Shown: positions 1 to 64,000 of the stretch, one piece after another | Layout: each line of letters opens with the position of its first letter | Position numbering within the stretch: position 1 is the stretch's first letter | Source: Bradyrhizobium sp. WSM471 | GTDB lineage: Bacteria; Pseudomonadota; Alphaproteobacteria; Rhizobiales; Xanthobacteraceae | Direction: 5' to 3' | NCBI RefSeq assembly: GCF_000244915.1 | Contig: NZ_CM001442.1 | Span: 1,426,001-1,490,000, forward strand | Length of the DNA: 64,000 nt | Position numbers and translations under genes: made by a program | Notes under the pieces: generated by a model | Databases searched by the model: none | Seen by the model: only the letters and a program-made list of their open reading frames with translations | What the model was told of the DNA's origin: nothing

Positions 1-542
1 TAGGTGCGCAGGATGCCGAGCAGTTGGGACGACAGCATCACGTTGCGATCCTTCGCGCCTTTGCCGTGGCGCACCTGGATGACACCGCGGGTGCTGTCGA
101 TGTCTTCGATCCGCAGTCCCGCGACCTCGGAGGCCCTGGGGCCGGCCGCATAGGCGGTGGTGAGCGCGGCGCGGCTCTTCAGGCTCGACACCGCCTCGAG
201 GAACTGCACCACTTCGTCGGCGCTGAGAACGACCGGCAGCTTGCGGGGCTCTCGCGCATAGGGAATGCGCTCGGGGATGAGCGCCTCGCCGAGCGTGACG
301 CCGTAGAAAAACCGTAGCGCACAGACGATGATCTGGTTCAGCGCCGGCCATGAGATGTCGGTCGAGACCAGATGCACCTGGAAGGCCCGGACGTCTTCCA
401 GCTCCAACCGCTCAGGCGATCGGCCGAAATAGCGGCTGAACTTCGAAACCGCGCTGATGCAGGATCGCTGCGTCGCCGGCGACAGATTGCGGACTGTCAT
501 ATCCTCGATCATGCGGCGGCGAAGAGGGCTCAAATCGGCCAT
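1..542 (-). CDS. Tyrosine recombinase (phage-integrase family), 3' end cut by window edge
   Basis: About 180 residues are visible, starting from the ATG whose complement is at 540-542 and running off the window. The N-terminal part (about residues 1-90) looks like the SAM-like core-binding domain of XerC/D-type recombinases, including SPATQRSCISAVSKFSRYFG. The catalytic domain then begins, with LPVVLSADEVVQFLEAV and a box I Arg in AAGPRASEVAGLRIEDI, followed by HGKGAKDR. The C-terminal HxxR and Tyr boxes lie outside the window, so activity cannot be judged. This type of integrase often accompanies IS91-like transposons in rhizobia (family knowledge); nothing visible here confirms that partner. 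Confidence 0.85.
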   Translation of the reverse strand, partial: MADLSPLRRRMIEDMTVRNLSPATQRSCISAVSKFSRYFGRSPERLELEDVRAFQVHLVSTDISWPALNQIIVCALRFFYGVTLGEALIPERIPYAREPRKLPVVLSADEVVQFLEAVSSLKSRAALTTAYAAGPRASEVAGLRIEDIDSTRGVIQVRHGKGAKDRNVMLSSQLLGILRT

Positions 543-705
543 CTCAATACCCTGTCTGAGGGGGGCTCCAACACCCACATCCTCTCCGCCAGGAGGCGAT
601 CTACGCCACCTCGCCACGCACGCTGAGACAGCGGCTTCGTTCAATCCCAAATCGATTCGGTCTAACCCCATCCGGCTTTAGGCCGCACAATCCGCGAAAC
701 GTCCT

Positions 706-880
706 AACCGCGCTTGCATCGATGTCGGCGCGCCGCAGCTTGGCCGTCAGGCCATGACGGCTCCAGAACACGCGCACCAGCACACATCACACGAGCAGCG
801 TAATAGCCTTGAAGAAGCCTCCCTCCTGATGTCCGTGTAGGGATGGGTGGCGTCGAGATCGAGGATGATCTGCAGGCCTC
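706..880 (-). pseudogene. IS1380-type transposase remnant
   Basis: Three reading frames of the minus strand hold consecutive pieces of what looks like an IS1380-family transposase: ILDLDATHPYTDIRREA, then GRLLQGYY, then LVRVFWSRHGLTAKLRRADI followed by DAS. In intact members these lie together around the first catalytic Asp (LDxDAT) and a CGRHLLAAKLRRADIDAS-like stretch. At least two frameshifts and loss of both ends make it non-functional. The identification rests on recalled family motifs. Confidence 0.5.
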
Positions 881-970
881 AACAATGCGAGAAATGCGCG
901 CTACGCTCAGGAGAGGCCATTGCGGCACCCGCTGAGCTGTGCGTTATAAACAGAACGCTGCCATTGTAGC

Positions 971-1660
971 TCAGCGCTCAGTTGCAGGCAGCAAACCAAT
1001 CAGCGCTTTAGCCTCGGACTTCAGCACGTCAACGGCAGATTTCCGAGCATCTGCATCAAAGCGAGTGCGAATGGCGGAGACTGAGAGCGCGCCCCGCAAT
1101 TTGCCATAGACATCGATTACGGGCACCGCTGCGGCCGCAACCTCAGGATCACGCTCGCCGATCGAGACGTAGAAGCCACGATCTCTGATCTTCTTTCCAC
1201 CAGCTAATGCAAAATCGCGGTAAGCGGTAAGAACGCGGCCCGCAGCGCCACGATCAATCGGCAATCGTTGTCCTTCTTCGAGGTGATGCCGGACGGAACG
1301 CGGAGAATTAACGCGATAAAGGCAAATGCGCTCGTCGCCCTCCGCGATGTAGAAGGATGCGGTCTCTCCGGTTGCTTCGACCAGACGATGGAGCGAGGGT
1401 CTGATCAGGTCACCGAGGTCCAGCCCACGCTGATAGAGCGCCCCAAGGCGCCATAGCTCCGGTCCGGGTCGAAATAGGCGGTCGGTCCCCCGCACCAGGA
1501 ATCCGTCCGCTTCCAGGGATGCGGCAAGGCGAAGGACCGTGCTCTTGTAGAAGTCCGTCGCCTCGGCAATCTCGGTCAGCGTCATAGCTGCGCAATCAGG
1601 ACCGAAGGCCTTGAGGATCGCCAGGGCGCGCCCGACCGCATCAACCCCTGTCTTTGCCAT
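971..1660 (-). CDS. IclR-family transcriptional regulator
   Basis: 229 residues, close to the usual 240-260 of the family. An N-terminal winged helix-turn-helix occupies about residues 5-75 (VGRALAILKAF, then LTEIAEATDFYKSTVLRLAA). The rest is the GAF-like effector domain with the typical TGETASFYIAEGDERICLYR and RGAAGRVLTAY stretches. It is transcribed away from the ABC transporter gene at 1824, with repeated operator-like sequences in the 163-bp gap. It is therefore probably the local regulator of the transporter/CoA-transferase unit, perhaps binding the transported carboxylate or its CoA ester. The effector is not deducible from sequence. Confidence 0.88.
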   Translation of the reverse strand: MAKTGVDAVGRALAILKAFGPDCAAMTLTEIAEATDFYKSTVLRLAASLEADGFLVRGTDRLFRPGPELWRLGALYQRGLDLGDLIRPSLHRLVEATGETASFYIAEGDERICLYRVNSPRSVRHHLEEGQRLPIDRGAAGRVLTAYRDFALAGGKKIRDRGFYVSIGERDPEVAAAAVPVIDVYGKLRGALSVSAIRTRFDADARKSAVDVLKSEAKALIGLLPATER

Positions 1661-1672
1661 TGATACAGCCTC

Positions 1673-1813
1673 GTGTTCTGTTCTGCAGAACAGATATCCA
1701 GAATGGATAGAAAGTCCAGTGTCCCATGCTCATCTGCGTTCTGTGTTGCAGAATGCAATTGACTCCGGATAGAGCAAAAGTTACCTGTTTTGAGGCTTAG
1801 AACAGGTTCTGCG
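1673..1813. promoter_or_regulatory. Divergent promoter region with three TTCTGCAGAA-like sites
   Basis: A perfect 16-bp palindrome, CTGTTCTGCAGAACAG, lies at 1678-1693, just upstream of the IclR start. Related sequences follow: TTCTGTGTTGCAGAA near 1739-1753 and AGAACAGGTTCTGC at about 1800-1813, immediately before the ribosome binding site of the ABC ATPase gene. Spacing between the sites is roughly 55-60 bp. Such repeats between a regulator and its divergent operon are the usual place for IclR operators; binding itself is inferred. Confidence 0.55.
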
Positions 1814-1823
1814 GAGCGAAACA

Positions 1824-2615
1824 ATGGAAGGGCAGCCGGCACTTGCCGTCGACCTGCGCGACGTAATGATTCGCTTTGGCGACTTCACCGCCGTGAAAAG
1901 CATGAACCTCCAGGTCGGCGAAACCGAATTCGTTGCAGTGGTCGGGCCGACCGGCTGCGGAAAATCGACCATTCTCAATACTGTCACCGGACTGCTGAAG
2001 CCGGCCGCCGGCGAGGTTCGCATTTTCGGCAAATCGCTTAGGGGCCTGAACGGTCAGTCCGGCTACATGCTGCAACAGGAAGGGCTGCTGCCCTGGAAAA
2101 CAGCCCAGGACAATGTCGGCCTCGGGCTGGTGTTTCAGGGAAGCTCGATCGCGAAAGCGCGCGAGCAGGCGCGGCCCTGGCTCGCCAAGGTTGGCTTGAA
2201 AGGGTTCGAGGAGCGCTATCCGCACCAATTGTCCGGCGGCCAGCGCAAGCGGGTCGCCATGACGCAGACCCTGATCATGGAGCCGAAGATCGTCCTGATG
2301 GATGAGCCTTTCTCCGCGCTGGACGTTCACACGCGCCGCCTCATGCATCGCATCCTGCTCGAGCTATGGCAGGCGGACCGGCGCTCACTCGTTTTCATCA
2401 CCCATGACCTCGATGAGGCGATCACGCTGGCGGACCGCGTCGTTGTGATGTCTGCCGGTCCCGCGAGCCGCATGGTTGGCGATGTCAGGATCACGCTGCC
2501 TCGTCCCCGCGACGTCTCGGCGCTACAGACCACCGACGAGTTCGTCGCGCTTTACCGTGAAATCTGGTCGCTGCTCGGCGCCGAAGTGGAGAAAAGCTAT
2601 GCCACGCAGGGGTAA
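1824..2615 (+). CDS. ABC transporter ATP-binding protein (NitT/TauT type)
   Basis: 263 residues. Walker A GPTGCGKST is at 41-49, the Q-loop lies in YMLQQEGLLPWKTAQDNV, the ABC signature LSGGQ is at 136-140, Walker B IVLMDEP is at about 156-162, and the H-loop is in FITHDLDEA. The order and the FSALD D-loop are those of the SsuB/TauB/NrtD group. It overlaps the permease gene by 17 bp, so the two are probably translationally coupled. With the permease and the binding protein it forms a complete importer. The substrate is unknown, but the CoA-transferase and lyase genes downstream point to an organic acid. Confidence 0.9.
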   Translation: MEGQPALAVDLRDVMIRFGDFTAVKSMNLQVGETEFVAVVGPTGCGKSTILNTVTGLLKPAAGEVRIFGKSLRGLNGQSGYMLQQEGLLPWKTAQDNVGLGLVFQGSSIAKAREQARPWLAKVGLKGFEERYPHQLSGGQRKRVAMTQTLIMEPKIVLMDEPFSALDVHTRRLMHRILLELWQADRRSLVFITHDLDEAITLADRVVVMSAGPASRMVGDVRITLPRPRDVSALQTTDEFVALYREIWSLLGAEVEKSYATQG

Positions 2616-3372
2616 GGTCGCTCTCACGCAGTTCGCCATCGTGCTTGGGCTGATCCTGATCTGGGAATTGGGCGTGCGGGCCGGGTTGATCGACCCGTTC
2701 TTCTTTCCGGCCCCGTCGACACTCATCGCAAGGATCGGAGAGTGGATGTCAACGGCCGACTTCTGGACCGATGTCAGCATAACACTGCTGGAGACGGTCC
2801 TGTCTTTCCTGGCTGGTATCGGGATCGGCACGGCGCTTGGTATCTGGTTGGGCTTAAGCCCGTTTGCGGCCGAGGTCGTTCAGCCCTTCATCAAGATGTT
2901 CAATGCGATCCCGCGCATCTTGCTGGGGCCCATTTTTGTCATCTGGTTCGGATTGGGCCTCACCTCCAAGGTCGCGCTGGGCGTGACGCTGGTTCTCTTC
3001 GTCGCTTTTTTCAACACCTTTCAGGGCGTTCGCGAGGTCAATCCGGTCGTGCTCGCGAATGCGCGCCTGCTACGTGCATCGAAGTCCTCCCTGCTGCGCC
3101 ATGTCTACCTGCCGTCCGCCACCACGTGGATCCTGTCGAGTCTGCGGGTATCTGTCGGCATGGCCGTGATGGGAGCGGTGGTCGCCGAATATCTCGGTTC
3201 GTCCGCAGGATTGGGGCACCTGATTGCGCAGGCCGAGGGCGTCCTTGATGCCGCCGGTGTCTTCGCAGGGATCATCGTCCTCTCCGCTTTCGTCATCGCG
3301 CTCGATGCCATCGTCGACCGGGTGGAAAAGCGGCTGCTGGTCTGGCGGCCGGCACCTGCCCACGAAGTTTGA
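2599..3372 (+). CDS. ABC transporter permease (NitT/TauT type)
   Basis: 257 residues from the ATG at 2599, chosen because it begins the typical N-terminus (MPRRGKV, then a membrane segment ILIWELGVRAGLIDPFFFPA). The open frame extends further upstream only inside the ATPase gene. About six membrane segments are visible. The cytoplasmic EAA-like loop is recognisable in HVYLPSATTWILSSLRVSVG followed by MAVMGAVVAEYLG, as in SsuC/TauC. Inner-membrane channel partner of the ATPase at 1824 and the binding protein at 3404. Confidence 0.9.
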   Translation: MPRRGKVALTQFAIVLGLILIWELGVRAGLIDPFFFPAPSTLIARIGEWMSTADFWTDVSITLLETVLSFLAGIGIGTALGIWLGLSPFAAEVVQPFIKMFNAIPRILLGPIFVIWFGLGLTSKVALGVTLVLFVAFFNTFQGVREVNPVVLANARLLRASKSSLLRHVYLPSATTWILSSLRVSVGMAVMGAVVAEYLGSSAGLGHLIAQAEGVLDAAGVFAGIIVLSAFVIALDAIVDRVEKRLLVWRPAPAHEV

Positions 3373-3403
3373 TCGTAGCGCTCCCATTCTCACGGAGGTT
3401 CCC

Positions 3404-4426
3404 ATGCACGCTTTTCCGAGACTGATGGTGGTTATCGCGGCAGCTGTATTGCCGCTCATTTCAGCGCATGCCGCCGAGCCGGAGAAGACAAAATTGAAGA
3501 TCGCAGTGGGATCACAGATCCTCAACTATATGCCTCTCGAGCTTGGTGTGAAGCTCGGTTCGTTTAAGGACCAGGGCCTTGAGGTGAGCGTCGAAAACTT
3601 CCAGGCCGGTGGTTCGAAGGCTTTGCAGGCGCTGGTCGGCGGTTCGGTGGACGGGACAGTCGGCTTTTACGATCACACCATTCAGATGCAGGCGCAGGGC
3701 AAACAGATTTCCTGCGTGTTCCTGCTCAATGACATTCCCGGCGTGTTGCTCGGTGTCCGCAGCGGCCTCGCTGACAAGGTCAAGTCCGGTGCCGACCTGA
3801 AGGGCCTCAAGCTCGGGATCACGGCGCCGGGGTCATCGACCGACACCATGGCGCGCTACTACATCAAGAAATCTGGGTTGGGTCCGCGCGACGTGAACAT
3901 TATCGCGGTCGGCAGCGGGGCACCCGGCATGGTGGCGCTCGAGGCCAGGAATATCGACGCGCTCGTCTATTTCGACCCGATTGCGACCCTTCTCGCGCGC
4001 AAAAAGAGTGCGACGCCGCTGTTCGACGCGCGCACACTCGAAGGCTCAAAACAGGCCTTTGGCGGAATCTATCCGACCGCCTGTCTCTACCTGCAGCAGA
4101 CTTTCATCGACAAAAATCCAGAAACGGTCCAGCGCCTCGTCAACGCCTTGCTCAAAACCCACCGCTGGATCAACACGGCGTCGACGGAACAACTCGTCGA
4201 CGCGATGCCTCCTGCATACAAGACCGACAATCGCGAGGTGAACATCGAGATCATGAACGCGTCGAAAGCGCTGTTCTCGCCAACCGGTCAGATGGACATC
4301 GACGCGGCCAAGGTCCCGCTCGCTGTCCTAGGCGACTTTGATCCGAAGATCGCAGCCGCAAAGATCGACCTCATCAAGACCTTCACGAATCGATTCGCGG
4401 AACGTGCTGCGCAGCAACTGAAATAA
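3404..4426 (+). CDS. ABC transporter periplasmic substrate-binding protein (NMT1/THI5-like)
   Basis: 340 residues from the ATG at 3404, preceded by the ribosome binding site ACGGAGG at 3391-3397. Residues 1-26 are a clear Sec signal peptide ending in LISAHA-AEP. The mature part has the NMT1/SsuA-like pattern: KIAVGSQILNYMPLELGVKLG, then GSVDGTVGFYDHTIQMQAQG and LKLGITAPGSSTDTMARYY. It starts 31 bp after the permease, so it is the third gene of the transporter operon. It should capture the substrate in the periplasm; the ligand cannot be read from the sequence. Confidence 0.88.
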   Translation: MHAFPRLMVVIAAAVLPLISAHAAEPEKTKLKIAVGSQILNYMPLELGVKLGSFKDQGLEVSVENFQAGGSKALQALVGGSVDGTVGFYDHTIQMQAQGKQISCVFLLNDIPGVLLGVRSGLADKVKSGADLKGLKLGITAPGSSTDTMARYYIKKSGLGPRDVNIIAVGSGAPGMVALEARNIDALVYFDPIATLLARKKSATPLFDARTLEGSKQAFGGIYPTACLYLQQTFIDKNPETVQRLVNALLKTHRWINTASTEQLVDAMPPAYKTDNREVNIEIMNASKALFSPTGQMDIDAAKVPLAVLGDFDPKIAAAKIDLIKTFTNRFAERAAQQLK

Positions 4427-4476
4427 GTTGCGTACTAAGCGCTCGCTATCGGATCACCTACAAGAAGGCTCTTCAG

Positions 4477-5742
4477 ATGTCTCTGCCGCTAACCGGTATC
4501 CGCGTTCTCGACCTGTCAAACGTGTTGGCGGGTCCGTTCTGCGGTTACCATCTTGCGCGCCTTGGCGCGGAGGTCATTAAGGTGGAAAATCCGAACGGCG
4601 GCGACCTGGCGCGGCGCCTCGGCGCGGATCCGCAAAGAGCGGAGCGCCTGCAGGGACTCTCGTTTGTCGCCGTGAACGCCGGCAAGCAATCGATTGCACT
4701 GGACCTGAAATCGGAAGCGGGCCGCGAGGTGTTCTTGCGACTGGTCAAGGAAGCCGACGTGGTGCTCGAAAACTTCCGGCCGAAGGTGATGGAACGCCTT
4801 GGCCTCGGCTTTGATGTGCTTGTCAGGCTGAACCCGCGTCTGGTCTACTGCGCGATCTCCGGCTTTGGGCAGAGCGGACCGTGGTCCGCCCGTCCGGCCT
4901 ATGACCAGATCGTCCAGGGTCTTTCCGGAGCGATGAGCGTCACCGGCGATATAACCTCGGCTCCCCTGCGCACGGGCTTTCCGATCTCGGACACGATTGC
5001 GGGACTGACTGCTGCGTTTGCCATCGCCGCGGCTCTGGTCGACCAGCGGCATAGGCAACGGGGTCGGTTCATCGACGTGTCCCTGCTCGAGGCCACCGTT
5101 GCGGCGATGGGATGGGTCGTCTCCAACCACCTGAACGCCGGGGTCGAGCCGCAGCCCATCGGCAACGAGAACTTTACCGCGGCTCCCTCCGGCACGTTTC
5201 GCACCGCGACGGGCCCGCTGAACATTTCCGCCAACGAGCAGAAGCAGTACCAAGCCCTATGCGACCTGATCGACCGACCGGACCTGAAGGCGGATCCACG
5301 CTTTGCTGGACGCGAGATGCGCAAGGTCAACCGCGCTGCGCTGAGCGCGGAGTTGAACAAGGCATTGAGTTGCAAGCCCGCTGAGGAATGGGAGGCCCAA
5401 ATGAATCTGGCTGGTGTCCCTGCCGGCCGTGTGCTGACGGTCTCGCAAGTGTTGCAGCAGCCACAGGTCCTTGAGCGCGGATTCGTCGAGACTTTGGCGC
5501 CAGAACAAGACGGTGCGCAGCCGTTACGAATCACGCGGCCGGGGTTCCGGCTGGATGAGGAGTTTTCGGTGCCTTCACCACCTGCGACGCTCGGAGCAGA
5601 CACTGAGCGATGGCTGCAGCGGCTCGGCTATTCGTATGCGGAGGTTGAGCAACTGGTCTCAAGCCGAGCCGTCGGGACGCCAAAGCAAGGAGAGGCTGAT
5701 TTCCTGCCCGTCCGCGTAGCCACGGACGGACCGATATCATGA
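4477..5742 (+). CDS. CaiB/BaiF-type (class III) CoA-transferase
   Basis: 421 residues, the usual length for the family. The N-terminus PLTGIRVLDLSNVLAGPFCG and the stretches ARLGAEVIKVENP, ADVVLENFRPKVMERLGLG and YCAISGFGQSGPW are diagnostic. The catalytic Asp of the family is most likely D143 in RPAYDQIVQGLSG. The enzyme moves CoA between carboxylic acids. Placed after a carboxylate-type ABC importer and before a citryl-CoA-lyase-like gene, it probably activates the imported acid. The specific acid is not known. Confidence 0.9.
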   Translation: MSLPLTGIRVLDLSNVLAGPFCGYHLARLGAEVIKVENPNGGDLARRLGADPQRAERLQGLSFVAVNAGKQSIALDLKSEAGREVFLRLVKEADVVLENFRPKVMERLGLGFDVLVRLNPRLVYCAISGFGQSGPWSARPAYDQIVQGLSGAMSVTGDITSAPLRTGFPISDTIAGLTAAFAIAAALVDQRHRQRGRFIDVSLLEATVAAMGWVVSNHLNAGVEPQPIGNENFTAAPSGTFRTATGPLNISANEQKQYQALCDLIDRPDLKADPRFAGREMRKVNRAALSAELNKALSCKPAEEWEAQMNLAGVPAGRVLTVSQVLQQPQVLERGFVETLAPEQDGAQPLRITRPGFRLDEEFSVPSPPATLGADTERWLQRLGYSYAEVEQLVSSRAVGTPKQGEADFLPVRVATDGPIS

Positions 5743-5797
5743 CATCCGACGGCTTGCGTCGGTTGGCAATCGGCAGGTTGAAAGGACGGAACTGGAA

Positions 5798-6625
5798 ATG
5801 AGCGAAGAAGAACTGAGACAGCAAGCGGCCAGTTGGTGGCGAACCTCCATTTGCGATATCGCGCCAGGTCGCATCGCCTATCGGGGTTATCCAATTGAAG
5901 ATTTGATAGGCCGCGTTTCCTTTCCCGCCATGATCTGGCTGATGTTGCGTGGCAATCTGCCGACGCCAGCACAGGAGCAGCTGCTGCAAGCTGCGCTGGT
6001 TGGATCCGTTGACCATGGTCCGCACGCGCCCTCCATTGCAATTGCCCAAATGGCGGTGAGCTGCGGCCTGCCCCTGAATGGCGCAATGGCCTCGGCAATC
6101 AACACGCTCGATGACGTGCATGGCGGAGCAGGGGAGCAGGCTATCGAACTCTACGAGGATGTGCTGCGACGGCGCCAAGGGCGAGAGATCGAGCAGGCCG
6201 CTGGCGCTGCAATCGACCATTTCACCGCAACCCGCAGCAAATATCTGCCGGGCTTCGGCCACCGGTTTCATCCAGTCGACCCGCGCGCGGCCCCGCTATT
6301 GGCGCTGGTGGATGCCGCAGCTGACGAGGGCAGTGTCGGCGGCGATTATGCCAAGGCCGCTCGCGCGATCGAGCGGGTGATGCAACAGCGCAAGAGCATG
6401 CTCATTCCGATGAACATCGATGGCGCGACGGCGGTCATTTACGGCGAACTGGGCTTCGCCTCTCCGCTCGCGCGGGGGATCTTCTGCTTGTCGCGCGCGG
6501 TCGGAATCCTGGCTCACGCCTGGGAGCAAACTGGGCGCAACGATCGCAACAAGGGCCCAATGCCCAAGCAGTTCGGCTACAAATACGAGGGCCAGCCGCG
6601 TCGCAGGCTGGAAGGCGCATCATAA
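5798..6625 (+). CDS. Citrate synthase-family protein, probably citryl-CoA lyase-like
   Basis: 275 residues, much shorter than true citrate synthases (about 430) but typical of stand-alone citryl-CoA-lyase-like proteins. Family stretches include IAYRGYPIEDLIGRVSFPAM, VDHGPHAPSIAIAQMAVSCG with a catalytic-type His, INTLDDVHGGAG, LPGFGHRFHPVDPRAAPL, and a C-terminus that ends at GRNDRNKGPMPKQFGYKYEG. It would split or form a CoA thioester of a tricarboxylate-like acid. It lies 55 bp after the CoA-transferase gene, so co-transcription is likely. True substrate unknown; another Claisen-type lyase is possible. Confidence 0.75.
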   Translation: MSEEELRQQAASWWRTSICDIAPGRIAYRGYPIEDLIGRVSFPAMIWLMLRGNLPTPAQEQLLQAALVGSVDHGPHAPSIAIAQMAVSCGLPLNGAMASAINTLDDVHGGAGEQAIELYEDVLRRRQGREIEQAAGAAIDHFTATRSKYLPGFGHRFHPVDPRAAPLLALVDAAADEGSVGGDYAKAARAIERVMQQRKSMLIPMNIDGATAVIYGELGFASPLARGIFCLSRAVGILAHAWEQTGRNDRNKGPMPKQFGYKYEGQPRRRLEGAS

Positions 6626-6650
6626 GCATCTCGAAAACCCGCCCAAGCTG

Positions 6651-7540
6651 ATGGAGACCAGCGTGTTCTCGTCGATGCCGGCGGAGTTTCGTCGCCCGGG
6701 TGTTTCTTCGGAATGGGCAGACGCGAACCGCGGGGCATATCCAGTAGATTGTTTCATCGAGGGACCGTCGTTCGACCAGTCCGGGAATCTCTATGTCGTC
6801 GAGATCCCCTTCGGCCGCATTTCCGGATTTCACCGGAGGGCGTCTGGTCTTTGATCATCGAATACGACGGCTGGCCGAACGTCTGAAGGTTGCTCCGGAC
6901 GGCCGGGTGCTCGTGTCCGACTATATCAACGGTCTCCTGGAGCTCGATCGACAGAGAGGGACCATCCGGCCGTTGCTGGGCCACCGCAATTCCGAGTCCT
7001 TCAGAGGCTGCAACGACCTGCATATCGCGACCAAACGCGACATCTATTTCACCGATCAGGGCCTGACTGGATTGCACGATCGTACCGGCCGGGCATTTCG
7101 ACTGTGCCCTGACGGCCGGATCGACTGCTTGATTTCTAATGGCCCGGGCCCGAATGGCCTGGTGCTCAGTCCGGACGAGACCGTAATGTACGTTGCAATG
7201 ACGCGCGACAATTGCATCTGGCGCGTACCGCTGATGCGTGATGGCGTGGGGAAAGTCGGACGATTCAGCTGGTTCTTCGCGACGAGCGGTCCTGACGGAC
7301 TGACGGTCGATCAAAAAGGGAGGCTCTTTGTCGCGCATGATTCCCTCGGCCACGTCTTCGGTGGGGCCAAACGGCGAAAGCGGTCCGCTTGCATCCAGTC
7401 CTGCGCAGGGTGGAAGCTGCACGAATGTCGTATTGGACGCGGCACTCGGCGCATTGCTCATTACGGAATCTTCTACCGGATCAGTGTGATGGCTGATCTC
7501 GCTCACCTTCCTCGAAATTCGCCAGCCGGAGTGGCAAGGT
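6651..7540 (+). pseudogene. SMP-30/gluconolactonase-like gene, frameshifted
   Basis: The reading starts at ATG 6651 (METSVFSSMPAEFRRPGVSS) and runs well to NLYVVEIPFGRIS at about 6830. It then continues in the next frame with RLKVAPDGRVLVSDYINGLL, TKRDIYFTDQGLTG and SGPDGLTVDQKGRLFVAHDS. A second shift near 7360 moves to a third frame with SCTNVVLDAALGALLITESS, and a stop near 7475 is followed by another shift. The intact protein would be a six-bladed beta-propeller lactonase or hydrolase, plausible as the last gene of the carboxylate unit. Three or more shifts make it a pseudogene unless the assembly is faulty. Confidence 0.72.
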
Positions 7541-8050
7541 GGTGCGGAATCTTTTCACGCGCCGGTCCGCCGCACCAAGCTGCAGGAATGAGTGTGGTAG
7601 ACGACTGGCTAGCCAGTCGCCGAGAGAATGTAATTGGTGACGAATGGATGGCGTTTGTGTGCGGTGATCTCAAACCAGAGCCGGTAATCGCACTGCATGG
7701 GAAGCGCAAAAGAAGGATTCGTAATGCTGGGTCGGGCTCCGCCCGGAACGGGCCGCCGCCGACCTGTCGCCTTTTGGTCGGGCGGGTCGCGGTATCGCTT
7801 CCCACAACGCAGAATGATTGATCGCCGATATTTTCGAACGTTCTCGCCAAGAAGGCCGAAGAGGTAACCGCTCGCGGTGGGAGTCAGCACCGCATCAGCG
7901 TCAAGGTTCTCGATCATGCTTGGCCGCGACGCACGCGTGAAGCGTTCGTTTTGAGAAGGAACAAGCCCAGGATTTACTGCTTGAAGGACTTTACCGATAG
8001 CACGCTAGCCCAGAGCGCTTCAAGTGTGTGGCGCAGAGGTCGTACTACTG
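7541..8050. other. Stretch without a recognisable gene
   Basis: Short open frames exist on both strands, for example a minus-strand frame ending near 7609 with PTASGYLFGLLGENVRKY, but none has a family pattern and a convincing ribosome binding site. No promoter or hairpin was recognised. Confidence 0.4.
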
Positions 8051-8587
8051 TCAGAGCCTCTTGCGCGCGCGCAATCCTCCAACCCGATATCCCCTCTCCT
8101 CGTAGAAGTGGCGTACCCGTTCTAGGGCCGGATAACCATCCGGAGGCAACGCAACCTCAATCATCTGCCAGCCGCGTCGCTTCGCCTCCGAATCTACCGC
8201 CTCGAGCAGATGCCGACCGCAGTCAGAGCTCCGGAAGTCACGAGAAATCCATAGCTCCTGAAGCACGCCGTACGCTCCGGCTGCTCTCACGGCCTGTACG
8301 GCCGAGATGCTAGCTACCCCTACAATCTGCCCGGTGCCTTGTTCCTCAACGACAAAAATGAAGCCCTGTTCGGGATCCTGAATCAGGCGCAACGCCGCCT
8401 GCTTCGCGCCTTGAAGGCTGAACTCCGGTCCGGGGCCACCTAACTCGGAAAGTAGCTCTTCGACCGCTTTTGCGACCGCGTTCTCATCTCCTGGCACGCT
8501 CTTGCGCAAAGCCGTGCCCGCGCTGGACGTGCCTTGCCCTTCAGCACCAACACGAACACCCGACCTGGCCCTCTGGGGGAAATTCAT
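8051..8587 (-). CDS. GNAT-family N-acetyltransferase
   Basis: About 178 residues from the ATG at 8587; the open frame extends 23 codons further upstream, but those residues look unrelated. The acetyl-CoA fold is visible: LRKSVPGDENAVAKAVEELL at the N-terminus, FIFVVEEQGTGQIVGVASIS, the motif A region LQELWISRDFRSSDCGRHLL with the R-x-x-G-x-G/A-type loop slightly altered (RSSDCGRHLL), and a C-terminal YEERGYRVGG. It would transfer an acetyl group from acetyl-CoA to an unidentified amine. It stands alone on the minus strand. Confidence 0.75.
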   Translation of the reverse strand: MNFPQRARSGVRVGAEGQGTSSAGTALRKSVPGDENAVAKAVEELLSELGGPGPEFSLQGAKQAALRLIQDPEQGFIFVVEEQGTGQIVGVASISAVQAVRAAGAYGVLQELWISRDFRSSDCGRHLLEAVDSEAKRRGWQMIEVALPPDGYPALERVRHFYEERGYRVGGLRARKRL

Positions 8588-9126
8588 GCTCAGGAGGATA
8601 CAGAAAACGCAATTGAGAGCAACTATCAGGCTCGGTAGGAAGCAGCACGTCCACACTCGCTATAGGCAACAGAGCTGAGGTAATTGCAAGCCATTGCCGT
8701 TCTCAGAATCGACTGCGGCTTGAGCAGCTGCGAACTCATGATGGACTGCCTTCGATTGGAAAACATATCACGGCACACGCCGGTCATGCCGATCAAACAT
8801 TCGTAAGAGTGATTGCCGATCGTCGCTCACGAACTACTCGCTTCAACAAATCGTGCGCCACGATGATCGCAGCGCCATAGAGCGTCAGCTCGGTGCGTCC
8901 GAAGGAGAGATTCCCACGTCGCGTGCGTCACTCGTACTTGCGCGAAGCGCGACAGGTATCATACGCGTGCGTCCGATAAAATCGTCTGAGCAAGATCGCG
9001 AAAGATTTTGCACACCAATGCACTATCTTAAGCTTATCTCGAACAATCGAAAGATATCGGGAAGCACAGCTTGTTTGGACCTTCGCTCCTCGTTTAAGGC
9101 ACCGTCACGGAACAGGAGTGGTTGCG
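8588..9126. other. Intergenic region before the EAL gene
   Basis: No gene was recognised. The right end carries the ribosome binding site AGGAG at 9114-9118 for the EAL protein. No sigma54-type promoter is visible here. Confidence 0.4.
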
Positions 9127-10341
9127 ATGGAACATGGGCAGGCCGAACTGGTCGGAGGGAAACCTGTAATCTTCGGGCAACGTAAGGTGCGGCCGCGGGC
9201 GTGCCTGGCCGTCGGCAAGCGGCATCTGCGCGCCTTTCTACGGGATGTGCTGGAGGATATGGGGTTTGTTATCAGCGAATGCAGGACTGCTGACGAGTTG
9301 CCGCACGTACTCCGCACGGAGTTCCCTGATCTGATCCTGCTCGGCATTGGCTCGGATCGCATCGAGCCTGGACGATTGCTCGAGATACTGGTACGCGAAG
9401 AATTTGCAGGCCGAGTGCTGGCGTTCGGAGCGCGCGAGTCGATCATCATGGCGGCAGTGCAGCAGGTCGGTAGTGAATATGGACTTGCTATGCTGCCGCC
9501 GCTCAGGGCGCCGTTTGCAGCCGAGACGTTGCGCGATCGGATCGGCATGCTCTTGCCAAGAGAGCCGGCGCCCCGTCCCGCGGTCCATGTCGGAGAAGCC
9601 TTACACGCTGGCTGGCTTGAGCTCTGGTATGAGCCGAAGTTTGACGCGTGTACCCTTAGCCGCCGCGGCGCCGAGGCTCATGTGCGAATGCGGCACCCGA
9701 CCTGGGGCGTTGTTCCACCGGCCTATTTCATCCCGGAATCTCACGATCCGCATTTTAGGAACTTGTCGCAGTTCGTGATCGACCGCGCGATCAAGGATTG
9801 GCAGTATCTTCTGGAGCAGCAAACTTCGATCGATCTCTCCATCAATCTCCCGGCAGCATTCCTGATTGACCCGCAGGCGGTACGCGATCTCTGTCGGCGC
9901 ATGCCGTCGCACGCCGCTTTCGGCGGTTTGACGATTGAAATCGAGAGCGTGGAAGCGATCCAGAACCTAGATCTCCTGGTCGAGGTTGCGCGTGAGGTTC
10001 GCTTTCACAACATTGGCCTTGCAATCGACAATGTCGGTGCCAATTGGCCGCAGCTGATGGGGATGACAAAATTCCCGTTCATGAAATTGAAAGTAGATCG
10101 TCAGTTCGTCGGCGGCTGCGCGAATGGGCCCCTCAAGCGAACGGTGTGCCGCCATATCGTCGATCTAGCCAAAGAGTACAATGTGCGCACCGTCGCCGAA
10201 GGTGTGGAGAGCCAGGCTGACCTAATCGCTGTGGCCGAACTCGGCTTCGACCTTGCGCAGGGCCATCTGTTCGGAAAAGCCATGCCACTGAAGCAATTTG
10301 CACAGTCATCTTTCAACCCTGCTCCAGCTCGTCCAAAATAG
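9127..10341 (+). CDS. EAL-domain protein with receiver-like N-terminus; catalytic motifs degenerate
   Basis: 404 residues from ATG 9127 (AGGAG eight bases upstream; a GTG at 9118 is also in frame). Residues 25-145 resemble a response-regulator receiver fold (ACLAVGKRHLRAFLRDVLED, DLILLGIGSD), but the phospho-acceptor pocket is not clear. Residues 160-400 are an EAL domain: ELWYEPKFD, then EAHVR where EALVR is expected (183-187), SINLPA, TIEIES, AIDNVG where the family has DDFG (300-304), LKVDRQFV, AEGVES and AQGHLFGKAMP. Loss of one Asp of the DDFG metal pair suggests it binds rather than hydrolyses cyclic-di-GMP, or acts through protein contact. It is monocistronic. Confidence 0.85.
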   Translation: MEHGQAELVGGKPVIFGQRKVRPRACLAVGKRHLRAFLRDVLEDMGFVISECRTADELPHVLRTEFPDLILLGIGSDRIEPGRLLEILVREEFAGRVLAFGARESIIMAAVQQVGSEYGLAMLPPLRAPFAAETLRDRIGMLLPREPAPRPAVHVGEALHAGWLELWYEPKFDACTLSRRGAEAHVRMRHPTWGVVPPAYFIPESHDPHFRNLSQFVIDRAIKDWQYLLEQQTSIDLSINLPAAFLIDPQAVRDLCRRMPSHAAFGGLTIEIESVEAIQNLDLLVEVAREVRFHNIGLAIDNVGANWPQLMGMTKFPFMKLKVDRQFVGGCANGPLKRTVCRHIVDLAKEYNVRTVAEGVESQADLIAVAELGFDLAQGHLFGKAMPLKQFAQSSFNPAPARPK

Positions 10342-10786
10342 TTGCGAGTGGCTGAGTGCGGCCAAGCGACGCTCGCGAGCACCGCCATGCCTACTCGGCA
10401 CCAGGCATGAGGCTGAGTGCAATTCAGTCGGTCTGCAAGGCCAGTGTCGCTCGTCCCGCCGCCACTTCATTTCCCTCCGAAGCTTGTTATACCACAAGCC
10501 CGTTTTGGCAAGCCTCCAGCGAGTCCTCCGCGCAGCTAGCGTTGCAGCCATGAGCGAGGCTTGCACAAACCTCCAGTCGGGGTGTGTGACCGGAGGTTTG
10601 CCGAGATCCGACCTAGACCTGCGTCCGTTCGCGGGTTTTGTCGCCGCCGGTGGAGGAAGCGTCAGCCTCGCTTGCCCCCGCGCTGACGTGCCAAACAAAC
10701 CGACGGACGCTTCCAGCTTCAAGTCGCGACTGACTCTCGCAAGAGGGCCCGATGGCTCGTAGCCTGAAATTGAAGCGACCTGTTGC
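10342..10786. other. Region without a recognisable gene
   Basis: Only overlapping short frames without family patterns. The region holds nothing I can name before the NifA-type site at 10787. Confidence 0.4.
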
Positions 10787-10802
10787 TGTCGCAGACGCAA
10801 CA
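10787..10802. promoter_or_regulatory. NifA upstream activator sequence (TGT-N10-ACA)
   Basis: Exact TGT (10787-10789), ten bases, ACA (10800-10802). It lies 62 bp upstream of a -24-type element and 120 bp before the ferredoxin start, the usual distance for NifA enhancer sites. Confidence 0.6.
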
Positions 10803-10827
10803 TGGTCTCAGACCCGGGACAGCCGAA

Positions 10828-10844
10828 TTGGGCAAATTGCCCAA
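10828..10844. promoter_or_regulatory. Perfect palindrome between activator site and promoter
   Basis: TTGGGCAA-A-TTGCCCAA, an 8+1+8 inverted repeat, sits between the NifA-type site and the -24 element of the ferredoxin gene. It could be an operator for a second regulator; none is identified. Confidence 0.4.
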
Positions 10845-10863
10845 CATTGAGCGCGTCTGCGTT

Positions 10864-10879
10864 TGGCACGGCATTTGAA
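10864..10879 (+). promoter_or_regulatory. Candidate sigma54 promoter of ferredoxin gene (weak -12)
   Basis: TGGCACG-GCAT-TTGAA: the -24 half is a perfect match, but the -12 half has GA where GC is expected. The upstream TGT-N10-ACA site and a nif-type ferredoxin just downstream support the call. Confidence 0.45.
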
Positions 10880-10921
10880 AGGGATCGCCCATGGCATCGC
10901 TCGCCTAAGGAGTCGGAAGGC

Positions 10922-11125
10922 ATGGCTTACAAGATCGTCGCTTCGCAATGCACCGTTTGTGGCGCATGTGAGTTCGAGTGTCCCAACGCGGCGATCAGTC
11001 TGAAGCGTGACATTTACGTTATCGATGCCAAAAAATGTACGGAGTGCGAGGGCCATTGCGACACGCCGCAATGCGCGGTGGTCTGTCCGGTCCCTGACAC
11101 CTGTGTCCCGTCCAAGACAGGATAG
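10922..11125 (+). CDS. FdxN-type 2[4Fe-4S] ferredoxin
   Basis: 67 residues from ATG 10922, with TAAGGAG nine bases upstream. Two cluster-binding motifs are visible: [12 protein letters not shown] (C-x2-C-x2-C-x3-CP) and [18 protein letters not shown], the latter with the long insert typical of nif ferredoxins. It is a close paralogue of the ferredoxin at 39471 after nifB (same KIxASQCT start and CTECxG second motif). A role as a low-potential electron carrier to nitrogenase or NifB is likely. Control by NifA and sigma54 is suggested by the upstream sites. It is a single-gene unit. Confidence 0.9.
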
Positions 11126-11927
11126 GCAGCCCGCGACCAAAAGGCCTCATCGCTCGATTTCGCGAACGAAGTTGTAGATGTGGGACCTTGAGGAGACCAC
11201 GACCGCATGGGGCGCATCGAGGTCGATTAACATCGTTATGAGCTTAAGACGCTGAGCGACGCCGAGGAACCCCTCAAAGGGCTCTGTCGGAGGACACCGT
11301 CGAATTTGTCACGAACAAGGACAAGGCCCTCGATGCTCAGTGGCCGCGTTACGGCCTATCTTCGCTGGCGGCGAGTCGAGGCGAGGCAGACCCGGCGTCG
11401 AGCGGCCACGGACGCATCGAAGCCGGCGCAAAAGTCGCTGAGCACGTGAACACCTAGTGCACCGAGAAGATCATCTTGGCCAACCTCACGGAGGCGGACG
11501 ACCTCGTGCCTGGTCGCGGGCCCGCCGAACACCAAGGAGCCGACCTGATCATCCGTTCGGTCCTGGAGCAATCCGGCTTTCGAAATGTCTAGGGAGCCTC
11601 GTGGGCTGTGACCAAACGGATGCCGGCCGAGGATGATCGCACCTTCCTGACGCGCAGGTTCGAAAAGCTGCTGACGGAAAAGGTCGCCTCCTCGCGATCA
11701 CACAGATACCGAAAGCCGCCCGGGTTCGTTCCGGTGGTGGAGCTCAACCGTTACGCGAGCAGGGAGCGAATGCATTTCAAAAGCGGAGCCTCCACAGATC
11801 CGGGCGTGTTCACTAGGCCGCGAGCAAGACCGTCTTACCTGCCTAGTGCGCTCGTAATCGCTTGGGCAATGTCGCAGCGAGAATCGGTAGGTTGACGCAT
11901 CGATCCTCGTGCGCATAATCCAAGCCG
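11126..11927. other. Stretch without a recognisable gene
   Basis: Contains frames that look like eroded coding sequence (for example AEHQGADLIIRSVLEQSGFR followed by NV and a stop at about 11590) but no family could be named. A 95-residue open frame at 11608-11895 has no homologue I recognise and no clear ribosome binding site. Confidence 0.4.
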
Positions 11928-12105
11928 TCGCGGTCTCCGGATTTCGTTTGATCCGGAGCTAAGAGGGAAGCCGGTGCAATGCCGGCGCTGCCCCCGCAAC
12001 TGTAAGCGGCGAGCCGCTGTCCAACGAAGTCACTGAAGCCATGCGGCTTCGGGAAGGCCGGACAGCAGCGACGACCCGTGAGCCAGGAGACCTGCCTCGA
12101 CAAGA
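11928..12105 (+). promoter_or_regulatory. Cobalamin riboswitch upstream of metE
   Basis: Classic conserved blocks occur in order: GGAAGCCGGTGCAATGCCGG, then CGCTGCCCCCGCAACTGTAA followed by GCGGCGAGCC, then CACTG, then CGGGAAGGCCGG, ACGACCCGTGAGCCAGGAGA and the B12 box AGCCAGGAGACCTGCC at 12081-12096. It ends about 110 bp before the metE start. Adenosyl- or another cobalamin should fold this leader and switch metE off. The outer boundaries are approximate. Confidence 0.93.
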
Positions 12106-12212
12106 TATCGTCCACGGGCGGGGCGTCCCGGTGTGCGCCAAGCAGTTGTCGCTCACGCGATGTTCGCTGTCTGCGTCCGCCATGGCCTTTGCCCCAACAT
12201 GGGGTCTAAGCT

Positions 12213-14528
12213 ATGTCAATCCTTTCGCTTCCCGTTGCCACACTGGGGACGTCACGCATCGGCCCACGACGCGAACTCAAATTCGCGCTCGAGAGCTACT
12301 GGGCGGGAAAATCTAGCGAAGCCGAGCTCCTCGAGGCGGGGAGTGGACTTCGTGCCGCTAATTGGGCACGGCAAAAATCCCGCGGTGCGACCGTCATTCC
12401 TTCGAATGACTTCTCGCTCTACGACCATGTGCTCGATACCAGCCTAATGGTCGGCGCGATTCCCGACGTTTACGGCTGGAACGAAGGTCCTGTGTCGCTC
12501 AAAACCTACTTCACCATGGCGCGTGGCGCTCAAGACGGTGGTCACGCTCAGCATGGGCCCGGCGTAGCCGCACAGGAGATGACGAAGTGGTTCGATACGA
12601 ACTACCACTACATGGTGCCGGAATTTCACCAGGATCAGATCTTTAAGTATGCCTCTCGGAAGCCGATCGAGGAATATGAGGAGGCAAGAAGCCTCGGTTA
12701 TCAGACGCGGCCCGTCCTAGTGGGCCCAGTCACTTTCCTGAAGCTCGGCAAAAGCGTAAATCCCGCATTCAATCCGCTGTCGCTGCTTGATCGACTCCTC
12801 CCCGTCTATGTCGATGTTCTCCGCGAACTAGCCTCGCGCGGCGCTGAATGGGTTCAGCTCGACGAGCCATGCCTAGTGATGGACGTCGACGAAGCATCTC
12901 GGGCCGCTGTCCGCCGGGCCTATGCTCATTTCGCTAAGGCCGTGCCGGCGCTTAAAATCATGCTGGCCACATACTTCGGGGCTGTCGGCGACAATCTTGA
13001 AACAGTATTGGCCTTGCCCGTTGCCGGGGTTCATGTCGACCTGGTTCGTGCACCTGACCAGTTGGACGCGATTGTCGCCAGAGCAGGTAGAGATCTAGTG
13101 GTCTCGCTCGGTGTCGTTGATGGTCGCAACGTGTGGCGCTCTAATCTGCCGGCGCTACTCGACCAACTTGCTCCTATGGTCAAAAAACTGGGCAGGGACC
13201 GTGTTCAGATTGCCCCCTCCTGCTCGCTGCTTCATGTTCCGACCGATATTGAACTAGAGATCGATCTCGATCCCAATCTGAAGACGTGGTTGGCGTTCTC
13301 AGTGCAGAAGATCAAGGAACTTTCGATATTGGGCAAAGCGCTGGCTGGCCATGCTGCCGACGTGGCCGATGAACTCACGCTCTCAGAGGATGCATCCGTC
13401 ACCCGCGAAACATCGCCGAAGATCCACAGTGCGAACGTCGCCGGACGAATGGCCGCGATCGACGATAGCATGCGTCGCCGTCGCAGTGCGTTCACCCAGC
13501 GCGCCGACGTCCAACGCGTCGCCTTCGCATTGCCGATGTTTCCAACCACAACCATCGGATCCTTCCCGCAAACGGCGGACGTCCGCAATGCGCGTGCAGC
13601 TCATGCGCGGGGAGCGCTGAATGACACGCAGTACGAGCAGCTTCTGAAAGCGGAGACAGCCCATACCGTGCATTGGCAGGAAGATATCGGCCTGGACGTG
13701 CTCGTACACGGTGAGTTCGAGCGCAATGACATGGTTCAATACTTTGGCGAGCAGCTGTTGGGTTTCGCATTCACCAAGCACGGCTGGGTTCAGTCTTATG
13801 GCTCGCGGTGCGTTCGTCCTCCTATCCTGTTTGGAGATGTCTCCCGCCCGAAGCCCATGACCGTTAAATGGTGGCGACATGCGCAGTCTCTGACCAAAAA
13901 ACCCGTCAAGGCTATGCTGACCGGACCGGTGACGATCCTGAACTGGTCGTTTGTCCGTGACGACATCCCGCGGAGCGAGACATGCCGACAGATCGCTCTC
14001 GCGATCCGAGACGAGGTCATCGACCTTGAGGCGGCTGGAGCGACCATGATCCAGATCGACGAGGCTGCGTTGCGGGAGGGATTGCCACTGCGCAAATCGC
14101 AGTGGAAGGACTATCTCGATTGGGCAGTGGACAGTTTCCGTGTTTGCTCCTCCGCTGTCGCTGACGGAACTCAGATCCATACGCACATGTGCTATTCCGA
14201 GTTTAACGAAATCATCGATGCGATCGCAGCAATGGATGCCGACGTCATTTCAATCGAGGCGTCGCGCTCCAAAATGGAATTGCTCGACGCTTTCAAGAGC
14301 TACAATTATCCTAATGAAATTGGGCCGGGCGTCTATGACATTCATTCACCGCGCATTCCCGCAGCAGCCGAGATCAAGCAGCTGATTGTGTTGGCGCGGC
14401 AGCGGGTTTCGGATCGGCAGCTCTGGATCAATCCCGACTGCGGACTGAAAACTCGAAGATGGGAGGAGGTGCGTCCCGCGCTCATCAATATGGTGGCCGC
14501 CGCACGCGAGTTGCGGGCCGAGGCATGA
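12213..14528 (+). CDS. metE: Cobalamin-independent methionine synthase (5-methyltetrahydropteroyltriglutamate-homocysteine methyltransferase)
   Basis: 771 residues, full length. The enzyme makes methionine from homocysteine without B12. The N-terminal half begins VATLGTSRIGPRRELKFALE and includes FNPLSLLD. The C-terminal catalytic half begins FPTTTIGSFPQTADVRNARA. The zinc site residues are visible as His-x-Cys in IHTHMCYSEFNEI and the late Cys in NPDCGLKTR; DVISIEASRS is also typical. The gene follows a cobalamin riboswitch, so it should be expressed when B12 is scarce. A 14-bp hairpin follows 45 bp after the stop. Confidence 0.97.
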   Translation: MSILSLPVATLGTSRIGPRRELKFALESYWAGKSSEAELLEAGSGLRAANWARQKSRGATVIPSNDFSLYDHVLDTSLMVGAIPDVYGWNEGPVSLKTYFTMARGAQDGGHAQHGPGVAAQEMTKWFDTNYHYMVPEFHQDQIFKYASRKPIEEYEEARSLGYQTRPVLVGPVTFLKLGKSVNPAFNPLSLLDRLLPVYVDVLRELASRGAEWVQLDEPCLVMDVDEASRAAVRRAYAHFAKAVPALKIMLATYFGAVGDNLETVLALPVAGVHVDLVRAPDQLDAIVARAGRDLVVSLGVVDGRNVWRSNLPALLDQLAPMVKKLGRDRVQIAPSCSLLHVPTDIELEIDLDPNLKTWLAFSVQKIKELSILGKALAGHAADVADELTLSEDASVTRETSPKIHSANVAGRMAAIDDSMRRRRSAFTQRADVQRVAFALPMFPTTTIGSFPQTADVRNARAAHARGALNDTQYEQLLKAETAHTVHWQEDIGLDVLVHGEFERNDMVQYFGEQLLGFAFTKHGWVQSYGSRCVRPPILFGDVSRPKPMTVKWWRHAQSLTKKPVKAMLTGPVTILNWSFVRDDIPRSETCRQIALAIRDEVIDLEAAGATMIQIDEAALREGLPLRKSQWKDYLDWAVDSFRVCSSAVADGTQIHTHMCYSEFNEIIDAIAAMDADVISIEASRSKMELLDAFKSYNYPNEIGPGVYDIHSPRIPAAAEIKQLIVLARQRVSDRQLWINPDCGLKTRRWEEVRPALINMVAAARELRAEA

Positions 14529-14573
14529 TCGTACGGAGCGTGTCGCCAACGTATCTGTGAATAAGATGACGCG

Positions 14574-14610
14574 CTTTGGGAGCTCGCGATATCCTTGCGA
14601 GCTTCCAAAG
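14574..14610 (+). terminator. Hairpin after metE
   Basis: A 14-bp stem, CTTTGGGAGCTCGC with GCGAGCTTCCAAAG (one G-T pair), and a 9-base loop. There is no U-tract, so it may stabilise or end the metE transcript in a factor-dependent way. Confidence 0.45.
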
Positions 14611-15196
14611 TGTCCAGCGCCTACGAATGCCGGTTTGCCCCGGCGGAGGCGATCGCATACAGCGGCGACAAGCTCGAATCCGGCGGACGACCGCATGCCG
14701 GCCATACCGATTAGGTGACATATTCCAAGTCACTTACGCTCGACGCGAACCACGGTCCTATCGCTTCATTTATCCATCCCATGGATGCGTCCCATCACAA
14801 CAATCTATTTTACCGCGCTTGCGGAATTTCATACCTAATTTGCGCCTTCGCGCGGTCTTCGGGAAGATTTGCTGGTATTCGGCGGTGCCAAAATACTGGC
14901 GCGTGACGGCAAACTGACGGTTGAGTTTCAGAGCTCGGCAGTTAAACCGCCTGCGCGATGGATCCCAGCTCCATCAAGGCGCTGCCCGTGCCAACCGGAC
15001 AGCTGGCAAGTGGTGAGCAAGTCCTGAAGTTTACGACAGGAGCGGAAGGCAAGCGGCTCGCTAAGTTGTGCAGAGCGATATCCGCTTCTCCTTGTTTGAC
15101 GGCGAATGCCCTCGTCGTAAGTCGATCGCCGGTAGTCCTCCCTACCGACGAAAGCTGGAACGATGCGGAAAGCAGCGTCGCTCCCGCGTGACTTTC
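14611..15196. other. Region without a certain gene; possible remnant ending at a terminator
   Basis: A 77-codon plus-strand frame at 14958-15191 ends six bases before a strong terminator, suggesting the tail of a former gene, but its protein (MDPSSIKALPVPTGQLASGE at the start) resembles nothing I know. Confidence 0.35.
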
Positions 15197-15230
15197 GCCC
15201 GGCCTCGCATTGAGGCCGGGCGGCTTTTTA
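15197..15230 (+). terminator. Rho-independent terminator
   Basis: Perfect 10-bp stem GCCCGGCCTC / GAGGCCGGGC with loop GCATT, followed by GGCTTTTTA. It would end transcription coming from the left; the gene it served is not recognisable. Confidence 0.8.
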
Positions 15231-15347
15231 TGTGCCTGCTTATCAGTGACAGCAGGGGATCATTCATTTTGGCGTCATTGCGGGACCCCCGGTTCTTGGA
15301 GCGCTTCTGTTGCTGTTCGGCAGGGAATGAGGCCGGTGCTGCTAAGG

Positions 15348-16427
15348 CTATCTGTCTATTGAAGGCTTTGGTGTCGTGTTGGTGCGCGTCGGCAGTATCG
15401 GATATTCGATCTTAGGCAGCCGACCGGTCAGCGAATTCAGAAATGCGACAATGTCGTTTTCCTCCCTATCGCTAAGCTTGGCGCCGAGCTGGATGTCACT
15501 CATTAGGGCAACAGCTTGCTTCAGGCTCCAAACCTGGCCCGAATGGAAGTAAGGGGCTCGCAACGCGACGTTCCGCAATGGCGCCGCGCGGAAGACATAT
15601 TCGTCGCCAGCCGCCCTGGTAACCGCGAATCGGCCCTTATCGGCGTCCGGAAGCACGCTGGCGTCCGGCTTTTTCATCACGCCGAACGGGAAGTAGGCCT
15701 GTCCACCGAGATTGATTCCATTGTGGCAAGAGGAACATCCCTTCGCCATAAACAGTGCCAACCCTGACTTCTGCTGATCATCGAGAGCACGTGTATTGCC
15801 CTCCAGATACTGGTCGAACGGAGCCCCAGGTGTAATGAGAGTCGCTTCAAAAGCCTCGATCGCCTTCGCAAAATTTTCAAAGGTGACCGGTCTCGCTTCG
15901 TTCGGAAAAGCGTTGTTGAACAAGACGACATAGCCGGGCATTGAGTTCAAGAGACCGAGCACATGATCTGGAGTCGCATTCATTTCGGCACTCGCCTGCA
16001 CAGGGCCGGTGGCTTGCGCCTTGAGGTCCGCGGCGCGTCCGTCCCAAAATTGCGCCGCATTGAACACTGCGTTGTAGACAGTTGGGGCCCGGCGCAGGCC
16101 GACCTTCCAGCCGTGACCAATGGAGGTCGGACCGGCATCGACTCCGCCGGTGCCGAGATTGTGGCACGTATTGCAGCTAATGATTCCGCTCGCCGATAGC
16201 CGCGGATCGAAGAACAGCATCTTGCCAAGCTCGACCTTTCCATGCGTCACCGGATTGTCTTTTACTGCAGGAATGACCGAGGGTATTGGATGGAAGATCT
16301 GCTTGGCGTTTCTCATCAGATCATCGTCGGCGTTAGCTCCTGACGACATCAGCAGCCCAATAGCTAAAATAGATGCTTCAGCGACAAGCCGAAGCTCCGA
16401 GATTGACATGTTCATACACCGCCTCAT
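15348..16427 (-). CDS. Di-haem cytochrome c peroxidase (CcpA/MauG family)
   Basis: 359 residues if started at the first Met; the third Met (start at 16409) is better spaced from an AGGCGG sequence. A signal peptide (LILAIGLLMSSGANA-type, about residues 13-33) sends it to the periplasm. Two haem c sites, CNTCH (85-89) and CSSCH (231-235), and the family stretches LGKMLFFDPRLSASG, RRAPTVYNAVFNAAQFWDGR and APLRNVALRAPYFHSG are present. It should reduce hydrogen peroxide with electrons from cytochrome c. It is alone on the minus strand. Confidence 0.92.
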   Translation of the reverse strand: MRRCMNMSISELRLVAEASILAIGLLMSSGANADDDLMRNAKQIFHPIPSVIPAVKDNPVTHGKVELGKMLFFDPRLSASGIISCNTCHNLGTGGVDAGPTSIGHGWKVGLRRAPTVYNAVFNAAQFWDGRAADLKAQATGPVQASAEMNATPDHVLGLLNSMPGYVVLFNNAFPNEARPVTFENFAKAIEAFEATLITPGAPFDQYLEGNTRALDDQQKSGLALFMAKGCSSCHNGINLGGQAYFPFGVMKKPDASVLPDADKGRFAVTRAAGDEYVFRAAPLRNVALRAPYFHSGQVWSLKQAVALMSDIQLGAKLSDREENDIVAFLNSLTGRLPKIEYPILPTRTNTTPKPSIDR

Positions 16428-17242
16428 TAGTTCTGATTGTTAAACAAGGAAACCGTCGAAAGCGATGCCACGCGTTCCTCGACGGTCCGGCGCAGCATGC
16501 AGCGGATCATCTGAAGCGAGCCTGCATCAAAATGTGCGACTTTGCAGCTGGCCGCCGGCGTTCACGCACGGGCTTGAGGGGCTTACGTGATTCGCGAGTT
16601 CGCTTTGAGCTTAGATCGCGGCCTTTCTGTTGGTTGATCAGCCTAGCGCCTCAACGTTCGGCGTGATGGTCCATCTGACAACAACAAGTGTGCCGCAAGC
16701 AGTAAGCTGTCCGGTGGACGCATCGGTGCTCCATCAAGCGATTGGGTGGCCAATACCCTCCCGCAAAATCGATGTATCCGTCTTACTCCGCTGGCCGGGC
16801 TCAGCGCTCACGGTGTCATTGGACAATTAGCAACTGCGATGCCAGTTGCGTCCGAGATGCAAGTTGCTGATTTAGTTGTAGAACGGGTCCGGACGAACAA
16901 ACAAAGTCTGATGTCTTGGTGTGATCACTACATTCAGTGTCACAGATGCCACAAGCGCCAGGCCCGGCTAGAGGTGATCGTAGATACTATTGTGGTGAGG
17001 TTCGCTTGCTAGCTTGCCGGCCGCACGCGGGAACGGCGGTAACAAGACCTACGCAGCTGGGCGAGACACTGAGAGGCGCCCGGCGGTGCGCATCGTTCAC
17101 GATTTCGCCGAGCCAGCCGACTGAAGCCTCTCCGACTTATATCCAGGCCGCTCTGGCGCGCCGTCACCACGAAGCCCGGCTCGTTTGTAAGGACGAGCCT
17201 CAGAACCGAACATGGCTTGTTTCAATTCCACCTGAGGTTCGC
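16428..17242. other. Region without a recognisable gene; holds one TGT-N10-ACA sequence
   Basis: No family pattern was found in the short frames. TGT-N10-ACA occurs at 16938-16953, about 290 bp before the orphan sigma54-like element at 17243; at this distance it may be chance. Confidence 0.35.
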
Positions 17243-17258
17243 TGGCATGGCAATTGCC
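17243..17258 (+). promoter_or_regulatory. Orphan sigma54-type promoter sequence
   Basis: TGGCATG-GCAA-TTGCC fits the -24/-12 consensus. The next plausible open frame on the plus strand starts about 380 bp downstream (17639), so its target is unclear. Confidence 0.45.
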
Positions 17259-17638
17259 GTGCTCAAGTCTGAAAGGCGCGGCTGCCCAGAGTTTGACGGT
17301 GCGACCGTCCGATTAATCGCTACTCCAATTCGACAGGGACTGGCCTGACCCCTGATCCGGCGGGTGTTGGTTGGATTACCTAGTCGGCCCACTCACGGGC
17401 TGCTGGTAGCTTTTGAAATCCTGCGGGCTGAGGGCGAAATAAGCTGAACTTCTGCAGGAGCAACCGCTACTTCGTGCTCTTGCGTTGAAAGACGCCGATA
17501 CAAGAGGACACGTTGGGAGGAGATCGTGACATCATGTCCGCGGATGGCCCAAGTCCTGAGATCTATCGGCGTGTTAGCGAGGAAGGACGTGATTGAGCAC
17601 TCGTCCATGGCTGGTTTAAGTTGGATACGGTATCCGTG

Positions 17639-17827
17639 ATGGCTTCGATTGACGAGCGCTTGAATGAGATCAGATCTGTACGGAATGACATTTGGCGTTG
17701 TCGCAGAAGGCTTCAAAGCGAGCTAGATGATCTCCAGCGTAAGATGCTCGAAGAGCGTCTGCTTGAGCGGCAGTCTGCCTTTGAACGGCTCGTCTCGGCC
17801 ACATTTCCTTTTACATTGAGATTGTGA
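17639..17827 (+). CDS. Small coiled-coil protein, unrecognised
   Basis: 62 residues from ATG 17639 (an in-frame ATG at 17621 is also possible). The charged heptad-like stretch SIDERLNEIRSVRNDIWRCR followed by RRLQSELDDLQRKMLEERLL suggests a helical coiled coil. There is no good ribosome binding site and no family is recognised. The orphan sigma54-type sequence 380 bp upstream is the only hint of regulation. It may be a chance frame. Confidence 0.3.
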   Translation: MASIDERLNEIRSVRNDIWRCRRRLQSELDDLQRKMLEERLLERQSAFERLVSATFPFTLRL

Positions 17828-18197
17828 AGCAAAATTTCGGGACCTGTGCCGCGGGAGCATTCCGCGTTAAATAGCGTCCGCTCACAGAGCGCCTGCGCCT
17901 GGGTCAGGAATGTAGCGCTCCGGCGCCGCGGGCCGTCGCGCCCCTCATGGCCGCCGCCGACCTGAAAAGCTCGGCCCATAGCCTTGGTTCACCGACGTTC
18001 TGCCCGCTGCGCACCGATAATGAAATCGTTCCGGCCCCATCCAAGGGCACTGCCGGGGGATACCGCTCGCCTCGCTTCTGCGACACCGCAGTCACCTGAG
18101 TAACGTTGATCCGGCAGAGCGATCGAAGGAGCTTGAATCGCCCGTAGCGTCAGATTGTACAGAGCAGGGAACGATATTTCAGATCAGGTGCAGTCGA
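17828..18197. other. Intergenic region
   Basis: No gene or regulatory motif was recognised. Confidence 0.4.
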
Positions 18198-18704
18198 ATG
18201 ATAAGACCCGCTCTCGCTTTTGTACTATGTTCCGCTCTCGAGTGGATCGGGCTAGGCATGGGGGCGGTTGCGGAAACTAGGCGGTACGCGTGCACGATCA
18301 CTGCCGCCGATCGAGAGCCGGCCGGAGTTCGGAATGAGCGGGTTATTCTCACCGTTCAATATGGCTGCCGGATCGCAGGTGGTCTCTTGACCGACGCGGG
18401 GATCACAGCAGTGTCAGTCAGCGAGTGGGCTGCTGACAAAAGGACATACTTGGCCTCCATGGAATTTCACCACGCGCTGGAGGGAGTTGCACTTGGGCAA
18501 CTCTCCGAGGCGACCGACTTCTCTAGCATGGAAGGCGAGCAAGACATTGGGGTCGCAACTTCCGGCACGACAGTTTTCACATTCGCATCTGGTTCATTGG
18601 CCGACCTTTCAGGGAAGACCCTTAAATTCACGACAAAACCCACCGGCCTACGTAGCTTCGAGTTGGAGTTCGCAGATTGGCCAGAATCTCTTCTATGGAA
18701 GTGA
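18198..18704 (+). CDS. Putative secreted protein of unknown function
   Basis: 168 residues with a probable signal peptide (MIRPALAFVLCSALEWIGLG, cleavage after about GAVAETRR). The mature part contains two Cys (RYACTIT and QYGCRIAGG) and repeated beta-like stretches such as DIGVATSGTTVFTFASGSLA. Composition and continuous frame suggest a real gene, but I recognise no domain. It stands alone between decayed regions. Function unknown. Confidence 0.5.
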   Translation: MIRPALAFVLCSALEWIGLGMGAVAETRRYACTITAADREPAGVRNERVILTVQYGCRIAGGLLTDAGITAVSVSEWAADKRTYLASMEFHHALEGVALGQLSEATDFSSMEGEQDIGVATSGTTVFTFASGSLADLSGKTLKFTTKPTGLRSFELEFADWPESLLWK

Positions 18705-18982
18705 CGCGTGTCGTACGCTGAATTCCGCAGGCTCCATACTCTTAAGCACACGTATATGTGCTCCCCGGCCTATATATGCGGTTCCCCAAGACGAGCACAC
18801 GCGCAACAGGTTAAGCCAAAACTCCGAAGACACTCGAGCGCGGTAGAGCGTTCAAATTGACCTTCACGCGGTCCGATCAGCAGCTCTTTTGGCCGCCGAT
18901 CCGCATATGGGACGATCTGGCCTCGCATGGCAGCGCCAGCGCGACACGGAACCTATCAACACGGAATAAACGCAGCTCGATC

Positions 18983-19288
18983 ATGAGCACGAAGAAGAAG
19001 TTGCCGGCCAACCGCCTCCCGAACGCCGACGAGTACCAACTCAAGGCAGCCCTCATTGTACAACTGAAGCGGTTGATGGCGGAGCGGGAGATCACTCAAG
19101 ACCGAAGCCGCGAAGCTCGTCGGCGTGAAGCAGCCCAACATCTCCAAGCTGCTTCGAGGGCAGTTCAAGTTGGTTTCCGTGGAAAGCTGCTGCGCATGCT
19201 GGCGGCGTTCGATCAGGACGTCGAAATAAAGGTAAAGCCACATCGGAAGCGTGGCGAAGGGGGCCGGATCACGTTTATTCGGGCCTAA
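18983..19288 (+). pseudogene. XRE/HigA-type antitoxin gene with two compensating frameshifts
   Basis: The frame from ATG 18983 is open for 101 codons, but only the ends make sense: LPNADEYQLKAALIVQLKRL at the start and KLLRMLAAFDQDVEIKVKPH at the end. In the +1 frame the middle (about 19101-19185) reads TEAAKLVGVKQPNISKLLRG followed by QFKLVSVE, the helix-turn-helix of this antitoxin group. One extra base near 19098 and one missing base near 19187 would restore it. As written, the DNA-binding helix is scrambled without a stop codon. No toxin gene is recognisable next to it. Confidence 0.65.
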
Positions 19289-19310
19289 GAGCTGCCGAAA
19301 CGGAGGGTTC

Positions 19311-19521
19311 ATGACATCTAACCCGACGGCGGCAAAAGCGCTCATGAACTCACCCTGCAGTGCCCGATCTGCAATCGAGATTCGGCTGACTGAATCCTTC
19401 GCCCCCGCTGTTCTCGCCGAGACCCGCCAGCATTTCCAGGACCAACTGGGAAGGACGCGAAGTCGCCCGAGAGACCGAAGCGCTTCAGCAGGAGCGCGAG
19501 AAGCTCAAAAGGGAAGATTAA
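19311..19521 (+). pseudogene. DUF2130-type protein, N-terminal remnant
   Basis: Starts at ATG 19311 with GGAGGG nine bases upstream. Pieces in three frames add up to the N-terminus of DUF2130 proteins: a zinc-ribbon-like HELTLQCPICN, then IEIRLTESFAPAVLAETRQH followed by FQDQL, then EVARETEALQQEREKLKRED and a stop. The intact family has a long coiled coil and a C-terminal domain, both missing. At least two frameshifts. Confidence 0.5.
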
Positions 19522-19785
19522 CGGGTCGAACGCTAGGTCGTGAACCGGCGCGGCGGCTTAGTGCAGCAGCCAACTCGTCCCTACAGAAGCGAAAGGTGCG
19601 CGAGGCAGAGCGATCGATTCGGAGGAGATGATCTCCGCTTGCTCGACGGGCATCTTCCATCCAGAGGGCAGACATCGTTGGAGCGGGATCCCGGCTGGAG
19701 TCTTCGCCAGCCCAAGTACCGAATGCCGTGACATGGCGTCCAATGCTGATTTCGAGGACAATCGGCACTGACACGGAGAATCAAT

Positions 19786-20130
19786 TTAGCTGAGCGCGGT
19801 CAAGCGAATGACGACGTTCAGGATGGCCCCAGGCGTAGTGATGCCGAACCTAGAAGGCGGTGATGGTTGGGAGAAGGTACCAAGTGGGATCAGTCCAACC
19901 AGCCCAGCGGACATGCTGATCAAAGCGGAAAGCGCGACGATGGCAGCGATGAGTCCGATCCCGAACTGCCGGTGCTCGGTGATGTTCAAGGTGAGCGATT
20001 GGGCGATACTTTCTTCGTCCCTCCCTCGAGCTTCAATGCGGCAAGTAACCGATCTTTGGCGGCGTCGATTTTCGAAGTGGAGCCGTTCATACTCCTCGCG
20101 AAGCGCGGCATCGACGAACAGGGTCCGTCA
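19786..20130 (-). pseudogene. C-terminal remnant of a membrane protein, unrecognised
   Basis: A minus-strand frame without its own good start reads LFVDAALREEYERLHFEN, then LNITEHRQFGIGLIAAIVAL and SALISMSAGLVGLIPLGTF, and ends at the stop at 19786. One or two membrane segments are visible. Upstream (20235-20513, minus) another hydrophobic frame may be a piece of the same former gene. No family named. Confidence 0.3.
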
Positions 20131-21356
20131 CGGAAGCCGAAGCTGATCATCTTGAAGAACGCCGCCGCCGACCCCTGGGCTTTCGGGATCGCTCACGCCC
20201 GATGGCCGGTTCTAACGTGAACTTCTCCTCCATCTCATTCAGGACGCAAAATGACTGAAACAACCGCGAGAAAGGCGAGAGCAGCAATTGATCCGGTCCG
20301 GACACGTCCTCCCTGTGGGTCGTCCGCATAGCTTCCACCCTGGATTTTCGGGTCGATGCTGGTCCCGTAAGCCCAGCACGAAATATAAACCCTCAGAATG
20401 GCAACCTGAATAATTTCAGGATTTGCATTCGACAGCGCCGTGATGGGTATGTCCTTGAGCGCAAGTCCCACGAACCCAAGCGCTATTATCCCGTAACAGT
20501 GGTGATGCACCAATTTACAAACGTTGCAATGCGTGAAATCCGCACCTGAGCACTTCGCTCCGAGGTCTTGGCCCTTTTTACCATAAATTACCTAGGCAAG
20601 AAAAATACCGTTCAAGTGGACCCTCGGCATGCTGTTCTGCAAAAATGCTGGCGGAGCGCGTTAGCAAAACTGGTTTCAATGGCGATTGATATACCAAGCA
20701 ACGGAGGTAAGCGTAAGGAATCGATCCTGTCCTGGAACGAGAAAGGATAAATCGACCAGTGGTCCGCATTCGACCTGCCCTATCTCGACTGCCGATACTT
20801 GCGAAGCTGCCGGCCTTTCCGTGAATCCGCTCAAACTGTCTGACGCGTCAGAATCCGATCTTCCCCTTCGTCGAACTACGCCGAACGCAAAAACCTGCAG
20901 ATTGTTTGATGCGGAAGCGCCCTGTGTCGTAGCCGGCAAATTCGAATCCGGGCAAGCCCAAGGTGACCGTTTGCGGATTTTAAGCTACCGCGCTGCTTGG
21001 GAATTGATCAGCTTACGTGCTCTCCACGGCGTCAGCTGTTCGCCCCTCCGAGCGCGCCTCTCCGCAGTATCAAATAAAAGAACGCCGGAGCGAGATACCA
21101 CACGGAAATGGAAGAGGACTGCTGCTGGGCAACTGAGTTCTTGTGGAGACATCTGCAGCAGGTGGTGGAGCGCTCGATGCGATTCTTGCTCGGGGTTGGA
21201 TCGCGAGCACGATGGGCACATCTAACCCCGCTGAAACCGCTTCGAACGGATGGTGTTTGCGATCGCTGGATCGGCGCGTACGAAGCAGGCTGCGCATCGG
21301 AGTGACGTCGGCGCGGCCAGACTCCAGCCACGCCGCTGGTGGAGAGCGTAACCGAT
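20131..21356. other. Long stretch without a recognisable gene upstream of nifD
   Basis: Several overlapping frames up to 200 codons occur on both strands, but they lack family patterns and ribosome binding sites and look like chance frames in G+C-rich DNA. Confidence 0.4.
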
Positions 21357-21372
21357 TGTTTTGTTTCAGACA
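21357..21372. promoter_or_regulatory. NifA upstream activator sequence of nifD
   Basis: Exact TGT-N10-ACA, 109 bp upstream of the nifD sigma54 promoter. A near copy with nine spacer bases occurs about 30 bp further on (TGT at about 21391). Confidence 0.7.
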
Positions 21373-21480
21373 GGGCGTTGCGGCTACGCTTGTCGGTGGC
21401 AGACAGGGTCAGGTTTATAACAATCCGCATCCGGCAGCTATCTAGCTCTATAAACGTTGCTTTTTCTATTCGACCGGCGC

Positions 21481-21496
21481 TGGCACACTCGTTGCA
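21481..21496 (+). promoter_or_regulatory. Sigma54 promoter of the nifDKENX operon
   Basis: TGGCACA-CTCG-TTGCA, a full match to the -24/-12 consensus. The transcript would have a leader of about 330 bases before nifD. Confidence 0.85.
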
Positions 21497-21548
21497 GACC
21501 CCTGCGCAGGAGGCGGCTGTTAGTCCTTTGCATCCCGTGCACAGGGAC

Positions 21549-21671
21549 ATGCCCCGTGATCGCACGCGAGTGAATAAAGAAGCCGATATGACCAACCGCT
21601 GGAGAGCAGGCATGACTTCACCGAGAAGCGTCATGGTCGTCGATAGACAGCGTCACACATGGCGCTCCTAA
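21549..21671 (+). other. Short open frame within the nifD leader
   Basis: A 40-codon frame starts at ATG 21549 and ends at 21671, inside the predicted nifD leader. It is Arg/Met-rich (MPRDRTRVNKEADMTNRWRA at the start) and has no known relative. It could be a leader peptide or chance. Confidence 0.25.
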
Positions 21672-21839
21672 CCGCTCAGCCGAGATGAGCTACCGCTGCG
21701 GCATGAACGTCGCGAAGTTGCGATCGGTAGGACCGCCCACGCAGATTGCACGCTTACCTGAACGCCGGATCGGATAATCCGTCGGTCTACCGCAAAGGCG
21801 TCGCTTCTTGTTGAGACCACAATCGAAAAGGAAACCTGT

Positions 21840-23342
21840 ATGAGCCGAGCACCTACCCAAAGCGTTGCAGAGATCAAGGCGCGCAACAAGCAGCTAATCG
21901 ATGAGGTGTTGACGGTCTACCCCGAGAAGACCGCCAAAAGGCGCGCCAAGCATCTCAGTGTTCACGAGGCGGGGAAGTCGGATTGTGGCGTCAAGTCGAA
22001 TATCAAGTCCATTCCCGGCGTGATGACCATCCGCGGCTGCGCCTATGCGGGCTCCAAGGGCGTGGTCTGGGGACCCATCAAGGACATGATCCACATCAGC
22101 CACGGTCCGGTCGGCTGCGGTCAGTACTCGTGGGGCTCGCGGCGCAACTACTACGTCGGGACGACCGGCATCGACACGTTCGTGACACTGCAGTTCACCT
22201 CCGATTTTCAGGAGAAGGACATCGTGTTCGGCGGCGATAAAAAGGTCACGAAACTCATCGATGAGCTCCAGGAGCTATTTCCTCTCAACAGGGGCATCAC
22301 CATTCAGTCCGAATGTCCGATTGGCTTGATCGGTGACGATATCGAGGCGGTCTCCCGAGAAAAATCGAAGGAATATGGCGGCAAAACCATCGTGCCTGTG
22401 CGGTGCGAGGGCTTCCGTGGCGTGTCGCAGTCGCTCGGCCATCACATCGCGAACGACGCCGTTCGGGATTGGATCTTTGACAAGAGCGCCCCAGAGACCA
22501 GCCCTAAATTTGAGCCGACGCCATATGATGTTGCGATCATCGGCGACTACAACATCGGCGGCGACGCATGGTCGTCACGAATCCTGCTGGAAGAAATGGG
22601 CCTACGCGTCATCGCCCAGTGGTCCGGGGATGGATCTCTCGCTGAATTGGAGGCGACGCCGAAGGCAAAGCTCAACATACTGCATTGCTATCGCTCGATG
22701 AACTACATCTCACGGCACATGGAGGAAAAATTCGGGATTCCCTGGTGCGAGTACAACTTCTTCGGTCCCTCCAAAATAGCGGAGTCGCTGCGAAAAATTG
22801 CAAGCTTCTTCGATGACAAGATCAAGCAAGGCGCCGAACGCGTCATCGCGAAATATCAACCGCTTGTCGATGCTGTGATCGCGAAATACCGGCCGAGGCT
22901 TGAAGGCAAGACGGTAATGCTGTTCGTCGGCGGCTTACGTCCTCGCCACGTCATCGGCGCCTATGAGGACCTCGGCATGGATGTTGTCGGCACGGGCTAT
23001 GAGTTCGGGCATAACGATGACTACCAACGCACCGCCCAGCACTACGTCAAAGATGGCACGCTGATCTACGACGATGTCACCGGCTACGAATTCGAGCGCT
23101 TCGTCGAAAAGATCCGGCCAGACCTGGTCGGCTCCGGTATCAAGGAAAAATACGTCTTCCAAAAAATGGGTGTGCCGTTCCGCCAAATGCATTCCTGGGA
23201 CTACTCGGGTCCTTACCACGGCTATGACGGCTTCGCGATCTTCGCCCGCGACATGGACATGGCGATTAACTCCCCGATCTGGGGGAAGACCACGGCACCT
23301 TGGAAGGACGCTCCGCAGCCGAGCCTCATGGCCGCGGAATAG
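21840..23342 (+). CDS. nifD: Nitrogenase MoFe protein alpha chain
   Basis: 500 residues, the length known for rhizobia. With NifK it forms the alpha2beta2 MoFe protein that reduces N2. P-cluster ligands are Cys67 (RGCAYAG), Cys93 ([15 protein letters not shown]) and Cys159 ([11 protein letters not shown]). FeMo-cofactor ligands are Cys283 ([10 protein letters not shown]) and His451 ([15 protein letters not shown]); the active-site His201 lies in [12 protein letters not shown]. All key residues are intact. It is the first gene of an operon behind a sigma54 promoter at 21481 with an NifA site at 21357. A region with GAAAAGGAAA precedes the start. Confidence 0.99.
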
Positions 23343-23422
23343 GAGGCCGACCCCGGGCCGTTTCTTTCCGCAGAGGAGGGGAAGGGCAGGAGAACGAACG
23401 CAAGAACCCAAAGAGTGCTATG

Positions 23423-24982
23423 ATGACACAGAACGCCGAATACATACTCGACCACGCCGAGCTTTTCCGGGGAGACGAATACCAGCAGATGCTGGCCAAG
23501 AAGAAGGCGCTATTTGAGAATCCGCATGATCCCGCCGAAGTCGATCGCATCAAAGAATGGTCCAAGACGTCCGAGTACCGCGAGAAGAACTTCGCCCGCG
23601 AGGCGCTAACCGTTAATCCGGCGAAGGCTTGCCAGCCGCTGGGTGCGGTGTTCGCCGCCCTCGGGTTCGAGCGCACACTGCCGTTCGTCCACGGCTCACA
23701 GGGCTGCGTCGCGTATTATCGCAGCCATCTGTCACGGCACTTCAAGGAGCCGACCTCGTGCGTCTCCTCGTCCATGACGGAAGACGCGGCCGTGTTCGGG
23801 GGGCTTAACAATCTTACGGACGGGCTTGCCAACAGCTATAGCATGTACAAGCCGAAGATGATCGCGGTCGCCACGACCTGCATGGCGGAAGTCATCGGCG
23901 ACGACCTCAATGCCTTCATCAAAACATCAAAGGAAAAAGGTGCAGTCCCAGCGGACTACGACGTACCATTCGCTCACACTCCTGCGTTCGTCGGCAGCCA
24001 CGTTACTGGCTACGACAATACGCTCAAGGGCATCCTCGAGCATTTCTGGGATGGCAAAGCCGGCACGGGCCCAAAACTCGAGCGTAAAGCGAACAACACG
24101 ATCAACTTCATCGGTGGCTTCGACGGCTACACTGTCGGAAACATCCGTGAGATAAAGCGCATCTTCGAGCTGATGGGGATCGGCTACACCATCCTCGCGG
24201 ATAACAGTGACGTGTTCGATACCCCCACGGACGGCGAGTTCCGCATGTATGATGGGGGCACTACACTAAAGGATGCCGCGAACGCTGTCCACGCCAAGGC
24301 AACCATTTCCATGCAGCAATATTGCACGGAGAAGACGTTGTCCTTCATCAAAGGGCACGATCAGGAGGTCGTCGCTTTCAATCACCCGCTGGGCATCAGC
24401 GCCACGGACGATTTCCTGATGACACTGTCGCGTATCACCAACAAGGCAATTCCAAATGCACTGGAGCAGGAGCGTGGGCGTCTGGTAGACGCAATGGCTG
24501 ACTCCAGCGCGCATGTTCACGGCAAGAAGTTCGCGATCTACGGCGATCCAGACCTCTGCTATGGCCTGGCCGCATTCTTGCTGGAGCTCGGCGCTGAGCC
24601 GATCCACGTGCTGTCGACGAACGCGAGTAAGGCGTGGGAGCTGAAGATGCAGGCGCTGTTCGCGAGCTCGCCCTTCGGTAAAAACTGCCGCGCCTTCCCA
24701 GGCAAGGATCTCTGGCACATGCGATCGCTCCTGTTCACAGAGCCGGTCGATTTCCTGATCGGTAACACCTACGGCAAGTATCTCGAGCGTGACACCGGAA
24801 CGCCGCTAATCCGCATCGGCTTTCCCATCTTCGATCGCCATCATCACCATCGTTATCCAGTGTGGGGCTATCAGGGGAGCATGAATGTGCTGGTCAAGAT
24901 TCTCGACAAGATCTTTGATGAGATCGATCGAAAGACCAGCTCGGTTGGCAAGACAGACTACAGCTTCGACATCATACGCTAA
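23423..24982 (+). CDS. nifK: Nitrogenase MoFe protein beta chain
   Basis: 519 residues from the second of two adjacent ATGs (23420 and 23423). The open frame reaches further upstream, but [20 protein letters not shown] is the expected N-terminus. P-cluster ligands are Cys70 ([10 protein letters not shown]), Cys95 ([13 protein letters not shown]) and Cys153 ([11 protein letters not shown]). Long stretches such as [20 protein letters not shown] are near-identical to rhizobial NifK as remembered. It follows nifD by 80 bp in the same operon. Confidence 0.98.
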
Positions 24983-25097
24983 GGCGAGCTCCCCGCCTCA
25001 TCGTCCGCAGAAACAGCGGCGCTGCGGCGGGGATCACAGGTTGTCCGCCGGCCATCCTTGTGGTCTGCGGTGTGTTGACATCCCCGAGAGAGACACC

Positions 25098-26741
25098 ATG
25101 ACTTCGCTTCCCACGACCATACACGACGTCTTTAACGAACCGGGCTGCGCCAAGAACGCGAGCAAGTCGAAGGTCGAGCGTAAGAATGGTTGTACCAAGC
25201 AGCTCAAGCCGGGCGGCGCCGCCGGCGGATGTGCCTTCGATGGCGCCAAAGTCGCGCTGCAGCCCTTCACCGATGTCGCCCATCTTGTGCATGGTCCAAT
25301 CGCCTGTGAGGGCAATTCCTGGGACAATCGTGGTTCGGTCTCGTCCGGCTCCGATCTGTGGCGCAGAAGCTTCACCACAGACATGAGCGAGACCGATATC
25401 GTCTTCGGCGGCGAGAAGCGGCTGTACAGGGCAGTCAAGGAGATCACAGAGAAATACGACCCGCAGGCCATCTTCGTCTACCAGACATGCGTGCCCGCAA
25501 TGATCGGTGACGACATCGATATGGTCTGCAAGGCGGCCTCCGCCAAATTCGGCAAACCGGTCATTCCCATCAATTCACCGGGATTTGTCGGGTCGAAGAA
25601 TCTTGGTAACAAGCTTGCTGGCGAAGCACTGCTGGAGCATGTCATCGGTACCGGAGAGCCCGATTACACGACGCCGTATGATGTCAACATCATCGGCGAA
25701 TACAATCTGTCCGGCGAGCTCTGGCAGGTCAAGCCCCTGCTCGATGAGCTCGGAATTCGGATCCTGTCGTGCATCTCGGGGGACGGCAAGTATCGCGAGG
25801 TCGCTTATTCGCACCGAGCTAAAGCCGCGATGATGGTTTGCTCAAGGGCAATGATCAACGTCGCACGCAAGATGAGGCAGCGCTACGGCATCCCGTTTTT
25901 TGAAGGCTCCTTCTACGGTATTGAGGATACCAGCGATTCACTCCGCCAGATCGCGCGCATGCTGATCGAGAGTGGTGCGCCGGCTGAGCTGATGGAACGC
26001 ACGCAAGCCCTGATCGCACGCGAAGAGACCAAGGCCTGGGCTGCGATTGAACGTTTCAAGCCGCGCTTTGCCGGCAAGAGGGTTGTTCTCATCACCGGCG
26101 GTGTGAAATCCTGGTCGATGGTGGCCGCCTTGCAGGAGGCCGGGCTCGAGATCGTCGGCACGTCCGTGAAGAAATCGACCAAGAAGGACAAGGAACGTAT
26201 CAAGGAATTAATGGGCCAGGACGCCCATATGATCGAGGACATGTCGCCTCGCGAGATCTACAAGATGCTCAAGGACGCAAAAGCCGATATCATGCTCTCG
26301 GGCGGCAAGTCGCAATTCGTCGCGCTAAAGGCGGCGATGCCGTGGCTCGATATCAACCAGGAGCGCTGCCACGCCTATATGGGCTATGTCGGGATTCTCA
26401 AGCTCATGGAGGAGATCGAGAAGGCGCTCTACAATCCGATATGGGATCAGCTCCGCCAAGCCGCGCCATGGGATGAGTTCGACCGGAATCTTCAGGCAAG
26501 GACGGCTGCGCAGATGCATGCGCAAGCCGCGGATCCAGTTCGGGACCCGAGCAGGAACAGCGTCAGGACGATAAGTTTTTCCAATCAAGCTGAGGCCAGT
26601 GAGGGTGAGAGCGCGATTGCGCCGCATGGCCCGAAGCTCGGCGAGCCCACCAAGCCGTTCACCAGTTCCAGCGGGCGTTGCATTGCTTGTAAGGACATTC
26701 CTTCCGATCTCCAGCCGGCGGCACTGCAGGCGGCGGAGTAG
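25098..26741 (+). CDS. nifE: FeMo-cofactor scaffold protein NifE
   Basis: 547 residues from ATG 25098. NifE and NifN form the scaffold on which the NifB-cofactor becomes FeMo-co. The nitrogenase-like fold shows GCAFDGAKVALQPFTDVAHL, VHGPIACEGNSWDNRG and VYQTCVPAMIGDDID with conserved Cys. A C-terminal extension ending in GRCIACKDIP carries a CxxC pair, as in other rhizobial NifE. It lies 115 bp after nifK and 5 bp before nifN. Confidence 0.97.
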   Translation: MTSLPTTIHDVFNEPGCAKNASKSKVERKNGCTKQLKPGGAAGGCAFDGAKVALQPFTDVAHLVHGPIACEGNSWDNRGSVSSGSDLWRRSFTTDMSETDIVFGGEKRLYRAVKEITEKYDPQAIFVYQTCVPAMIGDDIDMVCKAASAKFGKPVIPINSPGFVGSKNLGNKLAGEALLEHVIGTGEPDYTTPYDVNIIGEYNLSGELWQVKPLLDELGIRILSCISGDGKYREVAYSHRAKAAMMVCSRAMINVARKMRQRYGIPFFEGSFYGIEDTSDSLRQIARMLIESGAPAELMERTQALIAREETKAWAAIERFKPRFAGKRVVLITGGVKSWSMVAALQEAGLEIVGTSVKKSTKKDKERIKELMGQDAHMIEDMSPREIYKMLKDAKADIMLSGGKSQFVALKAAMPWLDINQERCHAYMGYVGILKLMEEIEKALYNPIWDQLRQAAPWDEFDRNLQARTAAQMHAQAADPVRDPSRNSVRTISFSNQAEASEGESAIAPHGPKLGEPTKPFTSSSGRCIACKDIPSDLQPAALQAAE

Positions 26742-26746
26742 GGGAC

Positions 26747-28129
26747 ATGGCGATCGTCACTACCTCGAAGAAAGCCTGTTCGGTCAATCCGCTCAAGATG
26801 AGCCAGCCGATCGGCGGCTCATTTGCCTTCATGGGGTTGCGCGGCGCGATGCCGCTTTTGCACGGCCCGCAAGGTTGCGCCTCTTTTGGGCTGACGCTGT
26901 TCGTGCGCCATTTCAATGAAGCCGTGCCGATGCAGACAACTGCTATGAGCGAGGTTGCGACCGTGCTCGGCGGCCACGAGAATCTCGAACAGGCAATCCT
27001 CAACATCTACAATCGCGTCGCGCCCGAGATCGTTGGCATCAATTCGACTGGGGTCACCGAAACCAACGGCGATGACGTCGAAGCCTTCATCCGGCTGATC
27101 CGACAGAAGCACCCGCAGCTCGAAAAGCTCCCCCTTGTCTACGTCTCGACTCCGGATTTCAAGGATGCCTTTCAGGATGGCTGGGGCAAGACGGTGGCGC
27201 GGATGATCGAGGTGCTTGTGACTCCGTTCGATCCAGCGAGACCGCGCGATGCGTCCCGCGTTAACGTGCTACCTGGTTGCCACCTCACGCCCGGCGACCT
27301 CGACGAGCTTCGCACGATCTTTGAGGATTTCGGTCTCAAGCCCTCCTTCCTGCCGGACCTTGCAGGTTCGCTGGACGGCCACATCCCCGACGAATTCACG
27401 CCGACTACGATCGGGGGGATTGGAGTGGACGAAATTGCGACCATGGGGCAGGTGGCCTGGACGATCGCGATCGGCGCGCAAATGCGCCGTGCGGCCGAGA
27501 CCATGCAGGTGCGGACAGGCGCGCCGTTCCGTCTATTCGAGCGGCTCTGTGGCCTTATCCCAAACGACGAATTTATGGCGTTCTTGAGCCAGATCACCGG
27601 CCGGTCAGTACCCTCGAAGTATCGCCGGCAGCGTGGACAGCTGGCAGACGCCATGCTGGATGCTCATTTCCACATCGGCGGCCGCAAGCTCGCGATCGGC
27701 GCCGAGCCGGACTTGTTATTTGATCTCTCCAGCTCGCTCCACGAGATGGGGGCGCAGGTCACTGCTGCGGTGACGACGACGAACTCACCGGTGCTGCAGC
27801 GGGTCAGGACCGCGGACGTCCTGATCGGCGATCTGGAGGATCTTGAAGAGCTTGCCAGGTCGCGTGACTGCGACCTCTTGATGTCCCATTCACATGGTCG
27901 CCAGGCGGCTTCGCGACTCAATGTTCCATTCTTCCGGGTAGGCTTTCCCATGTTCGATCGCCTTGGGGCTGCGCACCTCACAATCGTTGGTTATCGCGGC
28001 ACGCGCGACCTGATCTTTGATATCGCCAATCTCATCATCACCGACCGAGAGATCAACCATCGGCCGACGCCTGACAGCTGGCGATTCACCAACTCTGGCC
28101 TGCAGGTCGATTCGCCTGGGTTGCATTGA
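26747..28129 (+). CDS. nifN: FeMo-cofactor scaffold protein NifN
   Basis: 460 residues, typical. Partner of NifE in FeMo-co maturation. It begins MAIVTTSKKACSVNPLKMSQ and has the nitrogenase-family stretches MPLLHGPQGCASFGLTLFVR and NSTGVTETNGDDVEAFIRLI. The start lies 5 bp after the nifE stop, with GTAGGGG before it, so translation is probably coupled. Confidence 0.97.
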   Translation: MAIVTTSKKACSVNPLKMSQPIGGSFAFMGLRGAMPLLHGPQGCASFGLTLFVRHFNEAVPMQTTAMSEVATVLGGHENLEQAILNIYNRVAPEIVGINSTGVTETNGDDVEAFIRLIRQKHPQLEKLPLVYVSTPDFKDAFQDGWGKTVARMIEVLVTPFDPARPRDASRVNVLPGCHLTPGDLDELRTIFEDFGLKPSFLPDLAGSLDGHIPDEFTPTTIGGIGVDEIATMGQVAWTIAIGAQMRRAAETMQVRTGAPFRLFERLCGLIPNDEFMAFLSQITGRSVPSKYRRQRGQLADAMLDAHFHIGGRKLAIGAEPDLLFDLSSSLHEMGAQVTAAVTTTNSPVLQRVRTADVLIGDLEDLEELARSRDCDLLMSHSHGRQAASRLNVPFFRVGFPMFDRLGAAHLTIVGYRGTRDLIFDIANLIITDREINHRPTPDSWRFTNSGLQVDSPGLH

Positions 28130-28151
28130 GCAGGGAGAGAAAATAACACGG

Positions 28152-28547
28152 ATGAAAGTTGCATTTGCCACTCAGGACTTGAAGCATGTCGATGCGCACT
28201 TCGGCTGGGCCAAGAACATCGCGATCTACGAGGTCGGCCCGGAGGGGCATCGGTTTATTGAGGCGATCCAGTTCGGTGGTGACCTCACGGAAGACGGCAA
28301 TGAGGATAAGCTAGCGCCCAAGATCGAGGCGATCAGGAACTGCGCAATCCTCTATGTTGCGGCGATCGGCGGCTCGGGTGCTGCACGAGTCGTCGCGAGC
28401 AAGATCCATCCGATGAAGGTGCTGCAACCAGAGCCCATCGACGAACTTTGCGTCAAACTCGAAACCGTGCTGAAGGGCTCGCCGCCGCCCTGGCTGCGGA
28501 AGCTGCTCGCCAAAGACCCGGAACGTACAGTGGATTTCGAAACCTGA
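28152..28547 (+). CDS. nifX: FeMo-cofactor carrier NifX
   Basis: 131 residues from ATG 28152 (the frame is open further upstream inside nifN). NifX binds FeMo-co precursors in transit between NifB, NifEN and apo-nitrogenase. The dinitrogenase iron-molybdenum cofactor domain is clear: [20 protein letters not shown], then [20 protein letters not shown]. It is 22 bp after nifN. Confidence 0.95.
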
Positions 28548-28557
28548 AGGAACGAGG

Positions 28558-29028
28558 ATGGGAGATACATCCGAAGTCACTCCAGCCGCCGCGGCGGCGG
28601 AGCGGCCATTTCTGAAAGAGCTCGTCAAGATCTGGCGCGCCCAGGACTCCCACGGTGCCTGGGAGGGCAAGAAGGATATCGATTTGCTCGAACCCTACGT
28701 CCTCGACAAGCACAAGCGCCGTGCGCTGCCTATTGTCGGCAATCCCGACCCCAAGACGACATGGCGGCTGGAGCTGTTCTTTAACGCGGTTGCGCTCTCG
28801 ATCGAGAAGGCGACCGGAGTGATGATCTCGCCAATGCTGAAGATGCACAACGAAGGGTTCGGTCGGATCGTGTTGATCGGCGGTCGGCTCGTTGTCGTGA
28901 GCAAGCAGCTGCGCGACGTGCATCGCTTTGGTTTCAACCATTTCTCTGATCTCGCTGATCAAGGCGACAAATTCGTCAACAGTGGCGTTGAGATGATCCG
29001 TAAGTTCCCGGAAGTGGCGAATTATTGA
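28558..29028 (+). CDS. NifX-associated nitrogen fixation protein (DUF269)
   Basis: 156 residues. Family members always sit after nifX in nif operons; the exact job is not settled. Typical stretches are [32 protein letters not shown] and [20 protein letters not shown]. It follows nifX by 10 bp and precedes the small DUF683 gene by 7 bp, so all three are surely co-transcribed. Confidence 0.93.
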
Positions 29029-29035
29029 GGCAAGC

Positions 29036-29236
29036 ATGAACGATGTTGACGCGCTGAAAGCGGAAATAAAGAAGCTCTCGGCGAAGGCGACCCAAGCCAA
29101 GATGGACCTCCACGACCTCTCCGAGGAGCTGCCGGTCAACTGGTGCTCGATCCTGAGTGTGGCGCAGAAAGCCCACGTTGCCTTCAGCGAGCTCGAAAGC
29201 AAGCGCCAAAATCTCCAAGCGCTAGACAAAGCATAG
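29036..29236 (+). CDS. Small nif-associated helical protein (DUF683, CCE_0567-like)
   Basis: 66 residues. It is two helices separated by a loop with LPVNWCSILSVAQKAHVAF, the part conserved in the family, in which a Cys and His are proposed metal ligands. Start MNDVDALKAEIKKLSAKATQ. It lies between the DUF269 gene and fdxB. Its role in nitrogenase maturation is inferred from constant linkage. Confidence 0.9.
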   Translation: MNDVDALKAEIKKLSAKATQAKMDLHDLSEELPVNWCSILSVAQKAHVAFSELESKRQNLQALDKA

Positions 29237-29249
29237 CGGATCTCGAGCC

Positions 29250-29534
29250 ATGTCATTTAGGACCCGCGACGGCCGCAGTTGGGAACCGGATTACCTGGTT
29301 TCTATCGATCTCAAGAAGTGCATCGGCTGCGGCCGCTGCTATAAGGTTTGCGGCCGCGAGGTCATGACGCTGAAGGGGCTAAGCGAGGCTGGCCAAATCA
29401 TCGATCTCGATGAGGAGGACGATGAGCTCGAAAAAAAGGTCATGGTGCTGAATGACGAAGGCGCTTGCATCGGCTGCAGCGCCTGCGCGCGGGTGTGTCC
29501 GACAAACTGTCAGACGCACGCGCCACGGGCTTGA
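29250..29534 (+). CDS. fdxB: Ferredoxin III, nif-specific (FdxB)
   Basis: 94 residues. Two [4Fe-4S] motifs: CIGCGRCYKVCGRE and CIGCSACARVCPTNC, separated by an acidic segment (DLDEEDDELEKK), as in FdxB proteins at the end of rhizobial nifENX operons. It is the last gene of the nifD operon. It probably carries electrons for cofactor assembly or nitrogenase. Confidence 0.95.
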   Translation: MSFRTRDGRSWEPDYLVSIDLKKCIGCGRCYKVCGREVMTLKGLSEAGQIIDLDEEDDELEKKVMVLNDEGACIGCSACARVCPTNCQTHAPRA

Positions 29535-30456
29535 AGCGACGTTCTCCGGTATCAATAGGGCTGCTTTGCCAGAGACGAAGGCAAGTCGGGAGATCCGGTA
29601 TCGAGCCGACTACATCTACGGTGCGATGTTCAAATATAGAAGCCCAGCCGGAGATTCATTTGCTATTCACCAACGTGCGACATCCAACCTGCTCTGTTGG
29701 CGCCAACCCAGCTTTCCTGAGCTGACCGTGCCCGAACATGGACTCTTGGCTGTCCTTCGGGGGGACCGGTCAAATGATCAAATGACACGACCGCGCCGTC
29801 TCGTGCTCGCGGACCACAGTAAGCACGGCGCAAGGAGTTGATGGGCCAGGTGACTTTGGTTGCGACATTCTGCATGGTTTCACGTCGTTCTCACTGTATT
29901 GATTACGCGCGGCTAACTCTGCTCCACCATGCCCCCAGCCAGGTTGGAGCAGCCAGTACGCGGCCACCCTATTTGAGATTGTCCGGAACCGCACGTCCAA
30001 GGCAACCCGCATAACACGGGAGCGCTGGGTCGAACTGATCAATGCACGTGCCAATCAATGGACAGGTCACCGCCCATCAGTGCGGCAGAAATGCTCGTGA
30101 GTAGCCTGTCGGCTGGCTAGCATAGCCTTGTTCAGGGCTGCGCGCGCAGTCTCCGCCTTTGCGCCAGATCAAGAGACACTCGGCAGGAGATGTGAGCGGC
30201 CTTGGGCGCCCCAGCTAGATCGCGCGGCAGTAAGGGGTGATCCTTAACTCGCTCAGCGCCCCGAGCCCGCCGCCGAGGGTTACGGCGAAGCCTACGTCGC
30301 GGCTCGCGGATGCGCATTCGCGTTTTGGCGACCGGAAGGGCGCGATGCGTGCCCGAAATCTGACGCTCACGCAAAGCATGTCAGTCTACAGTGGACCTAT
30401 TGGGCGTGTGGATGTTTTTCAAAGCGTTTTCATGTGCTTAGTGCGCGCGGAGCGCC
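29535..30456. other. Stretch without a recognisable gene
   Basis: Short frames on both strands without family patterns. No terminator with a U-tract was seen after fdxB. Confidence 0.4.
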
Positions 30457-30472
30457 TGGCACGGTGGTTGCT
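30457..30472 (+). promoter_or_regulatory. Sigma54 promoter of the thioredoxin-like gene
   Basis: TGGCACG-GTGG-TTGCT, a full consensus match 48 bp before the start codon. No exact TGT-N10-ACA site was found within 200 bp upstream. Confidence 0.8.
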
Positions 30473-30519
30473 AACTTAGTTTTGAGACAAGCTCTCGCAA
30501 CAACTGACTTGGAGAAGAA

Positions 30520-31683
30520 ATGATGGTGCTGTGCATGGCGACCCCGGCTCCTTCGCTCAAAGTCGAGAACTGGCTGCGTGGCGACCCCATTACGAACTTC
30601 CAGCCAGGGAAAGTGTACATCGTCGAATTTTGGGCAAGTTGGTGCGGTCCATGTGAGGAGGCGATGCCCCATCTCATTGAGCTGCAAGCAAAATACAAAG
30701 ACGAGGGGCTTGAGGTCGTCGGAGTCGCAGCTAGCGAACGAGCACCAACGGCGGATGAGGCTCGCACCAAGTTGGACGTATGGTTGACTGAGAAGTTCTC
30801 AAATTTGAACTATCGAATCGGGTTCGACAGTACGGGCGAAATGAACATGCTTTGGATGGATGCCAGCTCATCTGTTGGGATTCCGACATCGTTCGTCGTC
30901 GACCGCGACGGCCACATTGCCTTTATCGGTCATCCGATCACACTCGACGACGTCTTGCTGAAAATAATAAACGGCACTTGGCGCAGCAGCTATCAAGCTA
31001 AATCCGCTGATGCGAAACGGATTGCGGAAGGCCAGCGCCTAGCGCGCGAACGCTCAATGCACCGGAGAATTGGAGCGGCGATGGAAGCAAAGGACTGGCC
31101 GACAGCGCTATTAGCCGTCGAAGAGGGCATTGCCGCGACGCCGGACAATCTCCACTTCCGGGAGATTCATGCGCATCTGTTGCTTCACAAAATGCGCGAC
31201 ACGGCGACTGGTTTCCAGGTCTTACGCCAACTGGTTCGAGATGCGATTGAGAAACAGTCAGAGGCGTTGAGTGGCCTGGTTGGCGCGATGAGGCAACTCT
31301 TTAATGCGGAGAACGACAATACGCAGCTTCCGGGTGCGGAACGCTTTGCGATCGGCAGGGATGTTTCGGAACATATCCTCAATCCTGGGCAGGCCTTCGG
31401 CGGCCTCAACTGCTCTTCCTATATGGTGGTCGCTCAGTACTACCACGAGAGTGGTGACAAGCAACATGCGATCGAGCTGATCGAGCGGGCGATGACGTGG
31501 CTAGACGATCCGAAAGCTATGCCGGAATTGGCGGCGGAGCGTGCGAAGAAGTATTATATGCCGCGGCTGCTCCAAGCCTTGGCCAACTACAGGGACGAGA
31601 AGGTTTCTTGCGGCGGGTCTTGTTCGGTTCCGCGAGAGAAGTCTCCTGGAGCTCCCAACGTCCGGCCGCAGGAGGAGACATGA
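30520..31683 (+). CDS. TlpA/thioredoxin-like protein with C-terminal helical repeat region
   Basis: 387 residues from the first of several close ATGs, with GGAGAAG just upstream. Residues 8-150 are a TlpA-like thioredoxin fold with the active site WCGPC (41-45) and the cis-Pro in VGIPTSFVVDRDG (121-122). Residues 165-360 are helical, with TPR-like stretches such as MEAKDWPTALLAVEEGIAAT and SGDKQHAIELIERAMTW. The C-terminus holds a CGGSC motif. No signal peptide or membrane anchor is visible, so it is probably cytoplasmic, unlike TlpA itself. The sigma54 promoter at 30457 ties it to nitrogen fixation, probably as a thiol-redox factor for an oxygen-sensitive step. Confidence 0.82.
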   Translation: MMVLCMATPAPSLKVENWLRGDPITNFQPGKVYIVEFWASWCGPCEEAMPHLIELQAKYKDEGLEVVGVAASERAPTADEARTKLDVWLTEKFSNLNYRIGFDSTGEMNMLWMDASSSVGIPTSFVVDRDGHIAFIGHPITLDDVLLKIINGTWRSSYQAKSADAKRIAEGQRLARERSMHRRIGAAMEAKDWPTALLAVEEGIAATPDNLHFREIHAHLLLHKMRDTATGFQVLRQLVRDAIEKQSEALSGLVGAMRQLFNAENDNTQLPGAERFAIGRDVSEHILNPGQAFGGLNCSSYMVVAQYYHESGDKQHAIELIERAMTWLDDPKAMPELAAERAKKYYMPRLLQALANYRDEKVSCGGSCSVPREKSPGAPNVRPQEET

Positions 31684-32446
31684 GAGAAATGTTAATCAGA
31701 AGACGCACCATCGGGCCCAATTAAGCGCCTTCGAAACGCTCGCGACCAGCAGAATCATTCAGGGTGATTGCGACATGCAGGTCACAAGGAAAACCCAGCC
31801 GACAACGAGCGATGCCACGCCCTGCGGCCCTTCGTTGCTGGAGTCTCGTTAGTGCTTGTATTCAAGGGATGCCGGCTCCGCCGTTTTTACATGCTCTGGT
31901 TTGTAGCTCGATATTATGATCTGCTACTCACATCGAGCGTTACTCACGCAGTTATGTTCGCCTTGCCGGCACAAACCGCCCCTTCGAAGAACTTAAATGC
32001 AGCATCGAGGTTCGATCCGGCAGTCTTCTACCGGTTGCGCCGCCGCAGACGTGGATTCCATGCTCTATTGGGCTATCATAGTGAACAGAACTTGTTGTTC
32101 GTAAAAAAGATGAGGTGGCCAGTTCAGAAAATGCTGAAGGCGAGTTGAGAGTGTCCGATCTCGAATGCTTCAAGCCATAGATCCGTGACTCCTCAACATC
32201 AATTCTTGCGAAGCATACCGCACAAGTAGCGGTCATGTTCGCGACCACCGAACGCGCGACCAAGACCACCACGGCCTCCGGGGCCCGGGGAGGCATGCGC
32301 GCCTACTTCGTCGACTGAACGCACCAGCTCCACCGAAGCCCGCTGCCGTTGCTCGCGTACTTTTTTTGTTGTCTGCACAGCCTGATCCGGAAGAGTGGAA
32401 TCCGAGTTTCCGACCAGATCATGCTCAAACCGAAATGGAGGAAAAT
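31684..32446. other. Region without a certain gene
   Basis: A 25-codon frame at about 31774-31851 and a longer unsupported frame to 32148 are present, but neither is recognisable. The right end holds GGAGGA before the dead asd gene. Confidence 0.35.
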
Positions 32447-33312
32447 GTGAGTAACGACCCCGTGCTCGCGATTGTCGGCGGTCACCGCCGCGGGGGGCGC
32501 CGAATTCACGCCTTCACGGACAACCGCGGCTTTCGCCCCGGCAGGCTGAAGCGCTGGCCAGCCCCCGCTCGGCCGGCAAGACGATGTCGTTCTGGAGTAA
32601 GGGCGTCGTGATCGAGGAGCTGACGACATCGCCCTGTTCTCGGATGGCAACGGCATCTCCAAAACGACGCGCCGATCGCGGTTAGGGCAGGCGCTGTCGT
32701 GGTCGACAACTCCTCCGCTTTCCGAATGGATCCGAACCTCCCGCTGGTGATCCTCGAGATCAATGCGGCCCGCGTCCGCGACCGCAAGGGGCTCATCGCC
32801 AACCCGAAGTACGCCGCGACCAAGGCGCTGGTGCTGCTTTGGTCAATCCACCAGAAGAACCGCATCAAGCGCATGATAAGCGCAACTTACCGGGCCGCCA
32901 GCGGGGCCGGCGCCGCTGTAGGAAGGCGTTCCTGAAATTCACGCCTGTCAATCTCAATTGCCAACTTTCAAGTTCTTCGAGGACGGGATAATCGTGACTG
33001 GTGTGACCTGCATGCGCGTACCCGTGCTGCGCGCCCATCAACTTCGAAGGCGAGAAGCCGATCAGCGAGGAGCATGTGCGCCCGTTCATGGCGCAAGCGC
33101 CCGGCGTGAAGGTCGTCCGACCGCACCAAAAACGAGGTCCGATACCAATCGCCGCCGCTGACCAGGGTGATGTTCTGGTCGGCCGCATCCACAAGGACCT
33201 CAGCGATCCCTCAGGGCATCCGATCTCGATGTTCGTTGCGGCGGATCAACTGCTCAAAGGCGCGGCGTTGAACGCCATGCAGATCGCAGGGCTGTTGCTG
33301 GACCTGTCATCA
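32447..33312 (+). pseudogene. Aspartate-semialdehyde dehydrogenase (asd) pseudogene
   Basis: A GTG start with GGAGGA upstream opens a frame reading VSNDPVLAIVGG, the Rossmann start of Asd. After a shift it continues as VVVDNSSAFRMDPNLPLVIL, RVRDRKGLIANPKYAATKAL and WSIHQKNRIKRMI with AASGAGAA. After two stops and another shift it reads INFEGEKPISEEHVRPFMAQ and LLKGAALNAMQIAGLLL. In intact Asd the catalytic Cys lies in ANPNCAA; here it is Tyr (ANPKYAA). The frameshifts and the lost nucleophile show it is dead. A working copy presumably exists elsewhere in the genome. Confidence 0.8.
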
Positions 33313-34039
33313 GGCGCACGCCGAGACGATAGGTCTAAGCCTGGGTGGCCGAAGCCGAGGCTGACGGGAAATCCACCCGCCTGCTCGACCTCGCGGGTGC
33401 TGCTGATTACCGCGACGGGTACTCGGGCACTGCTACACAGTTGCCAGCACCTCCACCCCTTTGGCGACCACTCCGTCCTCCACACTCCCTGCGGCGGATT
33501 CTATCGGGCGATTTCGCACGTGCGCTACCGCGCATCCGGGTCGGCGCGAGTTCTGCATCCAGCCGTGGTCGCTGCAGTCGCGGATGCCGCCGGCTTCCGC
33601 AGCACGGACATCGCGCAGCCCCGGAATGTCCGGATCACCGGCGGCCCTTCCGTGAACATCAGCATAGTGACCGCTCCTCGCGCGACATCTCAGCGCCGCT
33701 CAGGCCGGCAAAGGCCTGGAGCGCAACGCCAAAGCCAATCCACACACCGTCGATCAGCCTTTGAAGTGTGACCGCGACCATGAACCGGTCAGATTTGGAA
33801 TGTCCTGATCACGATAGACCCGCTCAGTCGGACCGTCGCGGTAAGCTGGCCTCAGCGTGATGACGACAGTGCTCTTGGCCAACACACGACCAGCAGAGTG
33901 GGCCTGTCATCTGCTCGAAAAGCGGGGCCGGAAGTGCATGGCCAAAGTTTGAAAGAGCCCGCCGCAGGCGAAGCGTTTGCAGTGAATCTCCTTGCGGCGG
34001 ACTGTCGAGCTGGCGAGAAAAGGGGTCTGAGGCGATGCC
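33313..34039. other. Region without a recognisable gene
   Basis: Long frames here read through the eroded DNA after the asd pseudogene and show no family pattern. Confidence 0.4.
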
Positions 34040-34630
34040 TCAGACTGGGCGGTTTTCGCTTCTGTTCTTCACCGGCTCCATTTTGGCTAGGCCGTCCTCG
34101 TATGAGATCTCCGTGTATGATCCATCGATTTCCTTGGCCGCATCAAGCAAGTAGTCGAGCCTCGCGGCGGTACCGAGCTTCTTGAGGTCGTTCTTGTCAA
34201 TGCCGGCGAGGTCCATCATCTCCTTCCATACGGTTGATTCGTTGCAAGGCAGAATGCGGAAGGTGATGTCGCCTATTTTTGTGCGGTACTTCGCGAGCAG
34301 ATCAATGTTGTTGCAGAAGATGAAATAGCTGCCGTTGGGGCTCAGCCTGCCATCCAGCACCTTCGCGGCCTCGGGCAGATAAGCGAAAGAATGCAGGTAT
34401 CCGGCAAGGACTGGGATGGCTGGTTCGCCTTCCTGTGCAATTGCAAGAACTTGTTCGATGGAATAATCCGGCGGTCGTTTCTCGTCGGCGAGCTGGGCTT
34501 GGAACTTCAGCGCGATGTCGCCTCGAAATCCAAATCGCCCCGACTTCGTTGTTTCACTCTTAAGCACCGCATTCAGCAATCGCCCCTCCTTGTCCAGCGG
34601 GCCGAGAGCGGTGTTGTCGATCGAGGTCAT
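34040..34630 (-). CDS. Conserved-looking protein of unknown function
   Basis: 196 residues from ATG 34630 (complement), with GGAGG eight bases before it. The open frame continues 14 codons upstream. A soluble, mixed helical protein with PPDYSIEQVLAIAQEGEPAI, NGSYFIFCNNIDLLAKYRTK and LGTAARLDYLLDAAKEIDGS. I recognise no domain. Good ribosome binding site, coding-like composition and no frameshift argue that it is real. It lies between the asd pseudogene and the iscA promoter, on the opposite strand. Confidence 0.65.
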   Translation of the reverse strand: MTSIDNTALGPLDKEGRLLNAVLKSETTKSGRFGFRGDIALKFQAQLADEKRPPDYSIEQVLAIAQEGEPAIPVLAGYLHSFAYLPEAAKVLDGRLSPNGSYFIFCNNIDLLAKYRTKIGDITFRILPCNESTVWKEMMDLAGIDKNDLKKLGTAARLDYLLDAAKEIDGSYTEISYEDGLAKMEPVKNRSENRPV

Positions 34631-34827
34631 GGAAGCCTCCTCATCAATTTGTGGTGTGCACGGGTCGCCCAATGCGACGTGCCCCTACCTTCCTGCAAGT
34701 TGTTTGCCGTCCGCTATGTCCACAGCGACGTAGAGCGTAAACGGCGGCTTGGCACGATTTGCGTGGATACCTGCTGCCACCATCACGAGGCCTCGCACGC
34801 ATGACATCCTGCTGCCGGAAAACCGCC

Positions 34828-34843
34828 TGTCGCGAACCCGACA
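34828..34843. promoter_or_regulatory. NifA upstream activator sequence of the iscA-nifS operon
   Basis: CCTGTCGCGAACCCGACAGG: TGT-N10-ACA within a longer imperfect palindrome, 60 bp before the -24 element. Confidence 0.75.
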
Positions 34844-34902
34844 GGTCGCAAATCGAATGGTGGGCCTCTGCAACAGAAAGCTGGTTTCATCTGCATCTCA
34901 AC

Positions 34903-34918
34903 TGGCATGGGATTTGCC
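34903..34918 (+). promoter_or_regulatory. Sigma54 promoter of iscA-nifU-like-nifS-nifT
   Basis: TGGCATG-GGAT-TTGCC, 38 bp before the iscA start. Confidence 0.8.
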
Positions 34919-34955
34919 ATTTGTGCTTTGCGAGAGAACTGAGAACGAGTCAGAG

Positions 34956-35276
34956 ATGATCAACCTAACGGATAGCGCCATCAACGCACTGAAGGCCGCA
35001 ATCTCCTCGACTGCGCAGCCGGCAAGCGGTTTGCGGATCATGATCGAAGGCGGCGGCTGCCAGGGATTCACATATAAAATGGGTCTTGCTCATGAGCCAA
35101 GCTCCGATGAGACCGTGTTCGAGCAAGGCGGGATTAAAGTCTTTGTCGACAACGCGAGCCGGGTGCATCTCAACGGCACCACGATCGATTTCGTGGTGTC
35201 GCTCGAAGGATCAGGATTCCGCTTCGATAACCCAAATGCCAAATCGAGCTGTTCATGCGGCAAATCGTTCAGCTGA
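34956..35276 (+). CDS. IscA/HesB-type Fe-S assembly protein
   Basis: 106 residues from ATG 34956. A-type carrier with three conserved Cys: GGCQGF and the C-terminal SCSCGKSF. Stretch LTDSAINALKAAISSTAQPA and GLRIMIEGGGCQGFTYKMGL are typical. As the first gene of a NifA/sigma54 operon with a NifU C-terminal-domain gene and nifS, it is a dedicated Fe-S assembly factor for nitrogenase in place of a full NifU. This arrangement is known from Bradyrhizobium. Confidence 0.93.
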   Translation: MINLTDSAINALKAAISSTAQPASGLRIMIEGGGCQGFTYKMGLAHEPSSDETVFEQGGIKVFVDNASRVHLNGTTIDFVVSLEGSGFRFDNPNAKSSCSCGKSFS

Positions 35277-35315
35277 GTCGCCTTGGTACGCTTGGCAATG
35301 GAATGAGCATCGAAC

Positions 35316-35609
35316 ATGGGCCTGAAGGCTGAACCTACGAAGCAGTCTTGGACTATCGAGCCTTCCGATCGCGAGCGGATTGTCCGCGCCGTGCTCGATG
35401 AGAGTCGGCCAAGCCTCAGGCGCGATCGGGGACATTGTGAGCTCGTCGCAATAGACGGCAACAAGATCATGGTCGGGCTAACCGGCGCTTGCAGGGTATG
35501 CAAGCTTGCGGGCACGACGCTCGCGGCTATTCAGGCGCGCCTGATCGAGCGGCTCGGAAAGTTTGCCCGCCTGATCCCGTTCCCCGGAGCTGCCAAAGTG
35601 AGGGCTTAA
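35316..35609 (+). CDS. NifU C-terminal (Nfu-type) domain protein
   Basis: 97 residues. It contains only the Nfu scaffold domain, with RIVRAVLDESRPSLRRDRGH and the CxxC site GACRVCKLAGTTL that binds a bridging [4Fe-4S] cluster. The IscU-like and central ferredoxin domains of full NifU are absent, and the short length is normal for Bradyrhizobium. The next gene, nifS, starts immediately after its stop (35610). Confidence 0.88.
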   Translation: MGLKAEPTKQSWTIEPSDRERIVRAVLDESRPSLRRDRGHCELVAIDGNKIMVGLTGACRVCKLAGTTLAAIQARLIERLGKFARLIPFPGAAKVRA

Positions 35610-36821
35610 ATGCAGAGCGAACTCTCCGTGCGGCCGATTTACCTGGACAATAACGCCACGACCCCTGCACATCCTTTGGTGGTCGCCGCGATGCTGCCGT
35701 TCTTCTCTGGGCAATTCGGCAATGCGTCGTCCGGGCATGCATTCGGCATTGAGGTTGCACCCGCATTGACGCAGGCGCGCCGAAATGTGCAGGCTCTCAT
35801 TGGCGCGGCATTCGATCACGAAATCGTTTTCACCTCCGGCGCGACGGAATCTGACAACACTGCGATCCTGTCCGCGCTCGCCGTGCAGGAAGGACGCGAC
35901 GAGATCGTCACAACCGCCGTTGAGCATTCGGCCGTGCTCTCTCTTGCCGAGGAGCTGGGCCGACGAGGAATCAAGATCCATGTCATTCCGGTCGATGCAA
36001 ACGGTCGATTGGACATCGAGAGTTATGGCAATGCCTTGTCGGAGCGTACGTCAGTCGCCTCGATCATGTGGGCCAATAATGAGACCGGTACGACCTTTCC
36101 GGTGAAGTCCCTCGCCAAGATGGCGCGCTCAGTCGGCGCGCTCTTTCACACCGATGCAGTCCAGGCCGTCGGGCGGATTCCCATTGACCTGAAGACGACG
36201 GACATCGATATGCTGTCGCTCTCCGGCCACAAGCTCCATGGTCCGAAGGGCATCGGCGCGCTGTATGTGCGCAAGGACATTAAGTTCCGGCCGCTGATCT
36301 TCGGCGGCGTGCAAGAGCGGCGTCGCCGCGCTGGCACCGAAAACGTCCCAGGCATTGTTGGGCTCGGCAAGGCGGCGGAACTCGCGGCGGCACACCTCAT
36401 ACAAGATCAGATCCAGATTTGCGCCCTTCGCGACCGGCTGGAGCGCGGCATTCTCGCGCTCGGCGGTTGCATCGTGCTTGGTGATATCAAAAACCGCCTG
36501 CCAAATACCTCTAACATTGCCTTCGAGCGTCTCGAAGCGGAGGCCATCGTCCACCACCTGAATCGTGACGGAATTGCCACCTCACTCGGTTCAGCCTGCG
36601 CGTGCGGCTCGATGGAGCCGTCCCATGTCCTGCGCGCGATGAGAGTAGCGCCGGCGTTTTTGCGGGGTGCGGTTCGCTTCTCGCTCTCGCGAGAGACGGC
36701 GCTGGATGAGATCGATCGTGTGCTGCAAGTCCTGGCGCACATTACTTCCGAACAGAGAGCCTTGTTGCGTGCGTGTCAGGAGCGTGCGGGCGAGAGTTCG
36801 CAACCTGCAGAGCCCCTATGA
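35610..36821 (+). CDS. nifS: Cysteine desulfurase NifS
   Basis: 403 residues. It supplies sulfur for nitrogenase Fe-S clusters. The PLP lysine is K208 in MLSLSGHKLHGPKGIGALYV, the PLP-binding His region is in TTAVEHSAVL, and the catalytic Cys is C330 in SLGSACACGSMEPSHVLRAM. The N-terminus IYLDNNATTPAHPLVV is typical. Start and stop abut the neighbours (the stop overlaps the nifT start), so the operon is tightly coupled. Confidence 0.97.
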   Translation: MQSELSVRPIYLDNNATTPAHPLVVAAMLPFFSGQFGNASSGHAFGIEVAPALTQARRNVQALIGAAFDHEIVFTSGATESDNTAILSALAVQEGRDEIVTTAVEHSAVLSLAEELGRRGIKIHVIPVDANGRLDIESYGNALSERTSVASIMWANNETGTTFPVKSLAKMARSVGALFHTDAVQAVGRIPIDLKTTDIDMLSLSGHKLHGPKGIGALYVRKDIKFRPLIFGGVQERRRRAGTENVPGIVGLGKAAELAAAHLIQDQIQICALRDRLERGILALGGCIVLGDIKNRLPNTSNIAFERLEAEAIVHHLNRDGIATSLGSACACGSMEPSHVLRAMRVAPAFLRGAVRFSLSRETALDEIDRVLQVLAHITSEQRALLRACQERAGESSQPAEPL

Positions 36822-37042
36822 AGGTCATGATTCGTCGTTCGCCTGAGACAGGCCTTTCGATTTATGTACCCAAGAAAGATCTTGAGGAGCCGATCGTCGG
36901 CTGGGAGCACGAGACGCTGTGGGGTGGTTGGATTAAAATCGCAAACGGCTGGGTGCTCGACCTACCGGCGATGGCGAGCGACACCACCCTACCAATCACC
37001 ATAAACGCCAAGAAGCGCGGCGGCGAAGCAACCGAAAAATGA
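36818..37042 (+). CDS. nifT: NifT/FixU protein
   Basis: 74 residues. It starts with an ATGA overlap on the nifS stop. The sequence MKVMIRRSPETGLSIYVPKK followed by DLEEPIVGWE and WGGWIKIANGWVLDLP is the NifT/FixU signature. Small beta-rich protein of unknown exact role; mutants in other diazotrophs have mild effects. Last clear gene of the iscA operon. Confidence 0.93.
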   Translation: MKVMIRRSPETGLSIYVPKKDLEEPIVGWEHETLWGGWIKIANGWVLDLPAMASDTTLPITINAKKRGGEATEK

Positions 37043-37724
37043 AACTCCGTGTCTATGGACGTCGTCAAACTGGGATGTCCAGGGAAGTCTTGGCGGGCGC
37101 GGTGAGCGCGTACCGGTCAACGCGACAGCCCATGCAGCCTTGTTCGGAACCAAGATCGTGCTGCCGCGCGCTGCCAATGGCAGTATCTTGGCCGGGGCGC
37201 AGCATCGAGGCATCCGGCCAGCGGGATGGCGTTGGTGGGGAGGCCTTCGCGACCTCCCCTTTTCGGCGACCGCCAGGCCGCTCGTTGCATTCCGCGCGGC
37301 TTAACAGCGTCAGGCCAATGGCTGGACTCCATAAGGTTCAGCTTTGAATGGTTGAGTCGCGCGCCGGCCCAGATCGCAGGCTCAGAAGTATCAACCTTCG
37401 TGATGATCCCTGACCCTGGCGAGCGGGCGTTTCTCTTCACCTGGTTGACAATGCCCTTCCGGAGCATCACGCAGGGTTCGCGTGATCTTCCATGGCATAG
37501 GTCAGTCACAGGACTGCTTTCTCTGCTTCTAGGCTCGCCTTATCAACCTGTCCTTCAAAGCGCCCCGGACGTCTTTTGCGGATTGTGCTTTGCCTAGGCG
37601 TCACGTTCTGACGGAAGATCAACTTTCAAACGACGCCACCCGCCTGCCGTTTGCCGAAGCCATAGCTGAAGCAGCCTGCCGGGCCTCAAAACAATGGTGT
37701 CAGCGCTGTTGTGATCGCAACCCC
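37043..37724. other. Region between nifT and the nifB control region; possible gene remnant
   Basis: One plus-strand frame at about 37118-37303 reads VNATAHAALFGTKIVLPRAA, then GSILAGAQHRG, and ends with a stop. It looks like eroded coding sequence but no family could be named. The rest is featureless. Confidence 0.35.
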
Positions 37725-37740
37725 TGTCAGCTTTCCAACA
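37725..37740. promoter_or_regulatory. NifA upstream activator sequence of nifB
   Basis: Exact TGT-N10-ACA, 78 bp upstream of the nifB -24 element. Confidence 0.75.
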
Positions 37741-37817
37741 TGAATTGATAAAGCTAACAATCGACCAGGGCTTAGCTAAGTGCTTGAAAGCGAAATGTTA
37801 AATTCATCCTGCAGGAA

Positions 37818-37833
37818 TGGCACGCCAGTTGCT
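37818..37833 (+). promoter_or_regulatory. Sigma54 promoter of nifB
   Basis: TGGCACG-CCAG-TTGCT, full consensus. ATGGCACGCCAGTTGCT is identical over 17 bp to the nifH promoter at 43727-43743. Confidence 0.88.
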
Positions 37834-37901
37834 CTTGGCTTTCCAGAAAGACTCTGGGGATGCTTGCCGAAAGGGTTCGGCTTGCGAAGAGAATTGGAAC
37901 A

Positions 37902-39455
37902 ATGAGTACTTCAGCGCAACACCAGGTATCCTGCGGCGGCGAGGTCAGCGAGACCATGCAAGTCATGGCGACGCACAAGGGCTGCGGTACGACCGGTGGC
38001 AGCGGTAAGGCAAGTTGCGGATCTCAGGCTGGCATCGCCAATCTGCCAATTGAGATCTGGGAAAAGGTGAAGAACCATCCGTGTTACAGCGAGGAGGCGC
38101 ACCACCATTATGCCCGCATGCATGTCGCCGTCGCACCCGCCTGCAATATCCAATGCAATTACTGCAATCGTAAGTACGATTGCGCTAACGAATCGCGTCC
38201 TGGCATTGTCAGTGAAAAGTTGACGCCGGTGCAGGCCGCCAAGAAGGTGCTGGCGGTCGCTTCCGCGATCCCTCAGATGAGCGTGGTCGGCGTTGCCGGT
38301 CCTGGCGATCCGCTCGCGAACCCGGACAAGACATTCAGGACATTCGAGCTCGTCAATAGGCTCGCGCCAGATCTCAAGCTGTGCCTCTCGACGAACGGCC
38401 TTGCGCTACCCGATCATGTCGACACAATCGCGAGACTCAAGGTCGACCACGTGACGATCACGATCAACATGATCGACCCCGAAATTGGTGCAAAAATCCA
38501 TCCGTGGATCTTTTACGGCCACAAGCGCTGCACCGGCATTGAAGCCGCAAGAATACTCAGCAATCGACAGCTCCAAGGGCTGGAGATGCTCACCGCGCGC
38601 GGCGTCCTGTGCAAGGTCAACTCGGTGATGATCCCCGGGATTAACGATCAGCATCTGGTCGAGGTCAACAAGGCCGTGAAGTCGCGCGGCGCCTTCCTGC
38701 ATAACGTGATGCCGCTGATATCGTCGCCGGAGCATGGGACCGTCTTCGGCCTCAGGGGGCAACGCGGCCCGACTGCACAGGAAGTGACAGCATTGCAGGA
38801 TAGCTGCGAAAGCGAGATGAACATGATGCGTCACTGTCGCCAGTGCCGGGCCGACGCCGTCGGACTGCTCGGGGAGGACCGCGGCGCGGAGTTCACCATG
38901 GAAAAAATCATGGCGATGGACATCAAATACGGCGAGCAGGCCCGGAAGGAGTATCAGGCTAAGGTTGAGAAGGCGCGCACCGCGAACCTTGTGGCCAAGC
39001 AGGAGGCGCTTGCGCGGCTCGCCAGCGCGTCCAGCGAAATCAAGGTGCTGGTGGCGGTTGCAACCAAGGGCTCGGGATTGATCAACCAGCACTTCGGTCA
39101 TGCCAAGGAGTTCCAGGTCTACGAGCTCTCGACTTCAGGCGCAAAATACGTTGGTCATCGAGCAATCCATTCCTATTGCCAAGGTGGTCATGGCGAGGAC
39201 AGCAAGCTCGAAATGGCCATCGGCGCCATCAAGGATTGCCACGCCATATTCGTGTCAAAGATCGGCGGCTGCCCGAAGGCGGAATTGATCAAGGCCGGCA
39301 TAGAGCCGGTCGATCGGTACGCCTGCGAGTTCATCGATGGCTCGGTCACCGCCTGGTTCAAACTCTATCTCGATAAAGTCAACGAGGGGAAGATCCATCA
39401 CGTTGAAAGGGTCGATGCAGCGGCTCGCTCCAACGCGCTGACTTCCGCCGCCTGA
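37902..39455 (+). CDS. nifB: FeMo-cofactor biosynthesis protein NifB
   Basis: 517 residues from ATG 37902 (14 further codons upstream are open). Radical SAM enzyme that builds NifB-co, the Fe-S-C core of FeMo-co. The SAM cluster motif CNIQCNYC starts at residue 81 (C81, C85, C88), followed by [16 protein letters not shown]-terminal Cys in [20 protein letters not shown] are conserved. From about residue 385 a NifX-like domain follows ([20 protein letters not shown]). It heads an operon with a ferredoxin and NifZ-type genes. Confidence 0.98.
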
Positions 39456-39470
39456 GGATGGGTTCAAGTG

Positions 39471-39695
39471 ATGCCGTTCAAGATCATCGCGTCGCAATGC
39501 ACGGGCTGTTCGGCGTGCGAAACGCAATGCCCGAACCTCGCTATTTCCGAGCGAGCCGGCGTTTTCCTGATTGATCCTGAGAAGTGCACCGAGTGCGCCG
39601 GCTACTTTGACGAGCCACAATGCGTGGCGGTTTGCCCCGTTGACAATACATGCGTGCTCGACGCGGCGCTGCCGCGTCACCAGGAGCCTGCTTGA
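39471..39695 (+). CDS. FdxN-type 2[4Fe-4S] ferredoxin after nifB
   Basis: 74 residues from ATG 39471 (a GTG one codon earlier is also in frame). Motifs [12 protein letters not shown] and [18 protein letters not shown] bind two [4Fe-4S] clusters. The place directly after nifB fits FrxA/FdxN, which are thought to deliver electrons to NifB. Paralogue of the gene at 10922. Confidence 0.93.
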
Positions 39696-39820
39696 GGGCC
39701 ACGATGGATGTCATGACGACACTAGCGGTTCAGAAACTCGGGCGGTTGATGCTCCGCATTGACGGGCGGCGGCCGCGGCTGTGCGAGACGTTGTATCGAA
39801 CTGTGGAACGGGACGACAGC

Positions 39821-40141
39821 ATGAGCAACATCACCCGCGATAGTGAGATCGTCGAGCTGACGGACGCCCCCTTGTTTGACTATGGCGACAAGGTGCGGGC
39901 CAACCGCACCATCCGCAACGACGGCACTTATGTGGGCAAGGAGATTGGTGAGGTTCTGGTCAAGAAAGGTGAGCTTGGCTATGTCGTCTCGATCGGCACG
40001 TTCCTACAACAATTTTATATCTATGGCGTCGAATTCCTCGGCTCCGGCTATCGCGTCGGCATGAAAGGCAAGGAGCTCGATCTAGTCAGGCGAAGCCGCG
40101 AAGGCGAGGAGCCTTCCTTGCCAGGAGCGGCATCCCGATGA
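39821..40141 (+). CDS. nifZ: NifZ
   Basis: 106 residues from ATG 39821. Upstream in-frame ATGs (39704 and others) exist, but MSNITRDSEIVELTDAP is the expected start and has GGGACGA before it. The NifZ core is DYGDKVRANRTIRNDGTYVG, then GEVLVKKGELGYVVSIGTFL and FYIYGVEFLGSGYRVGMKG. NifZ helps P-cluster formation in the MoFe protein. Its stop overlaps the start of the next gene. Confidence 0.93.
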   Translation: MSNITRDSEIVELTDAPLFDYGDKVRANRTIRNDGTYVGKEIGEVLVKKGELGYVVSIGTFLQQFYIYGVEFLGSGYRVGMKGKELDLVRRSREGEEPSLPGAASR

Positions 40142-40377
40142 TCGAACCAAGACTGCCAAGATACCAGTCAGGCCAACGTGTCAAGGCGGCGATAGATCTG
40201 CTCAACGACGGTTCCTTTCCCGACGCGTCGCCGGAAGAGTGTCTGGTCAGCGTCGGGCACGTTGGTGAGATCGTCCAGATCGGTCGCCATACGGAAGCGA
40301 ACCTATTCATTTATATGGTCGATTTCGGCAAGCAGTTGGTGGTTGGCTGCATCGAGGCAGAAATCTCTGCACTCTAG
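40138..40377 (+). CDS. Second NifZ-type small protein
   Basis: 79 residues, starting in an ATGA overlap with the nifZ stop. It has the same fold pattern as NifZ: RYQSGQRVKAAIDLLNDGSF, then GHVGEIVQIGRHTEANLFIY and MVDFGKQLVVGC. Probably a split or duplicated NifZ domain. Role inferred from coupling with nifZ. Confidence 0.8.
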   Translation: MIEPRLPRYQSGQRVKAAIDLLNDGSFPDASPEECLVSVGHVGEIVQIGRHTEANLFIYMVDFGKQLVVGCIEAEISAL

Positions 40378-40388
40378 GAGATTGCGCA

Positions 40389-40748
40389 ATGAACGCGGCA
40401 ATCATCAGAAGACATCATGCCGGCTTGCCTGCCCATCCCAACGAGCTCGACCGGTGGCGAATCGTGCGCGCACTCACGAAGCGCGAGCGCTACCGATATG
40501 TCTCGCCAGAGGTGACTGCGGTTCCTGGCGGCTATCTAGTCGAGAGCCCGTGTTGCTCAGGCAATATCAATGCGGAGGGCGGCCTCGTCGAGATCGCGCT
40601 GCTGCGCCACGACAGGACGGGGGCGGCATGGCAGCTGTTCCGCAAAGATCACGGTAAGGACGTCTGGGAGTGGCATTCGACCCATCAACGGCTTGGCTTG
40701 GCGACAACGGTTCTGAATGTCGATCCTGAACGTTTATTCTGGCGATGA
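40389..40748 (+). CDS. Small nif-cluster protein, DUF3024-like
   Basis: 119 residues. The central part RYVSPEVTAVPGGYLVESPC followed by CSGNINAEGGLVEIALL and the end NVDPERLFWR match my memory of DUF3024-like proteins found in rhizobial nif clusters; the family label is tentative. Two adjacent Cys (PCCSGN) are notable. It lies 11 bp after the second NifZ-type gene, in the nifB operon. Confidence 0.7.
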   Translation: MNAAIIRRHHAGLPAHPNELDRWRIVRALTKRERYRYVSPEVTAVPGGYLVESPCCSGNINAEGGLVEIALLRHDRTGAAWQLFRKDHGKDVWEWHSTHQRLGLATTVLNVDPERLFWR

Positions 40749-40758
40749 GGATTTGTGG

Positions 40759-41025
40759 ATGGTGCGCCAAGACGAATTGACCATGATCGAGCAGACGCTC
40801 GCCGCTATTGACACAGGCTCTGAGCCCTGCCTGACGCTCCGGCAGAAATTTCCACATCTTGCCTGGATTTGTTGCGACGCCTCCGACATGACGCACACTC
40901 CGTTCCGCCGGTTTGGCCAGTTCGACCTGCATTTACTCGACTGCGGAGATCAATGTGCACAGATCACGAATGATCCGCGGCGCGCCAGCGGCATTGTGCT
41001 GGCCAAGCGCTCTGCCATGTCATGA
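40759..41025 (+). CDS. Small conserved-looking nif-cluster protein
   Basis: 88 residues from ATG 40759, with GAGG eight bases upstream (an ATG at 40717 overlapping the previous gene and one at 40783 are alternatives). Features are MIEQTLAAIDTGSEPCLTLR, FPHLAWICCDASDMTHTPFR and FDLHLLDCGDQCAQITNDP, with four Cys. Its constant company with nifZ genes in Bradyrhizobium, as I recall, suggests a nif accessory role. No biochemical function known to me. Confidence 0.68.
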   Translation: MVRQDELTMIEQTLAAIDTGSEPCLTLRQKFPHLAWICCDASDMTHTPFRRFGQFDLHLLDCGDQCAQITNDPRRASGIVLAKRSAMS

Positions 41026-41807
41026 TCAAGCAATCGCCTGCCGGTGCCAGGCTCACAGGGCGCTAGGCCCGCGGGTTGTTTGCCATGCCGTCGTGGCCGG
41101 CCTGGCGAAACATCACGATCAGGTCGCTCGCTCGTTCATCGGGTCCATGACATGGGGCAGGCGATGGTTTCGCATCTTGTTCGCTAGGGATGGAATTTCC
41201 TGGCTATCTCTACGTGGCCCCTTCGATCAAGAATACTGCGGCGGTCAAATGAGGAAGAGAAAGCCGTGCTCGATCTGCTGACGAAGAAAACCTCAGCCGT
41301 CGCAGGATTCGCATTTGTGACTACTCGACCTAGTTCCGCAGAACCCCAGCAGGTATGAGAGGAGGTTCGTTCTTCGCGCGGTAACGCCATACACTCGTGA
41401 AGGCCGGTTTATCATGCGCGGGAGCACAACGATCGTCCTGGCCGATCCAGCGCTACTCCACGCCTGAATATTGCTCTGCGAAACGTCTTCTTGAGTGAAG
41501 TTGATGTATTTAAGCAAGAAGCGCTTTCGAGTTGTTTTTTGAAGGACCGAAACGATCATCCCTGTCTCGATAGCGTGCTTCCATGTTGAACCGCCTGGCG
41601 TGCGTCGGGAATCGGGTTTGTCACGCGGACAAAGATACAGAAGGACAGAGAACAAATTCGCGTGTAGTTCATGTTCTTATCTGGAAGATAAAAGCCAGCT
41701 TGAATAGTTGCCGATGGTCATTGATATGGTAATGGGAAGCAGTTGCGGCGTTTTTCAAAAACAAGGCGCTGCAGATAGATGTGCAAAGCGAAATCGGAGA
41801 ACATGAC
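41026..41807. other. Region without a recognisable gene
   Basis: Only unsupported frames on both strands. No promoter or terminator recognised. Confidence 0.4.
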
Positions 41808-41981
41808 GTGGCGAAAAGCACCAAGCGCAAAGAATATAGTAAGGACGAGGTCAAGCTGCTCAAGGCCCACTCAAGGGCCCGCACTCCTGTAGCTAGGGTT
41901 TCAAAGCTTATGAAGCGATCCGAAGGCTCCCTAAGGCAGAAAGCGTCTACCTTGGGGATTGGCTTGGGCCACCAGCGCTGA
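41808..41981 (+). CDS. Small basic conserved protein (SANT/Myb-like pattern)
   Basis: 57 residues from a GTG at 41808 (ATG at 41781 is also in frame). The sequence KSTKRKEYSKDEVKLLKAHS followed by RARTPVARVSKLMKRSEGSL and RQKASTLGIGLGHQR is a well-known small rhizobial protein type, usually annotated as hypothetical. The pattern (x-W/Y-S-x-x-E-x-x-x-L ... L-x-R-S-E-G-S-L-R-x-K-A) resembles SANT-like DNA-binding domains. Probably DNA-binding; target unknown. Confidence 0.7.
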   Translation: MAKSTKRKEYSKDEVKLLKAHSRARTPVARVSKLMKRSEGSLRQKASTLGIGLGHQR

Positions 41982-42817
41982 GATGGGATTCAGCTTCGGA
42001 AATCGACCGGCGTGATGATCGAGATCGTCAGGCGGCGTGCGATTGCCGGCCAGTTGGTCGTCTCAGGCTCGGCGCCGACGGTTAGGTCGTGCGGCGAACG
42101 AGCTGACCGGTTTCTCCGTCGTCCGGTTACTTGACCTAAACCCGACCGATTGTCGTGTTCAATCAGCGACTCAAGCGAATCGCTCGTCGCAACGTGTTGC
42201 TTAGGCGCTGAATATAGATTTGCCGGGCCCGGAAAATACGGTGTGCGAGCGCGTCGATCGACGGCAGGCACACCTCGTTCGCCGCTAAGCCATCTGCCGC
42301 TGCGTCCACCCTGCTCAAGGCGCGGCGACTGAAACCTAGAATGCCCCAAGAGGAGAGATTGGTACCCTCTTTCCGACCCGTGGGCGCTGGATCGACGCCT
42401 TGAAGTTGCATGCCGGTAAGCCGCAGACAAAAGAGACCGCGGTCCGGCCCACGACGAAGTATAAGGAACTCCGGCGGGAGATGTGCGTCCGGCAGGCGCA
42501 GAAGCGTACAAGCGTTTGTATGTTCATGGGCAGCCGCGCCGGCATCCGCTTGTGTTCGGATGATGTGAGGTGAGCAAAGCGGCCGTGAACGATGTTCATC
42601 GTCGTGATCGAGACCGTGGATATCGCCGCCGCGACCGCCGCGCGAATATCGCGGCGGCGGCGTCAGAGTTCATGACCGGTAAAGAGAACTGAATTGCGGG
42701 TCGCACTCGCTAGCAGTGTTTGCGGCAGCATCGTCTCACCTGAAATCATCGAAGAACGATTGCGTCTGACGTCCCGCGGCCGGAACGCTCGTCCAACTGC
42801 ACGATCGATATGTTGCC
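41982..42817. other. Region without a recognisable gene
   Basis: The minus-strand frame of 173 codons here has no family pattern and looks like a chance frame. Nothing else was recognised. Confidence 0.4.
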
Positions 42818-43372
42818 TCAGGCAATTTTAAGCGTGTCGCCGCCGATTTCGCGGTTGCAAGGGCAGAGCTCATCAGTCTGTATCGCATCCAGAACACGTA
42901 ACGTATCGGTGGGGCTGCGGCCGACATTGGGGCTAGTCGCGTAGACATGCTGGATCGTGTTCTCAGGATCGACGATGAAGGTATAGCGATGTGCGATGCC
43001 ATCACGCGAGCGCACTCCAAGGCCATCGACCAGTGCGCCCTTGGTGTCGGCAAACTGCCAGATGGATAGACGGTGCAGGTCCTTATGGTCACGCCGCCAG
43101 GCGAGCTTGCAAAACTCGTTATCGGTCGACCCACCAAGCACGATTGCCTCGCGATCGGCGAAATCCTTTGTCAGGCGGGCAAACTCGGCGATTTCGGTCG
43201 GGCAGACGAATGTGAAATCCTTCGGGTAAAAGAAGATGACTTTCCATTTGCCGGGGAAACTTCTCTCAGTCAGCGTCTCGAAAGCGCTTTGCCCGTCCTC
43301 CTCCTGCAGGTGAAAGCCGGGCTTCACGCCTATGATGTCGAACGGCGGCAACTTACTTCCAATTCCAAGCAT
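42818..43372 (-). CDS. Peroxiredoxin (AhpC/Prx, 2-Cys type)
   Basis: 184 residues. The peroxidatic Cys is in FYPKDFTFVCPTEIAEF and a second Cys pair is in DELCPCN, the resolving region of AhpC-like proteins. Other typical stretches are KWKVIFFYPKDF and GGSTDNEFCKLAWRR. It reduces peroxides with thiol donors. On the minus strand, 47 bp after a good sigma54 promoter and divergent from nifH, so it is probably made together with nitrogenase as protection from peroxide. Confidence 0.93.
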   Translation of the reverse strand: MLGIGSKLPPFDIIGVKPGFHLQEEDGQSAFETLTERSFPGKWKVIFFYPKDFTFVCPTEIAEFARLTKDFADREAIVLGGSTDNEFCKLAWRRDHKDLHRLSIWQFADTKGALVDGLGVRSRDGIAHRYTFIVDPENTIQHVYATSPNVGRSPTDTLRVLDAIQTDELCPCNREIGGDTLKIA

Positions 43373-43418
43373 ATTGTCCTCACAACATCGGGTCTCACGG
43401 AACAGCCTTCAGCGACTG

Positions 43419-43434
43419 AGCAAGCAATATGCCA
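43419..43434 (-). promoter_or_regulatory. Sigma54 promoter of the peroxiredoxin gene
   Basis: Read on the minus strand: TGGCATA-TTGC-TTGCT, consensus match. The nearest TGT-N10-ACA site is the one at 43643, about 210 bp upstream, shared with nifH. Confidence 0.75.
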
Positions 43435-43642
43435 CCCGATCTGGCGGCAAGTGCCCGCCATGCCCTCGTGGAACATTCGCCTTTGATGTTGGCGACGTCC
43501 TCGAGCCCGATCTGCAACATGTCGTCTCCTCAATTGTCTCGGGCGTAAGGCGCGGGATTTCCCGTTTGTGCTCCTTGGCCGGCGCTCGCAGTGGAATCCG
43601 AGCGCCGAGGCTTTGTCGGGTTTCTGTCAGAGCCCTTGCAGC
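43435..43642. other. Non-coding spacer in the nifH/peroxiredoxin divergent region
   Basis: No gene is evident. A minus-strand short frame starts after GAGGAG at about 43520 (MLQIGLEDVANIKGE) but ends after 40 codons and overlaps the peroxiredoxin promoter. Confidence 0.35.
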
Positions 43643-43658
43643 TGTCCGGTCCGCCACA
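43643..43658. promoter_or_regulatory. NifA upstream activator sequence of nifH (possibly shared)
   Basis: Exact TGT-N10-ACA, 70 bp upstream of the nifH -24 element and 210 bp from the divergent peroxiredoxin promoter. Confidence 0.75.
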
Positions 43659-43727
43659 GCACGCTGGCGTCCGAGGCCACGCTGTTAGTCGAGGGTGATC
43701 AGAGGCTTAATGCAGGTGCGAAGGAAA

Positions 43728-43743
43728 TGGCACGCCAGTTGCT
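43728..43743 (+). promoter_or_regulatory. Sigma54 promoter of nifH
   Basis: TGGCACG-CCAG-TTGCT, identical to the nifB promoter core. About 160 bp before the start codon. Confidence 0.9.
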
Positions 43744-43775
43744 AACTGCATGGAGCAACAACGAGCGAGGGCTGA

Positions 43776-44792
<1,017 letters not shown>

Positions 44793-44800
44793 TTCATGTT

Positions 44801-44829
44801 GTCGGCCTTCTCGATCCGGGAAGGCCGAC
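44801..44829 (+). terminator. Hairpin between nifH and nifQ
   Basis: GTCGGCCTTC / GAAGGCCGAC, a perfect 10-bp stem with a 9-base loop, starting nine bases after the nifH stop and without a U-tract. It is more likely a 3' stabiliser or partial attenuator that keeps nifH mRNA in excess than a full terminator. Confidence 0.6.
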
Positions 44830-44858
44830 ATCGTCCACTCAGAAGCTGTGCGAAAGTT

Positions 44859-45587
44859 ATGATCGGCACACAAGGAAAAACGGCCGACACGATCTCATCT
44901 CGCGTATCGGTAGCTCACGCCGCCGAGCAGCGCGACGCGAGTGAGCTCTACCAGCTTCTGACCGGGCGCCATCCGGCAGAAGTCGACATCAGCGACAATG
45001 ATGACTTCGATCACCATGTGCTCGCTTGCATTCTGGCCACATCAGCCATGGATGGCGGCCAACTTCCCGAGCGGGCTGGCTTGACCAACCAGGAGCTCAA
45101 TGCGCTGTTGGTGCAATACTTCCCATCCACCCCGGTCAGGAGCTATACCTGGCGCGATCAGTCCGCCTTACCGGCGCCTGACGAGACAGTTATGGTACGC
45201 GACCTCCTGCTTGCGCAACGTTCCACTCGTGGCGAGGTTGGCGGCTGGCTCGCGACGATGATCGCGCGGCGCGCCATGGAGCCTAATCACTTGTGGGAAG
45301 ATCTCGGCCTGCGGAAGCGGGATGAATTGTCCCGTGTCCTCATGCGCCATTTCGGGCCGCTGGCGGCTCGCAATACGAAAAACATGCGCTGGAAGCGCTT
45401 CTTCTATCGCATGCTATGCGAAGATGACGGCCTGGTGATGTGTACCACGCCGGTCTGCACGGAATGCAATGATTTTGATCTTTGCTTCGGCGAAGAGAGC
45501 GGGGAGAGCCGGATGGCCGGACGTCGGCGGGATCATCTGCGCCGCCTTGATGACGCCGTCCAAGCCGTCCCAAGCTTGAGAGGCTGA
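44859..45587 (+). CDS. nifQ: NifQ, molybdenum delivery for FeMo-co
   Basis: 242 residues from ATG 44859 (an ATG at 44796 is in frame but lies in the hairpin). NifQ donates Mo through a [Mo-3Fe-4S] cluster. The C-terminal ligand motif is CTTPVCTECNDFDLCFG, that is C-x4-C-x2-C-x5-C, as in known NifQ. Upstream, LWEDLGLRKRDELSRVLMRH and NTKNMRWKRFFYRMLCEDDG are typical. In the nifH operon. Confidence 0.93.
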   Translation: MIGTQGKTADTISSRVSVAHAAEQRDASELYQLLTGRHPAEVDISDNDDFDHHVLACILATSAMDGGQLPERAGLTNQELNALLVQYFPSTPVRSYTWRDQSALPAPDETVMVRDLLLAQRSTRGEVGGWLATMIARRAMEPNHLWEDLGLRKRDELSRVLMRHFGPLAARNTKNMRWKRFFYRMLCEDDGLVMCTTPVCTECNDFDLCFGEESGESRMAGRRRDHLRRLDDAVQAVPSLRG

Positions 45588-45719
45588 GTTCATTATTGAT
45601 ACCCCTCTTTGGCGCCATTGCGGGTATATCCTACGAGCTTTCGGCCACCTGTCGCATGGGGGGTGAAAACAGGTCGGGGCAAACGATTGCGCGCACCCGA
45701 CCTAGGGTCGAGGCGGCGT

Positions 45720-46230
45720 CTGATGATCGTGGGTTGATAGCTCGAGGAGCCGACAATGCGCCGCTGAAGGAAGTTGCCGTCGCACTCAGACAGCTCCGTT
45801 GCGGTGATACCGGCGTGCTGCTATCCGAACTGGAAAAAACCGCGGTCGTCGGTACAGCCCCTGCGTCCCGTACCGTGCCGCTTAACAAGGCGATTGTCGA
45901 CGAGCATGTCTTTACCAATGAATCCGGCATCCACGTCCACGGGCTGTTAAAGGACCCGGCGCAGCTACGAAGGGCTCGACTCGGGGCCGCCCGAGCGCTC
46001 CCTCCGGATTGTAATGGCAAGCATTCAGGGTTCGCCGCGATCACCTTGCTGCTGTCGTGCAACTTTCTTTCGGCGCCGAGCAAAGCGAAACCATCTCCGC
46101 GCCCGTCCGCAAGCATGCCATCGAGCACCAAGGTCTGGTTGCGCAGGAACGGTGGTGGCGATCTGGCGCGACATTCACGAGAGCTCGCTCGTCACCAGCG
46201 AATCAGCCACGCGCGTCGCGCGATCGGGTT
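45720..46230 (+). pseudogene. Homocitrate synthase (nifV) remnant
   Basis: Only the C-terminal half is recognisable, in several frames: RGADNAPLKEVAVALRQLRC, LNKAIVDEHVFTNESGIHVH followed by GLLKDP, then RSLRIVM, then GKHSGFAAITLLLS, and in the next frames FGAEQSETISAPVRKHAIEH and VVAIWRDIHESSLV. Intact NifV makes homocitrate for FeMo-co and is about 380 residues. The N-terminal TIM-barrel start is lost. It lies between nifQ and nifW, the normal place of nifV. Confidence 0.82.
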
Positions 46231-46282
46231 GAAACATTCCAGCCTGGTCGTTTCTGGGCGCGGATCGAGATGGAGGTTGAGA

Positions 46283-46615
46283 ATGACGACGGATGGGATC
46301 CTTGCGCGATTGAACAAGGCCTCTGCGGCAGAGGATTTTTTTGCACTGCTCGGCGTCGAGTACGATGCGAAAATCGTCGATGTGGCGCGGCTTCATATCC
46401 TGCGCCGCATGGGCCAATATCTCGCAGGCGAGGAGTTGACCGGTGCATCTGATCCTGAGATCGCCGCGCGTTGCAGGGCCACGCTTGAGCGCGCCTATGC
46501 CGACTTCGTCACGTCCTCGCCGATCGAACAGCGCATATTCAAGGTGCTAAAGGATGCGACCGCACCACAAGCGAACAAGCATCCCGCATTGGTCCAGCTC
46601 GATTTGTTGGAGTGA
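46283..46615 (+). CDS. nifW: NifW, nitrogenase-stabilising/protective protein
   Basis: 110 residues from ATG 46283, with TGGAGG upstream. The longer open frame that reaches back through the nifV remnant is not the real start. Typical NifW: LNKASAAEDFFALLGVEYDA, then ILRRMGQYL and FVTSSPIEQRIFKVLKDA. It interacts with the MoFe protein and guards it or aids its maturation. Last gene of the nifH unit. Confidence 0.93.
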   Translation: MTTDGILARLNKASAAEDFFALLGVEYDAKIVDVARLHILRRMGQYLAGEELTGASDPEIAARCRATLERAYADFVTSSPIEQRIFKVLKDATAPQANKHPALVQLDLLE

Positions 46616-47764
46616 ATTGAGCTTATATGTCGTGCTCTGGACCGTGAAGGTCCGAAGAGCCTCACAGCAAGCCATGGCTTCGAATTCAAGCGGAAAGTTG
46701 CAGTTGCGCCTCGCGGATCCGCAGTTCATCACCACGGCTCCTTAGGGGCCAATCACGACTCACCGCCGATATTTCCATCCTTTCGAGCTGGTACGCAGGT
46801 GTAGCTATCTCCTGCAATCATGTGCCGGCAGCGGGACCGCACATGTTGCGCGGAAAACTCGGCAATGTTCAGATGAGTGTCTTCTGTCGTATTCCGGACA
46901 CGGGTCAGTACGATCTCGAATGTTTCGACCTCGTGAGAGGCCGCCAATCCGACTTCGTTCTTCAGTAAGATTGTGAAATAGCGGTCAAGTTTCAGCGCCT
47001 GCGCAATTGGTACGACAATTGCTGTCATATGCTCAGCTAGTCTGGAGCAGCGCATGCACGTCTTGGTCCGCATCGATTGTATTTTTGACGCCGCGCAGGT
47101 TCGCGCGCGCTGCCTGCCGGCACCATAATGCGTCGCGACGCCAAAGCGATGGTCGCATACTTGGCTGAGCTGAAAGGTGCGTTTGATTCGTGCGCCCCCG
47201 TTGGCCGATCCTTGGCCGAGGTTTCGCGGGGGGAGCCGTTGCTCAACAGCGCCGGCCGCGCGGCGCTGTTGGCTGGGCGCCTTGAGCGCCGCCCCTCCTG
47301 TCCTCGCCAGGAGTTGCGGGCCTGTCGCTATGATCGGGAAGAAACAAGCGCACTCGGAGCAATGGGATCGCGCTTCCACCGGCAACGACGCGGCCGACAA
47401 TCTTACCAGCCGAGCCTCTCGCAGGTCCTCAATCTGTTGCACCTCGGTTGCATCTCTAAGATGAGGAGGACCAATCGACCGGCACGCCTGACCGGCCCGG
47501 TCGGTGCCTTAGCATTGCCCGGAACCAAACCGTCCTCCCAGAATGCCGCATCCGGAACGAACCCGAAGCGCATGCTTCCGGGTTCGTCGTCAAGATCCAG
47601 CAACGGCTGTGTCGGCCCCGCGCTGCTGCCAGGCGGTGCTGTCGCGATGCCGGCCGGCATCCGGCCCGACGCTTAACTGAAAAAACTTCAACGCGAATTC
47701 CAACCTGGAGGCGGAGCATGCTGCGCTGGCGAGCCGCAACTGAAGGAAAATGGGAGTACAGATG
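46616..47764. other. Region between nifW and fixB; one weak ORF and one possible promoter
   Basis: A minus-strand frame from ATG 47028 to 46753 (91 codons; MTAIVVPIAQALKLDRYFTI) looks coherent but has no known relative. TGGTACG-ACAA-TTGCT at 47008-47023 (plus) is a near-consensus sigma54 element, about 740 bp from fixB and perhaps chance. A long plus frame at 47128-47676 is Arg/Pro/Gly-rich and unsupported. Confidence 0.35.
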
Positions 47765-48877
47765 ATGAGCACCACACCGAAAAGTGCAGCTCCGGCCGCG
47801 GGTGGTGGTCGCGCGGCGACCAAGAGGGAGCTGCCCGAGCGATTTAAGCCGTATAAGCACGTCTGGGTTTTCATCGAGCAGGAACGCGGGGTCGTGCACC
47901 CCGTCTCATGGGAGCTGATGGGTGCCGGCCGCCGGCTCGCCGACAAGCTCAATGTTGACCTCGCTGCGGTTGTCATCGGCCCGGTCGGGGAGACAACGCA
48001 GCAGGCGGTCGCCGAATCGTTCTGCTACGGCGCCGACCTGGCCTATATCGTCGCGGACAATCTCTTGGCCGATTATCGCAACCAGTCCTATACCAAGGCC
48101 CTGTCAGAGCTGGTCAACACTTACAAGCCGGAAATCCTACTCCTAGGGGCAACAACACTCGGCCGTGATCTCGCCGGCTCAGTGGCGACCACACTGCTCA
48201 CCGGCCTAACTGCCGACTGCACCGAGCTCGATGTCGATGCCGACGGCTCGCTTGCAGCGACCCGGCCGACGTTTGGCGGCTCACTATTGTGCACGATCTA
48301 CACACTCAACTATCGTCCACAGATGGCAACCGTCCGTCCGCGCGTGATGCCGATGCCCGAGCGCGTGACAGGCGCCGTCTCGCGCGTCATCTCGCATCCG
48401 CTCGGACTTGTAGAAGAAGATATCGTCACAAAGGTCCTGTCATTCCTGCCAGACCGCGATTCTACAAAGTCCAACCTTGCCTATGCCGACGTGGTCGTCG
48501 CTGGAGGGCTCGGTCTGGGATCGCCTGAAAATTTCCAACTGGTACACCAGCTCGCGGACGTGCTTGGCGCCGAATATGGCTGCTCGCGGCCGCTGGTCCA
48601 GAAGGGCTGGGCCACCTCGGACCGACAAATCGGCCAGACCGGGAAAACCATCCGGCCAAAGCTCTATATCGCGGCCGGCATTTCCGGCGCTATCCAGCAT
48701 CGCGTCGGCGTCGAGGGCGGCGACCTCATCGTTGCCATCAACACTGACAAGAATGCTCCGATCTTCGACTTCGCCCATATCGGCATCGTCACCGACGCCA
48801 TTCGACTGTTGCCGGCGTTGACCTCTGCATTCCGCGCGCAGCTATCGCCGCACTCGCACGACCGCATCGCTGGCTAG
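47765..48877 (+). CDS. fixB: Electron transfer flavoprotein alpha subunit FixB
   Basis: 370 residues from ATG 47765, eight bases after GGGAG (ATGs at 47750 and 47762 are also possible). With FixA, FixC and FixX it forms the electron-bifurcating complex that supplies low-potential electrons to nitrogenase. The C-terminal FAD-binding part is intact: [39 protein letters not shown] and [18 protein letters not shown]. No fixA is adjacent, as in Bradyrhizobium, where it lies elsewhere. Confidence 0.96.
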
Positions 48878-48888
48878 GGGAGCTTGTT

Positions 48889-50196
48889 ATGATTCAGGAA
48901 AGATTCGACGCCATCGTCGTCGGTGCTGGCATGGGCGGGAACGCGGCGGCGCTTACAATGGCCGAGCGGGGCCTGAAAGTGCTGCAGCTGGAACGCGGCG
49001 AGTATTCCGGGTCCAAGAACGTGCAAGGGGCCATCCTTTATGCCGACATGCTGGAGAAGCTGATCCCGAATTTCCGAGAAGATGCGCCGCTTGAGCGGCA
49101 TCTAGTCGAGCAACGCTTCTGGATCGTGGACGAGCGTTCGCACACCGGGATTCACTATCGATCCGATGATTTCAACGAGGAGAAGCCGAACCGCTACACC
49201 ATCATCCGTGCCCAGTTCGATAGATGGTTCTCCCAGAAGGTCCGCGAGGCCGGCGCTACGGTGCTGTGCGAGACCACGGTGACCGAGCTCCTCCAGGATT
49301 CCCATGGCAGGGTCGTCGGGGTGCGCACAGACCGCGATGGGGGTGAAATCCATGCAGATGTTGTCGTGTTGGCCGAGGGGGTGAACGGAGTGCTCGGGAC
49401 GGGCGCGGGCTTAAGGGGGCGGCCGAAACCGGACAAGGTCGCACTCGCGGTTAAGGAGATGCATTTTTTGTCACGCGAGACAATCGACGCTCGCTTCAAT
49501 CTCAAAGGCGACGAGGGGCTCGTCATCGAAGCGGTCGGAACCATCTCCCGCGGCATGACCGGTATGGGCTTCATCTATTCCAATAGGGAATGCATCTCGC
49601 TCGGTATTGGCTGTCTTGTTGCCGACTTCCAGCGTACCGGCGAGACGCCTTACGGCCTGCTCGAGGGTTTCAAGCGTCATCCATCCGTCGCGCCGCTCAT
49701 CGAAGGTTCGGAGGTCAAGGAATATTCCGCGCACTTGATCCCCGAAGGTGGGTACAGGGCAATCCCGCAGCTTTGCGGGGAGGGCTGGGTGGTCGTCGGA
49801 GACGCCGCCCAACTTAACAACGCCATCCATCGCGAGGGGTCCAATTTGGCGATGACGTCGGGCCGTATCGCGGCGGAAGCGATCTGCCTTATCAGATCGC
49901 GAAAAGATCCGATGACGGCCAAAAATCTTTCACTTTACAAGAAAATGCTAACTGATTCTTTCGTGATCAAGGACCTGAAGAAGTACAAGGATATGCCGGC
50001 ACTCATGCATACCCACTCGCAGAACTTCTTTCTCACATATCCGCAGCTCTTCTCCAAGGCGATGCAGGATTACGTGCGCGTCGACGGCACACCAAAGCTC
50101 GAGAAAGAGAAGCTGATGCTGAGCTCGTTCATCAAGGCGCGGTCTTGGAGTGGGCTGTTTAGCGATGCCGTGCGCATTGCCCGGGCCTGGCGGTGA
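48889..50196 (+). CDS. fixC: FixC, FAD-dependent oxidoreductase of the FixABCX complex
   Basis: 435 residues. ETF-quinone-oxidoreductase-like flavoprotein. The dinucleotide motif is [19 protein letters not shown] near the N-terminus; further stretches are [17 protein letters not shown] and [20 protein letters not shown]. It starts 11 bp after fixB, so coupled. FAD site and length are normal. Confidence 0.96.
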
Positions 50197-50236
50197 TCCA
50201 AACCTAAGACAACGACGAACGACGGAGCCAGAAACA

Positions 50237-50533
50237 ATGCCGAGCGAGCCATCCCAACGTGTCGAGGATAAACTATTCTACAACCGTTATCTTGTCGATT
50301 CCGGCCGTGCCCATATCAAGGTGCGTCCGCACACCACGCCATCCTCGCGGCTCTTGTCGATGTTGAAGGCCTGCCCTGCACGGTGCTACGAGCTCAGCGA
50401 TAAAGGTCATGTTGAGGTGACAGTCGACGGGTGTATCGAATGCGGCACCTGCAGGGTGATCTGCGAAGAAAGTGGTGATATCGAGTGGAGTTACCCACGC
50501 GGCGGTTACGGTGTCCTATTTAAGTTCGGTTAA
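50237..50533 (+). CDS. fixX: FixX, ferredoxin-like subunit of the FixABCX complex
   Basis: 98 residues from ATG 50237. The cluster motif [20 protein letters not shown] is in the second half, with a further Cys in [10 protein letters not shown]. The C-terminus [13 protein letters not shown] is the usual one. It lies 40 bp after fixC and ends the operon. Confidence 0.96.
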
Positions 50534-51108
50534 AACTTCGGGTGAGGGCCCTGCCACGGCGGCTGCGTCGTTCTCGCGATCCAACGAGATCACGCGTGAA
50601 TCGGGGTTAACCCGGGCACGTTCAACCGGTGTCCCAATCTTTCCATCTACCCGGCGGGCCCTTGCATGGTGCACAAACGCAGTTTCCGGTTTCCACTATA
50701 ATATTCCCGAAGATAGCCAAAGCGAGCCGGATCCGATGCAAGGGTGCAAACGCAACGTCGTCCGTCTCGGATCTGGTCCACGGCCTGGTTGTCTTCCGGA
50801 ATATCTGGCCAGTTTCGTCCTCCCTGGAAGGTGGCGGTGATCCGCCCGCCGCCCACCACCTCGCTGCCTATCACCTACTGACGGAATGTTGGAAGCAGGC
50901 CTTCGCTCGGCCGGAGCCACCGACCCGACAACATGCCATCCCGCGCCTTGTAGACGAGAAAAGCACGGGCGCATCACGAAAATAGCGCATTCTGACTCCT
51001 TCGCGCGACCGCCGTTTCCGCGTTCGTCAGGCGGACTGCGCGCATGCACCACACAACTTTGCACTTTCATTCCGCTGTATTGCCGGGATATATCGTCCGC
51101 CGGAGAGC
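50534..51108. other. Region without a recognisable gene after fixX
   Basis: No hairpin with a U-tract and no gene pattern recognised. Confidence 0.4.
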
Positions 51109-51639
51109 ATGACGATGGTTCGGGTGCAAAAGAGCAGGGCAGCCGCTAACGCGCGGCGAGCAGATGCAGGGCGTGAGAGTTCGGTTGGCGACATCCAGGC
51201 TCGCATAGTCGAACTGAGAAGCTTGCCGCGCGACAAGCTCGCGGATGCGGCGTTTATGCTCTCGATGAATGCACGAAGCCAGCGCCAGTTGATACGAGAG
51301 GCAATCGAGAAGCGCGCCGCGGTCGAGTTGGACTTTGATCCGCCGGCGAAAGGGGATTTGGCGACCTATCTCGCCAATGATGTGGTCTCGACCTTACGCG
51401 ACCACGTTGCGGAACTTCCGACCTTGCTGGACCTCTTGGTTCAGCGAGCGCCTGACGTGGGTTTCACCGTCCATCGGGAGGAGGCCGTTTCGCTGCTCGC
51501 CGCAATCGTTCGCGAACAGCGGCTCGAAGGAGTCCTTGAAGGCCTCAGGCTCGCCGGCCTTCTGAACGAGCCAGCTAAGCATCGCCATGGCGGGTTCTGT
51601 TCAGAAGTGGATTTGGGGGAAGTTGCCGCCCGCACGTGA
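51109..51639 (+). CDS. Hypothetical protein
   Basis: 176 residues. Coding-like composition: LPRDKLADAAFMLSMNARSQ, VELDFDPPAKGDLATYLAND and VAELPTLLDLLVQRAPDVGF. The frame may begin at a later ATG. There is no convincing ribosome binding site (GCATGACG only) and no domain I recognise. The last 20 residues may be out of their original frame. Confidence 0.4.
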   Translation: MTMVRVQKSRAAANARRADAGRESSVGDIQARIVELRSLPRDKLADAAFMLSMNARSQRQLIREAIEKRAAVELDFDPPAKGDLATYLANDVVSTLRDHVAELPTLLDLLVQRAPDVGFTVHREEAVSLLAAIVREQRLEGVLEGLRLAGLLNEPAKHRHGGFCSEVDLGEVAART

Positions 51640-52529
51640 GTGGCGAGGGCGCTTTGAGGACAATTCCTGCAGATGGAATGTCTACAGGCAACAGGGACGT
51701 CGGAGATCTCGGCGCCTGCTTGCGAGGTCAAAACCGCTTGAAATCGCGGCGCGGTTCCTTGTCGTCCGTTTATCGCTGACGCGGAGCTGCCATGCACGCT
51801 CCATTGCAGTCCCGAGCGGGTATAGCTCGGCGACCGTCGCGTTAGTGAACCCGAGGACCGCGGTTCGGAGCTTTCATGTTCAGTTGTAGCCCGCGCGGTG
51901 CGCTGCGCTAGTCGATCCTGGAGCCTTTCGCTAACAGCCAAGCAAGGGAAATCACCGGAGGTGACGTCGACCGAGCCGCGGCGATGTGTCAAAGCGGCGA
52001 AAGGCGTTCGCTCATAACGAGGCGCTCTGGTGAAATCGGCCGTCCTTGTTCCGATCGTCACTGGCCGCGCGCTGGCGGACGACGGGGAAGGCCAGGCAAG
52101 TATCCCGCGAGCTACTCGGCAACAGCGGACAAGCTCAGTGGCAGTCCGAGGCAACCTGACAAAGGGTCTTCTCGGGGTCACGCTGGATCGTCGGGGTGAA
52201 CGCTCTGCCGTGCGTCTGCCATACACGCATGATCGTTGATCGATCTCCGGAGAATTGCGCCGGAAGTCGCGTCGCCTATTTGCTCGGTCGCGAGCCGCAC
52301 CGGGATTTCGTCGAACCTCGCGTGCACGAGCACGGCGAAGGCTTGGCCAAAACACGCCGCTGCGTGCGCCGAACAGCGCGTTTCCGCGCAACTACCGTGC
52401 CTGATACGCTACTAAGCCCGCTCAAAGGCCAGGAAATCGCCTCGCGTGCGTGACCAGCCGCACTTCACTGAGCTGCCGCAATAATCTGACCGCATCCGAT
52501 CGCAACTTTCGTCGCGATCAGCACGACTA
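51640..52529. other. Region without a recognisable gene
   Basis: The 316-codon minus-strand frame here is Arg/Ser/Pro-rich and lacks any family pattern; it looks like a chance frame. Confidence 0.4.
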
Positions 52530-52850
52530 TAACCCTCCAGACGCAGCGAGCGCCGTGTCTCGATGATGTCCGTCGGCGCGTTGGCCGCTCCGGAGATGGC
52601 CCGCAGTTTGCGCTGGAGCATCTCAAGACGCTCCTTCAATTCGTATTCGTCTTTCAGACACGAATAGAGCCGCTCCAGCTCCGGCTTACCCCAGAGTGCG
52701 CGGGCTTCTCGGCAATGGCTGCGCTCCGCGACACGCTGCTCGACCAGGAGCGCATCGCCGATCAGCTGGAGAATGCCCTTGGGCCCCCCGCGCGGTCGGC
52801 CGCGCTCGGATAGTTCGCGTGCAAAGGGTCTCTTCGCGCCGGCGGCCGCA
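52530..52850 (-). pseudogene. RMD1/DUF155-family protein, C-terminal remnant
   Basis: One minus-strand frame without a start reads GPKGILQLIGDALLVEQRVA, then LWGKPELERLYSCLKDEYEL, then KERLEMLQRKLRAISGAA and DIIETRRSLRLEGYS. This is the pattern at the end of RMD1/DUF155 proteins, just before their C-terminal membrane anchor (expected ...RRSLRLEW/VIIVLLI). The anchor is missing and replaced by unrelated sequence. No start codon or N-terminal half is present. Confidence 0.6.
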
Positions 52851-52949
52851 GGGTTTCCGATTCAAGAGGGGAGGTAGAACGATTGTTCGAAACGGCACAG
52901 GTTGAGCAAAGACGGGGCCCCCAATGTGTGTTCGATTTCACCCAGACTA

Positions 52950-52965
52950 TGTCAGCTAGCTCACA
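52950..52965. promoter_or_regulatory. NifA upstream activator sequence of the CbiM-like gene
   Basis: Exact TGT-N10-ACA (TGTCAGCTAGCTCACA), 65 bp upstream of a sigma54 promoter. Confidence 0.7.
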
Positions 52966-53030
52966 CGGCGAGCCTTGCGGGGGCGGAACGTTTCAACGCG
53001 CAATCAGAGGCTTAAGCGCGGTGACGGGGC

Positions 53031-53046
53031 TGGCATAGCTGTTGCT
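53031..53046 (+). promoter_or_regulatory. Sigma54 promoter of the CbiM-like gene
   Basis: TGGCATA-GCTG-TTGCT, consensus match, 159 bp before the start codon. Confidence 0.75.
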
Positions 53047-53205
53047 ATCGAAATCTCGCAGACCGAGCGGAGGCTGAGTGCACACCCCGTCCGAGATGGG
53101 GAAAGCAGGACGTTTAGCGGTGGACCGAGGTGCGGAAACTGAAATGCGGTTTCGAGCGGTCTACCACACAAGGCCCGAGTACAAAGGCAAGAGGGACCTG
53201 AGACC

Positions 53206-54093
53206 ATGCATATCGAACCGGGAATAGTAACAGGCGCCAAGCTTGTGTTAAGCTACGCGATAGGCCTTGCGACGTGCTGCGTCGCCGCCAAGCTTCTGGT
53301 CGAGACTATGCGCGAGCGGGGCGCTCCGTCATTTGCTCTGCAAGCCATCGCTGCGACGCTTGTGTTCATGTTCTTCGAGATCCTGCCGCACTTTGCGGTT
53401 GGGGTCTCCGAGGTGCGCTTCGTCCCCGGCTCGATGCTGTTTCTGTTGTTCGGCGCGGCGGCGGCTGCGTTTGGTCTCGCGCTCGGCCTGTTGCTGCAAA
53501 ACATACTCTTTGTTCCGGCCGACCTGCCGCGATTTGGTATGAATGCCACGACGCTTCTAGTGCCGCTGTTTGCGATCCAGGCGCTCGCCAATCGGCTCAT
53601 CCCGTCCAACACCGCGCATCGCGATCTGCAGTACAGCAAGGCGCTTGCCCTCTCGACTGCGTATCAGTGTGGCATCGTTGTCTGCGTCACGTTTTGGGCC
53701 CTCTACGGCGCGGGCTTCGGCGCCGCCAATCTCTATAACATCGCATGGTTCGCGGTTTCCTACGCACTTGTGGCCCTGGTCCAACTAGAGGTTGACCTGG
53801 CTGTGTTGGCGCTCGCGAAACAAGTTGGGCAGCGTGACTGCGGGAGGAGTTGTCGCCAACCGCCTGTAGAAGGCATGTTGCCGTTGGTAACAACGATGGC
53901 CGTCGGAGCGCCCGTTTTGCTAAGCGATGCATACGCTTTCCCTTATAGTTGCCGTGAGCAGCGACCGCGGACGGCGCGTGCTAGCTATCGGTGCCAGCAA
54001 GTCGGCCGAGCTTATGCTCATTCCCGACAAGGCCACCAGGAATTCATATCATGCCAACTTGCGGCCGGCCGTCTGCGCCTGCTTGATGGCTAA
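53206..54093 (+). CDS. CbiM-type energy-coupling factor permease (cobalt or nickel uptake)
   Basis: 295 residues from ATG 53206. The start MHIEPGIVTGAKLVLSYAIG is diagnostic: the N-terminal Met-His of CbiM/NikM-type S components helps bind the metal. About six membrane segments follow, with FFEILPHFAVGVSEVRFVPG, FGMNATTLLVPLFAIQALAN and ALALSTAYQCGIVVCVTFWA. After about residue 205 (LALAKQVGQRDC) the remaining 90 residues are hydrophilic and look out of frame; family members of this type end near residue 210-220. The stop may have been lost by a small indel. No cbiN, Q or O genes are adjacent. The NifA/sigma54 promoter points to expression in nodules. Confidence 0.82.
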   Translation: MHIEPGIVTGAKLVLSYAIGLATCCVAAKLLVETMRERGAPSFALQAIAATLVFMFFEILPHFAVGVSEVRFVPGSMLFLLFGAAAAAFGLALGLLLQNILFVPADLPRFGMNATTLLVPLFAIQALANRLIPSNTAHRDLQYSKALALSTAYQCGIVVCVTFWALYGAGFGAANLYNIAWFAVSYALVALVQLEVDLAVLALAKQVGQRDCGRSCRQPPVEGMLPLVTTMAVGAPVLLSDAYAFPYSCREQRPRTARASYRCQQVGRAYAHSRQGHQEFISCQLAAGRLRLLDG

Positions 54094-54396
54094 TCAGCGG
54101 ACGCGCACGACGGATTTCGTCCTGCCGGCGCGCGATGCAGTCGAGGCGGACTGCCGCAACGACGTGGAACAATGGCCTCATTCGGTCAGCGCAGCAGGCG
54201 GGTCACACAGCATCGTGGGCGAGGTTGGACGCGAGGGAGGTGTTGCGCTGCTCATTCAGGGACATTCATCTGTCGAGCGAGCTTACCTATTCAACATTAG
54301 CACCCTTCTGGGCACTGCGATCGAGCGCCTTTGGCCACTTCGCAGCGCTCTGCTGCGCTCGTTGGGAATGGTTGCGGTCCGACAAAGAAAATCGCC
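54094..54396. other. Spacer before the thermonuclease gene
   Basis: A 160-codon plus frame crosses this stretch but shows no family pattern. No promoter recognised. Confidence 0.35.
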
Positions 54397-54918
54397 ATGC
54401 CAGGCTTGATCGTGGTGTTGACCATGCTCGCACTGTTCAGCATCGTCCTGGCCGGCGGGCTGACGGGGCCGGCAAAGGTCATCAGTACCGACACCCTTGA
54501 AATCAACAGAACGCGCGTTCGACTCTGGGGCATTGACGCGCCGGATGAGACCCAAATGTGCCGAGATATCAAGGGCAATCCATATCAATGTGGCCTCAGG
54601 GCCGCGCGCGATCTTGAAAGCTTCGTTGAAGATCGCGAAGTCAGTTGCGTGCCAGTCCTGGAGGATGAGTGTGGACGGACGATAGCGACCTGTTCAGCTG
54701 GTGGCACCGATATTGGAGAATGGTTGGTGCGCAACGGTCTCGTGCTCGATTGGAAGCAATACTCCAGGGGACGATACTATGCTGCGCAACGCGCGGCCGA
54801 TCGTGCCGGGCTGGGCTTATGGGCGGGCAGCTTTGCCGTACCTTGGTTATATCGAGCGTGCATTCGGTTGGGTGGTCGACCAGCCAGCTGTTCTGACGAC
54901 GCGAACGCACATCCTTGA
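54397..54918 (+). CDS. Thermonuclease family protein (SNase-like)
   Basis: 173 residues from ATG 54397, preceded by GAAAATCGCC (weak ribosome binding site). Residues 1-25 are a signal peptide or anchor (MPGLIVVLTMLALFSIVLAG). The SNase core is visible: KVISTDTLEINRTRVRLWGI followed by DAPDETQMC, then EDECGRTIATCSAGGTDIGE and WLVRNGLVLDW. The two catalytic Arg positions (in RVRLWGIDAP and in CGRTIA) are present; the usual Glu after DAP is Asp followed by Glu. Probably a periplasmic nuclease-like protein. Confidence 0.82.
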   Translation: MPGLIVVLTMLALFSIVLAGGLTGPAKVISTDTLEINRTRVRLWGIDAPDETQMCRDIKGNPYQCGLRAARDLESFVEDREVSCVPVLEDECGRTIATCSAGGTDIGEWLVRNGLVLDWKQYSRGRYYAAQRAADRAGLGLWAGSFAVPWLYRACIRLGGRPASCSDDANAHP

Positions 54919-55587
54919 TGGCTACCCCTACACCAGAATACGCGGTTGCTCCGCGTGAGGTGACAGTCACGGGCGAGCTGGCTCGATCGGGAGTGAGTCA
55001 AGCTCACCACTTCCGCCCAACCATGCTCAACGAGTAGGATGGTCTCGTACTCTTGGGCGGGATGGTCGGAAGCAGTTCGGAGCAAACGAAGACGCTCTGC
55101 CGATCATATCGTTCTGTGATGCATCTTCTCCCCTGCAGCTCCGTAGGGCAGACATCGTATGACTCGGGCAAGCGAACTTTCTTAGCCGGCGCCCCGGAGC
55201 ACCAGCGGCATACCTGGGATCCAACTGTTCTATTCGTATTCGCGAGTTCGGTGGCGAATTGTTCGTGCCGCTCCGCGTGGTACATCGTGCCAGACGCCAT
55301 GGCCGTGGGCACGCCGGTTGCCGACGGGCGTATCGTCCTCACCATGGGCGTTCGCGTTGCGACACTGAGGCTAGCGGTCAACGGGTCTCGGCCCAGAGGG
55401 CCTGCATCGGCATCTGGTTCACGGCGACTTTCTTCGGCCACAGTATCACGGGGCCGTTGTCGGCGCAGCGCCCTCGGCGGTGCGCTGGAACGCGCCCAGC
55501 TCAATTGTCCATGCCGGACAATCACGGCGGCAAGTCTCCGATCCTTGCGGCGTTGACCTGGTGGGGTCAATGCTTTCGACGTTTTCG
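54919..55587. other. Region without a recognisable gene
   Basis: Overlapping frames on both strands, including a 304-codon minus frame running over sugE, are unsupported. Confidence 0.4.
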
Positions 55588-55902
55588 TCAGGACACGAGC
55601 TTCAGCCCGACAATGCCGGCCACGATCAGTCCGATGCTGGCAAAGCGAAACGCGGCGGCCGGCTCCCCGAACAGAATGATGCCGAGCGCCGCGGTGCCGA
55701 CCGCGCCGATGCCGGTCCAGACCGCATAGGCAGTTCCAATGGGCAGCGTCTTCAGAGCGAGGCCGAGCAGGATCACGCTGCCAGCCATGGCCACGAGCGT
55801 GAGCACGGACGGAACGAGCTTGGTAAAGCCCTCGGTGTATTTGAGGCCAATTGCCCAGGCGACTTCCAGGAGGCCGGCGACCAACAAAATGCTCCAGGCC
55901 AT
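55588..55902 (-). CDS. SMR-family exporter, SugE/Gdx type (guanidinium exporter)
   Basis: 104 residues, four membrane helices. The start [20 protein letters not shown] contains the family Glu ([12 protein letters not shown]), and [20 protein letters not shown] with FGEPAA is the SugE/Gdx signature rather than EmrE. Many proteins of this group export guanidinium. GGAGG lies before the start, and a guanidine-II riboswitch precedes it, which strongly supports guanidinium as the substrate. Monocistronic on the minus strand. Confidence 0.93.
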
Positions 55903-55917
55903 GGCGACCTCCGTTCA

Positions 55918-55974
55918 TGGCGGGGTCGTCCCCGCGGCTGATGTGATGATGAGCGGCAAGGCCGTCCTCGCCTG
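55918..55974 (-). promoter_or_regulatory. Guanidine-II (mini-ykkC) riboswitch
   Basis: On the minus strand two hairpins precede sugE. The first is GGCGAGG-ACGG-CCTTGCC (55972-55955); the second is GCGGGG-ACGA-CCCCGC (55935-55920). Both loops fit the conserved ACGR of the class, the spacer is 19 bases, and the second hairpin ends about 10 bases before the ribosome binding site. Guanidine binding should dimerise the loops and free the ribosome binding site. Confidence 0.85.
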
Positions 55975-55993
55975 GGCTCCCGATTCGTTTCGA

Positions 55994-56941
55994 TCAGTCA
56001 GGGTCAACTGCTCTCAAGGATGAGCATTCCGACCTCAGTGGCTCGGCGAATTCACATGTTCGACAAAGCAGAAAACCGTCCGCGCCGTTCATGCGACTGG
56101 CAATCTTGCCAAATGTCGCCCCTTCGAAGAGATCCTTGTGTCTGTCGCGGAGAAGGTTGCCCAGAACGTGCCGTCGCTCAAAATCCATGCAGCAGAAAGT
56201 AACGTCGCCGTTTGGGAGAAGAACATTCCGATATTGCCGTTCGTCAGGACATTTCAGCGCTCCAACGATTGGCTGTCGTGCTTGAACCACCCTAAGATTG
56301 CCGCTCCCAGGCCTGCTGCGCGGGGGACGCGCGCGAACGAGCGCTTCGTCAGGTATTATGTCGACTAATTCGGGATGCACCTCGCCCATGACTATGAAGA
56401 GCAGTGACGGAATGCCGGCATCAACAAGTTGGCGCATCAAATCGACATAGTTGCGCCTGACGAGAGCACTGTCCATATGCGTGCCGTTATCAAAAACATG
56501 CACCAGGAAAACGCGGAACTGCAACGCACGCAAGCGTCTTAGATCCCGCCCATTCATTCCTACCAGGGTTGTAAAAATCCGGATTCCATGGCCACACGCG
56601 TAGGCATGCTCAACCATTTCGGTGCAAGCCGGATTAAGCCAAGGCTCCGAATACCCGGAAAAGCTGATGTCCACAGTTGCTGGTACGCGCGCCAGGCATC
56701 GCTTGAAATCTAGCAAAGACAGATGCTTCACGTCGGATATAGCTCTTTGCCGTTCGGCGAACTTGTCCTGCGGGCAATAAGAACATCCGACGACACAGCC
56801 CGTTGTCGTGGTTACCTCCAAGACCCTGCCGCCACTAATTGCAGAGCGCAGCTCCTGTGCAGTCATCGATTGTATATTATCCACGTCCGCGCTCCGCCAT
56901 TGGGAACAAAGAGATCTTGAGGGGGCACCCTCGCGTTGCAT
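55994..56941 (-). CDS. Radical SAM/SPASM-like protein
   Basis: 315 residues; a Met at codon 26 (start near 56866) is an alternative start. The SAM cluster motif is TTTGCVVGCSYCPQDKFAER (C-x3-C-x2-C). VDISFSGYSEPWLNPACTEM is the GGEP-like stretch. The C-terminus has Cys in LPNGDVTFCCMDFERRHVLG and GFLLCRTCEFAEPL, as in SPASM domains that bind extra Fe-S clusters. No precursor peptide or partner gene is recognisable next to it. It might modify a peptide, protein or small molecule; the substrate is unknown. It is the neighbour of sugE on the same strand, 19 bp before the riboswitch. Confidence 0.85.
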   Translation of the reverse strand: MQREGAPSRSLCSQWRSADVDNIQSMTAQELRSAISGGRVLEVTTTTGCVVGCSYCPQDKFAERQRAISDVKHLSLLDFKRCLARVPATVDISFSGYSEPWLNPACTEMVEHAYACGHGIRIFTTLVGMNGRDLRRLRALQFRVFLVHVFDNGTHMDSALVRRNYVDLMRQLVDAGIPSLLFIVMGEVHPELVDIIPDEALVRARPPRSRPGSGNLRVVQARQPIVGALKCPDERQYRNVLLPNGDVTFCCMDFERRHVLGNLLRDRHKDLFEGATFGKIASRMNGADGFLLCRTCEFAEPLRSECSSLRAVDPD

Positions 56942-58020
56942 CCCTCATGTCGGTTCGCTCATGCATCATCCTCGGTTCGTCGCCCATCACCGCGACACTT
57001 CACGGTCGCAAGCCGCGGCCGCGATAGATGAAGACCGCGCCGACGGCTCACTCACCCTAGCGTCCCCAGTCCAGCAGGATCCGGTGGCTGCCGAGTGCAC
57101 ATGTATCGACGGCGTCGATCTAACCTCTCGCTTGTTCCAACAAGCATCACTCATGCCATTGGCGGTATTGTCCATAAGTCGACACATCCGCGATCACTAT
57201 CTTCGCAATGGCACAACGGAGGCGCAACTGCGATCGAAAGCGTACAATATGACGCTATGTACGATTCAAGCTCTCTCGAAATGAGTTGAATGGCAGCCTT
57301 CCTATGAAATGTGAGGCCGTTGCCGCCGCTCCAAGGGCCATGTCATCATCATCGACGTGCATCGGGATCGGCCGCGCGAAGTGCCGACTGGGAATGCACT
57401 TCGTCGCAGTCAAGAGTGCGAATTCTTTACCGCCACTTCATGCACCACGAGCGGCGTCGTCATGCTCTTCGTATGCTCGGGAGGGCGGCTGAACAAATAT
57501 CCGGGCGCCGAGGCTACGGTCGGACTTGCGATGCGTCTTCTCGATGATGGGTCCAGAACAGGAGTGGGGCCGCGCTGGCCTTGCGTACGAATGTTCCGCC
57601 CTACTGGCTTCCGACTTTTCTAAACCGCTGGAGCAAGTCGGCGGCGCTAGTAGGGCACGGGCGGCTTCACCTATATCTACGGTATCGCGATGAGCAGTTT
57701 CACGTTTGGCTCGGGCGCGGTTCGCTCATCGTCTTTCACGGGGGATCAGTTCACCGACAACCCATTGCGGTGTTCATCGGACAAAACTCGAGTGGCACGC
57801 GCAATTTCTCTTCGACTCCGAGCGTCCTCCCGACCTTGATACGCTTCTCGCTCGGTATCGCATACAACGACATCCTCAACCGACTTCGATAGCCGCACGC
57901 TTGCCGCTTGGTCATGTCCTCGATGCGCCGGCAGCTTAGTGTTTCGTTTACCAATCTCAGGTAAGAAATTGTGCGTTATGTAGGGTATGTGGGCTATGTG
58001 CCCCAACTGTGGAGGTCGTC
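56942..58020. other. Long stretch without a recognisable gene
   Basis: Frames such as 57581-57892 (LHLYLRYRDEQFHVWLGRGS) look like eroded coding sequence, but no family could be named. The right end carries GGAGG at 58011-58015 for the small gene at 58021. Confidence 0.35.
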
Positions 58021-58176
58021 ATGACTGCGGACGAGCCATCTTGGAAGATGCTGATCGCCTTCTTGACGGTAATCACGCTCTCCACGGCTTTGCTTCACGC
58101 TGGGTACAAGCCGGAGATCGCGATCATGCCGTGCTTTCTGTTGTCGATGCTGATGCAGGGGCGGCTGACCGAGTGA
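58021..58176 (+). CDS. Small membrane protein, translationally coupled to a response regulator
   Basis: 51 residues from ATG 58021, with GGAGG six bases upstream. It has two hydrophobic stretches: MLIAFLTVITLSTALLHAGY and IAIMPCFLLSMLMQGRL. Its stop (TGA 58174-58176) overlaps the ATG of the response regulator (58176) as TGATG, the pattern of translational coupling. No family is recognised. It may be a small membrane sensor, an anchor or a toxin-like peptide; only the coupling and membrane nature are seen. Confidence 0.65.
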   Translation: MTADEPSWKMLIAFLTVITLSTALLHAGYKPEIAIMPCFLLSMLMQGRLTE

Positions 58177-58997
58177 TGGCTTCGACCAAAAAGCCTACCG
58201 ATCTCGCAGACAAGGGTCCTTCCGGTCCGGCCGATGTGATGCGCGCCCCCCGCATCCTAATCGTCGATGACGACAAGGCTGATGCAGATCGCATTGGAAC
58301 GGCATTGAAAAATCCCCTGACGAAAATTGGGCAGCTTGATTGCAAGATAGAGTGGGTCAACGACGTAGCAAGCGCTCGCCAATATCTCGAGAAAGATGAT
58401 ATCGACTTGTATTTACTTGACCTTGATATCTCGGAATACTGGGGAAAGCCGACCGACAAGGAAACGGGCAAAGCTTTCGTGAAAGCTGTAATTAACAATA
58501 CGAATGCTGGCATCATCGTATGTTCTAATCTGCCGATTGACGAGGAGGCGCCACCTCTCATCGAGTATGGAGCAGATGATTACGTCGAAAAATCCTACGG
58601 CTTCATGGCAATCGCACCCCGGGCAATGTCGGTCTGGCGAAGAACGCATACCGAGAGGCGTTCCAAGCAATCGCATTCCGGCCGGAGGTTTCGGATCGGG
58701 AATTGGATGTTCACGATTGGTGATCGTCAGATTACCGATCGTTTGGGGATCTCCAAGCGGCTTTCGATAACCGAACACATCTTCTTGCGCCATCTCTGTG
58801 CGGTGGAGGGTCATGCTATCGATAGCGAAGTCTTCAACATCGAGGTGCTGCGTAGAGAGAAAGGTGATAAGCACGTTCGACTGGACGTCTTCGTGCCAAG
58901 GCTTCGCGCCAAGTTGAACAACATGATCGACTTGGTTCCCCAAGGGCGAACGGGGATTTACAAGCTCTTGGACGTTGAAGAAGTGTTCTCCTTCTAG
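58176..58997 (+). CDS. Response regulator, receiver plus winged-helix output domain
   Basis: 273 residues from ATG 58176 (the frame is open 63 codons further upstream, over the small membrane gene). The receiver domain shows RILIVDDDKADADRI, DIDLYLLDLDISEYWG with the likely phospho-Asp, NAGIIVCSNLP and YGADDYVEKSYGF with the conserved Lys. The C-terminal part (about 175-273) resembles OmpR/PhoB winged helices: FRIGNWMFTIGDRQITDR, LSITEHIFLRHLCAVEGHAI and VRLDVFVPRLRAKLNNM. No histidine kinase is next to it, so it is an orphan regulator in this window. Confidence 0.85.
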   Translation: MASTKKPTDLADKGPSGPADVMRAPRILIVDDDKADADRIGTALKNPLTKIGQLDCKIEWVNDVASARQYLEKDDIDLYLLDLDISEYWGKPTDKETGKAFVKAVINNTNAGIIVCSNLPIDEEAPPLIEYGADDYVEKSYGFMAIAPRAMSVWRRTHTERRSKQSHSGRRFRIGNWMFTIGDRQITDRLGISKRLSITEHIFLRHLCAVEGHAIDSEVFNIEVLRREKGDKHVRLDVFVPRLRAKLNNMIDLVPQGRTGIYKLLDVEEVFSF

Positions 58998-59001
58998 TTT
59001 G

Positions 59002-59238
59002 TTATGGCGCCTTGAGTGTAGTTTCATTTTTTTGAAGATCCCAATACGGATCGATTAACGGGCACTTGTAGTTGAGTCCGATATATCCCCTCCCGGCGTC
59101 ATCAAAGAAGATCCGAGCCGCACCATGAGACTCCTCAGGTATGATCAGGAAAGCGGCGTCCTCTTGTATAAAGTTTAGGTCGCCGACGTGCCACCACTCT
59201 CGTTGCCATTCGAAGAAGTAGGTGGTTTTGCCTGGTGC
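59002..59238 (-). pseudogene. Remnant of an unrecognised protein
   Basis: A minus-strand frame without a start, preceded in frame by a stop, reads TTYFFEWQREWWHVGDLNFI, then EDAAFLIIPEESHGAARIFF and GLNYKCPLIDPYWDL. The sequence is coding-like (coherent amphipathic pattern), but the family is unknown. Probably the 3' end of a truncated gene. Confidence 0.35.
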
Positions 59239-59321
59239 CTAGCTGGCAGGCGACCGCCTTGAGCCGTCGCTTTCGCGAGCGTCAGCCGATCCTTTCCAGA
59301 TCGGCGAGACACTTTTCGAGG

Positions 59322-59720
59322 TTATCCTTGGCTTAAAAGCCTCTTCGTCTCGCCCAGTCGCTTGAAGTCAGGTTTCACCGGGCCGGCACCCACCGCGCTC
59401 AGGTGATGGCAAACAGTCGTGAGATCGTTCGAAATATCCTCGAGAACGAAAGCTATATTTTCGAGCGGCACTAGCTCCGCAAAAAAGGTCTTGGATACAG
59501 TGTCGTCCTGGCCGGTCGGCCCCTCGAACTTCACCTCAACGAGTGGGACTAGGACATTGCGATTGTCACGCGCAGCTCTGCCCATACTCATGACCGGCGA
59601 GCTGAATGTCGCCGAGATGTATGTAAGCCGGTCGACCAGGGCGCTTCCGTACAACATGACGGCGTCGGGATCGCTTTGCACCTCATCCGGCTTCGAAGCA
59701 CTAGGATCTTCATTCGACAT
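59322..59720 (-). CDS. Hypothetical protein, partner of the upstream regulator-like gene
   Basis: 132 residues, soluble, with DPDAVMLYGSALVDRLTYIS, LVPLVEVKFEGPTGQ and FFAELVPLENIAFVLEDISN. No known domain recognised. Its start overlaps the stop of the winged-helix-like gene on the same strand by 11 bases, so both were probably co-transcribed. The frame is intact, unlike most neighbours. Confidence 0.6.
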   Translation of the reverse strand: MSNEDPSASKPDEVQSDPDAVMLYGSALVDRLTYISATFSSPVMSMGRAARDNRNVLVPLVEVKFEGPTGQDDTVSKTFFAELVPLENIAFVLEDISNDLTTVCHHLSAVGAGPVKPDFKRLGETKRLLSQG

Positions 59721-60309
59721 GTTCGGTCTCCTGTCCCTGCAAATGCAGGATCCCCACCGGGAATGAGACGGCTTTGGGACTGTTCATCGGCTCTACCGTG
59801 TAGGACCCGTGCGCTTCGGCCTTTTCGCCTGTACGACAGCGACGGTAAGGGCTTGATAGGAGCTTTTCGTCCTCGCCTTCATATATCCGAGCGCGGCAGG
59901 TGCCGGCCCATGAAAGTGGAGCAGAAATCCTCCATGGCTCGTCGGACGCCTGCAGCGCTCGCGTCAGCGTCCAGGCTGTGTTGGGGTGCGACGAGCCCTG
60001 CATTCCCAAATCAATAAAGGTACGAAGAACCGTGTCTGCATCTGCCGTTAAGTGGGGCGGGTGGGCGGCTACCGGAAATTTGTCTCGAACGGAGCGGGTT
60101 GACCCGCCACGCTCCTTCGCTTCGCGCTTTTCTAACGCAAGCAAGCCGTCACGCGTCAGCGCGAAATGAGCGAATTTGCCCTGTGTTGTTCGCTCCACGA
60201 AACGCGCATTCGTCATGAGGCGGAGGATGCGGCTGAGATTTGCATCGCTCAGAGACAACCTCTTTGCGAGCGCCGCCTTAGACTCGTCCTGTTGCTCGTC
60301 CTCTTGTTC
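59710..60309 (-). pseudogene. MarR-like winged-helix protein, 5'-truncated
   Basis: From about 60309 the minus-strand frame reads EQEDEQQDESKAALAKRLSL, SDANLSRILRLMTNARFVER and FAHFALTRDGLLALEKREAK, a MarR/winged-helix pattern, and continues to the stop at 59710. Upstream of 60309 the open frame runs into antisense of the protease gene and makes no sense, so the real N-terminus and promoter are lost. It ends by overlapping the next gene (59322-59720). Confidence 0.55.
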
Positions 60310-60319
60310 TGCTGGGGGG

Positions 60320-60820
60320 CGAACGCTCAACAAAAAGTATGCCGATCTTGTTCGAAAAGCGGTTGCGGAAACATGGGAGACTGCGGCGCAAGGTGGCGTG
60401 TGGTTTGCGAATACTTGGCCGTCCTGTACGGGCGGCGCGCCAGGTATGCACGTGCGGGTCGCTGATGAAGGCGCCCACACCGACGTCATCGGCAGGTATC
60501 TCGACGGCAAGCCATGGGGCATGACTCTCAATTTCAGTTTCGATCATTGGAGCAAAGGCTGTCGGCATAGACGCGAGTTCTGCATCCGTGCGGTTGCAGT
60601 CCACGACTTCGGACATGCTCTTGGTTTTACGCATGAACAGAACCGCGACGATGCGCCGGAGCAGTGCCGCAACGAGAAAGCTTCTGGCTCGGTCGGCGAT
60701 TATAAATTCACGAAGTACGACCCCAATTCCATAATGAACTATTGTAATCCAGCATGGAACGGGAACGGACAGCTCAGCCCTCTCGATATCGCCGCTGTCA
60801 GGACATTCTATCCGTCCTGA
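60320..60820 (+). pseudogene. Astacin/matrixin-like metalloprotease, 5'-truncated, HExxH altered
   Basis: Coherent coding begins at about 60320 (NKKYADLVRKAVAETWETAA) and runs to the stop at 60820. The zinc site reads HDFGHALGFTHEQNR (His at 60602) where the family has HEFGHALGFAHEQNR, so the catalytic Glu is Asp. Further stretches are TLNFSFDHWSKGCRHRREFC and DPNSIMNYCNPAWNGNG. The signal peptide and first part are missing at a junction with the regulator remnant on the other strand. An in-frame ATG at 60176 exists but yields an unrelated N-terminus. Confidence 0.6.
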
Positions 60821-61992
60821 CACTCGGTCTTTTGGTATCCATGAGCGCTCCCGCGCAGGCGGATCGCGCGGCAGTGCAAATTGCTGCGCGTTACAACGTC
60901 AGGACGGTTCACGTCCAGTTCGTTGGCGTGATGTACAACGGCAAGCAGGAAGTCGGCGGCAGCTCCGGGCTGCTCATCGGCGACAGCCTCGTGCTGACCA
61001 ACAGCCATGTGATCGGACGCGAGGAGAACTATAAGAGCTTCGAAGTCAATGCCCATCTCGGGCCGCGCAATGCGAACCCGATCAAAGTCCCTGCGGTTCA
61101 TCGCGACGATGCCAGAGACTTGGCTCTTCTCGATCTGTCGCAGCCCGCCGGAAACAGCGGAGGCGCCTCTCGTTGTCCGATGCCCGTGATCGATGACAAC
61201 CAGCAAGCCCCGATGGGGACCCAGCTTTATCTGCTCGGTTATCCGCTCGATCTGGATCTGAGCATATCGAGCGGTCTGATAAGCAACCAGACTAGCCCGA
61301 ACGGTCGCTGGCAAACGAACACGGTTGTGAACGTCGGCAGCGGTGGCCCCGCATTCAACGAGTTCGGCGCCCTGCTGGGGATCGCAGTTGGCGGCATCGT
61401 CAAGTGGAACGAGGCGGATGTTTTTGGCGTCAACTTCATCATTCCCGCCACCGTGATTACTGCAAGCCCCCTGTACAGCATGATCGCGGCCATTCCGCAG
61501 CCGTCTGTTTGCTGGACCAAGTGGGTCGAGACAACGATCTCGTTTGAGAACTGGACGAAACTGAATTCCACGCATGTGCAGACGCAAGCCAATGCCGGCG
61601 TGAAGATCCCCGAAATCCTCTCCGGAGCGATCCATACGCTACTGCCCGAAGACCGCCGCCTCATCGTGAACGTCCCGGTGTCGCAGCTCATCGACCCGAA
61701 GCTGATCGAGCGGGCGTATACGGTGGACAAAACCAAGGACGATCACCCGGTCGTATTTGCGGAGCATTCGGCGGACTATGCCGAGACTTTCCCTGCTGAG
61801 CCCGGCTACCGCATCACAGGGTGCACGTGGCACGTTGAGACCGCCAATGGTGCGAGCAATATCGGTTGCGCGATCAACGGCGGCGGGGCGGAGGTTCGCT
61901 TCACCTACAGGCTTACCAGCGTACCTGCTGTCGACAGGTATCGCGGATGGCTGGGCGCTACGGTCAACGTTTCCCAAACCCCTGCAAAGTAG
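60754..61992 (+). CDS. Secreted trypsin-like serine protease (DegP/HtrA-like catalytic domain)
   Basis: 412 residues from ATG 60754, which overlaps the 3' end of the metalloprotease remnant by 67 bases; the first 35 residues give a plausible signal peptide (ILSVLTLGLLVSMSAPAQA). Catalytic triad: His85 in LVLTNSHVIG, Asp122 in DARDLALLDL, Ser196 in VVNVGSGGPAFNEFG (the usual GNSGGP or GDSGGP is shortened to VGSGGP). No PDZ domain is visible. The C-terminal 150 residues are unrecognised and contain three Cys. Periplasmic or secreted; target unknown. Confidence 0.72.
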   Translation: MERERTAQPSRYRRCQDILSVLTLGLLVSMSAPAQADRAAVQIAARYNVRTVHVQFVGVMYNGKQEVGGSSGLLIGDSLVLTNSHVIGREENYKSFEVNAHLGPRNANPIKVPAVHRDDARDLALLDLSQPAGNSGGASRCPMPVIDDNQQAPMGTQLYLLGYPLDLDLSISSGLISNQTSPNGRWQTNTVVNVGSGGPAFNEFGALLGIAVGGIVKWNEADVFGVNFIIPATVITASPLYSMIAAIPQPSVCWTKWVETTISFENWTKLNSTHVQTQANAGVKIPEILSGAIHTLLPEDRRLIVNVPVSQLIDPKLIERAYTVDKTKDDHPVVFAEHSADYAETFPAEPGYRITGCTWHVETANGASNIGCAINGGGAEVRFTYRLTSVPAVDRYRGWLGATVNVSQTPAK

Positions 61993-62003
61993 GTAGCTGA
62001 TCG

Positions 62004-63353
62004 ATGGTCATGCTCGTCTTGCCAATTCGAGGTTCGAACCGGTTGCATCGGCTCGGCCACGCCTTCCAGCAGCTTCGAACAGTGCTCATTGTCTTGTTTT
62101 GCGCGCTCGCGACCGGTTGCGCCCACCAGGGTCCGGCCTCGCAGCAGGCCAACCGGCATATACAGAAGGCGCCCCAGAAACATGAGAGCGCGTTCAAGAA
62201 ATACGGCTATCGCTATGGCCCCGGGTACTACCACCATGTCCGGCACTATCATGCCTACCGGCCGTGGCGACGGACAACCGGTGAGGCGAGCGAGGAGGCG
62301 CCTCCCGACAAACGCAGCACCGGAGCCGCGGTGGTGGTCAATAGATCTGTAATCAAGGGGTTGGTACCCGTCTACTTCGCCACCAATCGCGTGGTGACCG
62401 GTGGGTCCGGTCTGGAATGACCCAGATCTCCTATAGTCGTGCGGCCACCAACACATTTGGCTGCGTGACGGTTAGCATTCCCATCGTTCACAAGATGGGA
62501 GAAGTCGAAACGCCGAAGACAAGCTGGTTCGGGATGCGCAAGGAGGCGGAGGCCGATGGAAAGCATTTCCGAATTCAGAAGCTCGATCGTCTTTCCCGTG
62601 AGGAGTTTGCTTCCGCTATCGCAAATCCGGCCGACAGCCTGATGCTATTTGTGCACGGCTACAACGTTGCTTTTTCGGACGCAGCCTTCAGGGCGGCTCA
62701 AATTGCTTTCGACGCAAACTACAAAGGCCGTGTCATGATGTACTCCTGGCCGTCCAAGGGCGGAGTGAAGGACTATGACTACGATCGGGAGAGTGCTTTG
62801 TACGCTCCGGATGGCTTGTTCGATCTCCTCCAGCTCATTAAAACGGCGGGCAAAGTCTCACGGATAATCGTGATTGCGCATAGTCTGGGCAGCGAGGTGG
62901 TTTTGGGCGCCTTGCAGCAAGCCGTGCTGAGCCAGACGGCGCTCGGGATTACTGAATTGATTGATTTTTGCGGCCCCGGACGTGGATCGCGACGTCTATC
63001 TACAGCGCGCGAGCCAAATCAAGGCAGCGGCGGGCGCGGTGACGCTATACGCGTCCTCGACGGATCTCGCCTTGCTCACCTGCATGAAGAAAGCGCAATC
63101 CACGTCGCGAATGGCATTCGTAACCAAGAGCGGGCCAACTCTCGTGTCCGGTATCGAAATGGTCGATGTTTCTGCTGTGGGAAGCGAAATGTTTGCTCTA
63201 AATCACAGTACGTACTCAACCAGCCGCGCGGTTCTCGATGACATAGGCCGTATCATCTCGTCTTCGACGCATCTTAAACCCCCGCAGCGGACCCCGACCC
63301 TGCGATCGATGCCCGACGATTCGAATACGACTTATTGGATGTATCCATATTAA
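62004..63353 (+). pseudogene. Lipoprotein alpha/beta-hydrolase (DUF900 type), two frameshifts
   Basis: Part one (62004-62420) has a lipobox (FCALATGCAHQ) and ends PVYFATNRVVTGGSGLE. Part two begins in the -1 frame at 62417 (MTQISYSRAATNTFGCVTVS) and includes the hydrolase core SLMLFVHGYNVAFSDAAFRA, YSWPSKGGVKDYDYDRESA and the nucleophile elbow VIAHSLGSEVVLGAL. A second shift in a T-run near 62966 leads to part three (IFAAPDVDRDVYLQRASQIK to the stop at 63353). All parts align to one protein of about 450 residues. Two single-base shifts could also be assembly errors. Confidence 0.75.
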
Positions 63354-63483
63354 GAATCGCTCTTCGGCTGTTTGCAGAGTTGTGGGCCACAAACCTGGCA
63401 GATGTGTGCGCGTTCAACGCGAAAATTAAAACGCACGGAGGCGAAAACTGATTGATTGTAGGGCGGATGTGGTTTCTCAATCA

Positions 63484-63516
63484 GCGGGTCCCAGGTTCGA
63501 GTCTGGTGCGTCCATC
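63484..63516 (+). other. tRNA 3'-end-like sequence (possible integration scar)
   Basis: GTCCCAGGTTCGAGTCTGGT followed by GCGTCCATCA looks like a T-arm and 3' acceptor strand with one base missing from the T-stem (a C would restore CCAGG-TTCGAGT-CCTGG). No matching 5' half was found nearby. tRNA 3' ends are classic attachment sites of symbiosis islands, so this may be an att scar. It could also be chance. Confidence 0.3.
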
Positions 63517-63633
63517 AAAATAACGGGCGGCAGTTACTGGCGCGCCATTGGCTCGAGTCCGTCTGAGTTCGGCGTGTCGATAATTTGCCTTGCGGAAAGC
63601 GGCAAGCAAATTCGTAAGTCTCTTTTCCGATAT

Positions 63634-64000
63634 GTGCCAAAACTGGATCGGCTGCTCCAGCTAGAGATCTTCGCCAAGACCGCCGAGCTCGGCAGCCTGT
63701 CCAAGGGCTGCGGACATTCGGTGGATGTCGAACGCGGCCGCGAGCCGACACCTGAGCGGATGGGAGGAGCGGCTCGCGGTGCGGCTGATCGAGCGCAACA
63801 TGCGCCGGCAATGGCTGACCGAGGCAGGGCAGGATCTGTTGCAGCGTTGCAGGCCGCTCCTGAACGACGCCAAAGCCGACGATGGCGTCAGGGACCGCAC
63901 GTTGTCGCCCAAGCGCATGCTGCGCGTTACGAGTTCGCTGTCGTTTGCGATGATCTACATGGCGCCGATCCTGCCGGCATTTCGCAAGCTCTACCCCAAG
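63634..64000 (+). pseudogene. LysR-family regulator, frameshifted and cut by the window edge
   Basis: From GTG 63634 the frame reads VPKLDRLLQLEIFAKTAELG followed by SLSK, the start of a LysR helix-turn-helix. One extra base near 63706 shifts the rest to ADIRWMSNAAASRHLSGWEE, then RLAVRLIERNMRRQWLTEAG and MLRVTSSLSFAMIYMAPILP. The effector-binding domain begins just before the window ends. Pseudogene if the shift is real. Confidence 0.65.

Follow-up and report, generated by a model that had tools for sequence, protein, structure and literature searches.

Gene content and distribution of the locus

The stretch of DNA analysed here (the window) comprises 64,000 nucleotides of Bradyrhizobium sp. 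WSM471, positions 1426001–1490000 of a 7.78 Mb genome in a single contig, and its gene content is that of a symbiosis region. Named relatives, among them B. canariense BTA-1 at 94%, and a search of the genus agree with a place in Bradyrhizobium. Between fixBCX and sugE, a CbiM-family gene lies behind elements of the NifA and sigma54 type. The features considered below are:

upstream of the cbiM copy: nifH and nifQ
upstream of the cbiM copy: fixB, fixC and fixX, with fixB and fixC named after a matching annotated plasmid region
52884–52899, forward strand: NifA-type site 1, an exact match to TGT-N10-ACA, TGTTCGAAACGGCACA
52950–52965, forward strand: NifA-type site 2, an exact match to TGT-N10-ACA, TGTCAGCTAGCTCACA
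53031–53046, forward strand: sigma54-type -24/-12 element, TGGCATAGCTGTTGCT, 65 bp downstream of the site at 52950
53206–54093, forward strand: symbiotic cbiM copy, 295 aa, beginning MHIEPG (CbiM, PF01891)
53416–53418, forward strand: codon 71 of cbiM, Arg in place of His in an alignment with 72 distinct relatives
53922–54093, forward strand: run-on C-terminus of cbiM, out of frame through the cobF relic after a one-base deletion
53927–54289, forward strand: truncated cobF relic (precorrin-6A synthase), residues 1–121 of 249 (TIGR02434, tblastn)
54397–54918, forward strand: SNase-fold gene, a staphylococcal nuclease homologue (PF00565, 41.7 bits)
55588–55902, reverse strand: sugE, downstream of the cbiM copy
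downstream of the cbiM copy: radical-SAM/SPASM gene

An earlier note on this DNA had described an exact TGT-N10-ACA site and a -24/-12 element ahead of a CbiM-family gene. Both motifs are present, at 52950 and 53031; the second exact site, at 52884, had been missed. The ORF at 53206–54093 matches the Pfam CbiM profile with 43.3 bits (cut-off 23.1) and, as the note had said of the ATPase genes, none of the genes for CbiQ, CbiO or CbiN adjoins it.

The arrangement was found at 17 loci, in 16 of 265 Bradyrhizobium genomes and on a nif/fix-bearing plasmid of Bradyrhizobium sp. 187, and the locus comparison took in the window, all 15 other genomic loci and the plasmid locus. CbiM relatives of any kind occur in 133 of the 265 genomes, and the symbiotic copy was distinguished from them by identity and locus. 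Locus L076 (Bradyrhizobium sp. 139) is identical in sequence to L130 across the 1.1 kb examined, and the two count as a single locus; among the 17 loci, the pairs L124/L125 and L121/L122 are near-identical in cbiM. NodA scored above the cut-off in 160 of the 265 genomes. A NodA tree of 40 sequences from 39 genomes groups all 16 carriers in a single clade with 23 members (support 86), a number that may be an underestimate since the sequences were hand-chosen among those listed. For genomes with two NodA, the copy of carrier type was used; G182 entered with both, the second of which lies outside the clade. Seven of the 23 clade members, G112 and G216 among them, are without the cbiM copy. When plasmids were searched by tblastn, non-Bradyrhizobium matches among the best 60 of 87 records were 52.6–61.1% identical, and the one such locus inspected, on a plasmid of S. 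alkalisoli, adjoins nitrile hydratase genes.

Conservation of the promoter elements

The window contains 16 exact TGT-N10-ACA sites, compared with 7.4 expected from shuffles, so that a single site is weak evidence by itself, and this abundance is what speaks for reading the motifs as chance matches. Their conservation across the 17 loci, however, makes such a reading very improbable. The TGT and ACA half-sites at 52950 are invariant at all 17 loci, and the site at 52884 is exact at 11. Compared with the search consensus TGGCACG-N4-TTGCW, the -24/-12 element has two mismatches, with GG and GC intact. It is identical at 16 loci and differs by one base at the remaining one, L118; it is retained at all six loci in which the cbiM frame is broken, among which L118 carries the changed base. 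Over the 18 bp from 53030 to 53047, 15 of 18 columns are invariant; in the sequence beyond the three elements the figure is 119 of 275 (Fisher p 0.0009). The 15 best-conserved 18-bp stretches listed upstream all overlap this one. Since the -24/-12 element is the most conserved upstream stretch, control of the cbiM-copy promoter by NifA and sigma54 is likely, and we regard it as a strong prediction. The promoter is conserved at orthologous loci, for which the earlier note had suggested a search. Elsewhere in the window, several TGT-N10-ACA sites lie at most 250 bp upstream of -24/-12-like elements (16844 on the reverse strand, 21481, 34903, 37818, 43728 and 47008).

Likeness to the nifH promoter

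When the 16-bp core was masked, a local alignment of the cbiM-promoter flanks with those of the window's nifH promoter, at 43728, scored 21.5, and the two align at nearly equal offset from the core. No score as high was obtained with 5000 random stretches of the window (maximum 19.0), and nine other -24/-12-like sites scored only 7.5–11.5 in the same flank alignment. An earlier null of up to 2000 stretches, in which both loci were themselves included, gave p 0.003. By plain blastn the two promoters matched at E 0.73, and in a genome search with the cbiM promoter region at E up to 10 the nifH promoter was not among the matches. The match is modest, and descent of the cbiM promoter from a copy of the nifH promoter is likely but unproven. 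In Mesorhizobium loti R7A, according to excerpts of PMC3538637, NifA-type promoters have been re-used before fragments of nifH, nifQ and fixV.

At E < 1e-40 the promoter region was matched in exactly the 16 carrier genomes, and at E 0.001 in 23 genomes. A nifH-like -24/-12 element with a cbiM-like leader also occurs in L157 (about 1542), L164 (about 1515, reverse strand) and L153 (about 529, reverse strand), where the gene behind the leader was recognised by eye as thioredoxin-like; the remaining weak promoter matches precede other sequence. Genomes G112 and G216 hold an inverted relic of promoter and leader (L151 and L152, about 1501–1597), accompanied by neither cbiM nor a close nuclease-like orthologue.

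Descent of the cbiM copy from a B12 cluster

The same genome encodes a second CbiM, at 3443574–3444197, which is 66% identical to the window copy over residues 1–207. This chromosomal cbiM is intact (225 aa) and is followed by an intact cobF. Its cobalamin riboswitch lies at 5318–5537 of L003, about 40 bases before the cbiM start at 5575. The annotated cob cluster of Bradyrhizobium sp. BWA-3-5 (L119) has the same order, a riboswitch and then cbiM-cobF. In the leader of the symbiotic copy, an Rfam search up to E 5 detected no residual riboswitch. The cobF relic behind that copy scores 38.5 bits against TIGR02434, below the cut-off of 195.8, and at all 17 loci the cobF tblastn matches stop at residue 104–121. 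In a tree that took in chromosomal Bradyrhizobium cbiM copies, though not that of L119, the full-length symbiotic copies, 11 in number, form a single group (support 100) nested within the chromosomal ones; their clade adjoins C_L018 with support 95 from nucleotides and 70 from protein. The simplest account is that a cbiM-cobF' fragment was copied once.

Reading frame and selection

A full-length cbiM frame is present at 11 of the 17 loci, and the frame is broken at six (L118, L130, L131, L132, L133 and L134). Since L131, L132 and L134 have a common break near codon 132, a sequencing slip is unlikely there. Frames of fixB and/or fixC are also split in L123, L131 and L132, through assembly errors or genuine symbiotic decay, so some of the broken cbiM frames may be assembly errors. 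The remark in the earlier note that the C-terminus runs past the usual end was correct: the window protein has 295 aa and the ten other full-length symbiotic copies 247–248 aa, owing to a single-base deletion seen on alignment with two copies, L120 and L121.

Across ten intact loci, the summed pairwise dN/dS of cbiM is 0.64; at the same loci it is 0.055 for fixB, 0.077 for fixC, 0.081 for fixX and 0.10 for sugE, and higher values, 0.26 and 0.52, come from the SPASM gene and a small ORF at 51109, respectively. Locus L123 is left out of this set because its fixB and/or fixC frame is split. Chromosomal cbiM pairs have a median dN/dS of 0.11, and codon models of chromosomal cbiM sets give 0.05–0.08. 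For the window, L120, L121 and L122, the codon-model value is 0.35 (twice the log-likelihood difference from a ratio of 1, 21.0), and when L123 is added to this subclade it is 0.34 (34.5). The window and L120 differ in cbiM by 11 nonsynonymous and 14 synonymous changes (p 0.0014). The value of 0.35 means that some constraint has been kept in the window's subclade, which argues against a plain pseudogene label. In the other clade (L124 and L126–L129), dN/dS of cbiM is 1.03 (0.02).

At the 84 columns that are conserved among 40 distinct relatives from outside Bradyrhizobium, the symbiotic copies deviate 8–20 times, compared with a median of 5 and a maximum of 7 in 32 chromosomal copies. One deviation concerns the His of a G-x-S-x-x-H type motif, at codon 71 of the window copy, which we take to be a metal ligand, as in NikM structures. 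All 40 distinct references from other genera have His here, and so do all 32 chromosomal copies from Bradyrhizobium (72/72). Among the 11 full-length symbiotic copies it is Arg in four (the window, L120, L121 and L122), Gln in L127 and His in six. The motif was found by pattern in 15 of 18 canonical CbiM loci and by eye in L182, the other two having been read in the wrong frame. The Met-His start (with some GTG start codons read as Met), and with it His2, is kept in all 11 copies, as is His63. Excerpts of PMC6828968 describe the first two residues of CbiM-type proteins as taking part in substrate binding.

Partners and need for metal transport

Transport by solitary units has been reported. 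In the available part of PMC7689651, CbiM with CbiN is presented as the minimal pair. The earlier note had suggested a check for cbiNQO or hup genes elsewhere in the genome; neither CbiQ nor [NiFe] hydrogenase was matched there. A profile search of the genome for CbiQ (PF02361) gave no match, with 10 of 14 control genomes positive, so both CbiM copies appear solitary, lacking a dedicated energising module. A shared ECF energising module elsewhere in the genome was rejected on the same result. The profile of [NiFe] hydrogenase (PF00374) likewise had no match in the genome and matched 5 of 14 controls; its absence led us to reject nickel supply to an uptake hydrogenase, one of the purposes that the note had brought up. 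The genome also has redundant capacity, an intact chromosomal cbiM and two NicO-family permeases. Cobalamin genes are suppressed during fixation in Azoarcus, according to the portion of PMC8467165 consulted, which argues against a general demand for extra B12 at that stage.

A sequence search of the PDB returned no meaningful solved-structure relatives of the window CbiM, and AlphaFold predicted the 295-aa protein with a mean pLDDT of 55.7, too poorly for fold comparison.

A conserved nuclease-like gene downstream

The SNase-fold gene starts about 1.35 kb downstream of the NifA-type promoter. Across its matched length it has no stop at any of the 17 loci, including the six with a broken cbiM. 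Of the 265 genomes, the 16 carriers and no others have a close orthologue (79% or more), and more distant relatives occur in 263. The SNase-fold gene has a dN/dS of 0.42 in the clade in which that of cbiM is 1.03 (twice the log-likelihood difference from a ratio of 1, 7.6), 0.55 in the window's clade (11.0) and 0.56 over 16 loci (18.6). On the forward strand, a scan of 53047–54397 found no further consensus -24/-12 element, and a scan between 53329 and 54397 found no terminator-like site. There are a weak terminator-like hairpin within cbiM, at 53316–53329, and a weak sigma70-like site at 54024–54052, so the SNase-fold gene may have a promoter of its own. It possibly belongs, via read-through, to the cbiM transcription unit. 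An N-terminus that appears hydrophobic by eye suggests that the protein is exported or membrane-anchored.

Interpretation and competing explanations

We consider it fairly probable that the locus is a rewired duplicate, in which a credible NifA-type promoter stands before a decaying, solitary cbiM paralogue. In the ancestor of one symbiotic Bradyrhizobium lineage, cbiM and the first half of cobF would have been copied from the chromosomal B12 cluster. The fragment would have been inserted in the symbiosis region between fixBCX and sugE, with a NifA/sigma54 promoter, perhaps a nifH-promoter copy, replacing the B12 riboswitch. In bacteroids, NifA bound at TGT-N10-ACA would most likely activate RNA polymerase-sigma54 at 53031. 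Transcription would begin roughly 150 nt ahead of cbiM and continue across cbiM and the cobF relic, probably into the nuclease-like gene as well. The cbiM copy, acting as a solitary S component, probably once allowed cobalt entry insensitive to B12; it is now decaying and probably yields no competent metal transporter in this strain. The locus is a clear case of regulatory rewiring of a metal-uptake gene, from B12 riboswitch to NifA/sigma54-type promoter, followed by decay, and its many copies can be compared. It raises the question whether a shortage of cobalt ever held back fixation in these nodules, and it cautions that a good NifA promoter does not prove that the next gene works.

The open SNase-fold gene at all loci would give the promoter a reason to persist where cbiM is broken, and the promoter may now be kept for that gene, with cbiM as a passenger in its leader. 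This explanation, which has a real though lesser chance of being right, is compatible with the rewired duplicate and would place the function in a nuclease-like protein made in nodules, either exported or anchored in the membrane. The occurrence of a close orthologue in precisely the carrier genomes agrees with it, as do the gene's dN/dS of 0.42 beside neutral cbiM and the stretch upstream of it, clear of other -24/-12 elements and, from 53329, of terminator-like sites. Selection on the gene is only moderate, however (0.56), its distant relatives are almost ubiquitous in the genus, and its export was judged by eye; it also lies far from the NifA promoter, with a hairpin and a sigma70-like site, maybe its own promoter, in between. 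We nevertheless flag this conserved gene as the more likely NifA target. A wider scenario, which we put forward as speculative, is that fusion of a nifH-promoter copy to cbiM once tied cobalt entry to nitrogenase expression in one symbiotic lineage, that cbiM is now being lost in parallel, and that the promoter has passed to the exported nuclease-like protein. If so, this protein would be the surviving NifA-controlled product in nodules, and cobalt entry would once have been off B12 feedback.

The earlier note had read the gene as part of cobalt or nickel uptake in symbiosis; a working role of this kind is not supported, given that the gene is a duplicate under relaxed selection, broken in frame at 6 of 17 loci and stripped of a conserved His in this strain. 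A working bacteroid cobalt transporter under NifA, in the form of a solitary S component that has escaped feedback by B12, would accord with the conserved promoter, the retained MHIEPG start and His2, and the residual purifying selection in the window's subclade. Against it stand Arg in the window and Gln in L127 where 72 of 72 distinct relatives have His, the broken frame of the close relative L133, the run-on C-terminus, the neutral evolution of the sister clade and the absence of the gene from 7 of 23 NodA-clade members, and we regard it as unlikely. Slightly less likely still is a neofunctionalised membrane protein that kept the CbiM fold, dropped metal binding and took on another bacteroid role in the window's subclade. 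Purifying selection would fit such a protein, given that the window, L120, L121 and L122 have all lost the conserved His, but the frame of L133, placed in that subclade on its upstream sequence, breaks early, and the 17–19 deviations at conserved columns resemble decay, with no independent sign of a new role.

Relation to known systems

The solitary CbiM of proteobacterial B12 clusters, such as that of L119, belongs to the same family and has the same cbiM-cobF order as the symbiotic copy. The window copy differs from it in having a NifA-type promoter for a riboswitch, a truncated cobF and a lost loop His, and in its decay. The group I ECF cobalt transporter CbiMNQO of Salmonella and Rhodobacter has, by Pfam, an S component of the same family; unlike that system, the window genome has no CbiQ-family match, and its CbiM has no PDB relative by sequence.

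A search of open-licence literature, by titles and abstract starts, found no paper on a NifA-controlled CbiM. In the part of the comparative NifA-regulon paper PMC4999443 that was available, 'cobal', 'CbiM' and 'nickel' do not occur. The NifA/RpoN regulon of M. loti R7A resembles the present case in the re-use of a NifA-type promoter before unrelated or broken symbiosis-island genes; it differs in that 'cobal' and 'nickel' have no occurrence in the main text of PMC3538637, as far as that text was available. For nickel, the earlier note claimed too much in describing metal uptake under the nitrogen-fixation activator as a new link. Titles cited in PMC3923141 name NifA-controlled hydrogenase genes, and hupE as a nickel transporter, in Rhizobium leguminosarum, so that a metal transporter is likewise tied to nitrogen-fixation control; there the metal is nickel for hydrogenase and the family is HupE, and in the window genome no [NiFe] hydrogenase was found. 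In Bradyrhizobium sp. DOA9, an RpoN-type element lies at -47 of a gene for a Ni/Co TonB receptor, whose tag suggests a plasmid location, according to excerpts of PMC13207237.

Other features of the symbiosis region

Between fixX and the cbiM copy lies a 176-aa ORF (51109–51639, forward strand) with no Pfam match; it is under relaxed selection (dN/dS about 0.5) and is fragmented in L133 and L134. A Guanidine-II (mini-ykkC) riboswitch at 55921–55973 on the reverse strand is directly 5' of sugE. Further away in the symbiosis region, a cobalamin riboswitch at 11914–12113 on the forward strand (135 bits) immediately precedes a 771-aa ORF, 12213–14528, which was judged by eye to be MetE-like.
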